37,121 nt of DNA, taken from contig NZ_AQPN01000033.1 of the NCBI RefSeq assembly GCF_000403135.1, forward strand, positions 1 to 37,121. The letters are read 5' to 3'. Under the pieces are notes generated by a model that had not been told where the DNA came from, did no database searches, and saw only the letters and a list, made by a program, of their open reading frames with translations. The position numbers were made by a program, and so were the translations under genes. Below, in pieces: positions 1 to 37,121 of this stretch. Numbering within the stretch: the stretch's first letter is position 1; each line of letters starts with the position of its first letter. The stretch comes from Arcticibacter svalbardensis MN12-7 (GTDB lineage: Bacteria; Bacteroidota; Bacteroidia; Sphingobacteriales; Sphingobacteriaceae).

Positions 1-98
1 GAGTAATTGATTTAGTATCGGCTGTCCGCTAAAATTTGTATTTTTAACCATAGTTACTTTTACTTTGGTAGTGTCGTAACTTCAAAGGTAAATTAACT

Positions 99-124
99 GG
101 TTGGCGCTTGCGCCAACCTTTTTT
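99..124 (+). terminator. Rho-independent terminator of an off-window gene
   Basis: GGTTGGCGC at 99-107 pairs with GCGCCAACC at 110-118 (8-9 bp with a 2-4 nt loop) and is followed by six T, then C and four more T. No plus-strand gene lies before it in the window, so it probably ends a gene whose body lies to the left of position 1. Confidence 0.85.
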
Positions 125-280
125 CTTTTACCGGACAACAGTATTTTAATATATAAGCAGCAATGGACAAACCGTTCAGATTGAAGCTTTCTGAATAAAT
201 GAAAAACGTGATAATATTGGGTACATAAATCGCCAAACTAATTATAACTTCGCTAAACAACGATCATCAAAATCCTAACA

Positions 281-757
281 ATGAAAACAGTTACGCTAAC
301 ATCCTTCATCATTACGCTCTTACTCATCCTATCCGTTCCTGCTTTGCAAGCTCAATCTGTACCGGGGGCAGGAAATCCTTCCTGGAAGACTAATGAGCCA
401 TGGAAGAATAACCAGTTGATGCAACCTTCTACTCTGGCAGCAATACTGAATAACCCTAAAGCAAAAAAGCCCCTGATATTTAATATAGGGGTAGTGGAAA
501 ATATAAAAGGAGCGCAAAATATTGGTGCTGCAAGTGTGCAGAAAAACCTTATTGCTTTTAAAACTGCACTTCGAGGAGTTCCTAAAAATGCAGCTATTGT
601 CGTGTACTGCGGATGTTGCCCTTTTAATAAATGTCCCAATATTCGTCCCGCTATCACTGCCTTGAATGAACTTGGTTATAATAATGCAAAGCTGTTAAAC
701 CTGGCAACAAACATCAAAGTAGATTGGATCAATAAGGGTTATCCGCTGGCTAAATAG
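281..757 (+). CDS. Exported rhodanese-like domain protein
   Basis: A 158-residue protein with a clear signal peptide (hydrophobic stretch at about residues 8-20, then ALQAQ as a likely cleavage site) and one small rhodanese-fold domain from about residue 45 to the end. The active-site loop is YCGCCPFNKCPN, with the expected catalytic cysteine after the beta strand IVVYC and extra cysteines around it. Rhodanese-fold proteins transfer sulfane sulfur or bind thiols or metals. In an exported protein of this size the substrate cannot be read from sequence, and the extra cysteines would also suit disulfide or metal chemistry. The gene stands alone: a terminator lies upstream and its stop is only 10 bp from the end of the convergent GH26 gene. 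The ATG at 281 is chosen because it begins a classical signal peptide; there is no strong Shine-Dalgarno. Confidence 0.75.
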   Translation: MKTVTLTSFIITLLLILSVPALQAQSVPGAGNPSWKTNEPWKNNQLMQPSTLAAILNNPKAKKPLIFNIGVVENIKGAQNIGAASVQKNLIAFKTALRGVPKNAAIVVYCGCCPFNKCPNIRPAITALNELGYNNAKLLNLATNIKVDWINKGYPLAK

Positions 758-767
758 ATCCAATGAA

Positions 768-1898
768 CTACTTATACAAATTAAGTTTACTGGCTTCTTT
801 CTGAAAAATAGTTTGTGGAAGGTTATAAAACCGCATAAAATCGGGCGCAGATGCGTGTCCTTTATAAGGAACATAATACTCAGTTGATTTATCACCTGGT
901 TTATACCCGGCATTTCTCCAGAAGAGGGTATACGCAAAATGATGTCCGCTGAATGCTTTAGCTACTGCTTCTGTAAACCATTTAGAATAAGGAATTTTCG
1001 AAAAGCCCATTTCAGCAACAGCAGGAATCTTATTCTTTTCTTTGGCTACCGCCTCGATAATAGTCAGATGATGGTCAAGATCCTTAATAAAGGCACTATC
1101 GATTTCCGCTTTACCACCTTGATAGGTATCAAATGAAACGACATCAATCAGATCGTCCCCAGGGTAACGCTCCAGAAACTGTTCTGCGTTATTAAACTCT
1201 CCGCCTGTATTATATACATACAACAGATTATGAACCTGTTTTACATCTCTCAGCTACTTCACCGTATACTGAAATAAGGTTTTAAATTCGTCTACCGAAG
1301 AACTCTTTGCTCCCCACCAAAACCATCCTCCTGTTAATTCATGTAAGGGTCTGAATAAAACAGGAATTAATTCACCTTTTGGACCTTTCAGACTCAATAG
1401 AAAATGTGCTATTTTATCCAGTTGCGCTTGATAGACGTCATGCTTTTCAGCACCGGGAAGTATAGCTGCAACAGTTCCAGGAGTTGGATCCCATGCTGTT
1501 TTGCCTGTATAGGGATTTGTTCCATGCCAGCTGATCGTAATTACACCACCCCGGCGATAGCCTTCCTCAATATAATGCCTCATCTTATCAAATGGAACAC
1601 TATCCAGATTCATCTTTGCACCAAGCTCTAATCCTCCTAATTCCCAACCATATAAGGCTGGATAATCACCTGTTACATCTTTGATATCACTTCTACCCGG
1701 CTTATATTTCCAGTTCACTCCATATGCAAGAGCTCCCTGATGGCCAACCAGATACCCTTTTTTCATTACATTTTTCAGATTAGTATAAAGATTGACGGTC
1801 TCTTTGGTAGCTTTTGCATCTGATGGTTTCACCGGCTGGGCATCACTATTAAAGTAGCATAACAGGAACGAAAAAAAAAATAATATACTGCTTCTCAT
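768..1898 (-). pseudogene. GH26 beta-mannanase gene interrupted by an in-frame TAG
   Basis: Two minus-strand open stretches (1898 to 1257 and 1253 to 768) lie in the same frame and are separated only by a TAG codon at 1256-1254, codon 215. Read through, they make one 376-codon protein of normal length for a secreted single-domain GH26 endo-beta-1,4-mannanase. Residues 1-20 are a signal peptide. LFRPLHELTGGWFWWG carries the family acid/base Glu (E187), and PAVAEMGF carries the nucleophile Glu (E296 in read-through numbering). The truncated product keeps the acid/base but loses the nucleophile, so it should be inactive. Codons after the stop resume at once with LRDVKQVHNLLYVYNTGG, typical of the family, so no sequence is missing. 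One base change in a tyrosine codon (TAT or TAC to TAG) is the simplest explanation. A recent mutation, a base error, or suppression of TAG are the alternatives. No SusCD pair adjoins it. Confidence 0.85.
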
Positions 1899-2080
1899 TA
1901 TCTAAATGAATCAAATGGTCTGAATAATATAAGTATGATGTAAGCTTCAATATTTCAATATATCGTATCGGATTGATTTAAAGATTACACTGGTCTATTG
2001 TTTAGCATCACAAACTTACAATTATGTCCCTCATTAATATGATAGTTTTATATCCGATCATGCAACAATCTTAACCTAAA

Positions 2081-2280
2081 TATACTTTGCCATTCTGAAA
2101 GGATTGAATTGGATCAAGCTATCTCAGGCCTGCCAAATGGCTATACTTTGTTATTGTACCGGAAGGATTGAATTAAACTGATTAAAACACAGAGGGGATG
2201 AACTAAACTGGCAGATGTACTTATTTGTGAGACATCACAATTGATCAAATAAACCGGCTTTAAACATACTTTATCAGCAT
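2081..2280. repeat. Imperfect direct repeats upstream of the GH26 gene
   Basis: TATACTTTG at 2081-2089 and again at 2142-2150 are each followed after about 11-15 nt by AGGATTGAATT (2100-2110 and 2164-2174). A weaker copy of the second half, GGGGATGAACTAAACTGG, lies at about 2194-2211, and a degraded copy of the unit starts near 2267 (ATACTTTATC, then AAAGGGGATT). The period is about 61-62 nt. The block lies 180-380 nt upstream of the GH26 start, where an activator could bind; this role is inferred. Nothing else is recognised between 1899 and 2273. Confidence 0.4.
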
Positions 2281-2411
2281 GCAGTAAAGGGGATTTTGTT
2301 ACTATGTTTATGATCGTCCTGCACTTCCTCTACTTGCGCTTTCAACTTAGGGTTTGAAGATGATCCGCATCCAGTCATAAATAAACTGATTAGTAATTCT
2401 GCCTTTCCCAT
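2274..2411 (-). CDS. Possible small lipoprotein, 45 residues
   Basis: A short open frame from ATG at 2411 to TGA at 2274-2276. It begins MGKAELLISLFMTGCGSSS: a lysine, a hydrophobic stretch and a lipobox-like MTGC with C15 as the lipidation site, followed by a serine-rich spacer. The mature part is charged (KLKAQVEEVQDDHKHSNK) and includes a DDHKH cluster that could bind a metal; the last residue is a cysteine. This layout is that of a minimal exported lipoprotein, but the hydrophobic core is short and contains a glutamate, and the downstream sequence is only 30 residues. It could be a decayed fragment of a longer lipoprotein. I do not recognise a family. A longer overlapping minus-strand frame (2586 to 2347) looks less protein-like. 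Confidence 0.35.
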   Translation of the reverse strand: MGKAELLISLFMTGCGSSSNPKLKAQVEEVQDDHKHSNKIPFTAC

Positions 2412-2800
2412 CGGAATCAAAGAATATTAATTTCCCTGATTGCAAAGCCATTGCTATACATTTCAACACAATATCCTTCTTATAAAATCCTTTTTCGAGA
2501 AATAAAAGCCACTTGAACATCAATCTCTTCAAAAAACACTCATAAAATAAATAAAAAGAAAGAATTATTACCAAATACGAATTCAAATATCTAAAAATCA
2601 GCTTTTCAATTCATTTTTTAATCCAAAATAAAAAATAAACTTCATTTTATTAGTTTAAAGAGATTAATTACTTAAATATTGATCAATATATATTCTATTT
2701 CATATATAAATGCTTATTATTGCTATTAAATACTGAAATAATATATTACAAATCGCATATTTATATATTATTTGATCTCAATGCTCTAAAAACAGAAAAC
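2412..2800. other. AT-rich leader of the nirB block, no convincing gene
   Basis: A very AT-rich region upstream of nirB. It holds a minus-strand open frame (2586-2347) rich in F, L, I and K, as expected for chance translation of A/T DNA, and a palindrome at 2676-2689. It most likely carries the promoter of the nirBD operon, but I find no clean match to the TAnnTTTG element in the last 100 nt. Confidence 0.5.
2676..2689. promoter_or_regulatory. Perfect 14-bp palindrome upstream of nirB
   Basis: ATATTGATCAATAT is a perfect inverted repeat 112 nt before the nirB start. It resembles the half-sites of Crp/FNR-family operators (TTGAT...ATCAA) but lacks the usual 4-nt spacer, so it is not a standard FNR box. 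Binding by a nitrogen or redox regulator is only a guess; short AT-rich palindromes also arise by chance. Confidence 0.3.
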
Positions 2801-5305
2801 ATGACAACAACAAAGCCCGCTGTAGTTATTATTGGAAATGGAATGGTGAGTTATAAGTTTTGTGAAAAGCTTATTGCTAAATCTTCCAACTTTGAAATTA
2901 TCGTATTTGGAGAAGAATCCCGTCCTGCTTATGACAGGGTTCATTTGAGTGAATATTTTAATGGAAAGTCAGCCGAAGATCTTTCGATGTCACCATTAAC
3001 CTGGTATGCGGATAATGGCATACATCTTCACCTCAACGATCCTGTTCAGGAAATCAACCGGGAAGAAAAAACCGTACATACATTAAAAGGAATCAATCAG
3101 CATTACGATTACCTGATACTAGCAACGGGCTCATCTGCTTTTGTTCCAGATATTCCGGGAGTTGAAAAGCAAGGTGTATTTGTATATAGAACCATTGAAG
3201 ATCTTGACCTGATATTAGCTTATGCGGCAAATGCAAAGGAGGCTGCTGTAATAGGTGGCGGACTTTTAGGACTTGAAGCAGCCAAAGCATTAATTGACCT
3301 GGGAATAAAAGAGCCTCATGTGATTGAGTTTGCTCCTCGCTTGATGCCAAGACAAATTGATCAGGCTGGAAGCAAAATGTTGCAAATGAAGTTAAATGAA
3401 TTAGGGCTAAGGATTCATTTAAACAAAAGCACATCGCGCATTGGCGGAGAGGACAAAATAGATGCATTACATTTTGCGGACGACACGCAAATCCATGTAG
3501 ATATGCTGATCATCTCGGCAGGGATTCGTCCCAGAGATGAACTAGCACAACTTTCCGGACTAAAAACAGGCACACGAGGTGGCGTAGTTGTAAATGATTA
3601 CATGCAAACAAGTGACGAAAGCATTTTTGCGATAGGAGAATGTGCCCTGCATGAAGGGATGATTTACGGTCTTGTTGCACCCGGTTATGAGATGGCCGAT
3701 GTTGCTGTAAACACGTTATGCGATAGCGAAAAAAGCTTCAGCGGTTACGATATGAGCACAAAATTAAAACTCATCGGTATTGATGTAGCCAGTTTCGGAG
3801 ATCCTTTTATTGCTGAACCCGATTGCAGATCCATTGTTATGGACGACAGCCATAAGGGTGTTTATAAACGGATTAACATTAGCAACGACGGCAAGCACCT
3901 ATTGGGAGGAATCCTGGTTGGCGATGCAACATCATACAATATGCTGCTGCAAACGGTTAAAAACAACATCATATTACCACCTAATCCTGAAGATTTAATT
4001 TTAGGCTCAAGAGGCGAATCGGCAAATGACGGTTCAGGTGCGATGTCCCTTCCTGATGATGCTTTAATCTGCTCTTGCGAATCAGTAAGTAAAGGAGCAA
4101 TCCTTCATGCGGTTAAAGAAGATCACATCACTACACTGGATGGTATTAAAAAATGCACTAAAGCAGGAACATGCTGTGGAGGATGCGTACCGATGGTAAA
4201 AGACCTGATTGCAGGTTCATTAAAAGAAAGCGGGATCTACGTAAAAAATGTAATCTGCGAACATTTCAACTATTCACGTCAGGAACTGCTTGATGTCATC
4301 AAAATAAATAATGTAAAGATTTACGATGAGGCGTTGGATCATTTTGGAAAAGGTGATGGATGCGAAACCTGTAAACCTGTTGTAGCGAGTATCCTTTCCA
4401 GTTTATGGAATGATGTGATCGTAAAACAAGCCCCTACTCAGGATAGCAATGACCGCTACCTGGCCAATATTCAAAAGGGAGGCACTTACTCTGTGGTTCC
4501 CCGCATTCCTGGTGGTGAAATCACTCCTGATAAACTGATTATATTAGGTCAGATTGCTAAGAAATATGCTTTATACACTAAGATTACAGGTGGTCAACGA
4601 ATCGATATGTTCGGCGCACATGTAAATGACCTGCCTGATATCTGGGAAGAGCTGATTGATGCCGGTTTTGAAAGCGGACATGCCTATGGAAAAGCATTAC
4701 GTACGGTAAAAAGTTGCGTTGGAAGCACATGGTGCCGGTTTGGCCTTCATGACAGTGTTTCTTTTGCTATTGAAATAGAAGAACGTTACCGTGGAATCAG
4801 AGCGCCACACAAGATAAAAGGTGGTGTAAGCGGATGTGTCAGGGAATGCGCAGAAGCACAGTCCAAGGACTTTGGGATCATTGCTACTGAAAAAGGATGG
4901 AATTTATATATCTGCGGAAATGGCGGTTCTAAACCTCAGCATGCACAACTTTTAGCTAGTGATATCGATAAAGAAACCTGCATTAAATACATCGATCGCT
5001 TCCTGATGTTCTATATTAAAACAGCAGACCCGCTCACGCGTACTGCAACCTGGTTGAATAAAATGGAAGGCGGCCTGACCTATTTGAAAAATGTAATTCT
5101 GAATGACAGCATTGAAATTTGCGGACAATTAGAAACAGAAATGCAAGGCTTGGTTGACAGCTTCCATTGCGAATGGAAGGAAGTAGTGACCAATCCCGAA
5201 CTAAGAAAACGTTTCGTACACTTTGTTAATGCCCCTGAAAAGAAAGACCCAACAGTAGAATTTGACACCTTCAGAACTCAGATAAAAGCTAAAGACTGGT
5301 TATAA
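2801..5305 (+). CDS. nirB: NADH-dependent assimilatory nitrite reductase, large subunit
   Basis: This 834-residue siroheme enzyme reduces nitrite to ammonium in the cytoplasm with NADH. Domains in order: FAD/NADH disulfide-oxidoreductase module (about 1-400; VVIIGNGMVSYKFCEKL for FAD, AVIGGGLLGLEAAKAL for NADH, IFAIGECALHEG as the second FAD motif); BFD-type [2Fe-2S] domain (C424, C426, then KCTKAGTCCGGC) with a second cysteine pair further on (CETCKP); then the nitrite/sulfite reductase ferredoxin-like and catalytic domains. The siroheme/[4Fe-4S] ligands are CVGSTWC (C639, C645) and CVREC (C679, C683). Length fits NirB. The frame stays open upstream to 2720, but the ATG at 2801 is chosen because the FAD motif then falls at the usual distance from the N-terminus. 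nirD follows 24 nt later. No siroheme synthase gene is present in the window. Confidence 0.96.
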   Translation: MTTTKPAVVIIGNGMVSYKFCEKLIAKSSNFEIIVFGEESRPAYDRVHLSEYFNGKSAEDLSMSPLTWYADNGIHLHLNDPVQEINREEKTVHTLKGINQHYDYLILATGSSAFVPDIPGVEKQGVFVYRTIEDLDLILAYAANAKEAAVIGGGLLGLEAAKALIDLGIKEPHVIEFAPRLMPRQIDQAGSKMLQMKLNELGLRIHLNKSTSRIGGEDKIDALHFADDTQIHVDMLIISAGIRPRDELAQLSGLKTGTRGGVVVNDYMQTSDESIFAIGECALHEGMIYGLVAPGYEMADVAVNTLCDSEKSFSGYDMSTKLKLIGIDVASFGDPFIAEPDCRSIVMDDSHKGVYKRINISNDGKHLLGGILVGDATSYNMLLQTVKNNIILPPNPEDLILGSRGESANDGSGAMSLPDDALICSCESVSKGAILHAVKEDHITTLDGIKKCTKAGTCCGGCVPMVKDLIAGSLKESGIYVKNVICEHFNYSRQELLDVIKINNVKIYDEALDHFGKGDGCETCKPVVASILSSLWNDVIVKQAPTQDSNDRYLANIQKGGTYSVVPRIPGGEITPDKLIILGQIAKKYALYTKITGGQRIDMFGAHVNDLPDIWEELIDAGFESGHAYGKALRTVKSCVGSTWCRFGLHDSVSFAIEIEERYRGIRAPHKIKGGVSGCVRECAEAQSKDFGIIATEKGWNLYICGNGGSKPQHAQLLASDIDKETCIKYIDRFLMFYIKTADPLTRTATWLNKMEGGLTYLKNVILNDSIEICGQLETEMQGLVDSFHCEWKEVVTNPELRKRFVHFVNAPEKKDPTVEFDTFRTQIKAKDWL

Positions 5306-5329
5306 ATCCACCCTTAAAATTTAAAGATC

Positions 5330-5704
5330 ATGATAATAAATACGGATATAGAATTACAAGCTGAGGCTTCAATTGAATGGTTTTTGGCTTGCAATGAAGA
5401 AGATGTACCTGAAAATGGAGGAGCATGTATTGATTACAAGGGCGAACAAATTGCCATCTTTAATTTTACACGCCGCAAGGAATGGTATGCCACACAAAAT
5501 CTTTGTCCCCATAAACAACAAATGGCACTGTCAAGAGGTATGATTGGCAGTGCGGGAGAAAGCTGTGAACCTAAAGTTGCCTGTCCCTTTCATAAAAAAA
5601 CATTCTCACTTTTGAGCGGAGAATGCGCATCAGGAGAAGATTATACCATAAAAACATATCCGGTAAAACTTTCCGCGGGTCAAGTGTTTATCGGGATACA
5701 ATAA
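5330..5704 (+). CDS. nirD: Nitrite reductase small subunit, Rieske-type
   Basis: A 124-residue NirD-type protein, the small partner of NirB. It has the Rieske fold: the first ligand loop is NLCPHKQQMAL and the second is ACPFHKKTF, so both Cys-x-His pairs are kept (CPH and CPFH). Many NirD proteins have lost the cluster ligands; this one appears to keep all four, so it may hold a [2Fe-2S] cluster. It lies 24 nt after nirB and 29 nt before the moaC/moaB fusion, consistent with one transcript. The N-terminus from 5330 is the first ATG after the nirB stop and gives a normal family length. Confidence 0.93.
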   Translation: MIINTDIELQAEASIEWFLACNEEDVPENGGACIDYKGEQIAIFNFTRRKEWYATQNLCPHKQQMALSRGMIGSAGESCEPKVACPFHKKTFSLLSGECASGEDYTIKTYPVKLSAGQVFIGIQ

Positions 5705-5733
5705 CCCTGATAAATTTTACCAATATTTGTTCC

Positions 5734-6684
5734 ATGCGCGATATAACCGGCAAGCAGATTACATTAAGAACAGCGAGGGCGGTAGCTGTAATTTTCTGTT
5801 CAGCAGAAACCACCGAACTCATTAAAAACAATCAGTTGCCTAAGGGCAATTTGTTTGACGTTGCCCGCGCTGCCGGTTTCATAGGAGCAAAACTAACACC
5901 ACAACTTCTGCCCCACTGCCATCCGGTTTCCATTGATGGCATGGAGATCTCGTTCAGCTTTCTCTCCTCAGAAGAGCACCAGGAACATTTTGAACCCTCC
6001 GTATTGGAACGACAAGGCATTGTCATTTTAGGAACGGCAAAATCTATTGGACGAACCGGCATAGAGATGGAAATGCTTACAGCCGTTTCTGTTGCTGCAC
6101 TCGAAATTTACGACATGTTAAAACCGGTAGATACTGCCCTGGAGATCGGTCATATTAAACTTCTGGAGAAACGTGGAGGTAAAAGCGACCGCAAAAACTT
6201 CTTTAAAACTTCTTCCACTTGTGCTATTCTGGTTTGTTCAGACTCTACAGCAGCCGGTAAACGGGAAGACAAAAGTGGTAAGCTCATTCAGGAAAAGCTC
6301 GAATTAATTAATGCACAAGTTGTAGATTATAAAATAGTTGCTGATAATAAGGATGAGATCCAGAAGCAAATAAAAGAATGGGTGGCCGATGATGTACACT
6401 TCATATTTACTACCGGAGGAACAGGATTAGGTCCTCGTGATCATACTGTTGAAGCGGTGAAAGAAATCCTGGAACGCGATGCAGATGGAATTACAGAGGC
6501 AATGCGTGCTCACGGACAACTGCGCACTCCCTTAGCCATGATGAGTCGTGCAGTAGCCGGTTCAATAGCTCAAACTTTAATTATCACCCTTCCGGGAAGC
6601 AGTAATGGGGCTTCAGAATCATTAGAAGCCATTTTACCAGCTGTATTTCATGCACGTAAGATGATGAAAGGAGGAGGACACTAA
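5734..6684 (+). CDS. moaCB: MoaC-MoaB fusion for molybdopterin synthesis
   Basis: A 316-residue two-domain protein. Residues 1-150 are MoaC, which with MoaA turns GTP into cyclic pyranopterin monophosphate: KGNLFDVARAAGFIGAK, LLPHCHPV and GIEMEMLTAVSVAALEIYDM match the MoaC signature regions. Residues 160-316 are a MoaB/MogA domain, which adenylylates molybdopterin before metal insertion: FIFTTGGTGLGPRDHTVEA and LPGSSNGASESLEAI. The two activities act early and late in the pathway, with MoaD/MoaE between them. The frame is open upstream to 5623, inside nirD, but ATG 5734 begins at the normal MoaC N-terminus (MRDITGKQ), 29 nt after the nirD stop. The same fusion is common in Bacteroidota. moeA starts 3 nt after its stop. 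Confidence 0.93.
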   Translation: MRDITGKQITLRTARAVAVIFCSAETTELIKNNQLPKGNLFDVARAAGFIGAKLTPQLLPHCHPVSIDGMEISFSFLSSEEHQEHFEPSVLERQGIVILGTAKSIGRTGIEMEMLTAVSVAALEIYDMLKPVDTALEIGHIKLLEKRGGKSDRKNFFKTSSTCAILVCSDSTAAGKREDKSGKLIQEKLELINAQVVDYKIVADNKDEIQKQIKEWVADDVHFIFTTGGTGLGPRDHTVEAVKEILERDADGITEAMRAHGQLRTPLAMMSRAVAGSIAQTLIITLPGSSNGASESLEAILPAVFHARKMMKGGGH

Positions 6685-6687
6685 ATT

Positions 6688-7884
6688 ATGATCAGCTTTC
6701 CCGATGCTTTAGCCGCTATTAACGTTCTTGCAAAACCTTTTGATAAAGAATTCTGCCCGCTTGAAGATGCAGACGGAAGGATTTTAGCGGATAACTGCTT
6801 TGCGGACCGCAATTACCCTCCCTTTAACCGGGCAGCCATGGATGGCTACGCCATCATGTATAACGATTGGGAAAATGGGTTAAGAGAATATAAAATCACG
6901 GAGGTAATCTATGCAGGTCAGGCATCGGAACAAACCATACATTCCGGTTATTGCTATAAAATCATGACTGGTGCAACTACACCTCCTTTAGCCACCGTAA
7001 TTATCAGGCGGGAAGATTCCATAGAACAAGATAACGTAGTAACACTGAAAGGTGAATCTCTAAAACCCTATCAGAATATAGCCAGAGAAGGGGAAGATGC
7101 AAAAGCTGGAGCTTTAATTTTAGAAGCACCCTTACGCTGCGAGCCTCAGATTATCAGCCTGTTGACTTCCATAGGTAAAACACAAGTGTCGGTTTATAAA
7201 CTACCAAAAGTTGCTGTAATTACAACAGGTAATGAAGTAGTTAAGCCAGATGAACCGATTGCCGCATTTCAAATACGAAATAGCAATCAATACCTACTCC
7301 GCGCTCTGTTGAAGAAATGGAATATTAACGAACCGGTTTGTATCCATGTTCAGGATAACAAAGACGCTTTAAGAGAGACTCTTCAGCAAGCTATTTTATC
7401 GGATATCACAATCATTAACGGAGGTGTTTCAGCTGGAGATGCAGATTACGTTCCACAAATCTTACATGAACTGGGGGTAAAAGAAATCTTTCATCAAGTG
7501 GCTATGCGGCCGGGTAAGCCTATCTGGACCGGAAAATCCCCATCAGGAGGAATGGTCTTTGCCCTTCCGGGAAACCCACTATCCTGTCTTACTACTTTCA
7601 CTCTTTTTATTGAATCATATCTTTATAAAAGCTTTGGGTTTAAAGAAAGAATTCCCTACAAACTTCCTCTCCTTGAAAACAGAAGCAAAAAAAACAAGCT
7701 AACTGAGTTTTTCCCGGTACGAATAGCTACTGAACAATTTGGACTTCATCTTGTAAAACACAATGGCTCGGGAGATATCACTGCTGGATTACATGCAAAC
7801 GGATTAGCAGTACATGCTGCTGAAAAAGAAAGCATAGTAAGTGGCGAGCCTATTGACTTTTATCCTTTTAACAACTATTTATAA
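6688..7884 (+). CDS. moeA: Molybdopterin molybdenumtransferase
   Basis: A 398-residue MoeA, which inserts molybdate into adenylylated molybdopterin. Signature segments: FNRAAMDGYAI near residue 50, VAVITTGNEVVKPDE near 180, INGGVSAGDADYVP near 250, AMRPGKPIWTG near 275 and FALPGNPLSCLTTF near 295. Length is normal for the family (about 400). The ATG is 3 nt after the MoaC-MoaB stop, so translation is probably coupled. It is the last gene of the first block; a 565-nt gap separates it from narK, and I see no strong terminator hairpin after it. Confidence 0.95.
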   Translation: MISFPDALAAINVLAKPFDKEFCPLEDADGRILADNCFADRNYPPFNRAAMDGYAIMYNDWENGLREYKITEVIYAGQASEQTIHSGYCYKIMTGATTPPLATVIIRREDSIEQDNVVTLKGESLKPYQNIAREGEDAKAGALILEAPLRCEPQIISLLTSIGKTQVSVYKLPKVAVITTGNEVVKPDEPIAAFQIRNSNQYLLRALLKKWNINEPVCIHVQDNKDALRETLQQAILSDITIINGGVSAGDADYVPQILHELGVKEIFHQVAMRPGKPIWTGKSPSGGMVFALPGNPLSCLTTFTLFIESYLYKSFGFKERIPYKLPLLENRSKKNKLTEFFPVRIATEQFGLHLVKHNGSGDITAGLHANGLAVHAAEKESIVSGEPIDFYPFNNYL

Positions 7885-8449
7885 AGTCTTTTAACAGGAA
7901 TAGTGATAAACCGGATACTTGAATCATTTCAGCTAGCCAGAAATAAATCTATTGCATCTTACTTGTTTTCATATCTCCCCGAACCTACTGATCTATTCTC
8001 CTATACAAACAAAGCCTAAAGAACCTCAACCTATTGTACTAAACATTTCAATTTTTTGTTCATACTTGAAGGCAAAAAGTCAATTATGAGTACTTAATTA
8101 ACCAAATATTTCTTAAAAAAGCCTAAAAATCAAAGATTTTAAATTATTACTGAATAATAACAAGCATTTTATCTATAAAATTGAATAATAAATTCAAAAT
8201 AGAACAACAATGGCTTATAATATTAAGTGAAATCAGTTAATATTAAAATATTAGCCTATTAATATTATATAAATCATATTTTATTAACATTTATCACCAA
8301 TTAATGCTTTATTACCATCATTTATCTTATATTTATAATATTATAAAGCAACAACGTTAAGATTAAAATACGATTACGTACTCAGCAAGAATATTAACAA
8401 AAAGAGCGCAGCTAGTTCAGCTAAATAGTTTAAGAAAATTTAAATCAAG
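7885..8449. promoter_or_regulatory. 565-nt AT-rich gap with repeated TAATATTA palindromes
   Basis: No open frame of interest. The palindrome TAATATTA occurs at 8218-8225, 8238-8245, 8260-8267 and 8336-8343. The first three lie 20 and 22 nt apart, about two helical turns, on the same face of the DNA. The region sits directly before the narK/nitrate reductase block, so it most likely contains its promoter and possibly an operator array. Because the local DNA is strongly AT-rich, some copies could be chance. Confidence 0.4.
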
Positions 8450-9760
8450 ATGATGACTGAAAACTTCAACCCCTTAAACAAACTAAATATCTTTTCCACA
8501 AAGGGTATTCAAATGCGAACCTTCCACATTACATGGATCACCTTCTTTTTCTGTTTCTTTGGATGGTTTGGAGTGGCTCCACTGATGCCATTAATTCGCG
8601 AACAGCTACACTTAAGCAAGGATCAGATTGGTAATATCATTATTGCATCCGTTTCAGCTACTATTGTTGCCCGGTTAATAATCGGTAAACTTTGCGACAC
8701 ATTAGGTCCCCGCTTATCCTACACTATACTTCTTGCAGTTGGCGCGATTCCTGTCATGTGCATAGGTCTCAGTAACAGCTACGAGAGTTTCTTACTCTTC
8801 CGTTTTGTCATCGGTATTATTGGCGCCTCATTTGTCATCACCCAATTTCATACTTCTATGATGTTTGCCCCCTCTGTAGTTGGCACTGCCAATGCAGTTA
8901 CTGGTGGCTGGGGAAACCTTGGAGGAGGGGTCACCAACTTAGTCATGCCCTTAATAGCTGCCGGATTTGCCGGATTAGGCTTAGTAAGTCATGCTGATTC
9001 ATGGCGTTTAGCCATGGTCGTTCCCGGAGTGATCCTGTTAATTATGGCTGTCATTTATTATAAATACACCAAGGATACTCCACAAGGGAACTTTTCTGAC
9101 CTGCATAAAACTGCAAAAAAAGAAAAGAAAGGCACCTTTTTATTGGCAATGAAAGACTATCGTACCTGGATCCTGGCATTAGCATACGCCGCTTGTTTTG
9201 GTATAGAGATTACGGTGGATAACGTTGCAGCAACCTTTTTCATGGATCGTTTTGGTACCACAATGATTGTAGCAGGTGCACTTGCCAGCATATTTGGTGG
9301 CATGAACATCTTCGCAAGAGCTTTAGGAGGTTATGTGAGTGATAAAGTGGGCAAGTCTTATGGATTAAAAGGTAAAGGACTCCTTTTGGGGGGTATGCTT
9401 GTTCTTGAAGGAATTGGCATCACGCTCTTTGCACAATCTCAAAGTTTAGGGATGGCAATTGCCTGCATGTTACTCTTCGCCTTATTCCTGAAAATGGCCA
9501 ATGGAAGCACCTATGGCATTGTTCCTTTTATCAATAAAGATGCCATCGGATCGGTTAGTGGCATTGTAGGTGCAGGTGGAAATCTAGGCGCTATGCTGGT
9601 AGGATTTCTATTCAAATCGGCCAGTCTGACCTATGCGGATGCCTTTCACTATATCGGCATTGGCGTGTTAGTCATAGGAATAATCGTATTCATTACCAAG
9701 TTTCACATAAGGCAGACAGCTGAAACAAATATCTTACAACCGGCACTTCAAGAGGCCTGA
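8450..9760 (+). CDS. narK: Nitrate/nitrite transporter, MFS family
   Basis: A 436-residue, 12-helix major facilitator of the nitrate/nitrite porter family, importing nitrate and/or exporting nitrite across the inner membrane. Both family signatures are present: GGWGNLGGGVTNLVMPLI in the first half and GIVGAGGNLGAM in the second, and conserved arginines lie in FRFVIGIIGAS and IFARALGGYVSDK. The N-terminal segment LNIFSTKGIQMRTFHITW is typical of the family, so the early start at 8450 (or the adjacent ATG at 8453) is preferred to the internal ATG at 8513. It is the first gene of the second nitrate block, followed 27 nt later by the nitrate reductase gene. Confidence 0.95.
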   Translation: MMTENFNPLNKLNIFSTKGIQMRTFHITWITFFFCFFGWFGVAPLMPLIREQLHLSKDQIGNIIIASVSATIVARLIIGKLCDTLGPRLSYTILLAVGAIPVMCIGLSNSYESFLLFRFVIGIIGASFVITQFHTSMMFAPSVVGTANAVTGGWGNLGGGVTNLVMPLIAAGFAGLGLVSHADSWRLAMVVPGVILLIMAVIYYKYTKDTPQGNFSDLHKTAKKEKKGTFLLAMKDYRTWILALAYAACFGIEITVDNVAATFFMDRFGTTMIVAGALASIFGGMNIFARALGGYVSDKVGKSYGLKGKGLLLGGMLVLEGIGITLFAQSQSLGMAIACMLLFALFLKMANGSTYGIVPFINKDAIGSVSGIVGAGGNLGAMLVGFLFKSASLTYADAFHYIGIGVLVIGIIVFITKFHIRQTAETNILQPALQEA

Positions 9761-9787
9761 TTTAAACAAATTAGAAGCTAAACGCGT

Positions 9788-12700
9788 ATGTCTGTGGAGA
9801 AAGATAAAATATTTAAAAGTACCTGTTGTTACTGTGGAGTGGGATGCGGAGTAGACGTTACCGTTAAAAAAAACAATACCGTTACTGTGGTTGGCGATAA
9901 AGATCACCCGGTTAATCGTGGCATGTTGTGCAGCAAAGGCATGAATCTGCAATACACGGTAAATGATGTAAGTGACCGGCTCCTTTATCCTCAGATGCGT
10001 TATAATAAAAACCTGCCCTTACAAAGGGTGAGCTGGGATGATGCACTAAACCGTACTGCAGCAGTATTTAAGACTTTCATCGATAAATATGGACCAGACT
10101 CGGTTGCTTTTTATGCTTCCGGACAGTGTTTAACTGAAGAATACTATGTAATCAATAAACTAATCAAAGGATTCATCGGTAGCAATAATATCGACACCAA
10201 CTCTCGTTTATGTATGAGCAGTGCAGTTACTGCTTATAAAATGTCCCTGGGTGAAGATAGTGTTCCGGTATGTTATGATGATATTGAGTTAGCCGACTGC
10301 CTCTTTGTTACAGGAGCTAACCCGGCATGGTGTCATCCTATATTATGGCGACGGGTGGAAGCGCATAAAGCAGCTCATCCGGAAGTAAAAATCATTATCG
10401 TTGATCCGCGTATTACGGATACCTGTGGGATCGCTGATTTACATTTACAGCTTAATCCAGGCACTGATATCACCCTAAACCATGCTATTGGAAGAGTTCT
10501 GATAGAAAACGGCGCTATTGACCTGGAATTTATAACCCTTCATGCAGAAGGTTTTGACAGCTACCGGGAGCTTGTATTTGAACGTACACTTGCTGAGTCG
10601 GCATTAATCTGTGGCGTTGATGAGGAAAATATCCGATTAGCCGCTACCTATATAGGCGCAGCAAAAGGCTTTTTAACCATGTGGACCATGGGACTCAATC
10701 AAAGTTCCGTTGGCGTAAATAAAAATTTAAGTCTGATTAACCTGAATCTGATTACCGGACATATTGGTAAACCAGGTTCGGGACCTTTCTCTTTAACCGG
10801 ACAACCTAATGCCATGGGCGGTCGTGAAGTTGGTGGTTTAGCCAATCTGCTTCCTGCGCATCGTGATCTGGCGAATGAAGAACACCGTAAAGAAGTTCAA
10901 AAATTCTGGGGAGGCACAACTATTTCTGATAAAGCAGGACTTACAGCAACAGAGATGTTTGAAGCATTACATGACGGAAGGCTGAAAGCAATCTGGATTC
11001 TTTGCACCAATCCCTTAACTAGTCTTCCTAATTCACGTTTTGTTGAAGAAGCGCTAAAAAAAGCAAAGTTTGTAGTCGTTCAGGAAGTAAGCAACACAGT
11101 AGAATCATTACAATATGCAGATGTAATTTTACCTGCGGCAGCCTGGACAGAGAAGGAAGGCACTATGACTAATTCCGAAAGGCGCATCAGTCATTTAAAT
11201 AAAATCATTGATGCTCCAGGAGAAGCACTATCAGATGCAGAAATAATTTGCATGTTTGCCAGAAAAATGGGGTATAAAGGATTTGACTATGCCAACATGG
11301 AGGAGATCTACAAAGAACATGCAAAACTAACCTCTAAAACTAATATTAATATTAACGGACTGGATTACAAGTTACTCCAGAAGCACAACACCCTTCAATG
11401 GCCTTTTAATAAAAAGACAGAGATGGGAACAAAGCGTTTGTTTACCAATCACTTATTTTATACTCCTAGTAAAAAAGCAGTCATATATAGTCCCTCCGAT
11501 CAGCTGAACAGTGAAATGCCTGATCAGGATTACCCTTTTATTCTGACTACCGGCCGCGTTCGTGATCATTGGCATACCATGAGCAAAACAGGTAAAGTAA
11601 GTAAGTTGAAGCAACACACGAAAGAAGCCTTTCTGGAAATTCACCCTGAAGATGCGGAAGCAATTAAAATCGAAGACAACCAGATCGTGATTGTACGTTC
11701 CCGACGTGGTGAAGTACAAGTACGGGCAAAAGTGACTACAACAATAAAAAAAGGAGTAGTATTTCTGCCTATGCATTGGGGTAAAATTCTGGGTAACGAC
11801 CTCAACCGTGCTAACAATATTACCAGTAACCTGATTGACCCACTCTCAAAAGAACCTGATTTTAAGTTCTGTGCGGTACAGGTAGAAAAGTTCATAAAAC
11901 CCTTTCAAAAGATTGTCATCATTGGTGCAGGTGCAGGTGCTTTTGGCTTTGTCAAATCCTGCAGAGAGATCAATAAAGAAGATCAAATAATCATCTTCAG
12001 CAAGGAAAACTTTCCTTTTTACAACCGGGTGATGCTTCCCGACTACATTAGCGGGACGCAGCACTGGGAACAACTGGTAAAAATGAAGGATGATGAAGAG
12101 CCGGAATACAACATACGTCTTTTAAGAGGGGTAAGTGTAGAAAGCATCAACAGAACGGAAAAATATGTGATTGATTCCAGGGGACAAAAAACGGAGTATG
12201 ATGTATTGATCATGGCGACTGGTAGTCGGGCAGCATTACCTAAAAACGTTCCCTCCTTGCCAGGCATCTTCACGATGCGTAGCCGTGTAGACGCAGATAA
12301 CTTTAAAAAACATACCCCGAAAAACGCTCATGTCCTTATTGTAGGAGGTGGTTTATTAGGTTTAGAAATGGCGGCATCTTTAAGGGAAACCGGTGTAAAA
12401 ATCACCATCGTACAACGTGTATCGCGATTCCTTAACCGACAATTGGATCCTCTGGGAAGTCAGCTTTTGCACGAAGAAATGGTAGACCAGGGATGCGATA
12501 TTTATTACAACGATGAAGTGCAGCTTTATTATGGCCGATCCAAACTAACAGGAATAGGACTTAAAAGCGGACGCAAGATCAGCTGCGATGCCATGATTAT
12601 TGCCATTGGTACTACGCCTAATATTGAACTGGCAAGAGCATGCGGATTAGAATGCAAACGTGGTGTGATTGTTAATGAACGACTGCAAACCAGTGATCCG

Positions 12701-13303
12701 GCAATTTACGCCATTGGAGAGATTGCAGAATTCAAGGGTATCTTATATGGAATAACAGCAGCAGCAGAACAACAAGCCGATATCGTAGCCAAATACATGA
12801 ACGGCGATATCAGCAGCTATTATAAAGGCAGCCTTTTTATGAACATCATTAAAATACATGGATTTGACCTCTGTAGTATTGGTTTGCCCGAGTGTCCTGA
12901 TGATAAAAATTACGAAGAAATTGTTTTTATTGATAAAGCCAAGCGGTACTATAAAAAGTGCATCATCCATCAGGATCGTTTAGTAGGCACTATTTTAATT
13001 GGCGACAAGAGTGAATTCCAGGAATTCAGGTCGCTTATCGCCAACAAAACAGAGTTAAGCGACAAGCGGTTGCTTTTACTTAGAAGTGGACAAATAGCAG
13101 AACCTGTTTCCGGAAAACTGATATGCAGCTGCAACAATGTGGGCCTTGGGAACTTACAAACGAAGATCGCTAAAGGTTGCCATGACTTTAATGAATTATG
13201 TACTTCAACAGGTGCCGGAACAGGATGTGGATCATGCCGTCCGGAAGTTAAACGCATACTAGAAGACGCTTTGAAAGAAGAACTTCTTGAAAATATAAGC
13301 TAA
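9788..13303 (+). CDS. nasA: Assimilatory nitrate reductase fused to an NADH/FAD reductase module
   Basis: A 1171-residue fusion. Residues 1-700 are a NasA/NapA-type molybdopterin oxidoreductase: [4Fe-4S] ligands C13, C16, C20 and C48 (CCYCGVGC and LCSKG), and NSRLCMSSAV with C142 as the expected Mo ligand. From about residue 705 a second enzyme begins: KIVIIGAGAGAFGF (FAD), VLIVGGGLLGLEMAASL (NADH) and IYAIGEIAEF, the same fold as the N-terminal part of NirB. The end (about 1110-1160) is a BFD-type [2Fe-2S] domain with C1113, C1115 and a C-terminal GCGSC. In many bacteria these parts are separate NasA/NasC and NasB chains; here NADH, FAD, Fe-S and Mo chemistry sit on one chain, so it should reduce nitrate to nitrite with NADH without a separate reductase subunit. 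No Tat or Sec signal is visible, so it is cytoplasmic. The next gene starts 1 nt after its stop. Confidence 0.93.
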   Translation: MSVEKDKIFKSTCCYCGVGCGVDVTVKKNNTVTVVGDKDHPVNRGMLCSKGMNLQYTVNDVSDRLLYPQMRYNKNLPLQRVSWDDALNRTAAVFKTFIDKYGPDSVAFYASGQCLTEEYYVINKLIKGFIGSNNIDTNSRLCMSSAVTAYKMSLGEDSVPVCYDDIELADCLFVTGANPAWCHPILWRRVEAHKAAHPEVKIIIVDPRITDTCGIADLHLQLNPGTDITLNHAIGRVLIENGAIDLEFITLHAEGFDSYRELVFERTLAESALICGVDEENIRLAATYIGAAKGFLTMWTMGLNQSSVGVNKNLSLINLNLITGHIGKPGSGPFSLTGQPNAMGGREVGGLANLLPAHRDLANEEHRKEVQKFWGGTTISDKAGLTATEMFEALHDGRLKAIWILCTNPLTSLPNSRFVEEALKKAKFVVVQEVSNTVESLQYADVILPAAAWTEKEGTMTNSERRISHLNKIIDAPGEALSDAEIICMFARKMGYKGFDYANMEEIYKEHAKLTSKTNININGLDYKLLQKHNTLQWPFNKKTEMGTKRLFTNHLFYTPSKKAVIYSPSDQLNSEMPDQDYPFILTTGRVRDHWHTMSKTGKVSKLKQHTKEAFLEIHPEDAEAIKIEDNQIVIVRSRRGEVQVRAKVTTTIKKGVVFLPMHWGKILGNDLNRANNITSNLIDPLSKEPDFKFCAVQVEKFIKPFQKIVIIGAGAGAFGFVKSCREINKEDQIIIFSKENFPFYNRVMLPDYISGTQHWEQLVKMKDDEEPEYNIRLLRGVSVESINRTEKYVIDSRGQKTEYDVLIMATGSRAALPKNVPSLPGIFTMRSRVDADNFKKHTPKNAHVLIVGGGLLGLEMAASLRETGVKITIVQRVSRFLNRQLDPLGSQLLHEEMVDQGCDIYYNDEVQLYYGRSKLTGIGLKSGRKISCDAMIIAIGTTPNIELARACGLECKRGVIVNERLQTSDPAIYAIGEIAEFKGILYGITAAAEQQADIVAKYMNGDISSYYKGSLFMNIIKIHGFDLCSIGLPECPDDKNYEEIVFIDKAKRYYKKCIIHQDRLVGTILIGDKSEFQEFRSLIANKTELSDKRLLLLRSGQIAEPVSGKLICSCNNVGLGNLQTKIAKGCHDFNELCTSTGAGTGCGSCRPEVKRILEDALKEELLENIS

Positions 13304-13304
13304 C

Positions 13305-14800
13305 ATGGAAGGGAAAGAAACGACGATATATACCATAAAGGTTAATCTTCCAGGAGGTATTGTATCTGTAGGAGATTTCTATGAAATCCTTAAGGCTGCT
13401 GAAAAGGCAGGCATTGATACCGTTCGGTTTGGAAACAGACAACAACTTTACCTTCAGGTTAGCCCGAAAAGCTGGAAGATCTGGAGCATCATTTCTTTAT
13501 TTCAGACACTGAATATGAGATAAACACAGATGAATTCCCAAATATTATCAGCTCTTATGTTGCAGAAGATATCTTTGATAGTTCAACATGGTTGCGTGAA
13601 GGGGTATATAAAGATATTTTAGATGCCTTTAACTACAAGCCCGAACTTAAGATTAACCTGGTAGACAGCACTCAGACCTTTGTGCCCTTCTTTACCGGGA
13701 ACCTTAATTTCATCTCCTCTGACGTCAGCAATTACTGGTACCTCTATATTCGTTTCCCTAAAACAAATCAGATCTATTGCTGGTCATCGCTCATTTATTC
13801 CGAAGATATCAGCTCGCTAAGCAAACAGGTAGAAAGTTCAATTCTTCTTGATAGTGATATTTTCTATGACCAGGAAAATATCGATGGGCAGCTATTGGAA
13901 ACTAAAGTCAATTCAGCAGTAAACTTCTTTCTTCAACCCCTTTCTGTTCCTCTGAAACATCCCGATTTCCAGCTGCCTTATTACGAAGGATTCAACAAGT
14001 ACAATGACAAACACTGGCTGGGGATCTATCGGAGGAATGAACTATTCTCGGTAGCCTTCTTAAAGGACATCTGCACCATTTGCATGAAAACCAGGATTGC
14101 CCAAATTTACACTACAACCTGGAAGTCTATCATTATTAAAGGAGTAGAAGCAAACGACAGAAAGTTATGGAATGTCATATTGGGAAAACACCGGATCAAT
14201 GTACGACATGCATCAAATGAGTTAAACTGGCAAAGTGAGGATCTTTGTAACTATGCGCTGGACCTAAAACTAGAGTTGATCAAAGAATTTGACAAAGTAG
14301 ATCTCCGGACATTTAAACTTTGTTTTGCCATCAAGATCAATCCAAAGACAGGTTTATTTGGTTCAGTCATCATCAGGAAACATCCTTCAGAAAAGGATTC
14401 AACGGATCTTATAGCAGATCAGTTCGATGTGCTGCATACCGTAGACTTCAACCCTAATTCTAAAAATTTTATTCCTTATAAAGAAAATATTTCACGAGAT
14501 TTACTCAGCAAGATTTTAATTGAACTATCCGATTACTATTATCAGCAACAAGCCATTACAGATACGAACACGGGGGATACTTATTTTGAAGAGGATACGT
14601 TCATCATTACAGAAGAAGCGCAAGTACTTGTTTATCAATGCACACATTGCCTGAGTATTTATGATGAATCAGTTGGTGATGCATACAACAACATTCAGCC
14701 GGATACTCTTTTTAAGGATTTGGATCCTGAGTACTGTTGTCCGGTTTGTGAATATGGTAAGAACGATTTTATAGCTATTGACAAAACAATCCTTGCTTAA
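13305..14800 (+). pseudogene. Nitrite/sulfite reductase-like protein with C-terminal rubredoxin, frameshifted
   Basis: The ATG at 13305 opens a frame with a nitrite/sulfite reductase ferredoxin-like half-domain (VNLPGGIVSVGDFYEIL, DTVRFGNRQQLYLQVS). After S53 the frame goes wrong and stops at 13523. Another frame carries on without a gap: PEKLEDLEHHFFISDTEYE and onwards to 14800. One missing base in the CCC run at 13463-13465 explains it; restoring it gives 498 residues. The restored protein has a second NiR-like half but no CxxxxxC/CxxxC siroheme cluster ligands, and ends in a rubredoxin domain (QCTHC and CCPVCEYG). It is probably a redox carrier or assembly partner of the nitrate/nitrite enzymes rather than a reductase; this is inference from position and cofactors. 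A -1 ribosomal slip at CCGAAAA would give the same protein, but a base error or a true lesion is more likely. It sits 1 nt after the nitrate reductase. Confidence 0.8.
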
Positions 14801-14845
14801 GTCCTGTTAAACGCAATGCAGCAGGCAAACTAATATTTTTATGCG

Positions 14846-15808
14846 ATGGTGGAAATCAGAGATGAATTGGGCAGGTCTTTCAAAACACTCCGGATAAGTT
14901 TGCTTAATACCTGCAACCTTGCCTGTGTGTATTGTAGCTGTGGAAATGAAGACAGCAAGCAAAATCATATCCTGGCAAAAGATAAGTCTTTAACCGCCAC
15001 TGAGCTCTTGGCTCTTGTTAAACAGCTTCATGAACGATTAAACCTGACTACAGTGCGCTTTACCGGTGGCGAGCCTTTATTATATAAAAACCTTGCAGAG
15101 CTTGTGGAAGGCGTTCATGACCTGGGTATTAACGACCTTAAACTGACTACAAATGCTTTATTACTGGAGCGCCTTAGTCCGTTGTTAAAGGCTGCAGGAC
15201 TAAAATCCATCAACATTTCTCTGGATGCCATTGATCCATTGATATTTTTTCAAATGAGCAGACGTCATGATCTGACCCGCACATTAAAAGGCATAGATGC
15301 AGCCTTACAACAGGGAATTGAAGTCAAGATCAATTCAGTAATTATGAAAGGGCTCAACGACAACCAGATCATACCCCTATTAAACTTTGCTTTTGAAAGA
15401 GGATTAACCATTCGGTTTTTGGAAATTATGTCTATGGGACATCTCTATGAAAATTCAGATGAACATTTCTTTTCCCAGGAGGATATATTGCAGTTAATCA
15501 GTAAGCATCATACCTTTGTGCCCTTGCTGCGTACCTCCTCTTCAACCGCTAATTACTGGCAAACAACAGATGGCAACCGTTTTGGTATTGTAGCCAATGA
15601 AAGTCAGCCATTTTGTTCCGATTGCAACCGTTTAAGACTGGATACTTTTGGCAATATATACGGCTGTTTAAGCAGCAACCATCCTGTACCAATTAAAGAA
15701 GTCCTTAACCCAATAGAGCTGGAAGGCAAGATCAAAGAAGCACTGGCACAGAAACAAGCTCTAAAATTTACAGGAAGCACATTAAGTATGCTTCATATCG
15801 GAGGATAA
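14846..15808 (+). CDS. moaA: GTP 3',8-cyclase, radical SAM
   Basis: A 320-residue MoaA that starts molybdenum cofactor synthesis by rearranging GTP, with MoaC completing cyclic pyranopterin. The SAM-binding [4Fe-4S] motif is CNLACVYC (C23, C27, C30), followed by VRFTGGEPLL. The C-terminal GTP-binding cluster ligands are in FCSDCNRLRL and, 13 residues on, the Cys of IYGCL. The chain ends in GG, as functional MoaA proteins do. It follows the disrupted rubredoxin-type gene by 45 nt and precedes moaD by 4 nt. Confidence 0.95.
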   Translation: MVEIRDELGRSFKTLRISLLNTCNLACVYCSCGNEDSKQNHILAKDKSLTATELLALVKQLHERLNLTTVRFTGGEPLLYKNLAELVEGVHDLGINDLKLTTNALLLERLSPLLKAAGLKSINISLDAIDPLIFFQMSRRHDLTRTLKGIDAALQQGIEVKINSVIMKGLNDNQIIPLLNFAFERGLTIRFLEIMSMGHLYENSDEHFFSQEDILQLISKHHTFVPLLRTSSSTANYWQTTDGNRFGIVANESQPFCSDCNRLRLDTFGNIYGCLSSNHPVPIKEVLNPIELEGKIKEALAQKQALKFTGSTLSMLHIGG

Positions 15809-15812
15809 ACCC

Positions 15813-16046
15813 ATGAAAATAGAAGTATTCGCAATCTTAAAAGACTATTTTAAAAAGGAATTTGAAATTGCAGATCAACTTGATACCATTGCTGACTTGA
15901 AACAACATTTAATTGCCATCAACCCTTCTTCAGTAGAAGTACTTTCAAGATGTCGTTTCGCTGTAGAGGATGATTTCGTGGTTGATAGTTATAAAATAAC
16001 AAGGAACGATAACATCATGATCATTCCCCCAAGCAGTGGAGGCTAA
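15813..16046 (+). CDS. moaD: Molybdopterin synthase sulfur carrier subunit
   Basis: A 77-residue ubiquitin-fold sulfur carrier. It ends in IIPPSSGG; the terminal Gly-Gly is adenylylated and thiocarboxylated to supply sulfur to molybdopterin synthase. Size and ending are diagnostic. No MoeB-type activating enzyme is encoded in the window. It starts 4 nt after moaA and its stop is 1 nt from the moaE ATG. Confidence 0.92.
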   Translation: MKIEVFAILKDYFKKEFEIADQLDTIADLKQHLIAINPSSVEVLSRCRFAVEDDFVVDSYKITRNDNIMIIPPSSGG

Positions 16047-16047
16047 T

Positions 16048-16515
16048 ATGAAATACATTACAGAAGAACCTATTGATTTAGTGGGAATGCTGCAAGAGAC
16101 CCATCATCCGGCAGCGGGTGCAATTGTATTATTCAGTGGTGAAGTGAGGGATCATAATGGAGGAAAATCTGTTGCCTACCTGGAGTATGAATCGCAAATT
16201 TCCATGGCTTCCAAAATGATCGCCCTTATTTTAGAAGAAGCTAAAAGCCGCTGGAACTTAACAATTGCTACAGCACAACATCGCATCGGAAAGGTAAAAG
16301 TTTGTGAGTCGGCAGTAGTGGTATTAACCGCCTCTCCCCACCGTACAGAAGCTTATGCCAGCAACCGGTATATCATCGACCGCATCAAACACGAAGTGCC
16401 AATCTGGAAATGCGAATACTTTACTGATGGCACCAAAGAATGGGGTGGAAATTGTAATTGCCATAAGGAGACTGGTGATGTGAATAAACATATTTATGAA
16501 TCAGAAAATCCATAA
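16048..16515 (+). CDS. moaE: Molybdopterin synthase catalytic subunit
   Basis: A 155-residue MoaE, the large subunit that uses the MoaD thiocarboxylate to make molybdopterin. Conserved segments: GAIVLFSGEVRDHNGGKSV near the N-terminus, HRIGKVKVCESAVVV, ASPHRTEAY and IKHEVPIWKCE, which carries the catalytic lysines. The ATG at 16048 lies 1 nt after the moaD stop and is preferred to an in-frame GTG at 16036 that overlaps moaD. Its end overlaps the mobA start by 20 nt. Confidence 0.94.
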   Translation: MKYITEEPIDLVGMLQETHHPAAGAIVLFSGEVRDHNGGKSVAYLEYESQISMASKMIALILEEAKSRWNLTIATAQHRIGKVKVCESAVVVLTASPHRTEAYASNRYIIDRIKHEVPIWKCEYFTDGTKEWGGNCNCHKETGDVNKHIYESENP

Positions 16516-17113
16516 AACCAAAAGCCTTTTAATCAATGAAATCCTTGGAGTAGTTCTATGCGGAGGCGAAAGCAAGAGAATGGGAAGCGACAAAGGGCTT
16601 CTTACACTGCCTGGAACAACCCAAACATGGGCACAACAAGTAGCAGAAATACTTTTTAATTGCAATCTTCCCTTAGTTATTTCGATTAACAAAACCCAGC
16701 ATTCGTCTTATAGTCCCATCTTTCCATCAGAGCACCTCATTCTGGACCAAATCAACGTAAGAGGCCCCTTAAACGGTTTACTAAGTGTGCATCAAGCACA
16801 TCCCGGAAAGGACCTGTTACTTATTGCCTGCGATATGATCCAAATGGATCAGGAAACATTAAACCAATTAATAGCGATCTACCAAGAGAATCCCGAATTT
16901 GATTATTACGTTTATGAGCAAGATAAATTTCTTGAACCTTTATGTGCCATCTATACCTTCAAAGCATTAGATGCGATTATGAAAAGACTCGATACGAATG
17001 AATTAACATCCTTTGCATTACATAAAGTGATCTCTTCCTCCAATTACAAAAGCATACCTGTTAAAGATAAAAGGGCGTTCACTAATTACAATACAAGGGA
17101 TCTTACTTCATAA
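16496..17113 (+). CDS. mobA: Molybdenum cofactor guanylyltransferase
   Basis: A 205-residue nucleotidyltransferase that adds GMP to molybdenum cofactor to make the MGD form, which NasA-type nitrate reductases need. The nucleotide-binding motif is LCGGESKRMGSDKG (residues 21-34); LLIACDMIQMD matches the metal-binding Asp region, and GPLNGLLS lies between them. The start overlaps the end of moaE by 20 nt, indicating translational coupling. Its presence fits the bis-MGD enzyme encoded in the same operon. Confidence 0.92.
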   Translation: MNQKIHKTKSLLINEILGVVLCGGESKRMGSDKGLLTLPGTTQTWAQQVAEILFNCNLPLVISINKTQHSSYSPIFPSEHLILDQINVRGPLNGLLSVHQAHPGKDLLLIACDMIQMDQETLNQLIAIYQENPEFDYYVYEQDKFLEPLCAIYTFKALDAIMKRLDTNELTSFALHKVISSSNYKSIPVKDKRAFTNYNTRDLTS

Positions 17114-17121
17114 ACAACTTA

Positions 17122-17150
17122 TTTAAACATTAGAGAGTTTAGTGTTTAAA
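17122..17150. terminator. Weak hairpin between convergent mobA and fucP-like genes
   Basis: TTTAAACA (17122-17129) pairs with TGTTTAAA (17143-17150), an 8-bp AT-rich stem with a 13-nt loop just after the mobA stop. There is no T-run on either side, so it would be a weak terminator at best. The rest of the 135-nt convergent gap shows nothing clear. Confidence 0.3.
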
Positions 17151-17248
17151 ACCGTTCTAATTAAATCACGAAAAGGTTCCTCTTACTATTGTACTTTATA
17201 CTTCTATGCTTATGACTTAAAAAGTTTAGTAATTAAGAACCGATCCCC

Positions 17249-18523
17249 TTAATGTTTTACTTTATAGAATTTAGCACCAAATGCAAAGATCACAAGGTAA
17301 CATATAATCGGCAGGTAATACGCATGCGCTATTCCTACAGTATCGGCCACCTTACCCATAATCAGCGGAAATAACGCTCCTCCTACTACACCCATTGAAA
17401 TAAAGGAAGAAGCCTGTTGAGTATGTTTTCCCAGGTTCTTGATACCCAAACTGAAAATTGTAGGAAACATGATACTGAAGAAAAAGTTGATAGCCAGTAA
17501 AGCAATAAACGAAGGCCATCCCAAGCCTTGAGCGACAATGATACACATCACGATATTGGCTAATGCAAAACCAGCCAGTAAGGTTGGAGGTGCAATAATA
17601 CGCATCAGGAAAGTACCGATAAACCTTCCCGCCAACATCATAGCCATAAATAGAACCAGGTAAGTACCAGCTGTTGCTTCACTGAAGCCCATTTGCTCAT
17701 GACCATAGTTGATAAAGAAAGCCCAGGTACCACTTTGTGCAGCCACATTAAAAAACTGTGCCGCAACTGCCCATCTGAAATGGACATGCTCAAATAACTT
17801 CTTGCCCGGTGCCAAATCTACGTTCACCGCATCACCATTTGCCACTATAGTATGTGGATCCGTTAATGGGGGAACTTTCACAAAGGAAAAAGCAACTGCA
17901 ATAAGGGCGATCACACTGCCGATCACGAGATATAATATTTTAACTGATGTCAGGTCGGTACTTCCAGGTACATTATGCCGCAATAAAAAATAAGAACCTA
18001 TAGCAGGGCCTAAAATAGCGCCCAAAGCATTAAATGACTGTGCAAAGTTAACCCGCTGGTCACTGGTACGCTGATCGCCTAGAGATGCTACAAAAGGATG
18101 TGCAACCGTTTCCAGAGTAGATAAACCACAACCCAGAATAAACAAAGCCACACCAAAGAAACCAAAGGATGCTGTATTAGCTGCCGGTACAAACAGAAAG
18201 GCACCTGTTGCAAACAGGGACAGACCCAGTAGTACCCCATTTTTATAACCAAACCGCTTCATAAACAATCCCGCAGGAATGCCCATCACGAAATAAGCGC
18301 CAAAGATAGCGAACTGAACAAAGGCTGACTGCGTCCTGCTCAGACTCAGTACGTGCTGAAAATGCTTATTTAAAACATCTCCCATCGTAATCGCAACTCC
18401 CCATAACATAAACAAGGAGGTAACGAAGATCATGGTGGTAACGAATTTTTTACCCGTAAAAGCAGGCTTTGCAGCTATAACAGGAGGAACAGGGTTACTA
18501 CTGTCTTTCGATATTGTGTTCAT
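17249..18523 (-). CDS. Sugar:H+ symporter of the FucP family
   Basis: A 424-residue, 12-helix MFS protein of the L-fucose/glucose-galactose symporter family. Typical segments: FMLWGVAITMGDVLNKHF in helix 1 and the following loop, FGAYFVMGIPAGLFMKRFGYK, FILGCGLSTLETVAHPFVASLG and FAQSFNALGAILGPAIGS. The helix-4 asparagine of many GluP-type members (LEVAANPY) is a histidine here (LETVAHPF). It carries a free sugar across the inner membrane; fucose, glucose and galactose are all possible and the sequence does not decide. It lies downstream of the LytTR regulator, with a 204-nt gap on the same strand, so it probably has its own promoter. It could import glucose released by the locus at 21361-30180. 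Confidence 0.88.
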   Translation of the reverse strand: MNTISKDSSNPVPPVIAAKPAFTGKKFVTTMIFVTSLFMLWGVAITMGDVLNKHFQHVLSLSRTQSAFVQFAIFGAYFVMGIPAGLFMKRFGYKNGVLLGLSLFATGAFLFVPAANTASFGFFGVALFILGCGLSTLETVAHPFVASLGDQRTSDQRVNFAQSFNALGAILGPAIGSYFLLRHNVPGSTDLTSVKILYLVIGSVIALIAVAFSFVKVPPLTDPHTIVANGDAVNVDLAPGKKLFEHVHFRWAVAAQFFNVAAQSGTWAFFINYGHEQMGFSEATAGTYLVLFMAMMLAGRFIGTFLMRIIAPPTLLAGFALANIVMCIIVAQGLGWPSFIALLAINFFFSIMFPTIFSLGIKNLGKHTQQASSFISMGVVGGALFPLIMGKVADTVGIAHAYYLPIICYLVIFAFGAKFYKVKH

Positions 18524-18727
18524 TTATTTATTGGTTTATAATATTTATATACAAATCAGAGATTAAGTACAAACCTTCATTTGATTCATCCTTCAAACTA
18601 AATAGAATCAATTAATCGATTTTATTCTGCAATTACTGCCTCCAAATATATAAATACCAAATCTATTCTTACATGAATTAATTGAATAAAATTAAATAAT
18701 TAAACGATAAAGGTCTGAGATAATCTG

Positions 18728-19447
18728 TCAATTCATCATTTTAAACAGATGCTGCTTATATAATTTACCAACGGGAATTTGAATTTTCTCTATTTCTATA
18801 ACATCAGAGCTAAAGGAAGTCACCTTATTGATAGCCACAATATAAGACCGGTGAGCACGAACGAAAGCATCTTCAGGAAGCATTACCTCTAAAGCTGTGA
18901 TGGAATACTTCGTAATCACCACTCCCTTCTCTGTAAATATTTTAACATAGTCCTTCAAACTTTCAATGTACTGAATGTCCTTAATCAACACCTTAACCAT
19001 CTTCCGGTCTGCCCTGAAATACAGGAAAGTCTGATTTGGTATTACCGATTCCTGTTTGCCCTCCTCATGATAAGGAGTTACATCCTTTGGAAGCACCTTC
19101 ATAATCGCCTTTAAGAAACGGTCGAACTGAATAGGTTTCATCAGATAATCCGCTACGTTAAGCTCAAAAGCCTGCAACGCATAATGCTCAAAAGCAGTCG
19201 TCAGAATCACCACTGGAGGTTCCCGTAATGATTTTATAAGCTCAATACCACTTATTTGTGGCATCTGCACATCCAGAAAAAGCAAATCAATGGCATTCGT
19301 TTGTAACACGGCCAAGGCCTGTAGTGCATTGCTGCATTCATCTGCCAATTTCAACATAGGCACTTGCTCAATGTACCGCTTTAAAATCTCTCTTGCCCGA
19401 GGCTCATCATCAACGATCAGACAGCTGAATGTTCTTTCTGCTTTCAT
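18728..19447 (-). CDS. LytTR-family response regulator
   Basis: A 239-residue regulator. Residues 7-125 are a receiver domain with the acidic pair D13-D14, phosphoacceptor D59 in LFLDVQMP, and the switch lysine in YLMKPI. Residues 140-239 are a LytTR DNA-binding domain (KMVKVLIKDIQYIESLKDYV, FVRAHRSYIVAINKV, IPVGKLYKQHL). The gene overlaps the end of its kinase gene by 38 nt, so the pair is co-translated. Downstream on the same strand is the FucP-like transporter, a plausible target. DNA sites for LytTR proteins are imperfect direct repeats; I could not assign one with confidence. Confidence 0.93.
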   Translation of the reverse strand: MKAERTFSCLIVDDEPRAREILKRYIEQVPMLKLADECSNALQALAVLQTNAIDLLFLDVQMPQISGIELIKSLREPPVVILTTAFEHYALQAFELNVADYLMKPIQFDRFLKAIMKVLPKDVTPYHEEGKQESVIPNQTFLYFRADRKMVKVLIKDIQYIESLKDYVKIFTEKGVVITKYSITALEVMLPEDAFVRAHRSYIVAINKVTSFSSDVIEIEKIQIPVGKLYKQHLFKMMN

Positions 19448-20600
19448 TAAAGTAAATTATAGGTTCTATAGGTTTATCGAACGGTGCATAATCCAGCCAA
19501 AGCTTTAAATTCACGATGTACATATCCTCTTCATCCAAGGCTTGAAACTCATATTTACCAGCATAAATCAGGTCAAGCCGCTTTTGTGTATTTGCAGTTC
19601 CTATTCCTGAAGGGGATGCCTTTACGCCGGGTGTCTTGCCATTAATCAGTTTCATTACTAATAAGTTCTCATTTAGAGTCAGCTCTATACTGATCCACGG
19701 ATCACGGATCATCTTACTGGCTCCATGTTTAAAGCAATTCTCTACTAAAGGGAGTAATAACAAAGGTGCTATCCGGAGTGTTCCTGATGATGAGGGCATA
19801 TTTACTGAAAGGTCAAGATGCTCATCATACCTAACTTTTTCCAATGCAATATAATCCCCGATCATTTTTAGTTCTTTATCCAATGGCACAAAAGGCTGAT
19901 TACATTCATACAACATGTAACGCAGCAGTTCCGATAAACCAAATATCATATTGGAGGCTACTACCGATACATCCTGCGTATAACTATAGATATTATTTAA
20001 GGTATTAAATAAAAAATGTGGATGCAGTTGTGCCTTCAACATTTGCAGTTCGGCACTTACCTTATCCTTTTCCATACTTAATGCCGCCTGCTCTTTTTCG
20101 TAAAAACATTTCATGAGTTTGATGGCAGCGGCTAGTCCGCCAATGGTGATACTCCCACGCAAACCGGCTAGCATCGCCCCTCCAAGTGGTATATACAATG
20201 GTTGGCTATGAATAATATTTTGATTAGGGATAAATTGTTGACTCCGGAAATTCCTTAAATATTCGATGATGGTTAAAGATAAAAGTCCTGAAATAAAAGC
20301 AGTAATCAGGAATATGATGGTAGTTAATACCACAGCTCTTCCATATCTCCCAGTAATTACAAAACGTGGTATGACCATATACATGAGCGAATACGCCATA
20401 AGTATATGTGGAACCAAATAGATTAGACTCTCTGGTGCGGTAAAGTTAATCCGTTCCAAAAAAGTTTTTTGTTGTAAAGCTGGTGAAGGTGAAAATGAAT
20501 ATAAAAATACCTGAAAAACAAACCACAAGAACCAGAATACCACATGACGTAATACCCGCCATTTAGGTTGGTTAGAAAAAACGAATGGTAAAGAATCCAT
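19410..20600 (-). CDS. LytS/YehU-type membrane histidine kinase
   Basis: A 396-residue sensor kinase. Several hydrophobic segments lie between residues 15 and 160 (for example VVFWFLWFVFQVFLYSF and VLTTIIFLITAFISGLLSL), so sensing is probably in or at the membrane. A coiled linker (about 168-190) leads to the His_kinase domain: LKAQLHPHFLFNTLNN with H195 as the likely phosphorylated histidine, then an HATPase with LLLLPLVENCFKHGA and GIGTANTQKRLDLIYAG. There is no separate extracellular sensor domain. It is transcribed before, and overlaps, the LytTR regulator gene, which is its cognate partner by position. Confidence 0.92.
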   Translation of the reverse strand: MDSLPFVFSNQPKWRVLRHVVFWFLWFVFQVFLYSFSPSPALQQKTFLERINFTAPESLIYLVPHILMAYSLMYMVIPRFVITGRYGRAVVLTTIIFLITAFISGLLSLTIIEYLRNFRSQQFIPNQNIIHSQPLYIPLGGAMLAGLRGSITIGGLAAAIKLMKCFYEKEQAALSMEKDKVSAELQMLKAQLHPHFLFNTLNNIYSYTQDVSVVASNMIFGLSELLRYMLYECNQPFVPLDKELKMIGDYIALEKVRYDEHLDLSVNMPSSSGTLRIAPLLLLPLVENCFKHGASKMIRDPWISIELTLNENLLVMKLINGKTPGVKASPSGIGTANTQKRLDLIYAGKYEFQALDEEDMYIVNLKLWLDYAPFDKPIEPIIYFNESRKNIQLSDR

Positions 20601-20687
20601 AAACTGCAGCTTTGTTTAAAGATACAACTCTTCCTATAAAAAGATTTACAACCTGATGATTATTAGACCAATGTACTTAAAAAAGGC

Positions 20688-20702
20688 ACCAAATACTTTG
20701 GT
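20688..20702. promoter_or_regulatory. Inverted repeat in the divergent kinase/small-protein gap
   Basis: ACCAAATACTTTGGT is a perfect 6-bp inverted repeat around a 3-nt centre, 88 nt upstream of the kinase start and 139 nt upstream of the small secreted protein start. Its place between divergent genes suits an operator, but no regulator can be named. Confidence 0.3.
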
Positions 20703-20796
20703 CGACGATGAAATGATTTAATACAATCAAGATCACTATATAACTACTTCAAATTCTTGCTGGTCTACTTTCCAAAAAACTAATTAACAGGCCTAT

Positions 20797-20804
20797 TACC
20801 TTTG
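20797..20804 (+). promoter_or_regulatory. Bacteroidota-type -7 element for the small secreted protein
   Basis: TACCTTTG matches the TAnnTTTG element of Bacteroidota housekeeping promoters and lies 36 nt before the ATG at 20841. No good TTG element is present 17-23 nt further upstream, so the call rests on the -7 box alone. Confidence 0.4.
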
Positions 20805-20840
20805 AATCAGCAATAAGTCAAACTCTTAAAATTAAACATC

Positions 20841-21173
20841 ATGAAAAATCTATTTATTACAACTGGTATGGTCATCATGACTTTATTATTCGCATCAACA
20901 GGAAATGCACAAAGCCGATCCGCATGCATCCCTAAAACAGGATACTGGGTTTTAGTTTCTAATATCCATGCAAAAAAGGCAACCACTGTTCAGTTTTATA
21001 CCGATGCCCACCAACTTATTTATGAGGAACAGGTTAAAGATCAAAAACTAAATCTAAACCGTCTAAAAACACTACGCTGTCTTCGAAAAGGGTTAGACTC
21101 TGCACTTATTGCCTGGAATCAGCAAAAGAAAGCATTATACAATAAGAATTGGATTGCTGCCAATTTGAAATGA
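20841..21173 (+). CDS. Small secreted protein of unknown function
   Basis: A 110-residue protein with a standard signal peptide (MKNLFITTGMVIMTLLF..., probable cleavage after STGNAQ near residue 24). The mature part is about 86 residues, basic, and has two cysteines (one in RSACIP, one in LRCLRK) that could form a disulfide. The middle (GYWVLVSNIHAKKATTVQFYTDAHQLIYEEQV) looks like beta strands and the end is probably helical. I do not recognise a family with certainty; similar small exported proteins are common in Bacteroidota. It is the only plus-strand gene between the kinase and the polysaccharide locus, and it ends at a strong hairpin shared with that locus. Confidence 0.7.
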   Translation: MKNLFITTGMVIMTLLFASTGNAQSRSACIPKTGYWVLVSNIHAKKATTVQFYTDAHQLIYEEQVKDQKLNLNRLKTLRCLRKGLDSALIAWNQQKKALYNKNWIAANLK

Positions 21174-21175
21174 CC

Positions 21176-21238
21176 AAAAAACTCTGCCTTCTTCAATCTG
21201 ACAATAACGTATCCATGTCTGATTAAAGAAGGCGGAGT
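21176..21238 (-). terminator. Long hairpin terminator of the SusC/D operon, convergent with the small gene
   Basis: The arms 21181-21202 and 21217-21238 pair over 22 positions with three mismatches, around a 14-nt loop. On the minus strand the stem is followed by six T (A-run at 21176-21181), so it ends transcripts coming from the GH97 gene, whose stop is 123 nt upstream. It starts 2 nt after the small secreted protein's stop on the other strand, so it may serve both directions. Confidence 0.8.
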
Positions 21239-21360
21239 CTTACTATGGGAGAGAAAATAATATCATCAGATTGTCCAGGCGATCAAAAAAATCCACACTG
21301 TTTAAAATAACTATTGACTACCCTAAAACATTAATTCAACAATAACACTTAAAATCTCAA

Positions 21361-23499
21361 TTATTTATACTTTTTAAAAGTACCAACTCCTTTCACAAAT
21401 GGCATAAAACTAACAGCAGCTCCCCCTCCTTTTGCAAGATTAAGTTTCAATTTAGTAACACTCGTTACTATATATTGATGGATAGTGTAAGCTTCTGGGT
21501 TTTCCTGCCAGTCAGCATACTCTGCATCAGCATAAACCGTTGCCACATACTTCCTGCCTTTATCTAAAAAGTTAAGCCCTATCTTTGTCTTTCGCGCATT
21601 TTCATCCGTAACTGCACCTAAAAACCAATTGTCCTTCCCTTTTTCTTTGCGGGCAATCGTAATATAATCCCCAGGTTCAGCTTCTACTATTTTTGTGTCG
21701 TCCCAATCAACCGGTACGTCTTTAATAAACTGAAAAGCATCCATATGCGCATCATAGTTCTCCACCTGATCCGCCACCATTTGAACCGGACTATATAGCG
21801 TAACATAAAGCGCAAGTTGTTTTGCTAAGGTAGTATGGACCTGTCTTCCGCTAACACTGGAATAACCTTTTAACTTAAATATTCCGGGAGTATAATCCAT
21901 CGGACCACCCATCAGGCGTGTAAACGGTAGAATGGTTTCATGTTCAGGGGGATTTCCATCACTGAAAGCATTGTATTCATTTCCTCTTCCTGCCTCTGAA
22001 GCCATAAAATTAGGATAAGTGCGATGCAAGCCTGTAGGCCGAACAGCCTCATGTACATCTACCATTACCTGATGTTCTGCCGCTTTTTCCAAGACCCGGA
22101 TATAGTGGTCAACCATCCACTGCCCGTCATGGTGCTCTCCTCTTGGGATAATTTTCCCAACATAGCCTGTTTTTACAGCCGGAAATCCGAATTTATTCAT
22201 AAACCTATAAGCCGTATCCAGCTGACGCTCATAGTCGGTAGCTGCTCCTGATGTTTCATTATGCATAATCATTTTCACCCCTTTTGAGGCAGCATAGGCT
22301 GTCACTTCATCCACATCATAATCCGGATAGGCTTTTACAAAATCAAACACTTTTTCTTTCCAGTTGCCAAACCAATCTTCCCAGCCAATGTTCCACCCTT
22401 CTACCAGAACTCCTTGCACACCATGAGCAGCTGCGAAATCTATATAGCGCTTAACATTTGCCGTATTTGCACCATGTGTCCCATTGGGTATCAGCTGACC
22501 TTTGGCATTTAAAGTATCCGACCGGTTCGCATAACTCCAGGTACTCTTTCCAGTTTGCATTTCCCACCAAACGCCCACGAATTTCATCGGTTTAATCCAG
22601 CTGGTATTTTCAATAACAGAAGGCTCATTTAAATTCAATATGGTTTTAGATGCCAATAAATCAGCAGCATGATCACTTACAAGAATAGTACGCCATGGCG
22701 TCTTACAAGGCGCAACTAAATAAGCCTTATTGCCTACTGCATCAGGTACCAAACTTACAGTCAAATTAAACGTATTTTTATCCACATGTAACTGCATAGC
22801 GGAATAATCCTGAAGAGCTGCCTCATGAATATTAATATAAAGCCCATCAGCTGACTTCATCATCAATGGCGTTTGAACTCCCTGCTGATCTGGTGCCACT
22901 CTCACAGCGATATCAGTTGCGGCCTTAGTTACCTTCCAGGAGTCCACTTCAGTCAATTTGCTGGTAGTATACTTATATTCATTCGTGTCATAATCCGCAG
23001 GAATCCAGAAAGTTTTATGATCACCGGTCAGGTGAAACTCAGTCCGCTCATCACTTACAATAAAGTATCTTAACCCAGGCTGTTTAGGAAATTCATACCG
23101 AAAACCCAGACCATCTTCAAACACGCGGAAGATGATATTAATTAAGCGGTTCGGACTGTTTTTTTGTCTCAGTTGAACTACCAGCTGCTCGTATTTATTT
23201 CTAATGGTGCTCAGCTCTCCCCATACCGGATGCCACTGCTCATCCACCTGTGTGGTTTCCGTCTTAATAATTTCCAGTTGCTGATCAAAAGCAGTATCAT
23301 TTAAGAGATCAATACCGAGATGTGAATTCGCAATAACCGCTTTACCTGCGAAAGAAACAGCATAACATGCCCTGCCCTCCGGATCCAGCATAAATTTAAG
23401 TTTTACCTTATCCATGCTGGCCTCAATTATTTTATTTTGCTGCGCAATCACATTACCGGCAACGGTAATCATCCATAAAAAAATAAGTAGTTTCTTCAT
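21361..23499 (-). CDS. susB: GH97 alpha-glucosidase, SusB type
   Basis: A 712-residue secreted GH97 enzyme, normal length for the family: signal peptide (residues 1-19, ending NVIAQ), N-terminal beta-sandwich, (beta/alpha)8 barrel and C-terminal beta domain. Catalytic residues visible here are H413 and E415 (MHNET), E484 (HEAVRPTG) and E508 (ASEAGRGNE). As I recall the Bacteroides SusB residues (H437, E439, E508, E532), these fall at a constant offset of 24, which supports the inverting alpha-glucosidase subgroup; the retaining alpha-galactosidase subgroup lacks the two base glutamates. It should release glucose from the end of alpha-gluco-oligosaccharides in the periplasm. It is the last gene of the operon, 44 nt after the GH71-like gene and followed by a strong terminator. 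The exact linkage it prefers cannot be read from sequence. Confidence 0.93.
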   Translation of the reverse strand: MKKLLIFLWMITVAGNVIAQQNKIIEASMDKVKLKFMLDPEGRACYAVSFAGKAVIANSHLGIDLLNDTAFDQQLEIIKTETTQVDEQWHPVWGELSTIRNKYEQLVVQLRQKNSPNRLINIIFRVFEDGLGFRYEFPKQPGLRYFIVSDERTEFHLTGDHKTFWIPADYDTNEYKYTTSKLTEVDSWKVTKAATDIAVRVAPDQQGVQTPLMMKSADGLYINIHEAALQDYSAMQLHVDKNTFNLTVSLVPDAVGNKAYLVAPCKTPWRTILVSDHAADLLASKTILNLNEPSVIENTSWIKPMKFVGVWWEMQTGKSTWSYANRSDTLNAKGQLIPNGTHGANTANVKRYIDFAAAHGVQGVLVEGWNIGWEDWFGNWKEKVFDFVKAYPDYDVDEVTAYAASKGVKMIMHNETSGAATDYERQLDTAYRFMNKFGFPAVKTGYVGKIIPRGEHHDGQWMVDHYIRVLEKAAEHQVMVDVHEAVRPTGLHRTYPNFMASEAGRGNEYNAFSDGNPPEHETILPFTRLMGGPMDYTPGIFKLKGYSSVSGRQVHTTLAKQLALYVTLYSPVQMVADQVENYDAHMDAFQFIKDVPVDWDDTKIVEAEPGDYITIARKEKGKDNWFLGAVTDENARKTKIGLNFLDKGRKYVATVYADAEYADWQENPEAYTIHQYIVTSVTKLKLNLAKGGGAAVSFMPFVKGVGTFKKYK

Positions 23500-23543
23500 T
23501 TAATGGCTTTTTAATCTTTTAAATGCTTCGTTTAAAATTAATT

Positions 23544-25181
23544 TCATTTGTTATTCTCATGGAAATCAAGATTATATTCGGAGGAATATAGAGGCTTAAA
23601 GCCTTTATAAAGATCCTTGTAAAAAGCCTTGAATTCACTGCTATAGGTATACGTTATGCGGTCGGAGCGATAAGGTTTATTTGTGATCCCTTCAGGCGTT
23701 AAAAAACCAAGAACCTGATGCTGATCTCTTAATACTGCTACCTTTATGTTGCCATTTTCCATGGGAAATTTTAAAACAGATAACCCACTCGTACCCTTTT
23801 TTAGGTTACCGTTCAGGCTAATAAAAGCAGGCGCTTTAAGCAAGGTTACGACTTCAATAGAGTCTTCCCATTCCGCTGGTATAACCTCTTCCTGGAAAGC
23901 CACCACTGGAATATTGAAAGGCTTTGGTTGTATCGAATGCTTGTATTTTTTAAAAAACACAATAGCCACATCTTTATTCTTGTAAGGTGAATCTAATCGC
24001 TCCCAGACGCTTTTATAGTAATTCAACAAAATAGAAAAACCTTCATTATGATTCACTTCAGGCGCAAGATGATGCCCTTCTGGGTAATCGTTCCAGGTAA
24101 TTACATTAAATAGAGACACATCCTGATCAATCCCAAATTCTATTAACTTTCTAAAGTTATAAGACAGTCCCGTTGTAATATATTTCCTTTCTACATGCGT
24201 AATACCTGCCTGCACTGCATCTTCAACATGGTGATACATATCCCATGTCCCTTTTTTAAGTAGCTTTGACGTGTAAAAATCATTAAACACAGAAGCGGTA
24301 AAACTCCGTTGTCTCCGTTTGCATTCTGCAGCAACCATAAAGCCAATATAATTCTCACCAGAATAAGGTAACGTCCAGATCCATGTAGCTGGAAAATAAT
24401 CCATAAAATCATTCAACTCCGTTTTACTTATTTGTTTGTTGATCGTAAATACGCAGGCAAAATGCTCATGTACAGCATCAGCAAGACGCTTATAAGCTCT
24501 GGCCATATAAAATTGATCAGGTAAACGCTTTTCCCCTGAGGGGATATCTGCCAGCGGCTCACCATCCCAAAGGTAGACGATTAACCTGCCGTCAGGTGTA
24601 CGAAGCCAATTTGGATTATCTCTTCCTGCTACATCCAGAATATGATTCATTCTTGATGCAAACTCCTCAATTTTTAGTGCCTCTGTTTTGCCATTAGGAT
24701 GTGATATACAAAATGTAAACTTGAACTTCATGTTCTTTTTTTCAGCTACCCTAAAATAAGCCAGGATGATTTCATCGTCCGTAGTACTGCCTAAAGTATA
24801 ATAGAACTGGAAGCCATCAATACCCGAACGCAAAGCAGCACGCATCTCAAACTCCACTGATTCCTCAAGGGACGCATTGGCCATTAAGCTATCTACCATG
24901 ACTTTAACTTGTGTCAGTCCCCCTAAAGGTGCCGAACTATTCCCTTCTGCCGTATAATACTTTGGATTGCCACTATCTTCTAAAGGATGCCCTTTATAGC
25001 GGATTATATTAGTCATACAATGTGCAATAACCAGTTTTTCCGAGCTTATTGGCAAACTTAATTCCGGTAAGTTTTTTAAAGAGTCTTGGCCAAATAAGCA
25101 ATTGCTATACAACAAACACAAAACATAAAAAAATCGCAAGCTTAAACTCATCATTACATACTGTCTGTTAGTGTTAAACAA
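23544..25181 (-). CDS. GH71-like alpha-1,3-glucanase
   Basis: A 545-residue exported protein whose barrel resembles GH71 alpha-1,3-glucanases: KLVIAHCMTNIIRYKG opens the barrel, RSGIDGFQFYY follows, and FNVITWNDYPEGHHLAPE matches the family hallmark ITWNDYGE. Asp/Glu candidates for catalysis lie in YLWDGEPL and WNDYPE. The last 120 residues look like a beta-rich accessory domain. GH71 enzymes cut alpha-1,3-glucan inside the chain. A signal peptide is seen if translation begins at Met10 or Met11 (MMSLSLRFFYVLCLLYSNC); the annotated start adds nine residues. There is a possible lipoprotein-type cysteine in LYSNC, but the lipobox is poor. It sits between susD (40 nt upstream) and GH97 (44 nt downstream). 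Family assignment is good; linkage specificity is an inference from the family. Confidence 0.8.
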   Translation of the reverse strand: MFNTNRQYVMMSLSLRFFYVLCLLYSNCLFGQDSLKNLPELSLPISSEKLVIAHCMTNIIRYKGHPLEDSGNPKYYTAEGNSSAPLGGLTQVKVMVDSLMANASLEESVEFEMRAALRSGIDGFQFYYTLGSTTDDEIILAYFRVAEKKNMKFKFTFCISHPNGKTEALKIEEFASRMNHILDVAGRDNPNWLRTPDGRLIVYLWDGEPLADIPSGEKRLPDQFYMARAYKRLADAVHEHFACVFTINKQISKTELNDFMDYFPATWIWTLPYSGENYIGFMVAAECKRRQRSFTASVFNDFYTSKLLKKGTWDMYHHVEDAVQAGITHVERKYITTGLSYNFRKLIEFGIDQDVSLFNVITWNDYPEGHHLAPEVNHNEGFSILLNYYKSVWERLDSPYKNKDVAIVFFKKYKHSIQPKPFNIPVVAFQEEVIPAEWEDSIEVVTLLKAPAFISLNGNLKKGTSGLSVLKFPMENGNIKVAVLRDQHQVLGFLTPEGITNKPYRSDRITYTYSSEFKAFYKDLYKGFKPLYSSEYNLDFHENNK

Positions 25182-25221
25182 GAGCAGGGAGCATTCAGAT
25201 CTCCCTACTCTTTCTTATTGT

Positions 25222-27042
25222 TTAGTATCCTGGATTTTGCTGACCTGCAATCTTTTCATTAGCATTAAACTCTGTTAAAGGAATTGGCCAGGAGTAACTT
25301 TTAGACTCATTAAAAGTTAAAGGAGTAGACAGATTTCTTGCTTTTCCGAAAAAGGCTGCTTCCTGAGGACCTAAGTGCCAGCGACAAATATCAAACCACC
25401 ATAAACCTTCGTGAAAAAATTCAGCCCAACGTTCATAGCGCAAGGGATTTCTTCCAAGCACAGGATCATTAATAGCCGGAGTAACAGCTGTAAGAGAAGT
25501 ATAGTCCCTTGCCGATGCGGTATTGATTGGCAAGTCGTACGCTCTGCGCCTCACCTTATTGATGTATTCCAAACCGGTTGCAGCATCACCTGCGCCAATA
25601 TTAGCTTCAGCATACAAAAGATACACATCAGCCATCCGCAGGAAGTACCAGTTCCATTTATCATAGTTCACGTTATTGATGTGGTAATCAATAGCAGCAT
25701 ATTTTCTGAATCCCCAACCATACGTATTCGGTTCGCCTGCTAAATAATCAGGTTTGGATACAGGAACATCCTTCCTTGGCCCTCCATTCCAATCAATATT
25801 CAGCACATCAATCCAAGGTTGTACGAGATTAACATATAGGCGAGGATCGGCAGTTTTATTTGTCCGTACCGCTACTGCTTGTGCCCGGTAAGCAGGATCC
25901 ATAATTCGCGCCGGATTATCCGGACTTGCCGGCAACTGACTGTTGTATGCCGGATTAGCAACAAGCGTATAATACCCCAATGGGTATCCAAAACGAGTTA
26001 TATTCTTATCATGAACACCCAGATTACCGCCATAACCTAATGCTCTGGAACCTGTCTCAGTACCAGTTTCACTCAATATATAAGGTGACCAGATCACACC
26101 ATTCAAAGTAGACGCATTCGGATTACCTCCCCAGGGACCATAATTACCGTTATTATTGGCATCCACATTCAACTCAAACAAAGACTCTTCATTAAATTCA
26201 TTCGCCGTATTTCCATTAAAAGCATCTTTGTATTTTGCAAAAGGCATTAAGGTTTTGCCACTGTTATTGATGACATCCAATAAAGTTGTTTTTGCATTGG
26301 CCCAATCCTCCGTAAACACATAAGCTTTTCCCAGCAGCGCTTTAGCAGACCACTTAGTCACTCTTCCAACCTCTGTTGCAGGCCAAACTGTATTTTCAAG
26401 TAAGACAGTCGATTCTTGCAGATCAGTGATAATGAAATTCCAAACATCACGTGCAGATGCGCGACCCTGTTGGGTAGCTTCTAAATTCTTAGGCACCTCT
26501 TTATACAAAGGAACTCCCATTTTAGCATCATTTGCCCCTCCAGCCTTCAAATAGGCTTCACCGAACAGGGTTTCCAATTGAAAATAATAGAAAGCACGCA
26601 TAAATTTAGCCTGTCCACGTACAGCATCTATATCCGCTTTCTGCGACGCTGTAGCAGAATTTGCTTCAAAGAAATCTGCCGCTTCAAGCGTTACGTTGCA
26701 GGTAGTCACGCCGGCATACAATGCAGTCCAGGCATCTTGCGACCTGCTATTTGTAACACTCAAGTTATTTGCAGTCATTTCATTCCATGCCTGATCACCA
26801 TTATAGTTTGCATCACCCGCATGTACCGCATCTTCCAACGCTTTAGGCATGAGGTTAAAACCATATAAACCCACACTTTTTAAATTACCATAGGCAGGGT
26901 TTAATATCGCATTCAAATCAGCAAGTGTGGTAGGAAAAGATGAAGTTGACAGTTTGTCTGTAGGAACTACTAAATCCGGATCATTTTTACATCCTCCTAT
27001 ACAAACCAGCACCAGGAGTATTATATATATCTTTTTATACAT
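25222..27042 (-). CDS. susD: SusD/RagB-family glycan-binding outer-membrane lipoprotein
   Basis: A 606-residue SusD homologue. The start MYKKIYIILLVLVCIGGC gives a lipobox with C18 as the acylated residue. Middle TPR-like helices include QKADIDAVRGQAKFMRAFYY, and the C-terminal signature is NPLRYERWAEFFHEGLWWFDICRW. SusD sits over the SusC barrel at the cell surface and binds glycan for import. It starts 21 nt after the susC stop and is followed 40 nt later by the GH71-like gene. Length is a little above the usual 500-580. Confidence 0.95.
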   Translation of the reverse strand: MYKKIYIILLVLVCIGGCKNDPDLVVPTDKLSTSSFPTTLADLNAILNPAYGNLKSVGLYGFNLMPKALEDAVHAGDANYNGDQAWNEMTANNLSVTNSRSQDAWTALYAGVTTCNVTLEAADFFEANSATASQKADIDAVRGQAKFMRAFYYFQLETLFGEAYLKAGGANDAKMGVPLYKEVPKNLEATQQGRASARDVWNFIITDLQESTVLLENTVWPATEVGRVTKWSAKALLGKAYVFTEDWANAKTTLLDVINNSGKTLMPFAKYKDAFNGNTANEFNEESLFELNVDANNNGNYGPWGGNPNASTLNGVIWSPYILSETGTETGSRALGYGGNLGVHDKNITRFGYPLGYYTLVANPAYNSQLPASPDNPARIMDPAYRAQAVAVRTNKTADPRLYVNLVQPWIDVLNIDWNGGPRKDVPVSKPDYLAGEPNTYGWGFRKYAAIDYHINNVNYDKWNWYFLRMADVYLLYAEANIGAGDAATGLEYINKVRRRAYDLPINTASARDYTSLTAVTPAINDPVLGRNPLRYERWAEFFHEGLWWFDICRWHLGPQEAAFFGKARNLSTPLTFNESKSYSWPIPLTEFNANEKIAGQQNPGY

Positions 27043-27063
27043 CTTATTTATTTTTAGGTTTTG

Positions 27064-30000
27064 TTAAAAATTCACATCTACACCAACAGAGTAGATCCGC
27101 GTTTGAGGATATTGACTCACTACATCTATGCCTCTGGAAGTTACACCCGAATAGCCTGATGGTGAAAAGGATGCTCCCAGTTCAGGATCCAAACCGCTGT
27201 ATTTCGTGATGGTGAATAAGTTATTGCCCATTACAAATATCCGTGCACTTCGCATTTTCACTTTAGTAAGCAGTGCGCTGGAAAAGGTGTAGCCAATTTG
27301 CAGATTTTTAAGTTTCAGGTAATCGCCCTTTTCAACAAAGTAACTGTTCACTGTACCGTAATTCCCATTGGGATCTAACTGAAATGAACCATCCGCGTTC
27401 ACTACCCCTAATCTAGGCTGACTGGTCAGTTCATTTCCACTTAAGAAAGAAGCACCCCACACTTTAGGAGAGGTATTACCATCAGAAAATGGACGCATTT
27501 CATACGCTTTCACCCCATTGAAAAGATCTACTCCCGCTACTCCGCTAAATAAAAGTGCGGCATCAAAACCTTTAAAGTTCAAACGGATATTCGCGCCATA
27601 TACTAATTTAGGATTTGGATTTCCGATAACCTGCCGATCGAGGTCATTGATAGTTCCATCATTATTTAAATCTTCAAAATGAAGATCTCCCGCATGTGCC
27701 GCAATGCCTCCTACCAACTGACTGGATGCTTCAGCATCTGTTTGAAAGATCCCTAAAGATTTGTATCCATAAAATGAACCAAAAGGCAATCCTTTTCTGG
27801 TAACCGTGATAGTTTGGTTAGGCATAATCTGAAAGGCCACATCCCCATTATTATAATAGTTGTATCCGTCAGTCAGCTCTGAAGTAGTTTGAGTAGTCAG
27901 TTTGGTTACTTCATTCTTATTCAGGGCGCCCGTGAAGTTAATATCAAAACCGAGCTTACTTACTTTTGACCGGTAACCAACCATCAACTCTACTCCCTTA
28001 TTACTTACAGAACCGATGTTGGTTAAATAAGCTCCGGATATTCCTGCACTAGGTGCCATAGGTAAAGCATAGAGCATATCATCTGTCACTTTGTTATAGT
28101 AATCCGCAGAAAAGTAAAGTTTACTACTAAAGAGTTCACCATCTAAACCCAGGTTGGTTTCTTTAACAGTTTCCCAGTGCAGATCCGGATTAGGGATAGC
28201 ACTGTATGTGGTTCCAGGGATGATAGTTCCGTTAGGTGAAAAGTTTGCACCTCCAGCACTTCCATTTCCGAAACTTGCAAATGGCTGGTAGACAGAAAGG
28301 AACGAATAGGCAGCAATATTGCTATTTCCCAATTCACCGTAACTTGCTCTGATCTTCAGCGTATTTACTGCAGGAATCAAAGACTTCAAAAAAGGTTCCT
28401 CAGAAATATTCCAGGCGGCCGATACTGCAGGAAATACACCCCTTTGTTTGTTGGGACCAAAAACGGTGAAGTTGGCATCCTGCCGGATAGAACCAGACAG
28501 GTAATACCTGCTGTTATAGTTATAATTCAAACGAGCAAAAAGCGATTTAACCAAGCCATTATCATCTTTCTGCCCTGTATAAAAATAGGTAGTGTTTGCA
28601 GTCGGAATAAAAGAATACTGTTCAGCAGCATCGGTAGAAACATCGCTTGCTGTTACGTTGATGTTATTAAACTTACTGGTAATCTGTTCATATCCACCTA
28701 CCAAATTCAAATTATGGTTATTGAACGACTGGTTGTAGGTTAGGATATAGTTTGTCAACAAAGACTGACTCTCCACCGAAAGCTTATTCAATGAGTTTTT
28801 CCCTATCCCTACTCCTCCAATTGAAAAGGCATTTTGAAAATAATTCTGTTTCTGGTTGTAAAACGAATAACCTAAATTGCTTCTAAAAGACAAATTCAAA
28901 GGAAGTTTTATCTCCGCATATAAATTTGACTGGAAATTATTCCTAAAATCTTCTACATGTGCATTATCGATTGCCCCAACAGGATGCGTTCCTGAAAAAG
29001 CAAGACCAGGATACCCAGTGGGCAAAGTACCATAAGTTCCATTCGAATTGAACAATGGAATAATTGGAAGCGTCCGGAAAGGAGCATTATGCAACTGCGC
29101 TTCCACACCAACGTTTTGCGGATTAGAGGTACTTCTTCTGGAAACCGATACTTGTTCTCCGAATTTAAGCCAGTCGCCTATTTTAAAATTAGTATTGATT
29201 CGAGCGCCACCAATATTAGAGAAATTATGACGGGCAACTCCCTCCTGTTTGTTATAAAAACCGGAAATCAGGTAATTGACAATTGGTGCAGAACCACTGA
29301 AAGATAAGTTATGATTCTGTTCTGAGGCGTCATTAAAAATCTCATCTATCCAGTCTGTATTAGCAAGTGTATCCAATCGGTCAGCATTGGCAAACCTGGT
29401 TGGATTAATGATATTCTGTAAACGAATGTAATCGTCCTTACCAAGCAGGCTTCCCACTTTTGCGGTAGTTTTGCCATAACGATAGTTATAATTAAACTGA
29501 GGAATAGTTGTTGTTCCTTTTTTCGTGGTAACCAAAACAACCCCTCCTGCAGCAGCTGCACCATAAATAGATGCTGCCGCTGCATCCTTTAACACATCTA
29601 TCGACTCAATATCCTGAACGTTTAAGTTAGAAATATCACCCATTCGGATTCCATCTACAATATACAATGGATTCGGTTGATTCAAGGATGACAAACCTCT
29701 GATCACTATGGAAGGAGAGGCATCAGGAGCCCCGGAACTCTTTACGACATTGATCCCAGCCACACGACCTTGTAAAGCTTCAACCGCATTCGTTATTGGC
29801 TGACTGCTAAACACATTTCCTTTTACCGAAGCAACCGAGCCTGTAAGATCTTTTCTTCTTTGCGTACCGTATCCTACGACAACCACTTCATCCAACTGCT
29901 TCGTGTCTTCCTGCAAGCGAACATTGATTACCGGACCTTGCGAAGCACTAACTTCCCTGGTTGTAAATCCAATCATGGAAAATATTAATACATCATTTAC

Positions 30001-30180
30001 TTTATTTACCTGAATCGTGTAATTCCCGTTATTATCGGAAGATTGACCTGTTGAAGTACCTTTCAGCTGGATATTTACACCTGGAAGCGGTTGGTTTTGG
30101 GAATCTGTTACTTTCCCTCTAATTCTTGTTTCCTGTGCTTGAGCTACATAAGAAAACAAAAGAAAAAACAACAGAGCCAT
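27064..30180 (-). CDS. susC: SusC/RagA TonB-dependent glycan importer
   Basis: A 1038-residue outer-membrane transporter. In order: signal peptide ending VAQAQ (residues 1-16), carboxypeptidase-like beta-sandwich (TRIRGKVTDSQNQPLPGVN, about 18-95), SusC-type TonB segment QLDEVVVVGYGTQRRKDLTG, plug domain (IRGLSSLNQPNPLYIVDGI; IESIDVLKDAAAASIYGA), then a 22-strand barrel ending in YSVGVDVNF. There is no STN domain, so anti-sigma control is unlikely; a SusR-like gene lies next door instead. The N-terminus is odd: it starts MALLFFLLFSYVAQAQ with no basic n-region. An upstream ATG at 30206 in another frame reads MTKKSVDRA, exactly the missing n-region, so a one-base deletion near 30180 is possible. 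The 251-nt gap upstream, towards the SusR-like gene, should hold the promoter; I found no clear -7 box. Confidence 0.94.
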   Translation of the reverse strand: MALLFFLLFSYVAQAQETRIRGKVTDSQNQPLPGVNIQLKGTSTGQSSDNNGNYTIQVNKVNDVLIFSMIGFTTREVSASQGPVINVRLQEDTKQLDEVVVVGYGTQRRKDLTGSVASVKGNVFSSQPITNAVEALQGRVAGINVVKSSGAPDASPSIVIRGLSSLNQPNPLYIVDGIRMGDISNLNVQDIESIDVLKDAAAASIYGAAAAGGVVLVTTKKGTTTIPQFNYNYRYGKTTAKVGSLLGKDDYIRLQNIINPTRFANADRLDTLANTDWIDEIFNDASEQNHNLSFSGSAPIVNYLISGFYNKQEGVARHNFSNIGGARINTNFKIGDWLKFGEQVSVSRRSTSNPQNVGVEAQLHNAPFRTLPIIPLFNSNGTYGTLPTGYPGLAFSGTHPVGAIDNAHVEDFRNNFQSNLYAEIKLPLNLSFRSNLGYSFYNQKQNYFQNAFSIGGVGIGKNSLNKLSVESQSLLTNYILTYNQSFNNHNLNLVGGYEQITSKFNNINVTASDVSTDAAEQYSFIPTANTTYFYTGQKDDNGLVKSLFARLNYNYNSRYYLSGSIRQDANFTVFGPNKQRGVFPAVSAAWNISEEPFLKSLIPAVNTLKIRASYGELGNSNIAAYSFLSVYQPFASFGNGSAGGANFSPNGTIIPGTTYSAIPNPDLHWETVKETNLGLDGELFSSKLYFSADYYNKVTDDMLYALPMAPSAGISGAYLTNIGSVSNKGVELMVGYRSKVSKLGFDINFTGALNKNEVTKLTTQTTSELTDGYNYYNNGDVAFQIMPNQTITVTRKGLPFGSFYGYKSLGIFQTDAEASSQLVGGIAAHAGDLHFEDLNNDGTINDLDRQVIGNPNPKLVYGANIRLNFKGFDAALLFSGVAGVDLFNGVKAYEMRPFSDGNTSPKVWGASFLSGNELTSQPRLGVVNADGSFQLDPNGNYGTVNSYFVEKGDYLKLKNLQIGYTFSSALLTKVKMRSARIFVMGNNLFTITKYSGLDPELGASFSPSGYSGVTSRGIDVVSQYPQTRIYSVGVDVNF

Positions 30181-30431
30181 GCTCTATCTACTGATTTTTT
30201 AGTCATAATGGTTATTCTCTTAGTTTATAATTGGGTAGTTGGATCTACATTCGATTAAATCACAAATGCAAACCAAAGGAATAACTTAAATGATAACTTC
30301 GCAATACCCCTTAATGAGAATATAGATGGAATTTAGAATTATTATTATTAATAATTTGAATAACAATCACTTACAAACCTAAGAGATAAGTAAAATATAA
30401 ACCCCAAAAGTAAAATAACCTTATACAGCCT

Positions 30432-32051
30432 TTATGAAAGGATGGCTTTTTCAAATTCCTCGTTAGCTATCATGGATTTATTTTTAATTCGGGCTTTATA
30501 ATTATAGATGGTGTTCATGGAGTACTCCAAAATGGAAGAAATCTTCTCATTTTCAGTAATTCCAAGCCTGATTAAAGCAAAGATCCGCATGTCGGTATTC
30601 ATCAGCTGACCAGGTCTGAGCTTTACCTGATGCTCAGGCTCAAAAAAGGAATTGTATGTTTCTACGAAATTCGGGAATAGAGTTAAGAAGGCTTTATCGA
30701 AATTTAAAAAGAGTTCATCTCTTTCATCTTTCAGGTTTATGTTACTAACGAGCTTTTGAATGTCATCAAACTTTTTAGTGATGAGTTTATTGCTCACAGA
30801 CTTCTTGAATCTATCCAGTTTGGTAATGTATTCCGAAATCAGGTTAAAAAAGTAGCCAATGTACTGCTCTTTAATCTTTTCTGCTTCGTTGAGCTGATGT
30901 ATCGTATCTTCCAGAGACCTATTTGTTTCCAGAATAATTTTGTCTGCTTTTTTTAATCTTCCCAATTGTCTTGAAATGATGATTACAAAAAGTACAACCA
31001 CAACGACAAGTAGAGTTAGCAGCACTACAAAAATGATTAGATTTCTACTTTCTTGCTCTACCGAGTTTACTTTACCACCTGCAATCAACATTAAGGCATT
31101 ACTTACCTGAACTTTTCTATGTCTTGAGCCATAATAAGTGGCATCATTCATGGCTTGGTTAATAAAAGCATAGGCATTTTTGATATCTCCTTTTTGGTAC
31201 AGGAGCATCGCCAGGTTAAGCATTGCAGCAGCTTCTTTCGTAGAAGCACTGATGTCGGCCTCTGCAGCCTGAAGCAATAGGTCTATTGCCTTATCAGGAT
31301 TATTTTTCCGTATGTAAATATCACTCAGCGTAGAGTAAGTGACCGCAATCTGATGATCATTCAGCGGATAGTGATCTATTAACTTTTTAAGATAAACAGC
31401 ACCTAGATCATTTTTACCACTTTTTATTAACTTCAGTCCATTGTTATACTGATACTCGTAAGATTCAGGATCTGACAAAGCCAGTGCTGAATCAATAAAC
31501 TTGTCCGCCCTTTTATTATATAAAGGGGTATAAAATTTGTCCTTATCAAAATCTGCTAAATCATAATATGCATGCGCATTTAAATAATAAAAATCCTTTT
31601 TAGTGCTATCCGGCAATATGTTCACCTGAATTGTATTCAATGAATCAAAGGTTTCTTTAAACATCCCTGCAGAAAGTAGCACAAAACCTAATTTTATCTT
31701 CCCAGTGGCCATTTTAACTGGATCCTTTAGCTTTTGTCCAGACTCCTGCATCTTGTGCGCATAAAAAAATGCTTTATCATAATTGAAAGATTTATACTCA
31801 TCATAAAGCCTTGAATATATAACATAGGTGCTAACCAGATTTCGATTTGACTTACTCTTCAAGGATTTCTCCAGGCTATTGATACGGGCTAACTTTTGAT
31901 TATCATAGTGATCCTTTATTGCGATGTTTTGATTAAGCCGGGATAACGACTGCTCAAAATTTGATTGTGCCCAGGCGTAATTGGAAAGAAATAACAAAAT
32001 TAATATAAGGATCTCTTTAGTTGATCTTAAACAGAATAGAAGTTTCATCAT
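30432..32051 (-). CDS. susR: SusR-like membrane-spanning transcription regulator
   Basis: A 539-residue regulator with the layout of Bacteroides SusR: signal sequence (residues about 12-29, ending YAWAQ), a periplasmic region of TPR-like helices (about 30-330), a strong transmembrane helix (IIFVVLLTLLVVVVVLFVII, about 336-360), a cytoplasmic coiled linker (RQLGRLKKADKIILETNRSL), and a C-terminal helix-turn-helix domain (LRPGQLMNTDMRIFALIRLG; EKISSILEYSMNTIYNYKARI). SusR senses maltodextrin in the periplasm and activates sus genes; this homologue is expected to sense an alpha-gluco-oligosaccharide and activate the susC gene that follows on the same strand 251 nt later. The last residues form a DNA-recognition helix typical of LuxR-like HTH. 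A TAGATTTG box on the minus strand at 32121-32114 may be its -7 promoter element. Confidence 0.88.
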   Translation of the reverse strand: MMKLLFCLRSTKEILILILLFLSNYAWAQSNFEQSLSRLNQNIAIKDHYDNQKLARINSLEKSLKSKSNRNLVSTYVIYSRLYDEYKSFNYDKAFFYAHKMQESGQKLKDPVKMATGKIKLGFVLLSAGMFKETFDSLNTIQVNILPDSTKKDFYYLNAHAYYDLADFDKDKFYTPLYNKRADKFIDSALALSDPESYEYQYNNGLKLIKSGKNDLGAVYLKKLIDHYPLNDHQIAVTYSTLSDIYIRKNNPDKAIDLLLQAAEADISASTKEAAAMLNLAMLLYQKGDIKNAYAFINQAMNDATYYGSRHRKVQVSNALMLIAGGKVNSVEQESRNLIIFVVLLTLLVVVVVLFVIIISRQLGRLKKADKIILETNRSLEDTIHQLNEAEKIKEQYIGYFFNLISEYITKLDRFKKSVSNKLITKKFDDIQKLVSNINLKDERDELFLNFDKAFLTLFPNFVETYNSFFEPEHQVKLRPGQLMNTDMRIFALIRLGITENEKISSILEYSMNTIYNYKARIKNKSMIANEEFEKAILS

Positions 32052-32281
32052 TAGGTTAATCTGGTTTCACAAAAGGCAAGGACTGTTGGTATTATTGAAT
32101 ACATACCAACTACCAAATCTATATTATAATATTCAAATTTTTCAGATTCTTTGTTTCATAACAAAATGAACTGAGCAAGGCAAGGAATTGCGTATAGAAT
32201 GTAATCTCGGCATTAAAGATTCCAATAAGACAGCAGTAAGAATCCAGTATAAGTCCAACTGTAGGGTCTTTAAGTCGGACT

Positions 32282-32310
32282 TTTGTCGGAAACATACTAG
32301 TATAAATTTG
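32282..32310 (+). promoter_or_regulatory. Plus-strand promoter with both Bacteroidota elements
   Basis: TTTG at 32282-32285 and TAAATTTG at 32303-32310 (TAnnTTTG) are 17 nt apart, within the spacing used by Bacteroidota sigma factors. It reads away from the SusR-like gene, towards a perfect hairpin terminator about 170 nt on, with no protein gene between. Confidence 0.5.
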
Positions 32311-32316
32311 CTATAA

Positions 32317-32526
32317 ATAATAATGTCTTACCTATGTTATTTACTCTTTGTAGTAATTTCATACCGTCTTCTGGCAGATCTACTTTTCCGAAAACCATAA
32401 AAGTAGGGCAACTATAGGTCAGAAAGCAATGATCCAAGGAACAGCAGGTTCGGTAATCAAGAATTTAGATTATACAACAAAACCAAGCTGGCTCTATAAT
32501 AGCCAGCTTGGTTTTGTTAATTTTTT
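32317..32526 (+). ncRNA. Candidate small RNA of about 210 nt
   Basis: Bounded by the promoter at 32282-32310 and the hairpin terminator at 32476-32526. The only open frame with an ATG inside (39 codons from 32429) runs through the terminator stem and is not credible as a protein. The transcript start is estimated about 7 nt after the -7 box. The sequence matches no RNA family I know. If the terminator leaks, the transcript would run antisense to the beta-helix gene. All of this is inference from promoter and terminator sequence. Confidence 0.35.
32476..32526. terminator. Perfect 18-bp hairpin followed by T-run
   Basis: AACAAAACCAAGCTGGCT at 32476-32493 pairs perfectly with 32501-32518 across a 7-nt loop. 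On the plus strand it is followed by AA and six T, a strong intrinsic terminator. On the minus strand it begins 27 nt beyond the stop of the beta-helix gene and may end that transcript too, since the arm itself is T-rich. Confidence 0.85.
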
Positions 32527-32544
32527 ACTAAGAAGGAGAACTTG

Positions 32545-33849
32545 TTAGTAGTTATTGTAAGCTCCGTTCACATTGACATACTTACCTACTTTATTACCTG
32601 TTCCAATCAATGTATTAGCAGAAGCACTGTTACCATTGGTTGCTGAACCATCAAAAAGTACTACCCCATTGTCAGGTCCTAAGCTGGTATTAAAAGTATT
32701 TTTAGTGATCGTGTTCTTGATACTTCCAGCTCTTGCATAGAATGCATTTCCGACTTTTACTTTACCTGTATTACCTGAAATCTTTCCTGATCTGCAATTT
32801 ACAAGCATCATAGCCATTCCATCAGTGGTAATTTTATTGTTGGTAATGGTAAAATTGATTGCGTCATTGATTTCTATACCTCTGATTTTGTTTTTGTCAG
32901 AAGTAGATCCGGTTAGTTCAAAAACGTTATTACTAATGGTCCAATTCGATTTTGTTCCTGCTGAACCTAATATTCCGGTGAAGCCATAATTATCAGAGTG
33001 AAAGTAATTATTATTGGTTTCCAATCCTATTGTACCTGCGTTTTCAATTCCATAATATATAAAAGGGGAACTTTTCATCCTCATGTTATAGAATTCATTG
33101 TTATTAATTTGTCCGTTTGTTGAATATCCACTTACAGATACACATGATGGTGCAGGACCTGATTGTATGGTTCCTATATCAAAGAAGTAATTATCATGGA
33201 TATAGAAATCTTTAAATCGGGCTACATTCTGGTTAGCATGATTTTGAAATTCGATAGCCATACGTCCGATACTTTCAAAGCGGTTATTAGCAACGGATAT
33301 ATATTTTACCATGGAGTTAGTACCCTCACTCACTAGTTTAATACCGTTTCCCTGTGATTCAGGGTTAGTGAATGTACATTTATTGATGTTTATACCATCC
33401 ATTAAATCATTTGCTCCAAAAGCAGCGATAAAGATTAATCCTTCAGCATCATTTACAGTGCTTACGCGGGTAGATTTAAATGTAATAGAGGAAATTTCAA
33501 TATTGTAAGCATTTCCTAAGAGTGTAATTATTTTATTGGTGGGGGAAACAAATATAGTTCCTGCTTCACCGTAAATTTTAAGATTTGTAATGTTTTTGAT
33601 GTCAAGGGACTTACTAATCAAATAAGTTCCTTTAGGGAAGAACAACGTTTTATTACTACCAATAAGAGCCTGAATTTTAGATTGTTGATCGCTTTTTCCA
33701 TCATTAGTGATGCCTAAACCTTTTACATTCGAGGTGGCAGAAACCGTTTCTGCAGATATTGGACTGGTTGTTGCTGGTTGAAGATCAGCGTCTTGTTTAC
33801 AACTGCTAATTATAGCGAAAATTGAAACTATAAGAATAATTCTTTTCAT
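32545..33849 (-). CDS. Right-handed beta-helix lipoprotein, pectate-lyase-like fold
   Basis: A 434-residue lipoprotein: MKRIILIVSIFAIISSC gives a lipobox with C17. After a short linker, GLGITNDGKSDQQSKIQALI and LFFPKGTYLISKSLDI match the opening of the Pectate_lyase_3-type fold (gDGksDd..., fPkGtY). The rest is a run of short N-rich rungs (for example INNNEFYNMRMKS, WTISNNVFELTG and ITNNKITTDG), typical of a right-handed parallel beta-helix with asparagine ladders. Such proteins may be polysaccharide lyases, hydrolases or tail-spike-like binders; no catalytic set can be assigned with confidence. It stands alone, with a hairpin after it and a 503-nt region before it. The N-rich low-complexity surface may reflect adhesion or exopolysaccharide handling, possibly linked to the glycosyltransferase upstream. 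Confidence 0.8.
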   Translation of the reverse strand: MKRIILIVSIFAIISSCKQDADLQPATTSPISAETVSATSNVKGLGITNDGKSDQQSKIQALIGSNKTLFFPKGTYLISKSLDIKNITNLKIYGEAGTIFVSPTNKIITLLGNAYNIEISSITFKSTRVSTVNDAEGLIFIAAFGANDLMDGININKCTFTNPESQGNGIKLVSEGTNSMVKYISVANNRFESIGRMAIEFQNHANQNVARFKDFYIHDNYFFDIGTIQSGPAPSCVSVSGYSTNGQINNNEFYNMRMKSSPFIYYGIENAGTIGLETNNNYFHSDNYGFTGILGSAGTKSNWTISNNVFELTGSTSDKNKIRGIEINDAINFTITNNKITTDGMAMMLVNCRSGKISGNTGKVKVGNAFYARAGSIKNTITKNTFNTSLGPDNGVVLFDGSATNGNSASANTLIGTGNKVGKYVNVNGAYNNY

Positions 33850-33978
33850 TTTAAGTAATTTTTGTGGATGAAATTCTTTTAAACTTTTAAATTGTATCCT
33901 TCTACTTAAAAGAGGATCAATGGGTTACGAATATTTTTTATTTTTAGTTTTTTTGGCACGGCATATAAATTTTCCATT

Positions 33979-34015
33979 TGACCTAAAAACAAGAAAGTGC
34001 TCTTATTTTAGGTCA
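33979..34015. repeat. Perfect 10-bp inverted repeat upstream of the beta-helix gene
   Basis: TGACCTAAAA (33979-33988) and TTTTAGGTCA (34006-34015) are exact reverse complements separated by 17 nt, 130-166 nt upstream of the beta-helix start. No T-run follows on either strand, so it is not a terminator. It may be a paired operator or an untranslated-leader stem-loop. Confidence 0.6.
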
Positions 34016-34152
34016 GTGAATATATTTCCTCAAAGCGAGCAATATCATCCCCTAACTAATTAAACAAATTCATCAATTAAGAGACGTTAATGCGTGACTA
34101 ATAATAATTTAAGACCCGTAAATTTGAGAGTGACAGGTTGTAAATAAGCAGC

Positions 34153-34185
34153 AAAAAAGCCAGTAATTATTTTAAAACTACTGGC
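34153..34185 (-). terminator. Intrinsic terminator of the glycosyltransferase gene
   Basis: Read on the minus strand, GCCAGTA (34185-34179) pairs with TACTGGC (34165-34159) around a 13-nt loop and is followed by six T. It lies 168 nt beyond the glycosyltransferase stop. Confidence 0.7.
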
Positions 34186-34352
34186 ATAATATTTGCGAAA
34201 ACGCCGAACAATAATTACTATAATTATTTTTAAAAAGGTTTTGATTTTTTGACAAGATTTTTTTTCCGCTAATCATTATGATAATGTTCGTATGAAATAG
34301 TAAGGTTTTTGACTAATTAAATATTTTGATTTAAATTAATATTTGGCTTTAA

Positions 34353-35390
34353 TTAATTATGATACTTGGTTACGGTACGAAATGCCTGGTTTAAATGATG
34401 ATTATAATTTCTCTTGCAGTTAACTGATAAAATTGTTTCTTTGGCTTTCCTTTTCATTGTATAAACATCTGCCACGCCCTCTTCAATATCCTTAATGATT
34501 AATGGAATTTCCAAAATAGGATCGTTTACAATAAATCCATTTTCCCTATGTGTGATCATTTCTTTCAAGATATCGGTTGACGAAGCTATAATAATTTTAT
34601 TGTTGTACATCACTTCAATCACAAACAACTGACCAGCTGCACCGGAATTACTTTTAATTAGCAATAAACATGCTTTTGACCTTCTAACCAGTTCTGCAAA
34701 ATCCTCTCTCGACACATCGTGCAATAGAATTACGTTTGCAGGGATGTCTATAGACTGTATCTCAGTATTCATTCCGGAGTAACAGATGACCAATGTGGCA
34801 TCTATAGTTCTGAAAACTTCAATGAGTGTGGCATAATCCCGATGACTATATCCGCCTGAAAAGTAAAACTCATCTGGAATCTTGTCCCAATCCGCCTTTT
34901 TTGTATACTGATTAAAAAGTATTTCTTGTGGTTTAGGTTCAAAAACCAACGGAATGTAATGAATATTAGAAATGTTTATATTGAAAGATTGAGAATAAAG
35001 ATCTCTTTCAAACTGCGAATAAACAAGAAGGGCATCGTTCTGCCTGAAAAGATGCCTGAATAGTTTTTTGAATAGAGAGAAAAACTTCTGGTTATGCAAA
35101 AAAAAACCTTCCCATATAAATGAAATCTGTTTTTTTAACAAACCTAACTTTCTGAAAAAAAGCAAAGGAACTGTAATATAAGAAACACTAATAATAGTAT
35201 CAGCACTTCTTAATTCTTTTAAATGGCTTAAACTTTCAATAGAATCCGTGATCAGCCGATAAACCAAGACCCACTTGGGTTCTATAGAATTCATATCACG
35301 ATTTAAAATAATTGTTTTTATCTCTTTATCGATACAATACTCCATTAGATTACCTGGTAAAAATCTGGAGGTGATTGTCATAATCTTCAT
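34353..35390 (-). CDS. GT-B glycosyltransferase, GT4-like
   Basis: A 345-residue cytoplasmic or membrane-associated glycosyltransferase with a GT-B layout. The N-terminal half is acceptor-like, with hydrophobic/basic helices (VPLLFFRKLGLLKKQISFIWEG; FFSLFKKLFRHLFR) that may dock on the membrane. The C-terminal half has the nucleotide-sugar region: DEFYFSGGYSHRDYATLIEVF, VILLHDVSREDFAELVRRSKACLLL and AGQLFVIEVMYNNKIIIAS, the last including the conserved Glu of GT4 enzymes (here FVIEVM). Donor and acceptor are unknown. It stands alone, with neither capsule nor LPS genes in view, and has its own terminator. An orphan of this kind may be a transferred or relict gene. Confidence 0.72.
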   Translation of the reverse strand: MKIMTITSRFLPGNLMEYCIDKEIKTIILNRDMNSIEPKWVLVYRLITDSIESLSHLKELRSADTIISVSYITVPLLFFRKLGLLKKQISFIWEGFFLHNQKFFSLFKKLFRHLFRQNDALLVYSQFERDLYSQSFNINISNIHYIPLVFEPKPQEILFNQYTKKADWDKIPDEFYFSGGYSHRDYATLIEVFRTIDATLVICYSGMNTEIQSIDIPANVILLHDVSREDFAELVRRSKACLLLIKSNSGAAGQLFVIEVMYNNKIIIASSTDILKEMITHRENGFIVNDPILEIPLIIKDIEEGVADVYTMKRKAKETILSVNCKRNYNHHLNQAFRTVTKYHN

Positions 35391-35765
35391 CCAATATCAG
35401 TTATGATTCTTCAATCAAATTATACCAATAACTTACACACACCCCATAATCCGCACAATGGATAAATACATAGCACCTTTTTTTCATACTTCTGATTAGT
35501 CTCTAAACCACTATATTATTTGTTCGATTTAAAAATAATACGATTTTTGCTACGGTTTTTTATAAAAGTTTCATCTGTATTGGCTTTGTGTATTAATATG
35601 GTAGAAAACGAGTAATAATTCTCACAATTTTATAATGAAGTACACATAATTTTTATCTATGAATGGTACATATTTTTTTATAACTTCAACCGAACATATT
35701 TACACACAAAAATTATTAATCGCTCTCATCGATTCATAATTTTAAAGCTTACTATTTTTTTTCTA
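35391..35765. other. 375-nt divergent gap, AT-rich, no gene seen
   Basis: Lies between the minus-strand glycosyltransferase and the plus-strand sensor kinase. It must hold both promoters. I saw no clear TAnnTTTG box, inverted repeat or small open frame worth calling. Confidence 0.6.
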
Positions 35766-37121
35766 ATGAAGGTTAAAAAACCTGCTTTTATAATTTTATT
35801 ACTACTTTATTGTTGTTGTTTTAATTTAGGATGCACTCCGCATCATAAAGATGTACCAACCGCTACAAATGGCGTCATTGATTTACGCGGGCAATCATTT
35901 ACTAAGGAAATTGCTCTTGATGGAGAATGGGCTTTTTACTGGCATCAATTATTGAGTCCACAGGACGCTGTGTTTAGTAAAGCAGACATGATCCATTTCC
36001 CTTTTAGGTGGGATGGTTATACATTAAATGGAAAAGTACTACCATCTTTCGGTTATGCTACTTATAAAGCAACTGTGCTATTACCTAAATCAGCGGAACC
36101 TTACCAAATTGTGGCACCTACTTTATATTCCTCTTATCGGCTATTTATAAATGGAAAACAAGTTGCCGAAACAGGAAAAGTAGGAACTTCCGAAAAGAAT
36201 ACTATACCATTTTGGGAATACAAACCGGTAGATATAACGGAGACTAATGATACATTAAACTTGGTATTGCAAATTGCAAATTTCACACATAGCAAAGGAG
36301 GCATCAGTAAGTCTATAATGATTGGCAAAAAGAGTATTGTTGAATTGAATAGAAATCGTGATGTAACGATGAGCCTGTTATTAACAGGATGCATTATAAT
36401 GGGTGGCCTTTTCTTCTTAAGCTTATATATAAATGAAAACAGAGAAAAAGCAATCTTGATGTTTTCGCTATATTGCTTCACATACAGTTACCGAATGATC
36501 GGTATGGACAACAGTATTGTCTATTCGCTTATGCCAGGTCTCAGTTGGGCTTTCTTTCTACGCTTAGAGTTTATTGGCTTATTGCTAAGTATAGGCCTTT
36601 TTAGCAGCTATATTAAAAACCTATACCCTAAAGATGTAAACAAACGAGCTGTGAATATATTGAGTGTAGTTTGTCTGATCTACACTATTATAATTATTTT
36701 CACAAAACCAGTGTACTTCAGTAGCTTATTAAGCCCTTTTTTAATTTTTGTAGCGCTTTACTTACTCTATTTCCCCTTTGTGCTTACAAAGGCATACAAG
36801 AATAAAAGACCAGGCTCTTTATATTCCCTGTTAAGCATGTTTGCGCTATTTCCAGCTTTTCAAATTTCTTTGTTGCATTTTTGGGGATTTATTCCATTGC
36901 TACCGTTTACTAATTTTATTTTATACTTAGCTTTTTTCTTTATGCAATCCATGGTTTTATCTCATCGGGTATCGTTTAAATTGAAAAAAGCTAAAGCGGA
37001 AGCAGAACAAGGGTTAGTAGCTAAAAGTGACTTCTTAAGCAATATGAGTCATGAAATAAGGACACCACTAAACTCTGTGATTGGCATGAGCCACCTTTTG
37101 CTGAAAAATAATCCAAGAAAA
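35766..37121 (+). CDS. 7TM-DISM-type sensor histidine kinase, 3' end outside the window
   Basis: The frame is open from ATG 35766 to the window edge, 452 codons, with no stop. N-terminus: [20 protein letters not shown] is a signal or anchor, with a lipobox-like LGC at C23. Residues 40-190 are a beta-rich extracellular DISM-type domain ([57 protein letters not shown]). About seven membrane helices follow (residues 200-400; for example [20 protein letters not shown]). A short coil then leads to the HisKA H-box [21 protein letters not shown] with H429 as the phosphorylated residue. The ATPase domain, and any receiver domain of a hybrid kinase, lie beyond 37121. Such sensors often respond to carbohydrates or extracellular signals; the ligand here is unknown. 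Confidence 0.88.

Follow-up and report, generated by a model that had tools for sequence, protein, structure and literature searches.

The window considered here, i.e. the whole stretch of DNA that was analysed, is a single contig of 37,121 bases from the near-complete genome (4.69 Mb) of Arcticibacter svalbardensis MN12-7. It harbours a nitrate assimilation cluster consisting of NirB, NirD, molybdenum-cofactor genes, an MFS transporter, a fused NADH nitrate reductase (NR) and a protein that combines a nitrite/sulfite reductase (NiR/SiR) scaffold with a rubredoxin, for which we use the name RubNiR. The features of the cluster, with the evidence on which each was assigned, are the following.

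2795..5305, + strand: NirB, NADH nitrite reductase large subunit (PF07992, PF18267, two PF04324, PF03460, PF01077)
5330..5704, + strand: NirD-type Rieske small subunit (PF13806)
5623..7884, + strand: molybdenum-cofactor genes (translations; relatives in RubNiR loci)
8450..9760, + strand: MFS transporter (PF07690)
9788..13303, + strand: NR, with molybdopterin/Fe4S4, FAD/NADH (NADH:rubredoxin-reductase type), Rubredoxin_C and BFD [2Fe-2S] parts (Pfam)
13305..14800, + strand: RubNiR gene, cluster-less NiR/SiR scaffold with C-terminal rubredoxin, frameshifted here (ORF reading, Pfam, intact 497-aa orthologue)
13305..13472, + strand: RubNiR piece 1, first NIR_SIR_ferr half-domain (PF03460, E 7.5e-8; tblastn of orthologue residues 1-56)
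13463..14800, + strand: RubNiR piece 2, remaining scaffold and rubredoxin in the other frame (tblastn of orthologue residues 54-497)
14072..14083, + strand: C-x-x-C of the scaffold, C257/C260 of the orthologue (conservation among relatives)
14633..14770, + strand: rubredoxin domain with Fe(Cys)4 site (PF00301, E 1.4e-12; four cysteines in 79/79)
14846..17113, + strand: molybdenum-cofactor genes 3' of RubNiR (translations; relatives in RubNiR loci)

The listed ORF of NirB begins at a TTG at position 2720. Judged by its context, the MFS transporter would be of the nitrate/nitrite type (NarK). The molybdenum-cofactor genes at 5623..7884 are presumably MoaC/MogA-like and MoeA-like, and those at 14846..17113 we take to be MoaA-, MoaE- and MobA-like. 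The stop codon of NR occupies positions 13301-13303 and the ATG of RubNiR starts at 13305, leaving the gap of 1 nt that a first-pass annotation of this DNA had reported.

In the window, RubNiR is spread over two frames, with the change at about 13455-13490. An intact RubNiR of 497 aa is present in Arcticibacter eurypsychrophilus (L003/L024/L151; 93% identity), and the 498 residues given earlier for the restored protein agree with it to within one residue. In the comparison with A. eurypsychrophilus, dN/dS amounts to 0.055 for piece 1 (50 codons) and 0.072 for piece 2 (435 codons), the neighbouring genes giving 0.051 (NR), 0.054 (transporter), 0.062 (MoaA-like) and 0.142 (MoeA-like). Among the window genes comparable with this species, RubNiR is the sole one split between frames. 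Since intact copies exist and dN/dS lies at 0.055-0.072, RubNiR was constrained until very recently and the break is recent, or else it is a sequence error. A programmed frameshift was rejected, RubNiR being one open frame in relatives. That RubNiR is an ordinary pseudogene or annotation noise with no function of note, as the frameshifted copy and a second gene with an in-frame stop on the contig might suggest, is very improbable and was rejected for the family in view of 448 related stretches in genome_contigs, dN/dS values like those of the neighbouring genes and open frames in relatives.

Two genes on the contig are broken, i.e. RubNiR by its frameshift and a glycosidase-like gene (768-1898, minus strand), by reading presumably GH26-like, by an in-frame stop between the ORFs 1254-1898 and 768-1223. 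The latter gene is open in A. eurypsychrophilus (L151 2716-3846, 92% identity).

Fold and cofactor sites of RubNiR

When the two pieces of the window copy were scanned separately, PF03460 (NIR_SIR_ferr) was matched by piece 1 with E 7.5e-8 and PF00301 (rubredoxin) by piece 2 with E 1.4e-12, and a second PF03460 stayed below the threshold (E 0.2). Both families were matched in 79/79 aligned relatives, in agreement with the earlier placement of a rubredoxin at the C-terminal end, and PF01077, the 4Fe-4S siroheme domain, did not appear in the list of families that these 79 RubNiR members hit at E 0.01. An AlphaFold2 model based on the intact 497-aa orthologue and 78 relatives (alignment A2) reached a pLDDT of 88.1 and a pTM of 0.78, with a low-confidence linker at residues 424-436. 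Residues 12-418 of this model matched the E. coli sulfite reductase hemoprotein 4htr with Z 28.3 and 3.0 A over 374 residues (1aop, Z 27.8), the body (about 10-420) M. tuberculosis NirA with Z 24.6 and plant nitrite reductases with Z about 24, and the C-terminal part (about 440-492) rubredoxin 1rdg with Z 9.6. By structure comparison, the complete two-repeat NiR/SiR fold is therefore present in the model. The first-pass annotation had postulated NiR half-domains and had named a predicted structure devoid of them as grounds for giving up the idea; both halves were found.

The profile alignment of RubNiR with CysI and four NirA sequences runs end to end (401 columns, E 9e-4), with a probability of only 22.6%, and a sequence search of the PDB returned rubredoxin-bearing chains and one RecA, with no NiR/SiR among the 60 of 71 matches listed. 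Because the profile-profile probability is low, the link to the NiR/SiR family rests on the fold, the Pfam matches and the motifs together.

The ligands of the [4Fe-4S]/siroheme centre, i.e. C-x5-C followed by C-x3-C, were found in 0/80 RubNiR relatives (the best 80 of 448), and no C-x3-C was present in the scaffold of 28 divergent members, a set drawn from other families and another class. The NirB of the window keeps the pattern, as read from its translation, and the loss of the cluster cysteines in RubNiR, to which attention had been drawn at the outset, extends to the family. Judging from these alignments, the missing ligands mean that RubNiR has no canonical [4Fe-4S]-siroheme centre, which is a narrower claim than the absence of siroheme.

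The rubredoxin retains its four cysteines in 79/79 aligned relatives and in 27/28 divergent members. Within the scaffold, the only near-invariant cysteines are those of the C-x-x-C motif (257/260), each of which is present in 78/79 of the closer set and in 28/28 of the divergent set. R45, Q46, N80, S84, N118, Q124, G132, N135, E228, G229, W238, E306 and T336 are likewise fixed in 28/28 divergent members, and H302 is found in 79/79 relatives and 27/28 divergent members. In the profile alignment, R45-Q46 fall on CysI R117-Q118. As for CysI R83, R153, K215 and K217, which we take to be the substrate-anion quartet, R83 and K217 are kept in kind, the former as K12 (K in 79/79 relatives, R/K in 27/28 divergent members) and the latter as K116 (K/R in 79/79 and 27/28), while half of the quartet is gone, because the positions of R153 and K215 are taken by P79 and G114. 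Since many positions and the C-x-x-C stay fixed even in divergent members, the sequences indicate that the scaffold has been reworked rather than left to drift.

The cluster region cannot be placed with certainty: an alignment by eye puts CysI C434, C440, C479 and C483 on H302, N308, C340 and K344, and hhalign arranges them differently. In neither register do all four cysteines, or even two well-conserved ones, coincide with the CysI ligands. A candidate metal site formed by C257, C260, C315 and C340 looked attractive in close relatives, but is weakened by the divergent members, of which only 3/28 and 7/28 retain C315 and C340, respectively.

A lone C-x5-C around the scaffold CxxC is seen in 12/28 divergent members, eleven of them from family f41 and one from f15 (L116-L123, L125, L126, L129, L130). 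The extra cysteines could form a second metal site in these two lineages.

Compared with a catalytic siroheme reductase, RubNiR has the fold and lacks the cysteine pattern, the full anion quartet and PF01077; compared with a rubredoxin, it has both the two CxxC motifs and the rubredoxin fold. The family, which is real and conserved, is best called an emptied NiR/SiR scaffold with an electron carrier.

RubNiR shares with the siroheme reductases CysI and NirA (PF03460 and PF01077) the two-repeat fold in its entirety (Z about 23 to 28), but differs from them in the absence of the [4Fe-4S] ligand pattern, in an undetected PF01077, in an identity of about 9-16% and in the added rubredoxin. Unlike NirB, it consists of PF03460 and PF00301 only, without FAD/NADH and BFD domains, and a separate real NirB is present. 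Among described proteins, NIRFU, a prasinophyte NiR-rubredoxin-FNR fusion described from sequence, likewise joins a NiR-type body to a C-terminal rubredoxin in nitrate assimilation; NIRFU, however, is described as homologous to ferredoxin-nitrite reductases (53% to a tomato NiR) and has an extra reductase domain, whereas RubNiR has neither cluster ligands nor an FNR/reductase domain (PMC5344333). A scaffold with a C-terminal rubredoxin is also found in the flavorubredoxin NorV, whose NADH reductase NorW is reported to belong to the NirB superfamily (PMC6033852), although NorV has a flavodiiron core and therefore another fold. In Clostridium perfringens, a rubredoxin is reported to function in electron transfer for nitrate reductase (PMC2940859), but there it is a separate small protein without a NiR scaffold.

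The first-pass annotation also took RubNiR for an undescribed component, which is almost correct. A rubredoxin is mentioned among these genes in the descriptions of two Aquirufa species, one of which places it in an operon of rubredoxin, nitrate reductase, nitrite reductase and MFS transporter, and by this operon content the protein is very probably RubNiR (PMC12528234; PMC10821818). In the accessible portions of these descriptions, and in plasmid records of Hymenobacter and Spirosoma, it bears the name 'rubredoxin' only, the scaffold, the cluster loss and the co-inheritance being absent. Beyond the Aquirufa mentions, a search of the full-text literature, whose coverage mostly excludes subscription journals, found no description of a cluster-less NiR-rubredoxin protein.

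Linkage and co-inheritance with nitrate assimilation

The RubNiR family occurs in many soil and water Bacteroidota, right behind the nitrate reductase. We examined 80 named loci, the best of the 448 related stretches that a search of genome_contigs gave. In 79 of them, NR is the immediate upstream neighbour of RubNiR and has the same orientation, so that the survey of gene neighbourhoods suggested earlier bears out the position of RubNiR behind the fused NR. Of 78 measured NR-RubNiR gaps, 64 do not exceed 50 nt, and among these 64 there are six overlaps of -4. The exception is L049, in which NR lies on another contig of the same MAG, which also has NirB. In many loci, RubNiR is found among molybdenum-cofactor genes.

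Other genes accompany the pair in some loci. A TauE/SafE-type permease directly follows RubNiR on its 3' side in 21/80 loci (two being too short to tell), e.g. at L035 11481-12212, and in L049 RubNiR and the permease stand together, away from NR. In G280 (L140 9648-10436), a gene of 262 residues, nucleotidyltransferase-like by reading, lies between NR and RubNiR.

Co-inheritance was assessed in two samples, i.e. 100 relatives (the window genome included) and 395 genomes spread over Bacteroidota. Full-length RubNiR was found in 21 of the 100 relatives, and fused NR in the same 21; a further genome, G092, matched by its rubredoxin alone. In the 395 genomes, RubNiR was present in 29, fused NR in 33 and NirB in 28, and RubNiR and fused NR occur together in precisely the 28 genomes that have NirB (Fisher tests with relatedness ignored, p about 1e-36 for RubNiR-NR and 5e-42 for RubNiR-NirB), which supports the tie to nitrate assimilation proposed in the first-pass annotation. 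Over both samples, which have two of these genomes in common, the trio of NR, NirB and RubNiR occurs in 47 genomes from nine families (f1, f12, f15, f36, f41, f42, f44, f45 and f58). NirB was matched in 47/47 with E below 1e-120, the NirB search among the 100 relatives being confined to those with RubNiR or in the phylum sample. In all 47, RubNiR lies beside NR (46 by coordinates, G031 by an NR tail on the contig of RubNiR), and NirB lies no more than 15 kb from NR in 38 of them and at another place in the remaining nine.

It had been foreseen that homologues occurring widely without nitrate assimilation genes would speak against a role in this pathway. Only one of the 29 full-scaffold matches in the 395 genomes is of this kind, and it is also devoid of rubredoxin. 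In G217 (L139 267-1556), whose genome has neither fused NR nor NirB, a RubNiR ORF of 429 residues lies near the start of the contig, with no rubredoxin behind it and with its CxxC intact; this remnant is a relic or else has a separate use. The G217 remnant apart, RubNiR is physically tied to NR, yet inherited only alongside NirB.

As regards mobile elements, a scan of viral_contigs for RubNiR as phage cargo revealed no relative. There are four full-length plasmid relatives, all from Bacteroidota (Hymenobacter, Spirosoma and two Persicobacter), of which two are annotated as 'rubredoxin', one has no feature and one belongs to an unannotated record. On these plasmid matches, spread by plasmid to other phyla was rejected, as the full-length ones are all from Bacteroidota and the Massilia and Salmonella matches cover the rubredoxin end only.

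Given the co-inheritance with NR and NirB and the linkage to NR, we are confident that RubNiR is a dedicated component of the NADH-driven nitrate-to-ammonium pathway of Bacteroidota, and genome comparison could hardly make this tie any stronger.

A different arrangement is seen in five genomes (G105, G144, G245, G269 and G308), which possess a fused NR (47-53% identical) and neither RubNiR nor NirB. In 5/5 of their loci (L134-L138), the genes next to NR encode a NirA-like reductase, a flavodoxin and a flavoprotein reductase, with Pfam assignments made for the G105 set. Three of the five NRs were scanned and agree with the NR of the window in their flavin, Rubredoxin_C and BFD domains, and no Fe4S4 domain was detected in the ORF used for G308. 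Considering that NR has its own NADH-FAD-[2Fe-2S] chain and that these five genomes manage without RubNiR, NADH-driven nitrate reduction does not in itself require RubNiR.

All five genomes belong to Bacteroidota outside the class of the window. In L134-L138, the N-terminal parts of the flavodoxin and the flavoprotein reductase resemble each other over about 25 residues, with 64-75% identity in four loci and, in part of L135, 53% over 47 residues, as if both proteins bore a common docking tag. The NR of G269 (L137 8491-11996) matches as two pieces in different frames, which makes it a second broken copy among the genes of this operon, or a sequence error.

Possible roles of RubNiR

Tentatively, and with rather less than even confidence, we favour RubNiR as a docking and electron-transfer protein, i.e. 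a non-catalytic subunit of the NADH-driven nitrate-to-ammonium pathway. Its ancestor would have been a nitrite/sulfite reductase in which the [4Fe-4S]-siroheme ligands disappeared and to which a rubredoxin was added by way of a flexible linker. The NiR-like body may dock on NR and/or NirB, so that the tethered rubredoxin could be reduced, one electron at a time, by the flavin module (NADH:rubredoxin-reductase type) of either enzyme and pass the electrons on within an NR-NirB assembly. The benefit might be, e.g., the supply of the six-electron reaction of NirB or a balance of the two reductases against nitrite build-up. Docking, the direction of electron flow and the benefit are what we infer here.

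This mechanism is favoured because Rubredoxin_C (PF18267) occurs in the flavin module of NR as well as in that of NirB and because there are precedents, i.e. the rubredoxin of C. perfringens mentioned above (PMC2940859) and the NADH:rubredoxin reductases of the NirB superfamily, which are reported to feed free or fused rubredoxins in flavodiiron systems (PMC6033852). The solved relatives of the flavin part of NR include the NirB-family structure 3klj, over nearly the whole length, and the rubredoxin reductase 2v3a. Against it, NR and NirB each possess a complete chain from NADH to the active site, with no evident gap for a rubredoxin to fill, the NR of the five genomes described above is independent of RubNiR, and the near-total linkage would be explained equally well by regulation, maturation or protection. 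The same five genomes also lack NirB, however, which makes the two absences inseparable. It is therefore a better guess that RubNiR serves NirB, or NirB and NR together.

Alternatively, RubNiR may be an enzyme in its own right, its rubredoxin feeding a reworked NiR pocket with basic residues, the CxxC and His302, although we consider this unlikely. Such a pocket might handle a by-product (NO, hydroxylamine or sulfite) or hold a differently ligated siroheme or metal. The pocket motifs that stay fixed despite the loss of the cluster (the invariant R45-Q46 and N80, together with K12, K116 and H302) point in this direction, as do the precedent of flavorubredoxin, a rubredoxin-bearing NO reductase driven by a reductase of the NirB superfamily (PMC6033852), and the reported ability of a NasC nitrate reductase to make NO (PMC4724949). 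RubNiR has, on the other hand, no recognised catalytic cofactor site, the positions of CysI R153 and K215 are lost, and C315 and C340 are kept in only 3/28 and 7/28 divergent members. In a more specific form, which appears rather unlikely, RubNiR would be a new type of redox enzyme or a siroheme carrier, i.e. a NiR fold without [4Fe-4S] whose own rubredoxin is fed by the flavin module of NR, one electron at a time, while the basic pocket, His302 and the CxxC hold a differently ligated cofactor or the substrate.

The maturation of the reductases offers another explanation. As a mimic of NiR, RubNiR might assist in the insertion of siroheme, iron-sulfur or molybdenum cofactor into NirB or NR, which would fit a cofactor-poor look-alike of the target fold, the molybdenum-cofactor genes around RubNiR in many loci and the fact that RubNiR is as tightly tied to NirB as to NR. 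We nevertheless regard a maturation factor as quite unlikely, as an electron carrier is no obvious requirement for insertion and five genomes have NR without RubNiR. Moreover, NirB is not known to need such a protein in bacteria elsewhere, e.g. in E. coli.

It is equally doubtful whether RubNiR holds nitrite and hands it over between NR and NirB, with the rubredoxin acting as a redox sensor or structural site. With the exception of one remnant, RubNiR is indeed found only where NR and NirB coexist, the basic anion pocket is partly kept, and the TauE/SafE permease that directly follows in 21/80 loci is a possible anion exporter. Two of the four anion-quartet residues of CysI are missing, however, and the genes for NR and NirB are unlinked in some of the trio genomes.

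Whichever role applies, nitrate assimilation stands in the textbooks as a pathway of two enzymes, and a third protein is present in all 47 Bacteroidota genomes, from nine families, that were found with this NR and NirB. This third protein is a nitrite reductase minus its catalytic core, plus an electron carrier. Either NADH-driven nitrate assimilation in these bacteria needs an overlooked partner, or a by-product of the pathway needs an enzyme of its own. RubNiR acting as the docking and electron-transfer subunit tentatively favoured above would clearly illustrate how an enzyme can be relegated to an accessory role inside its own pathway.
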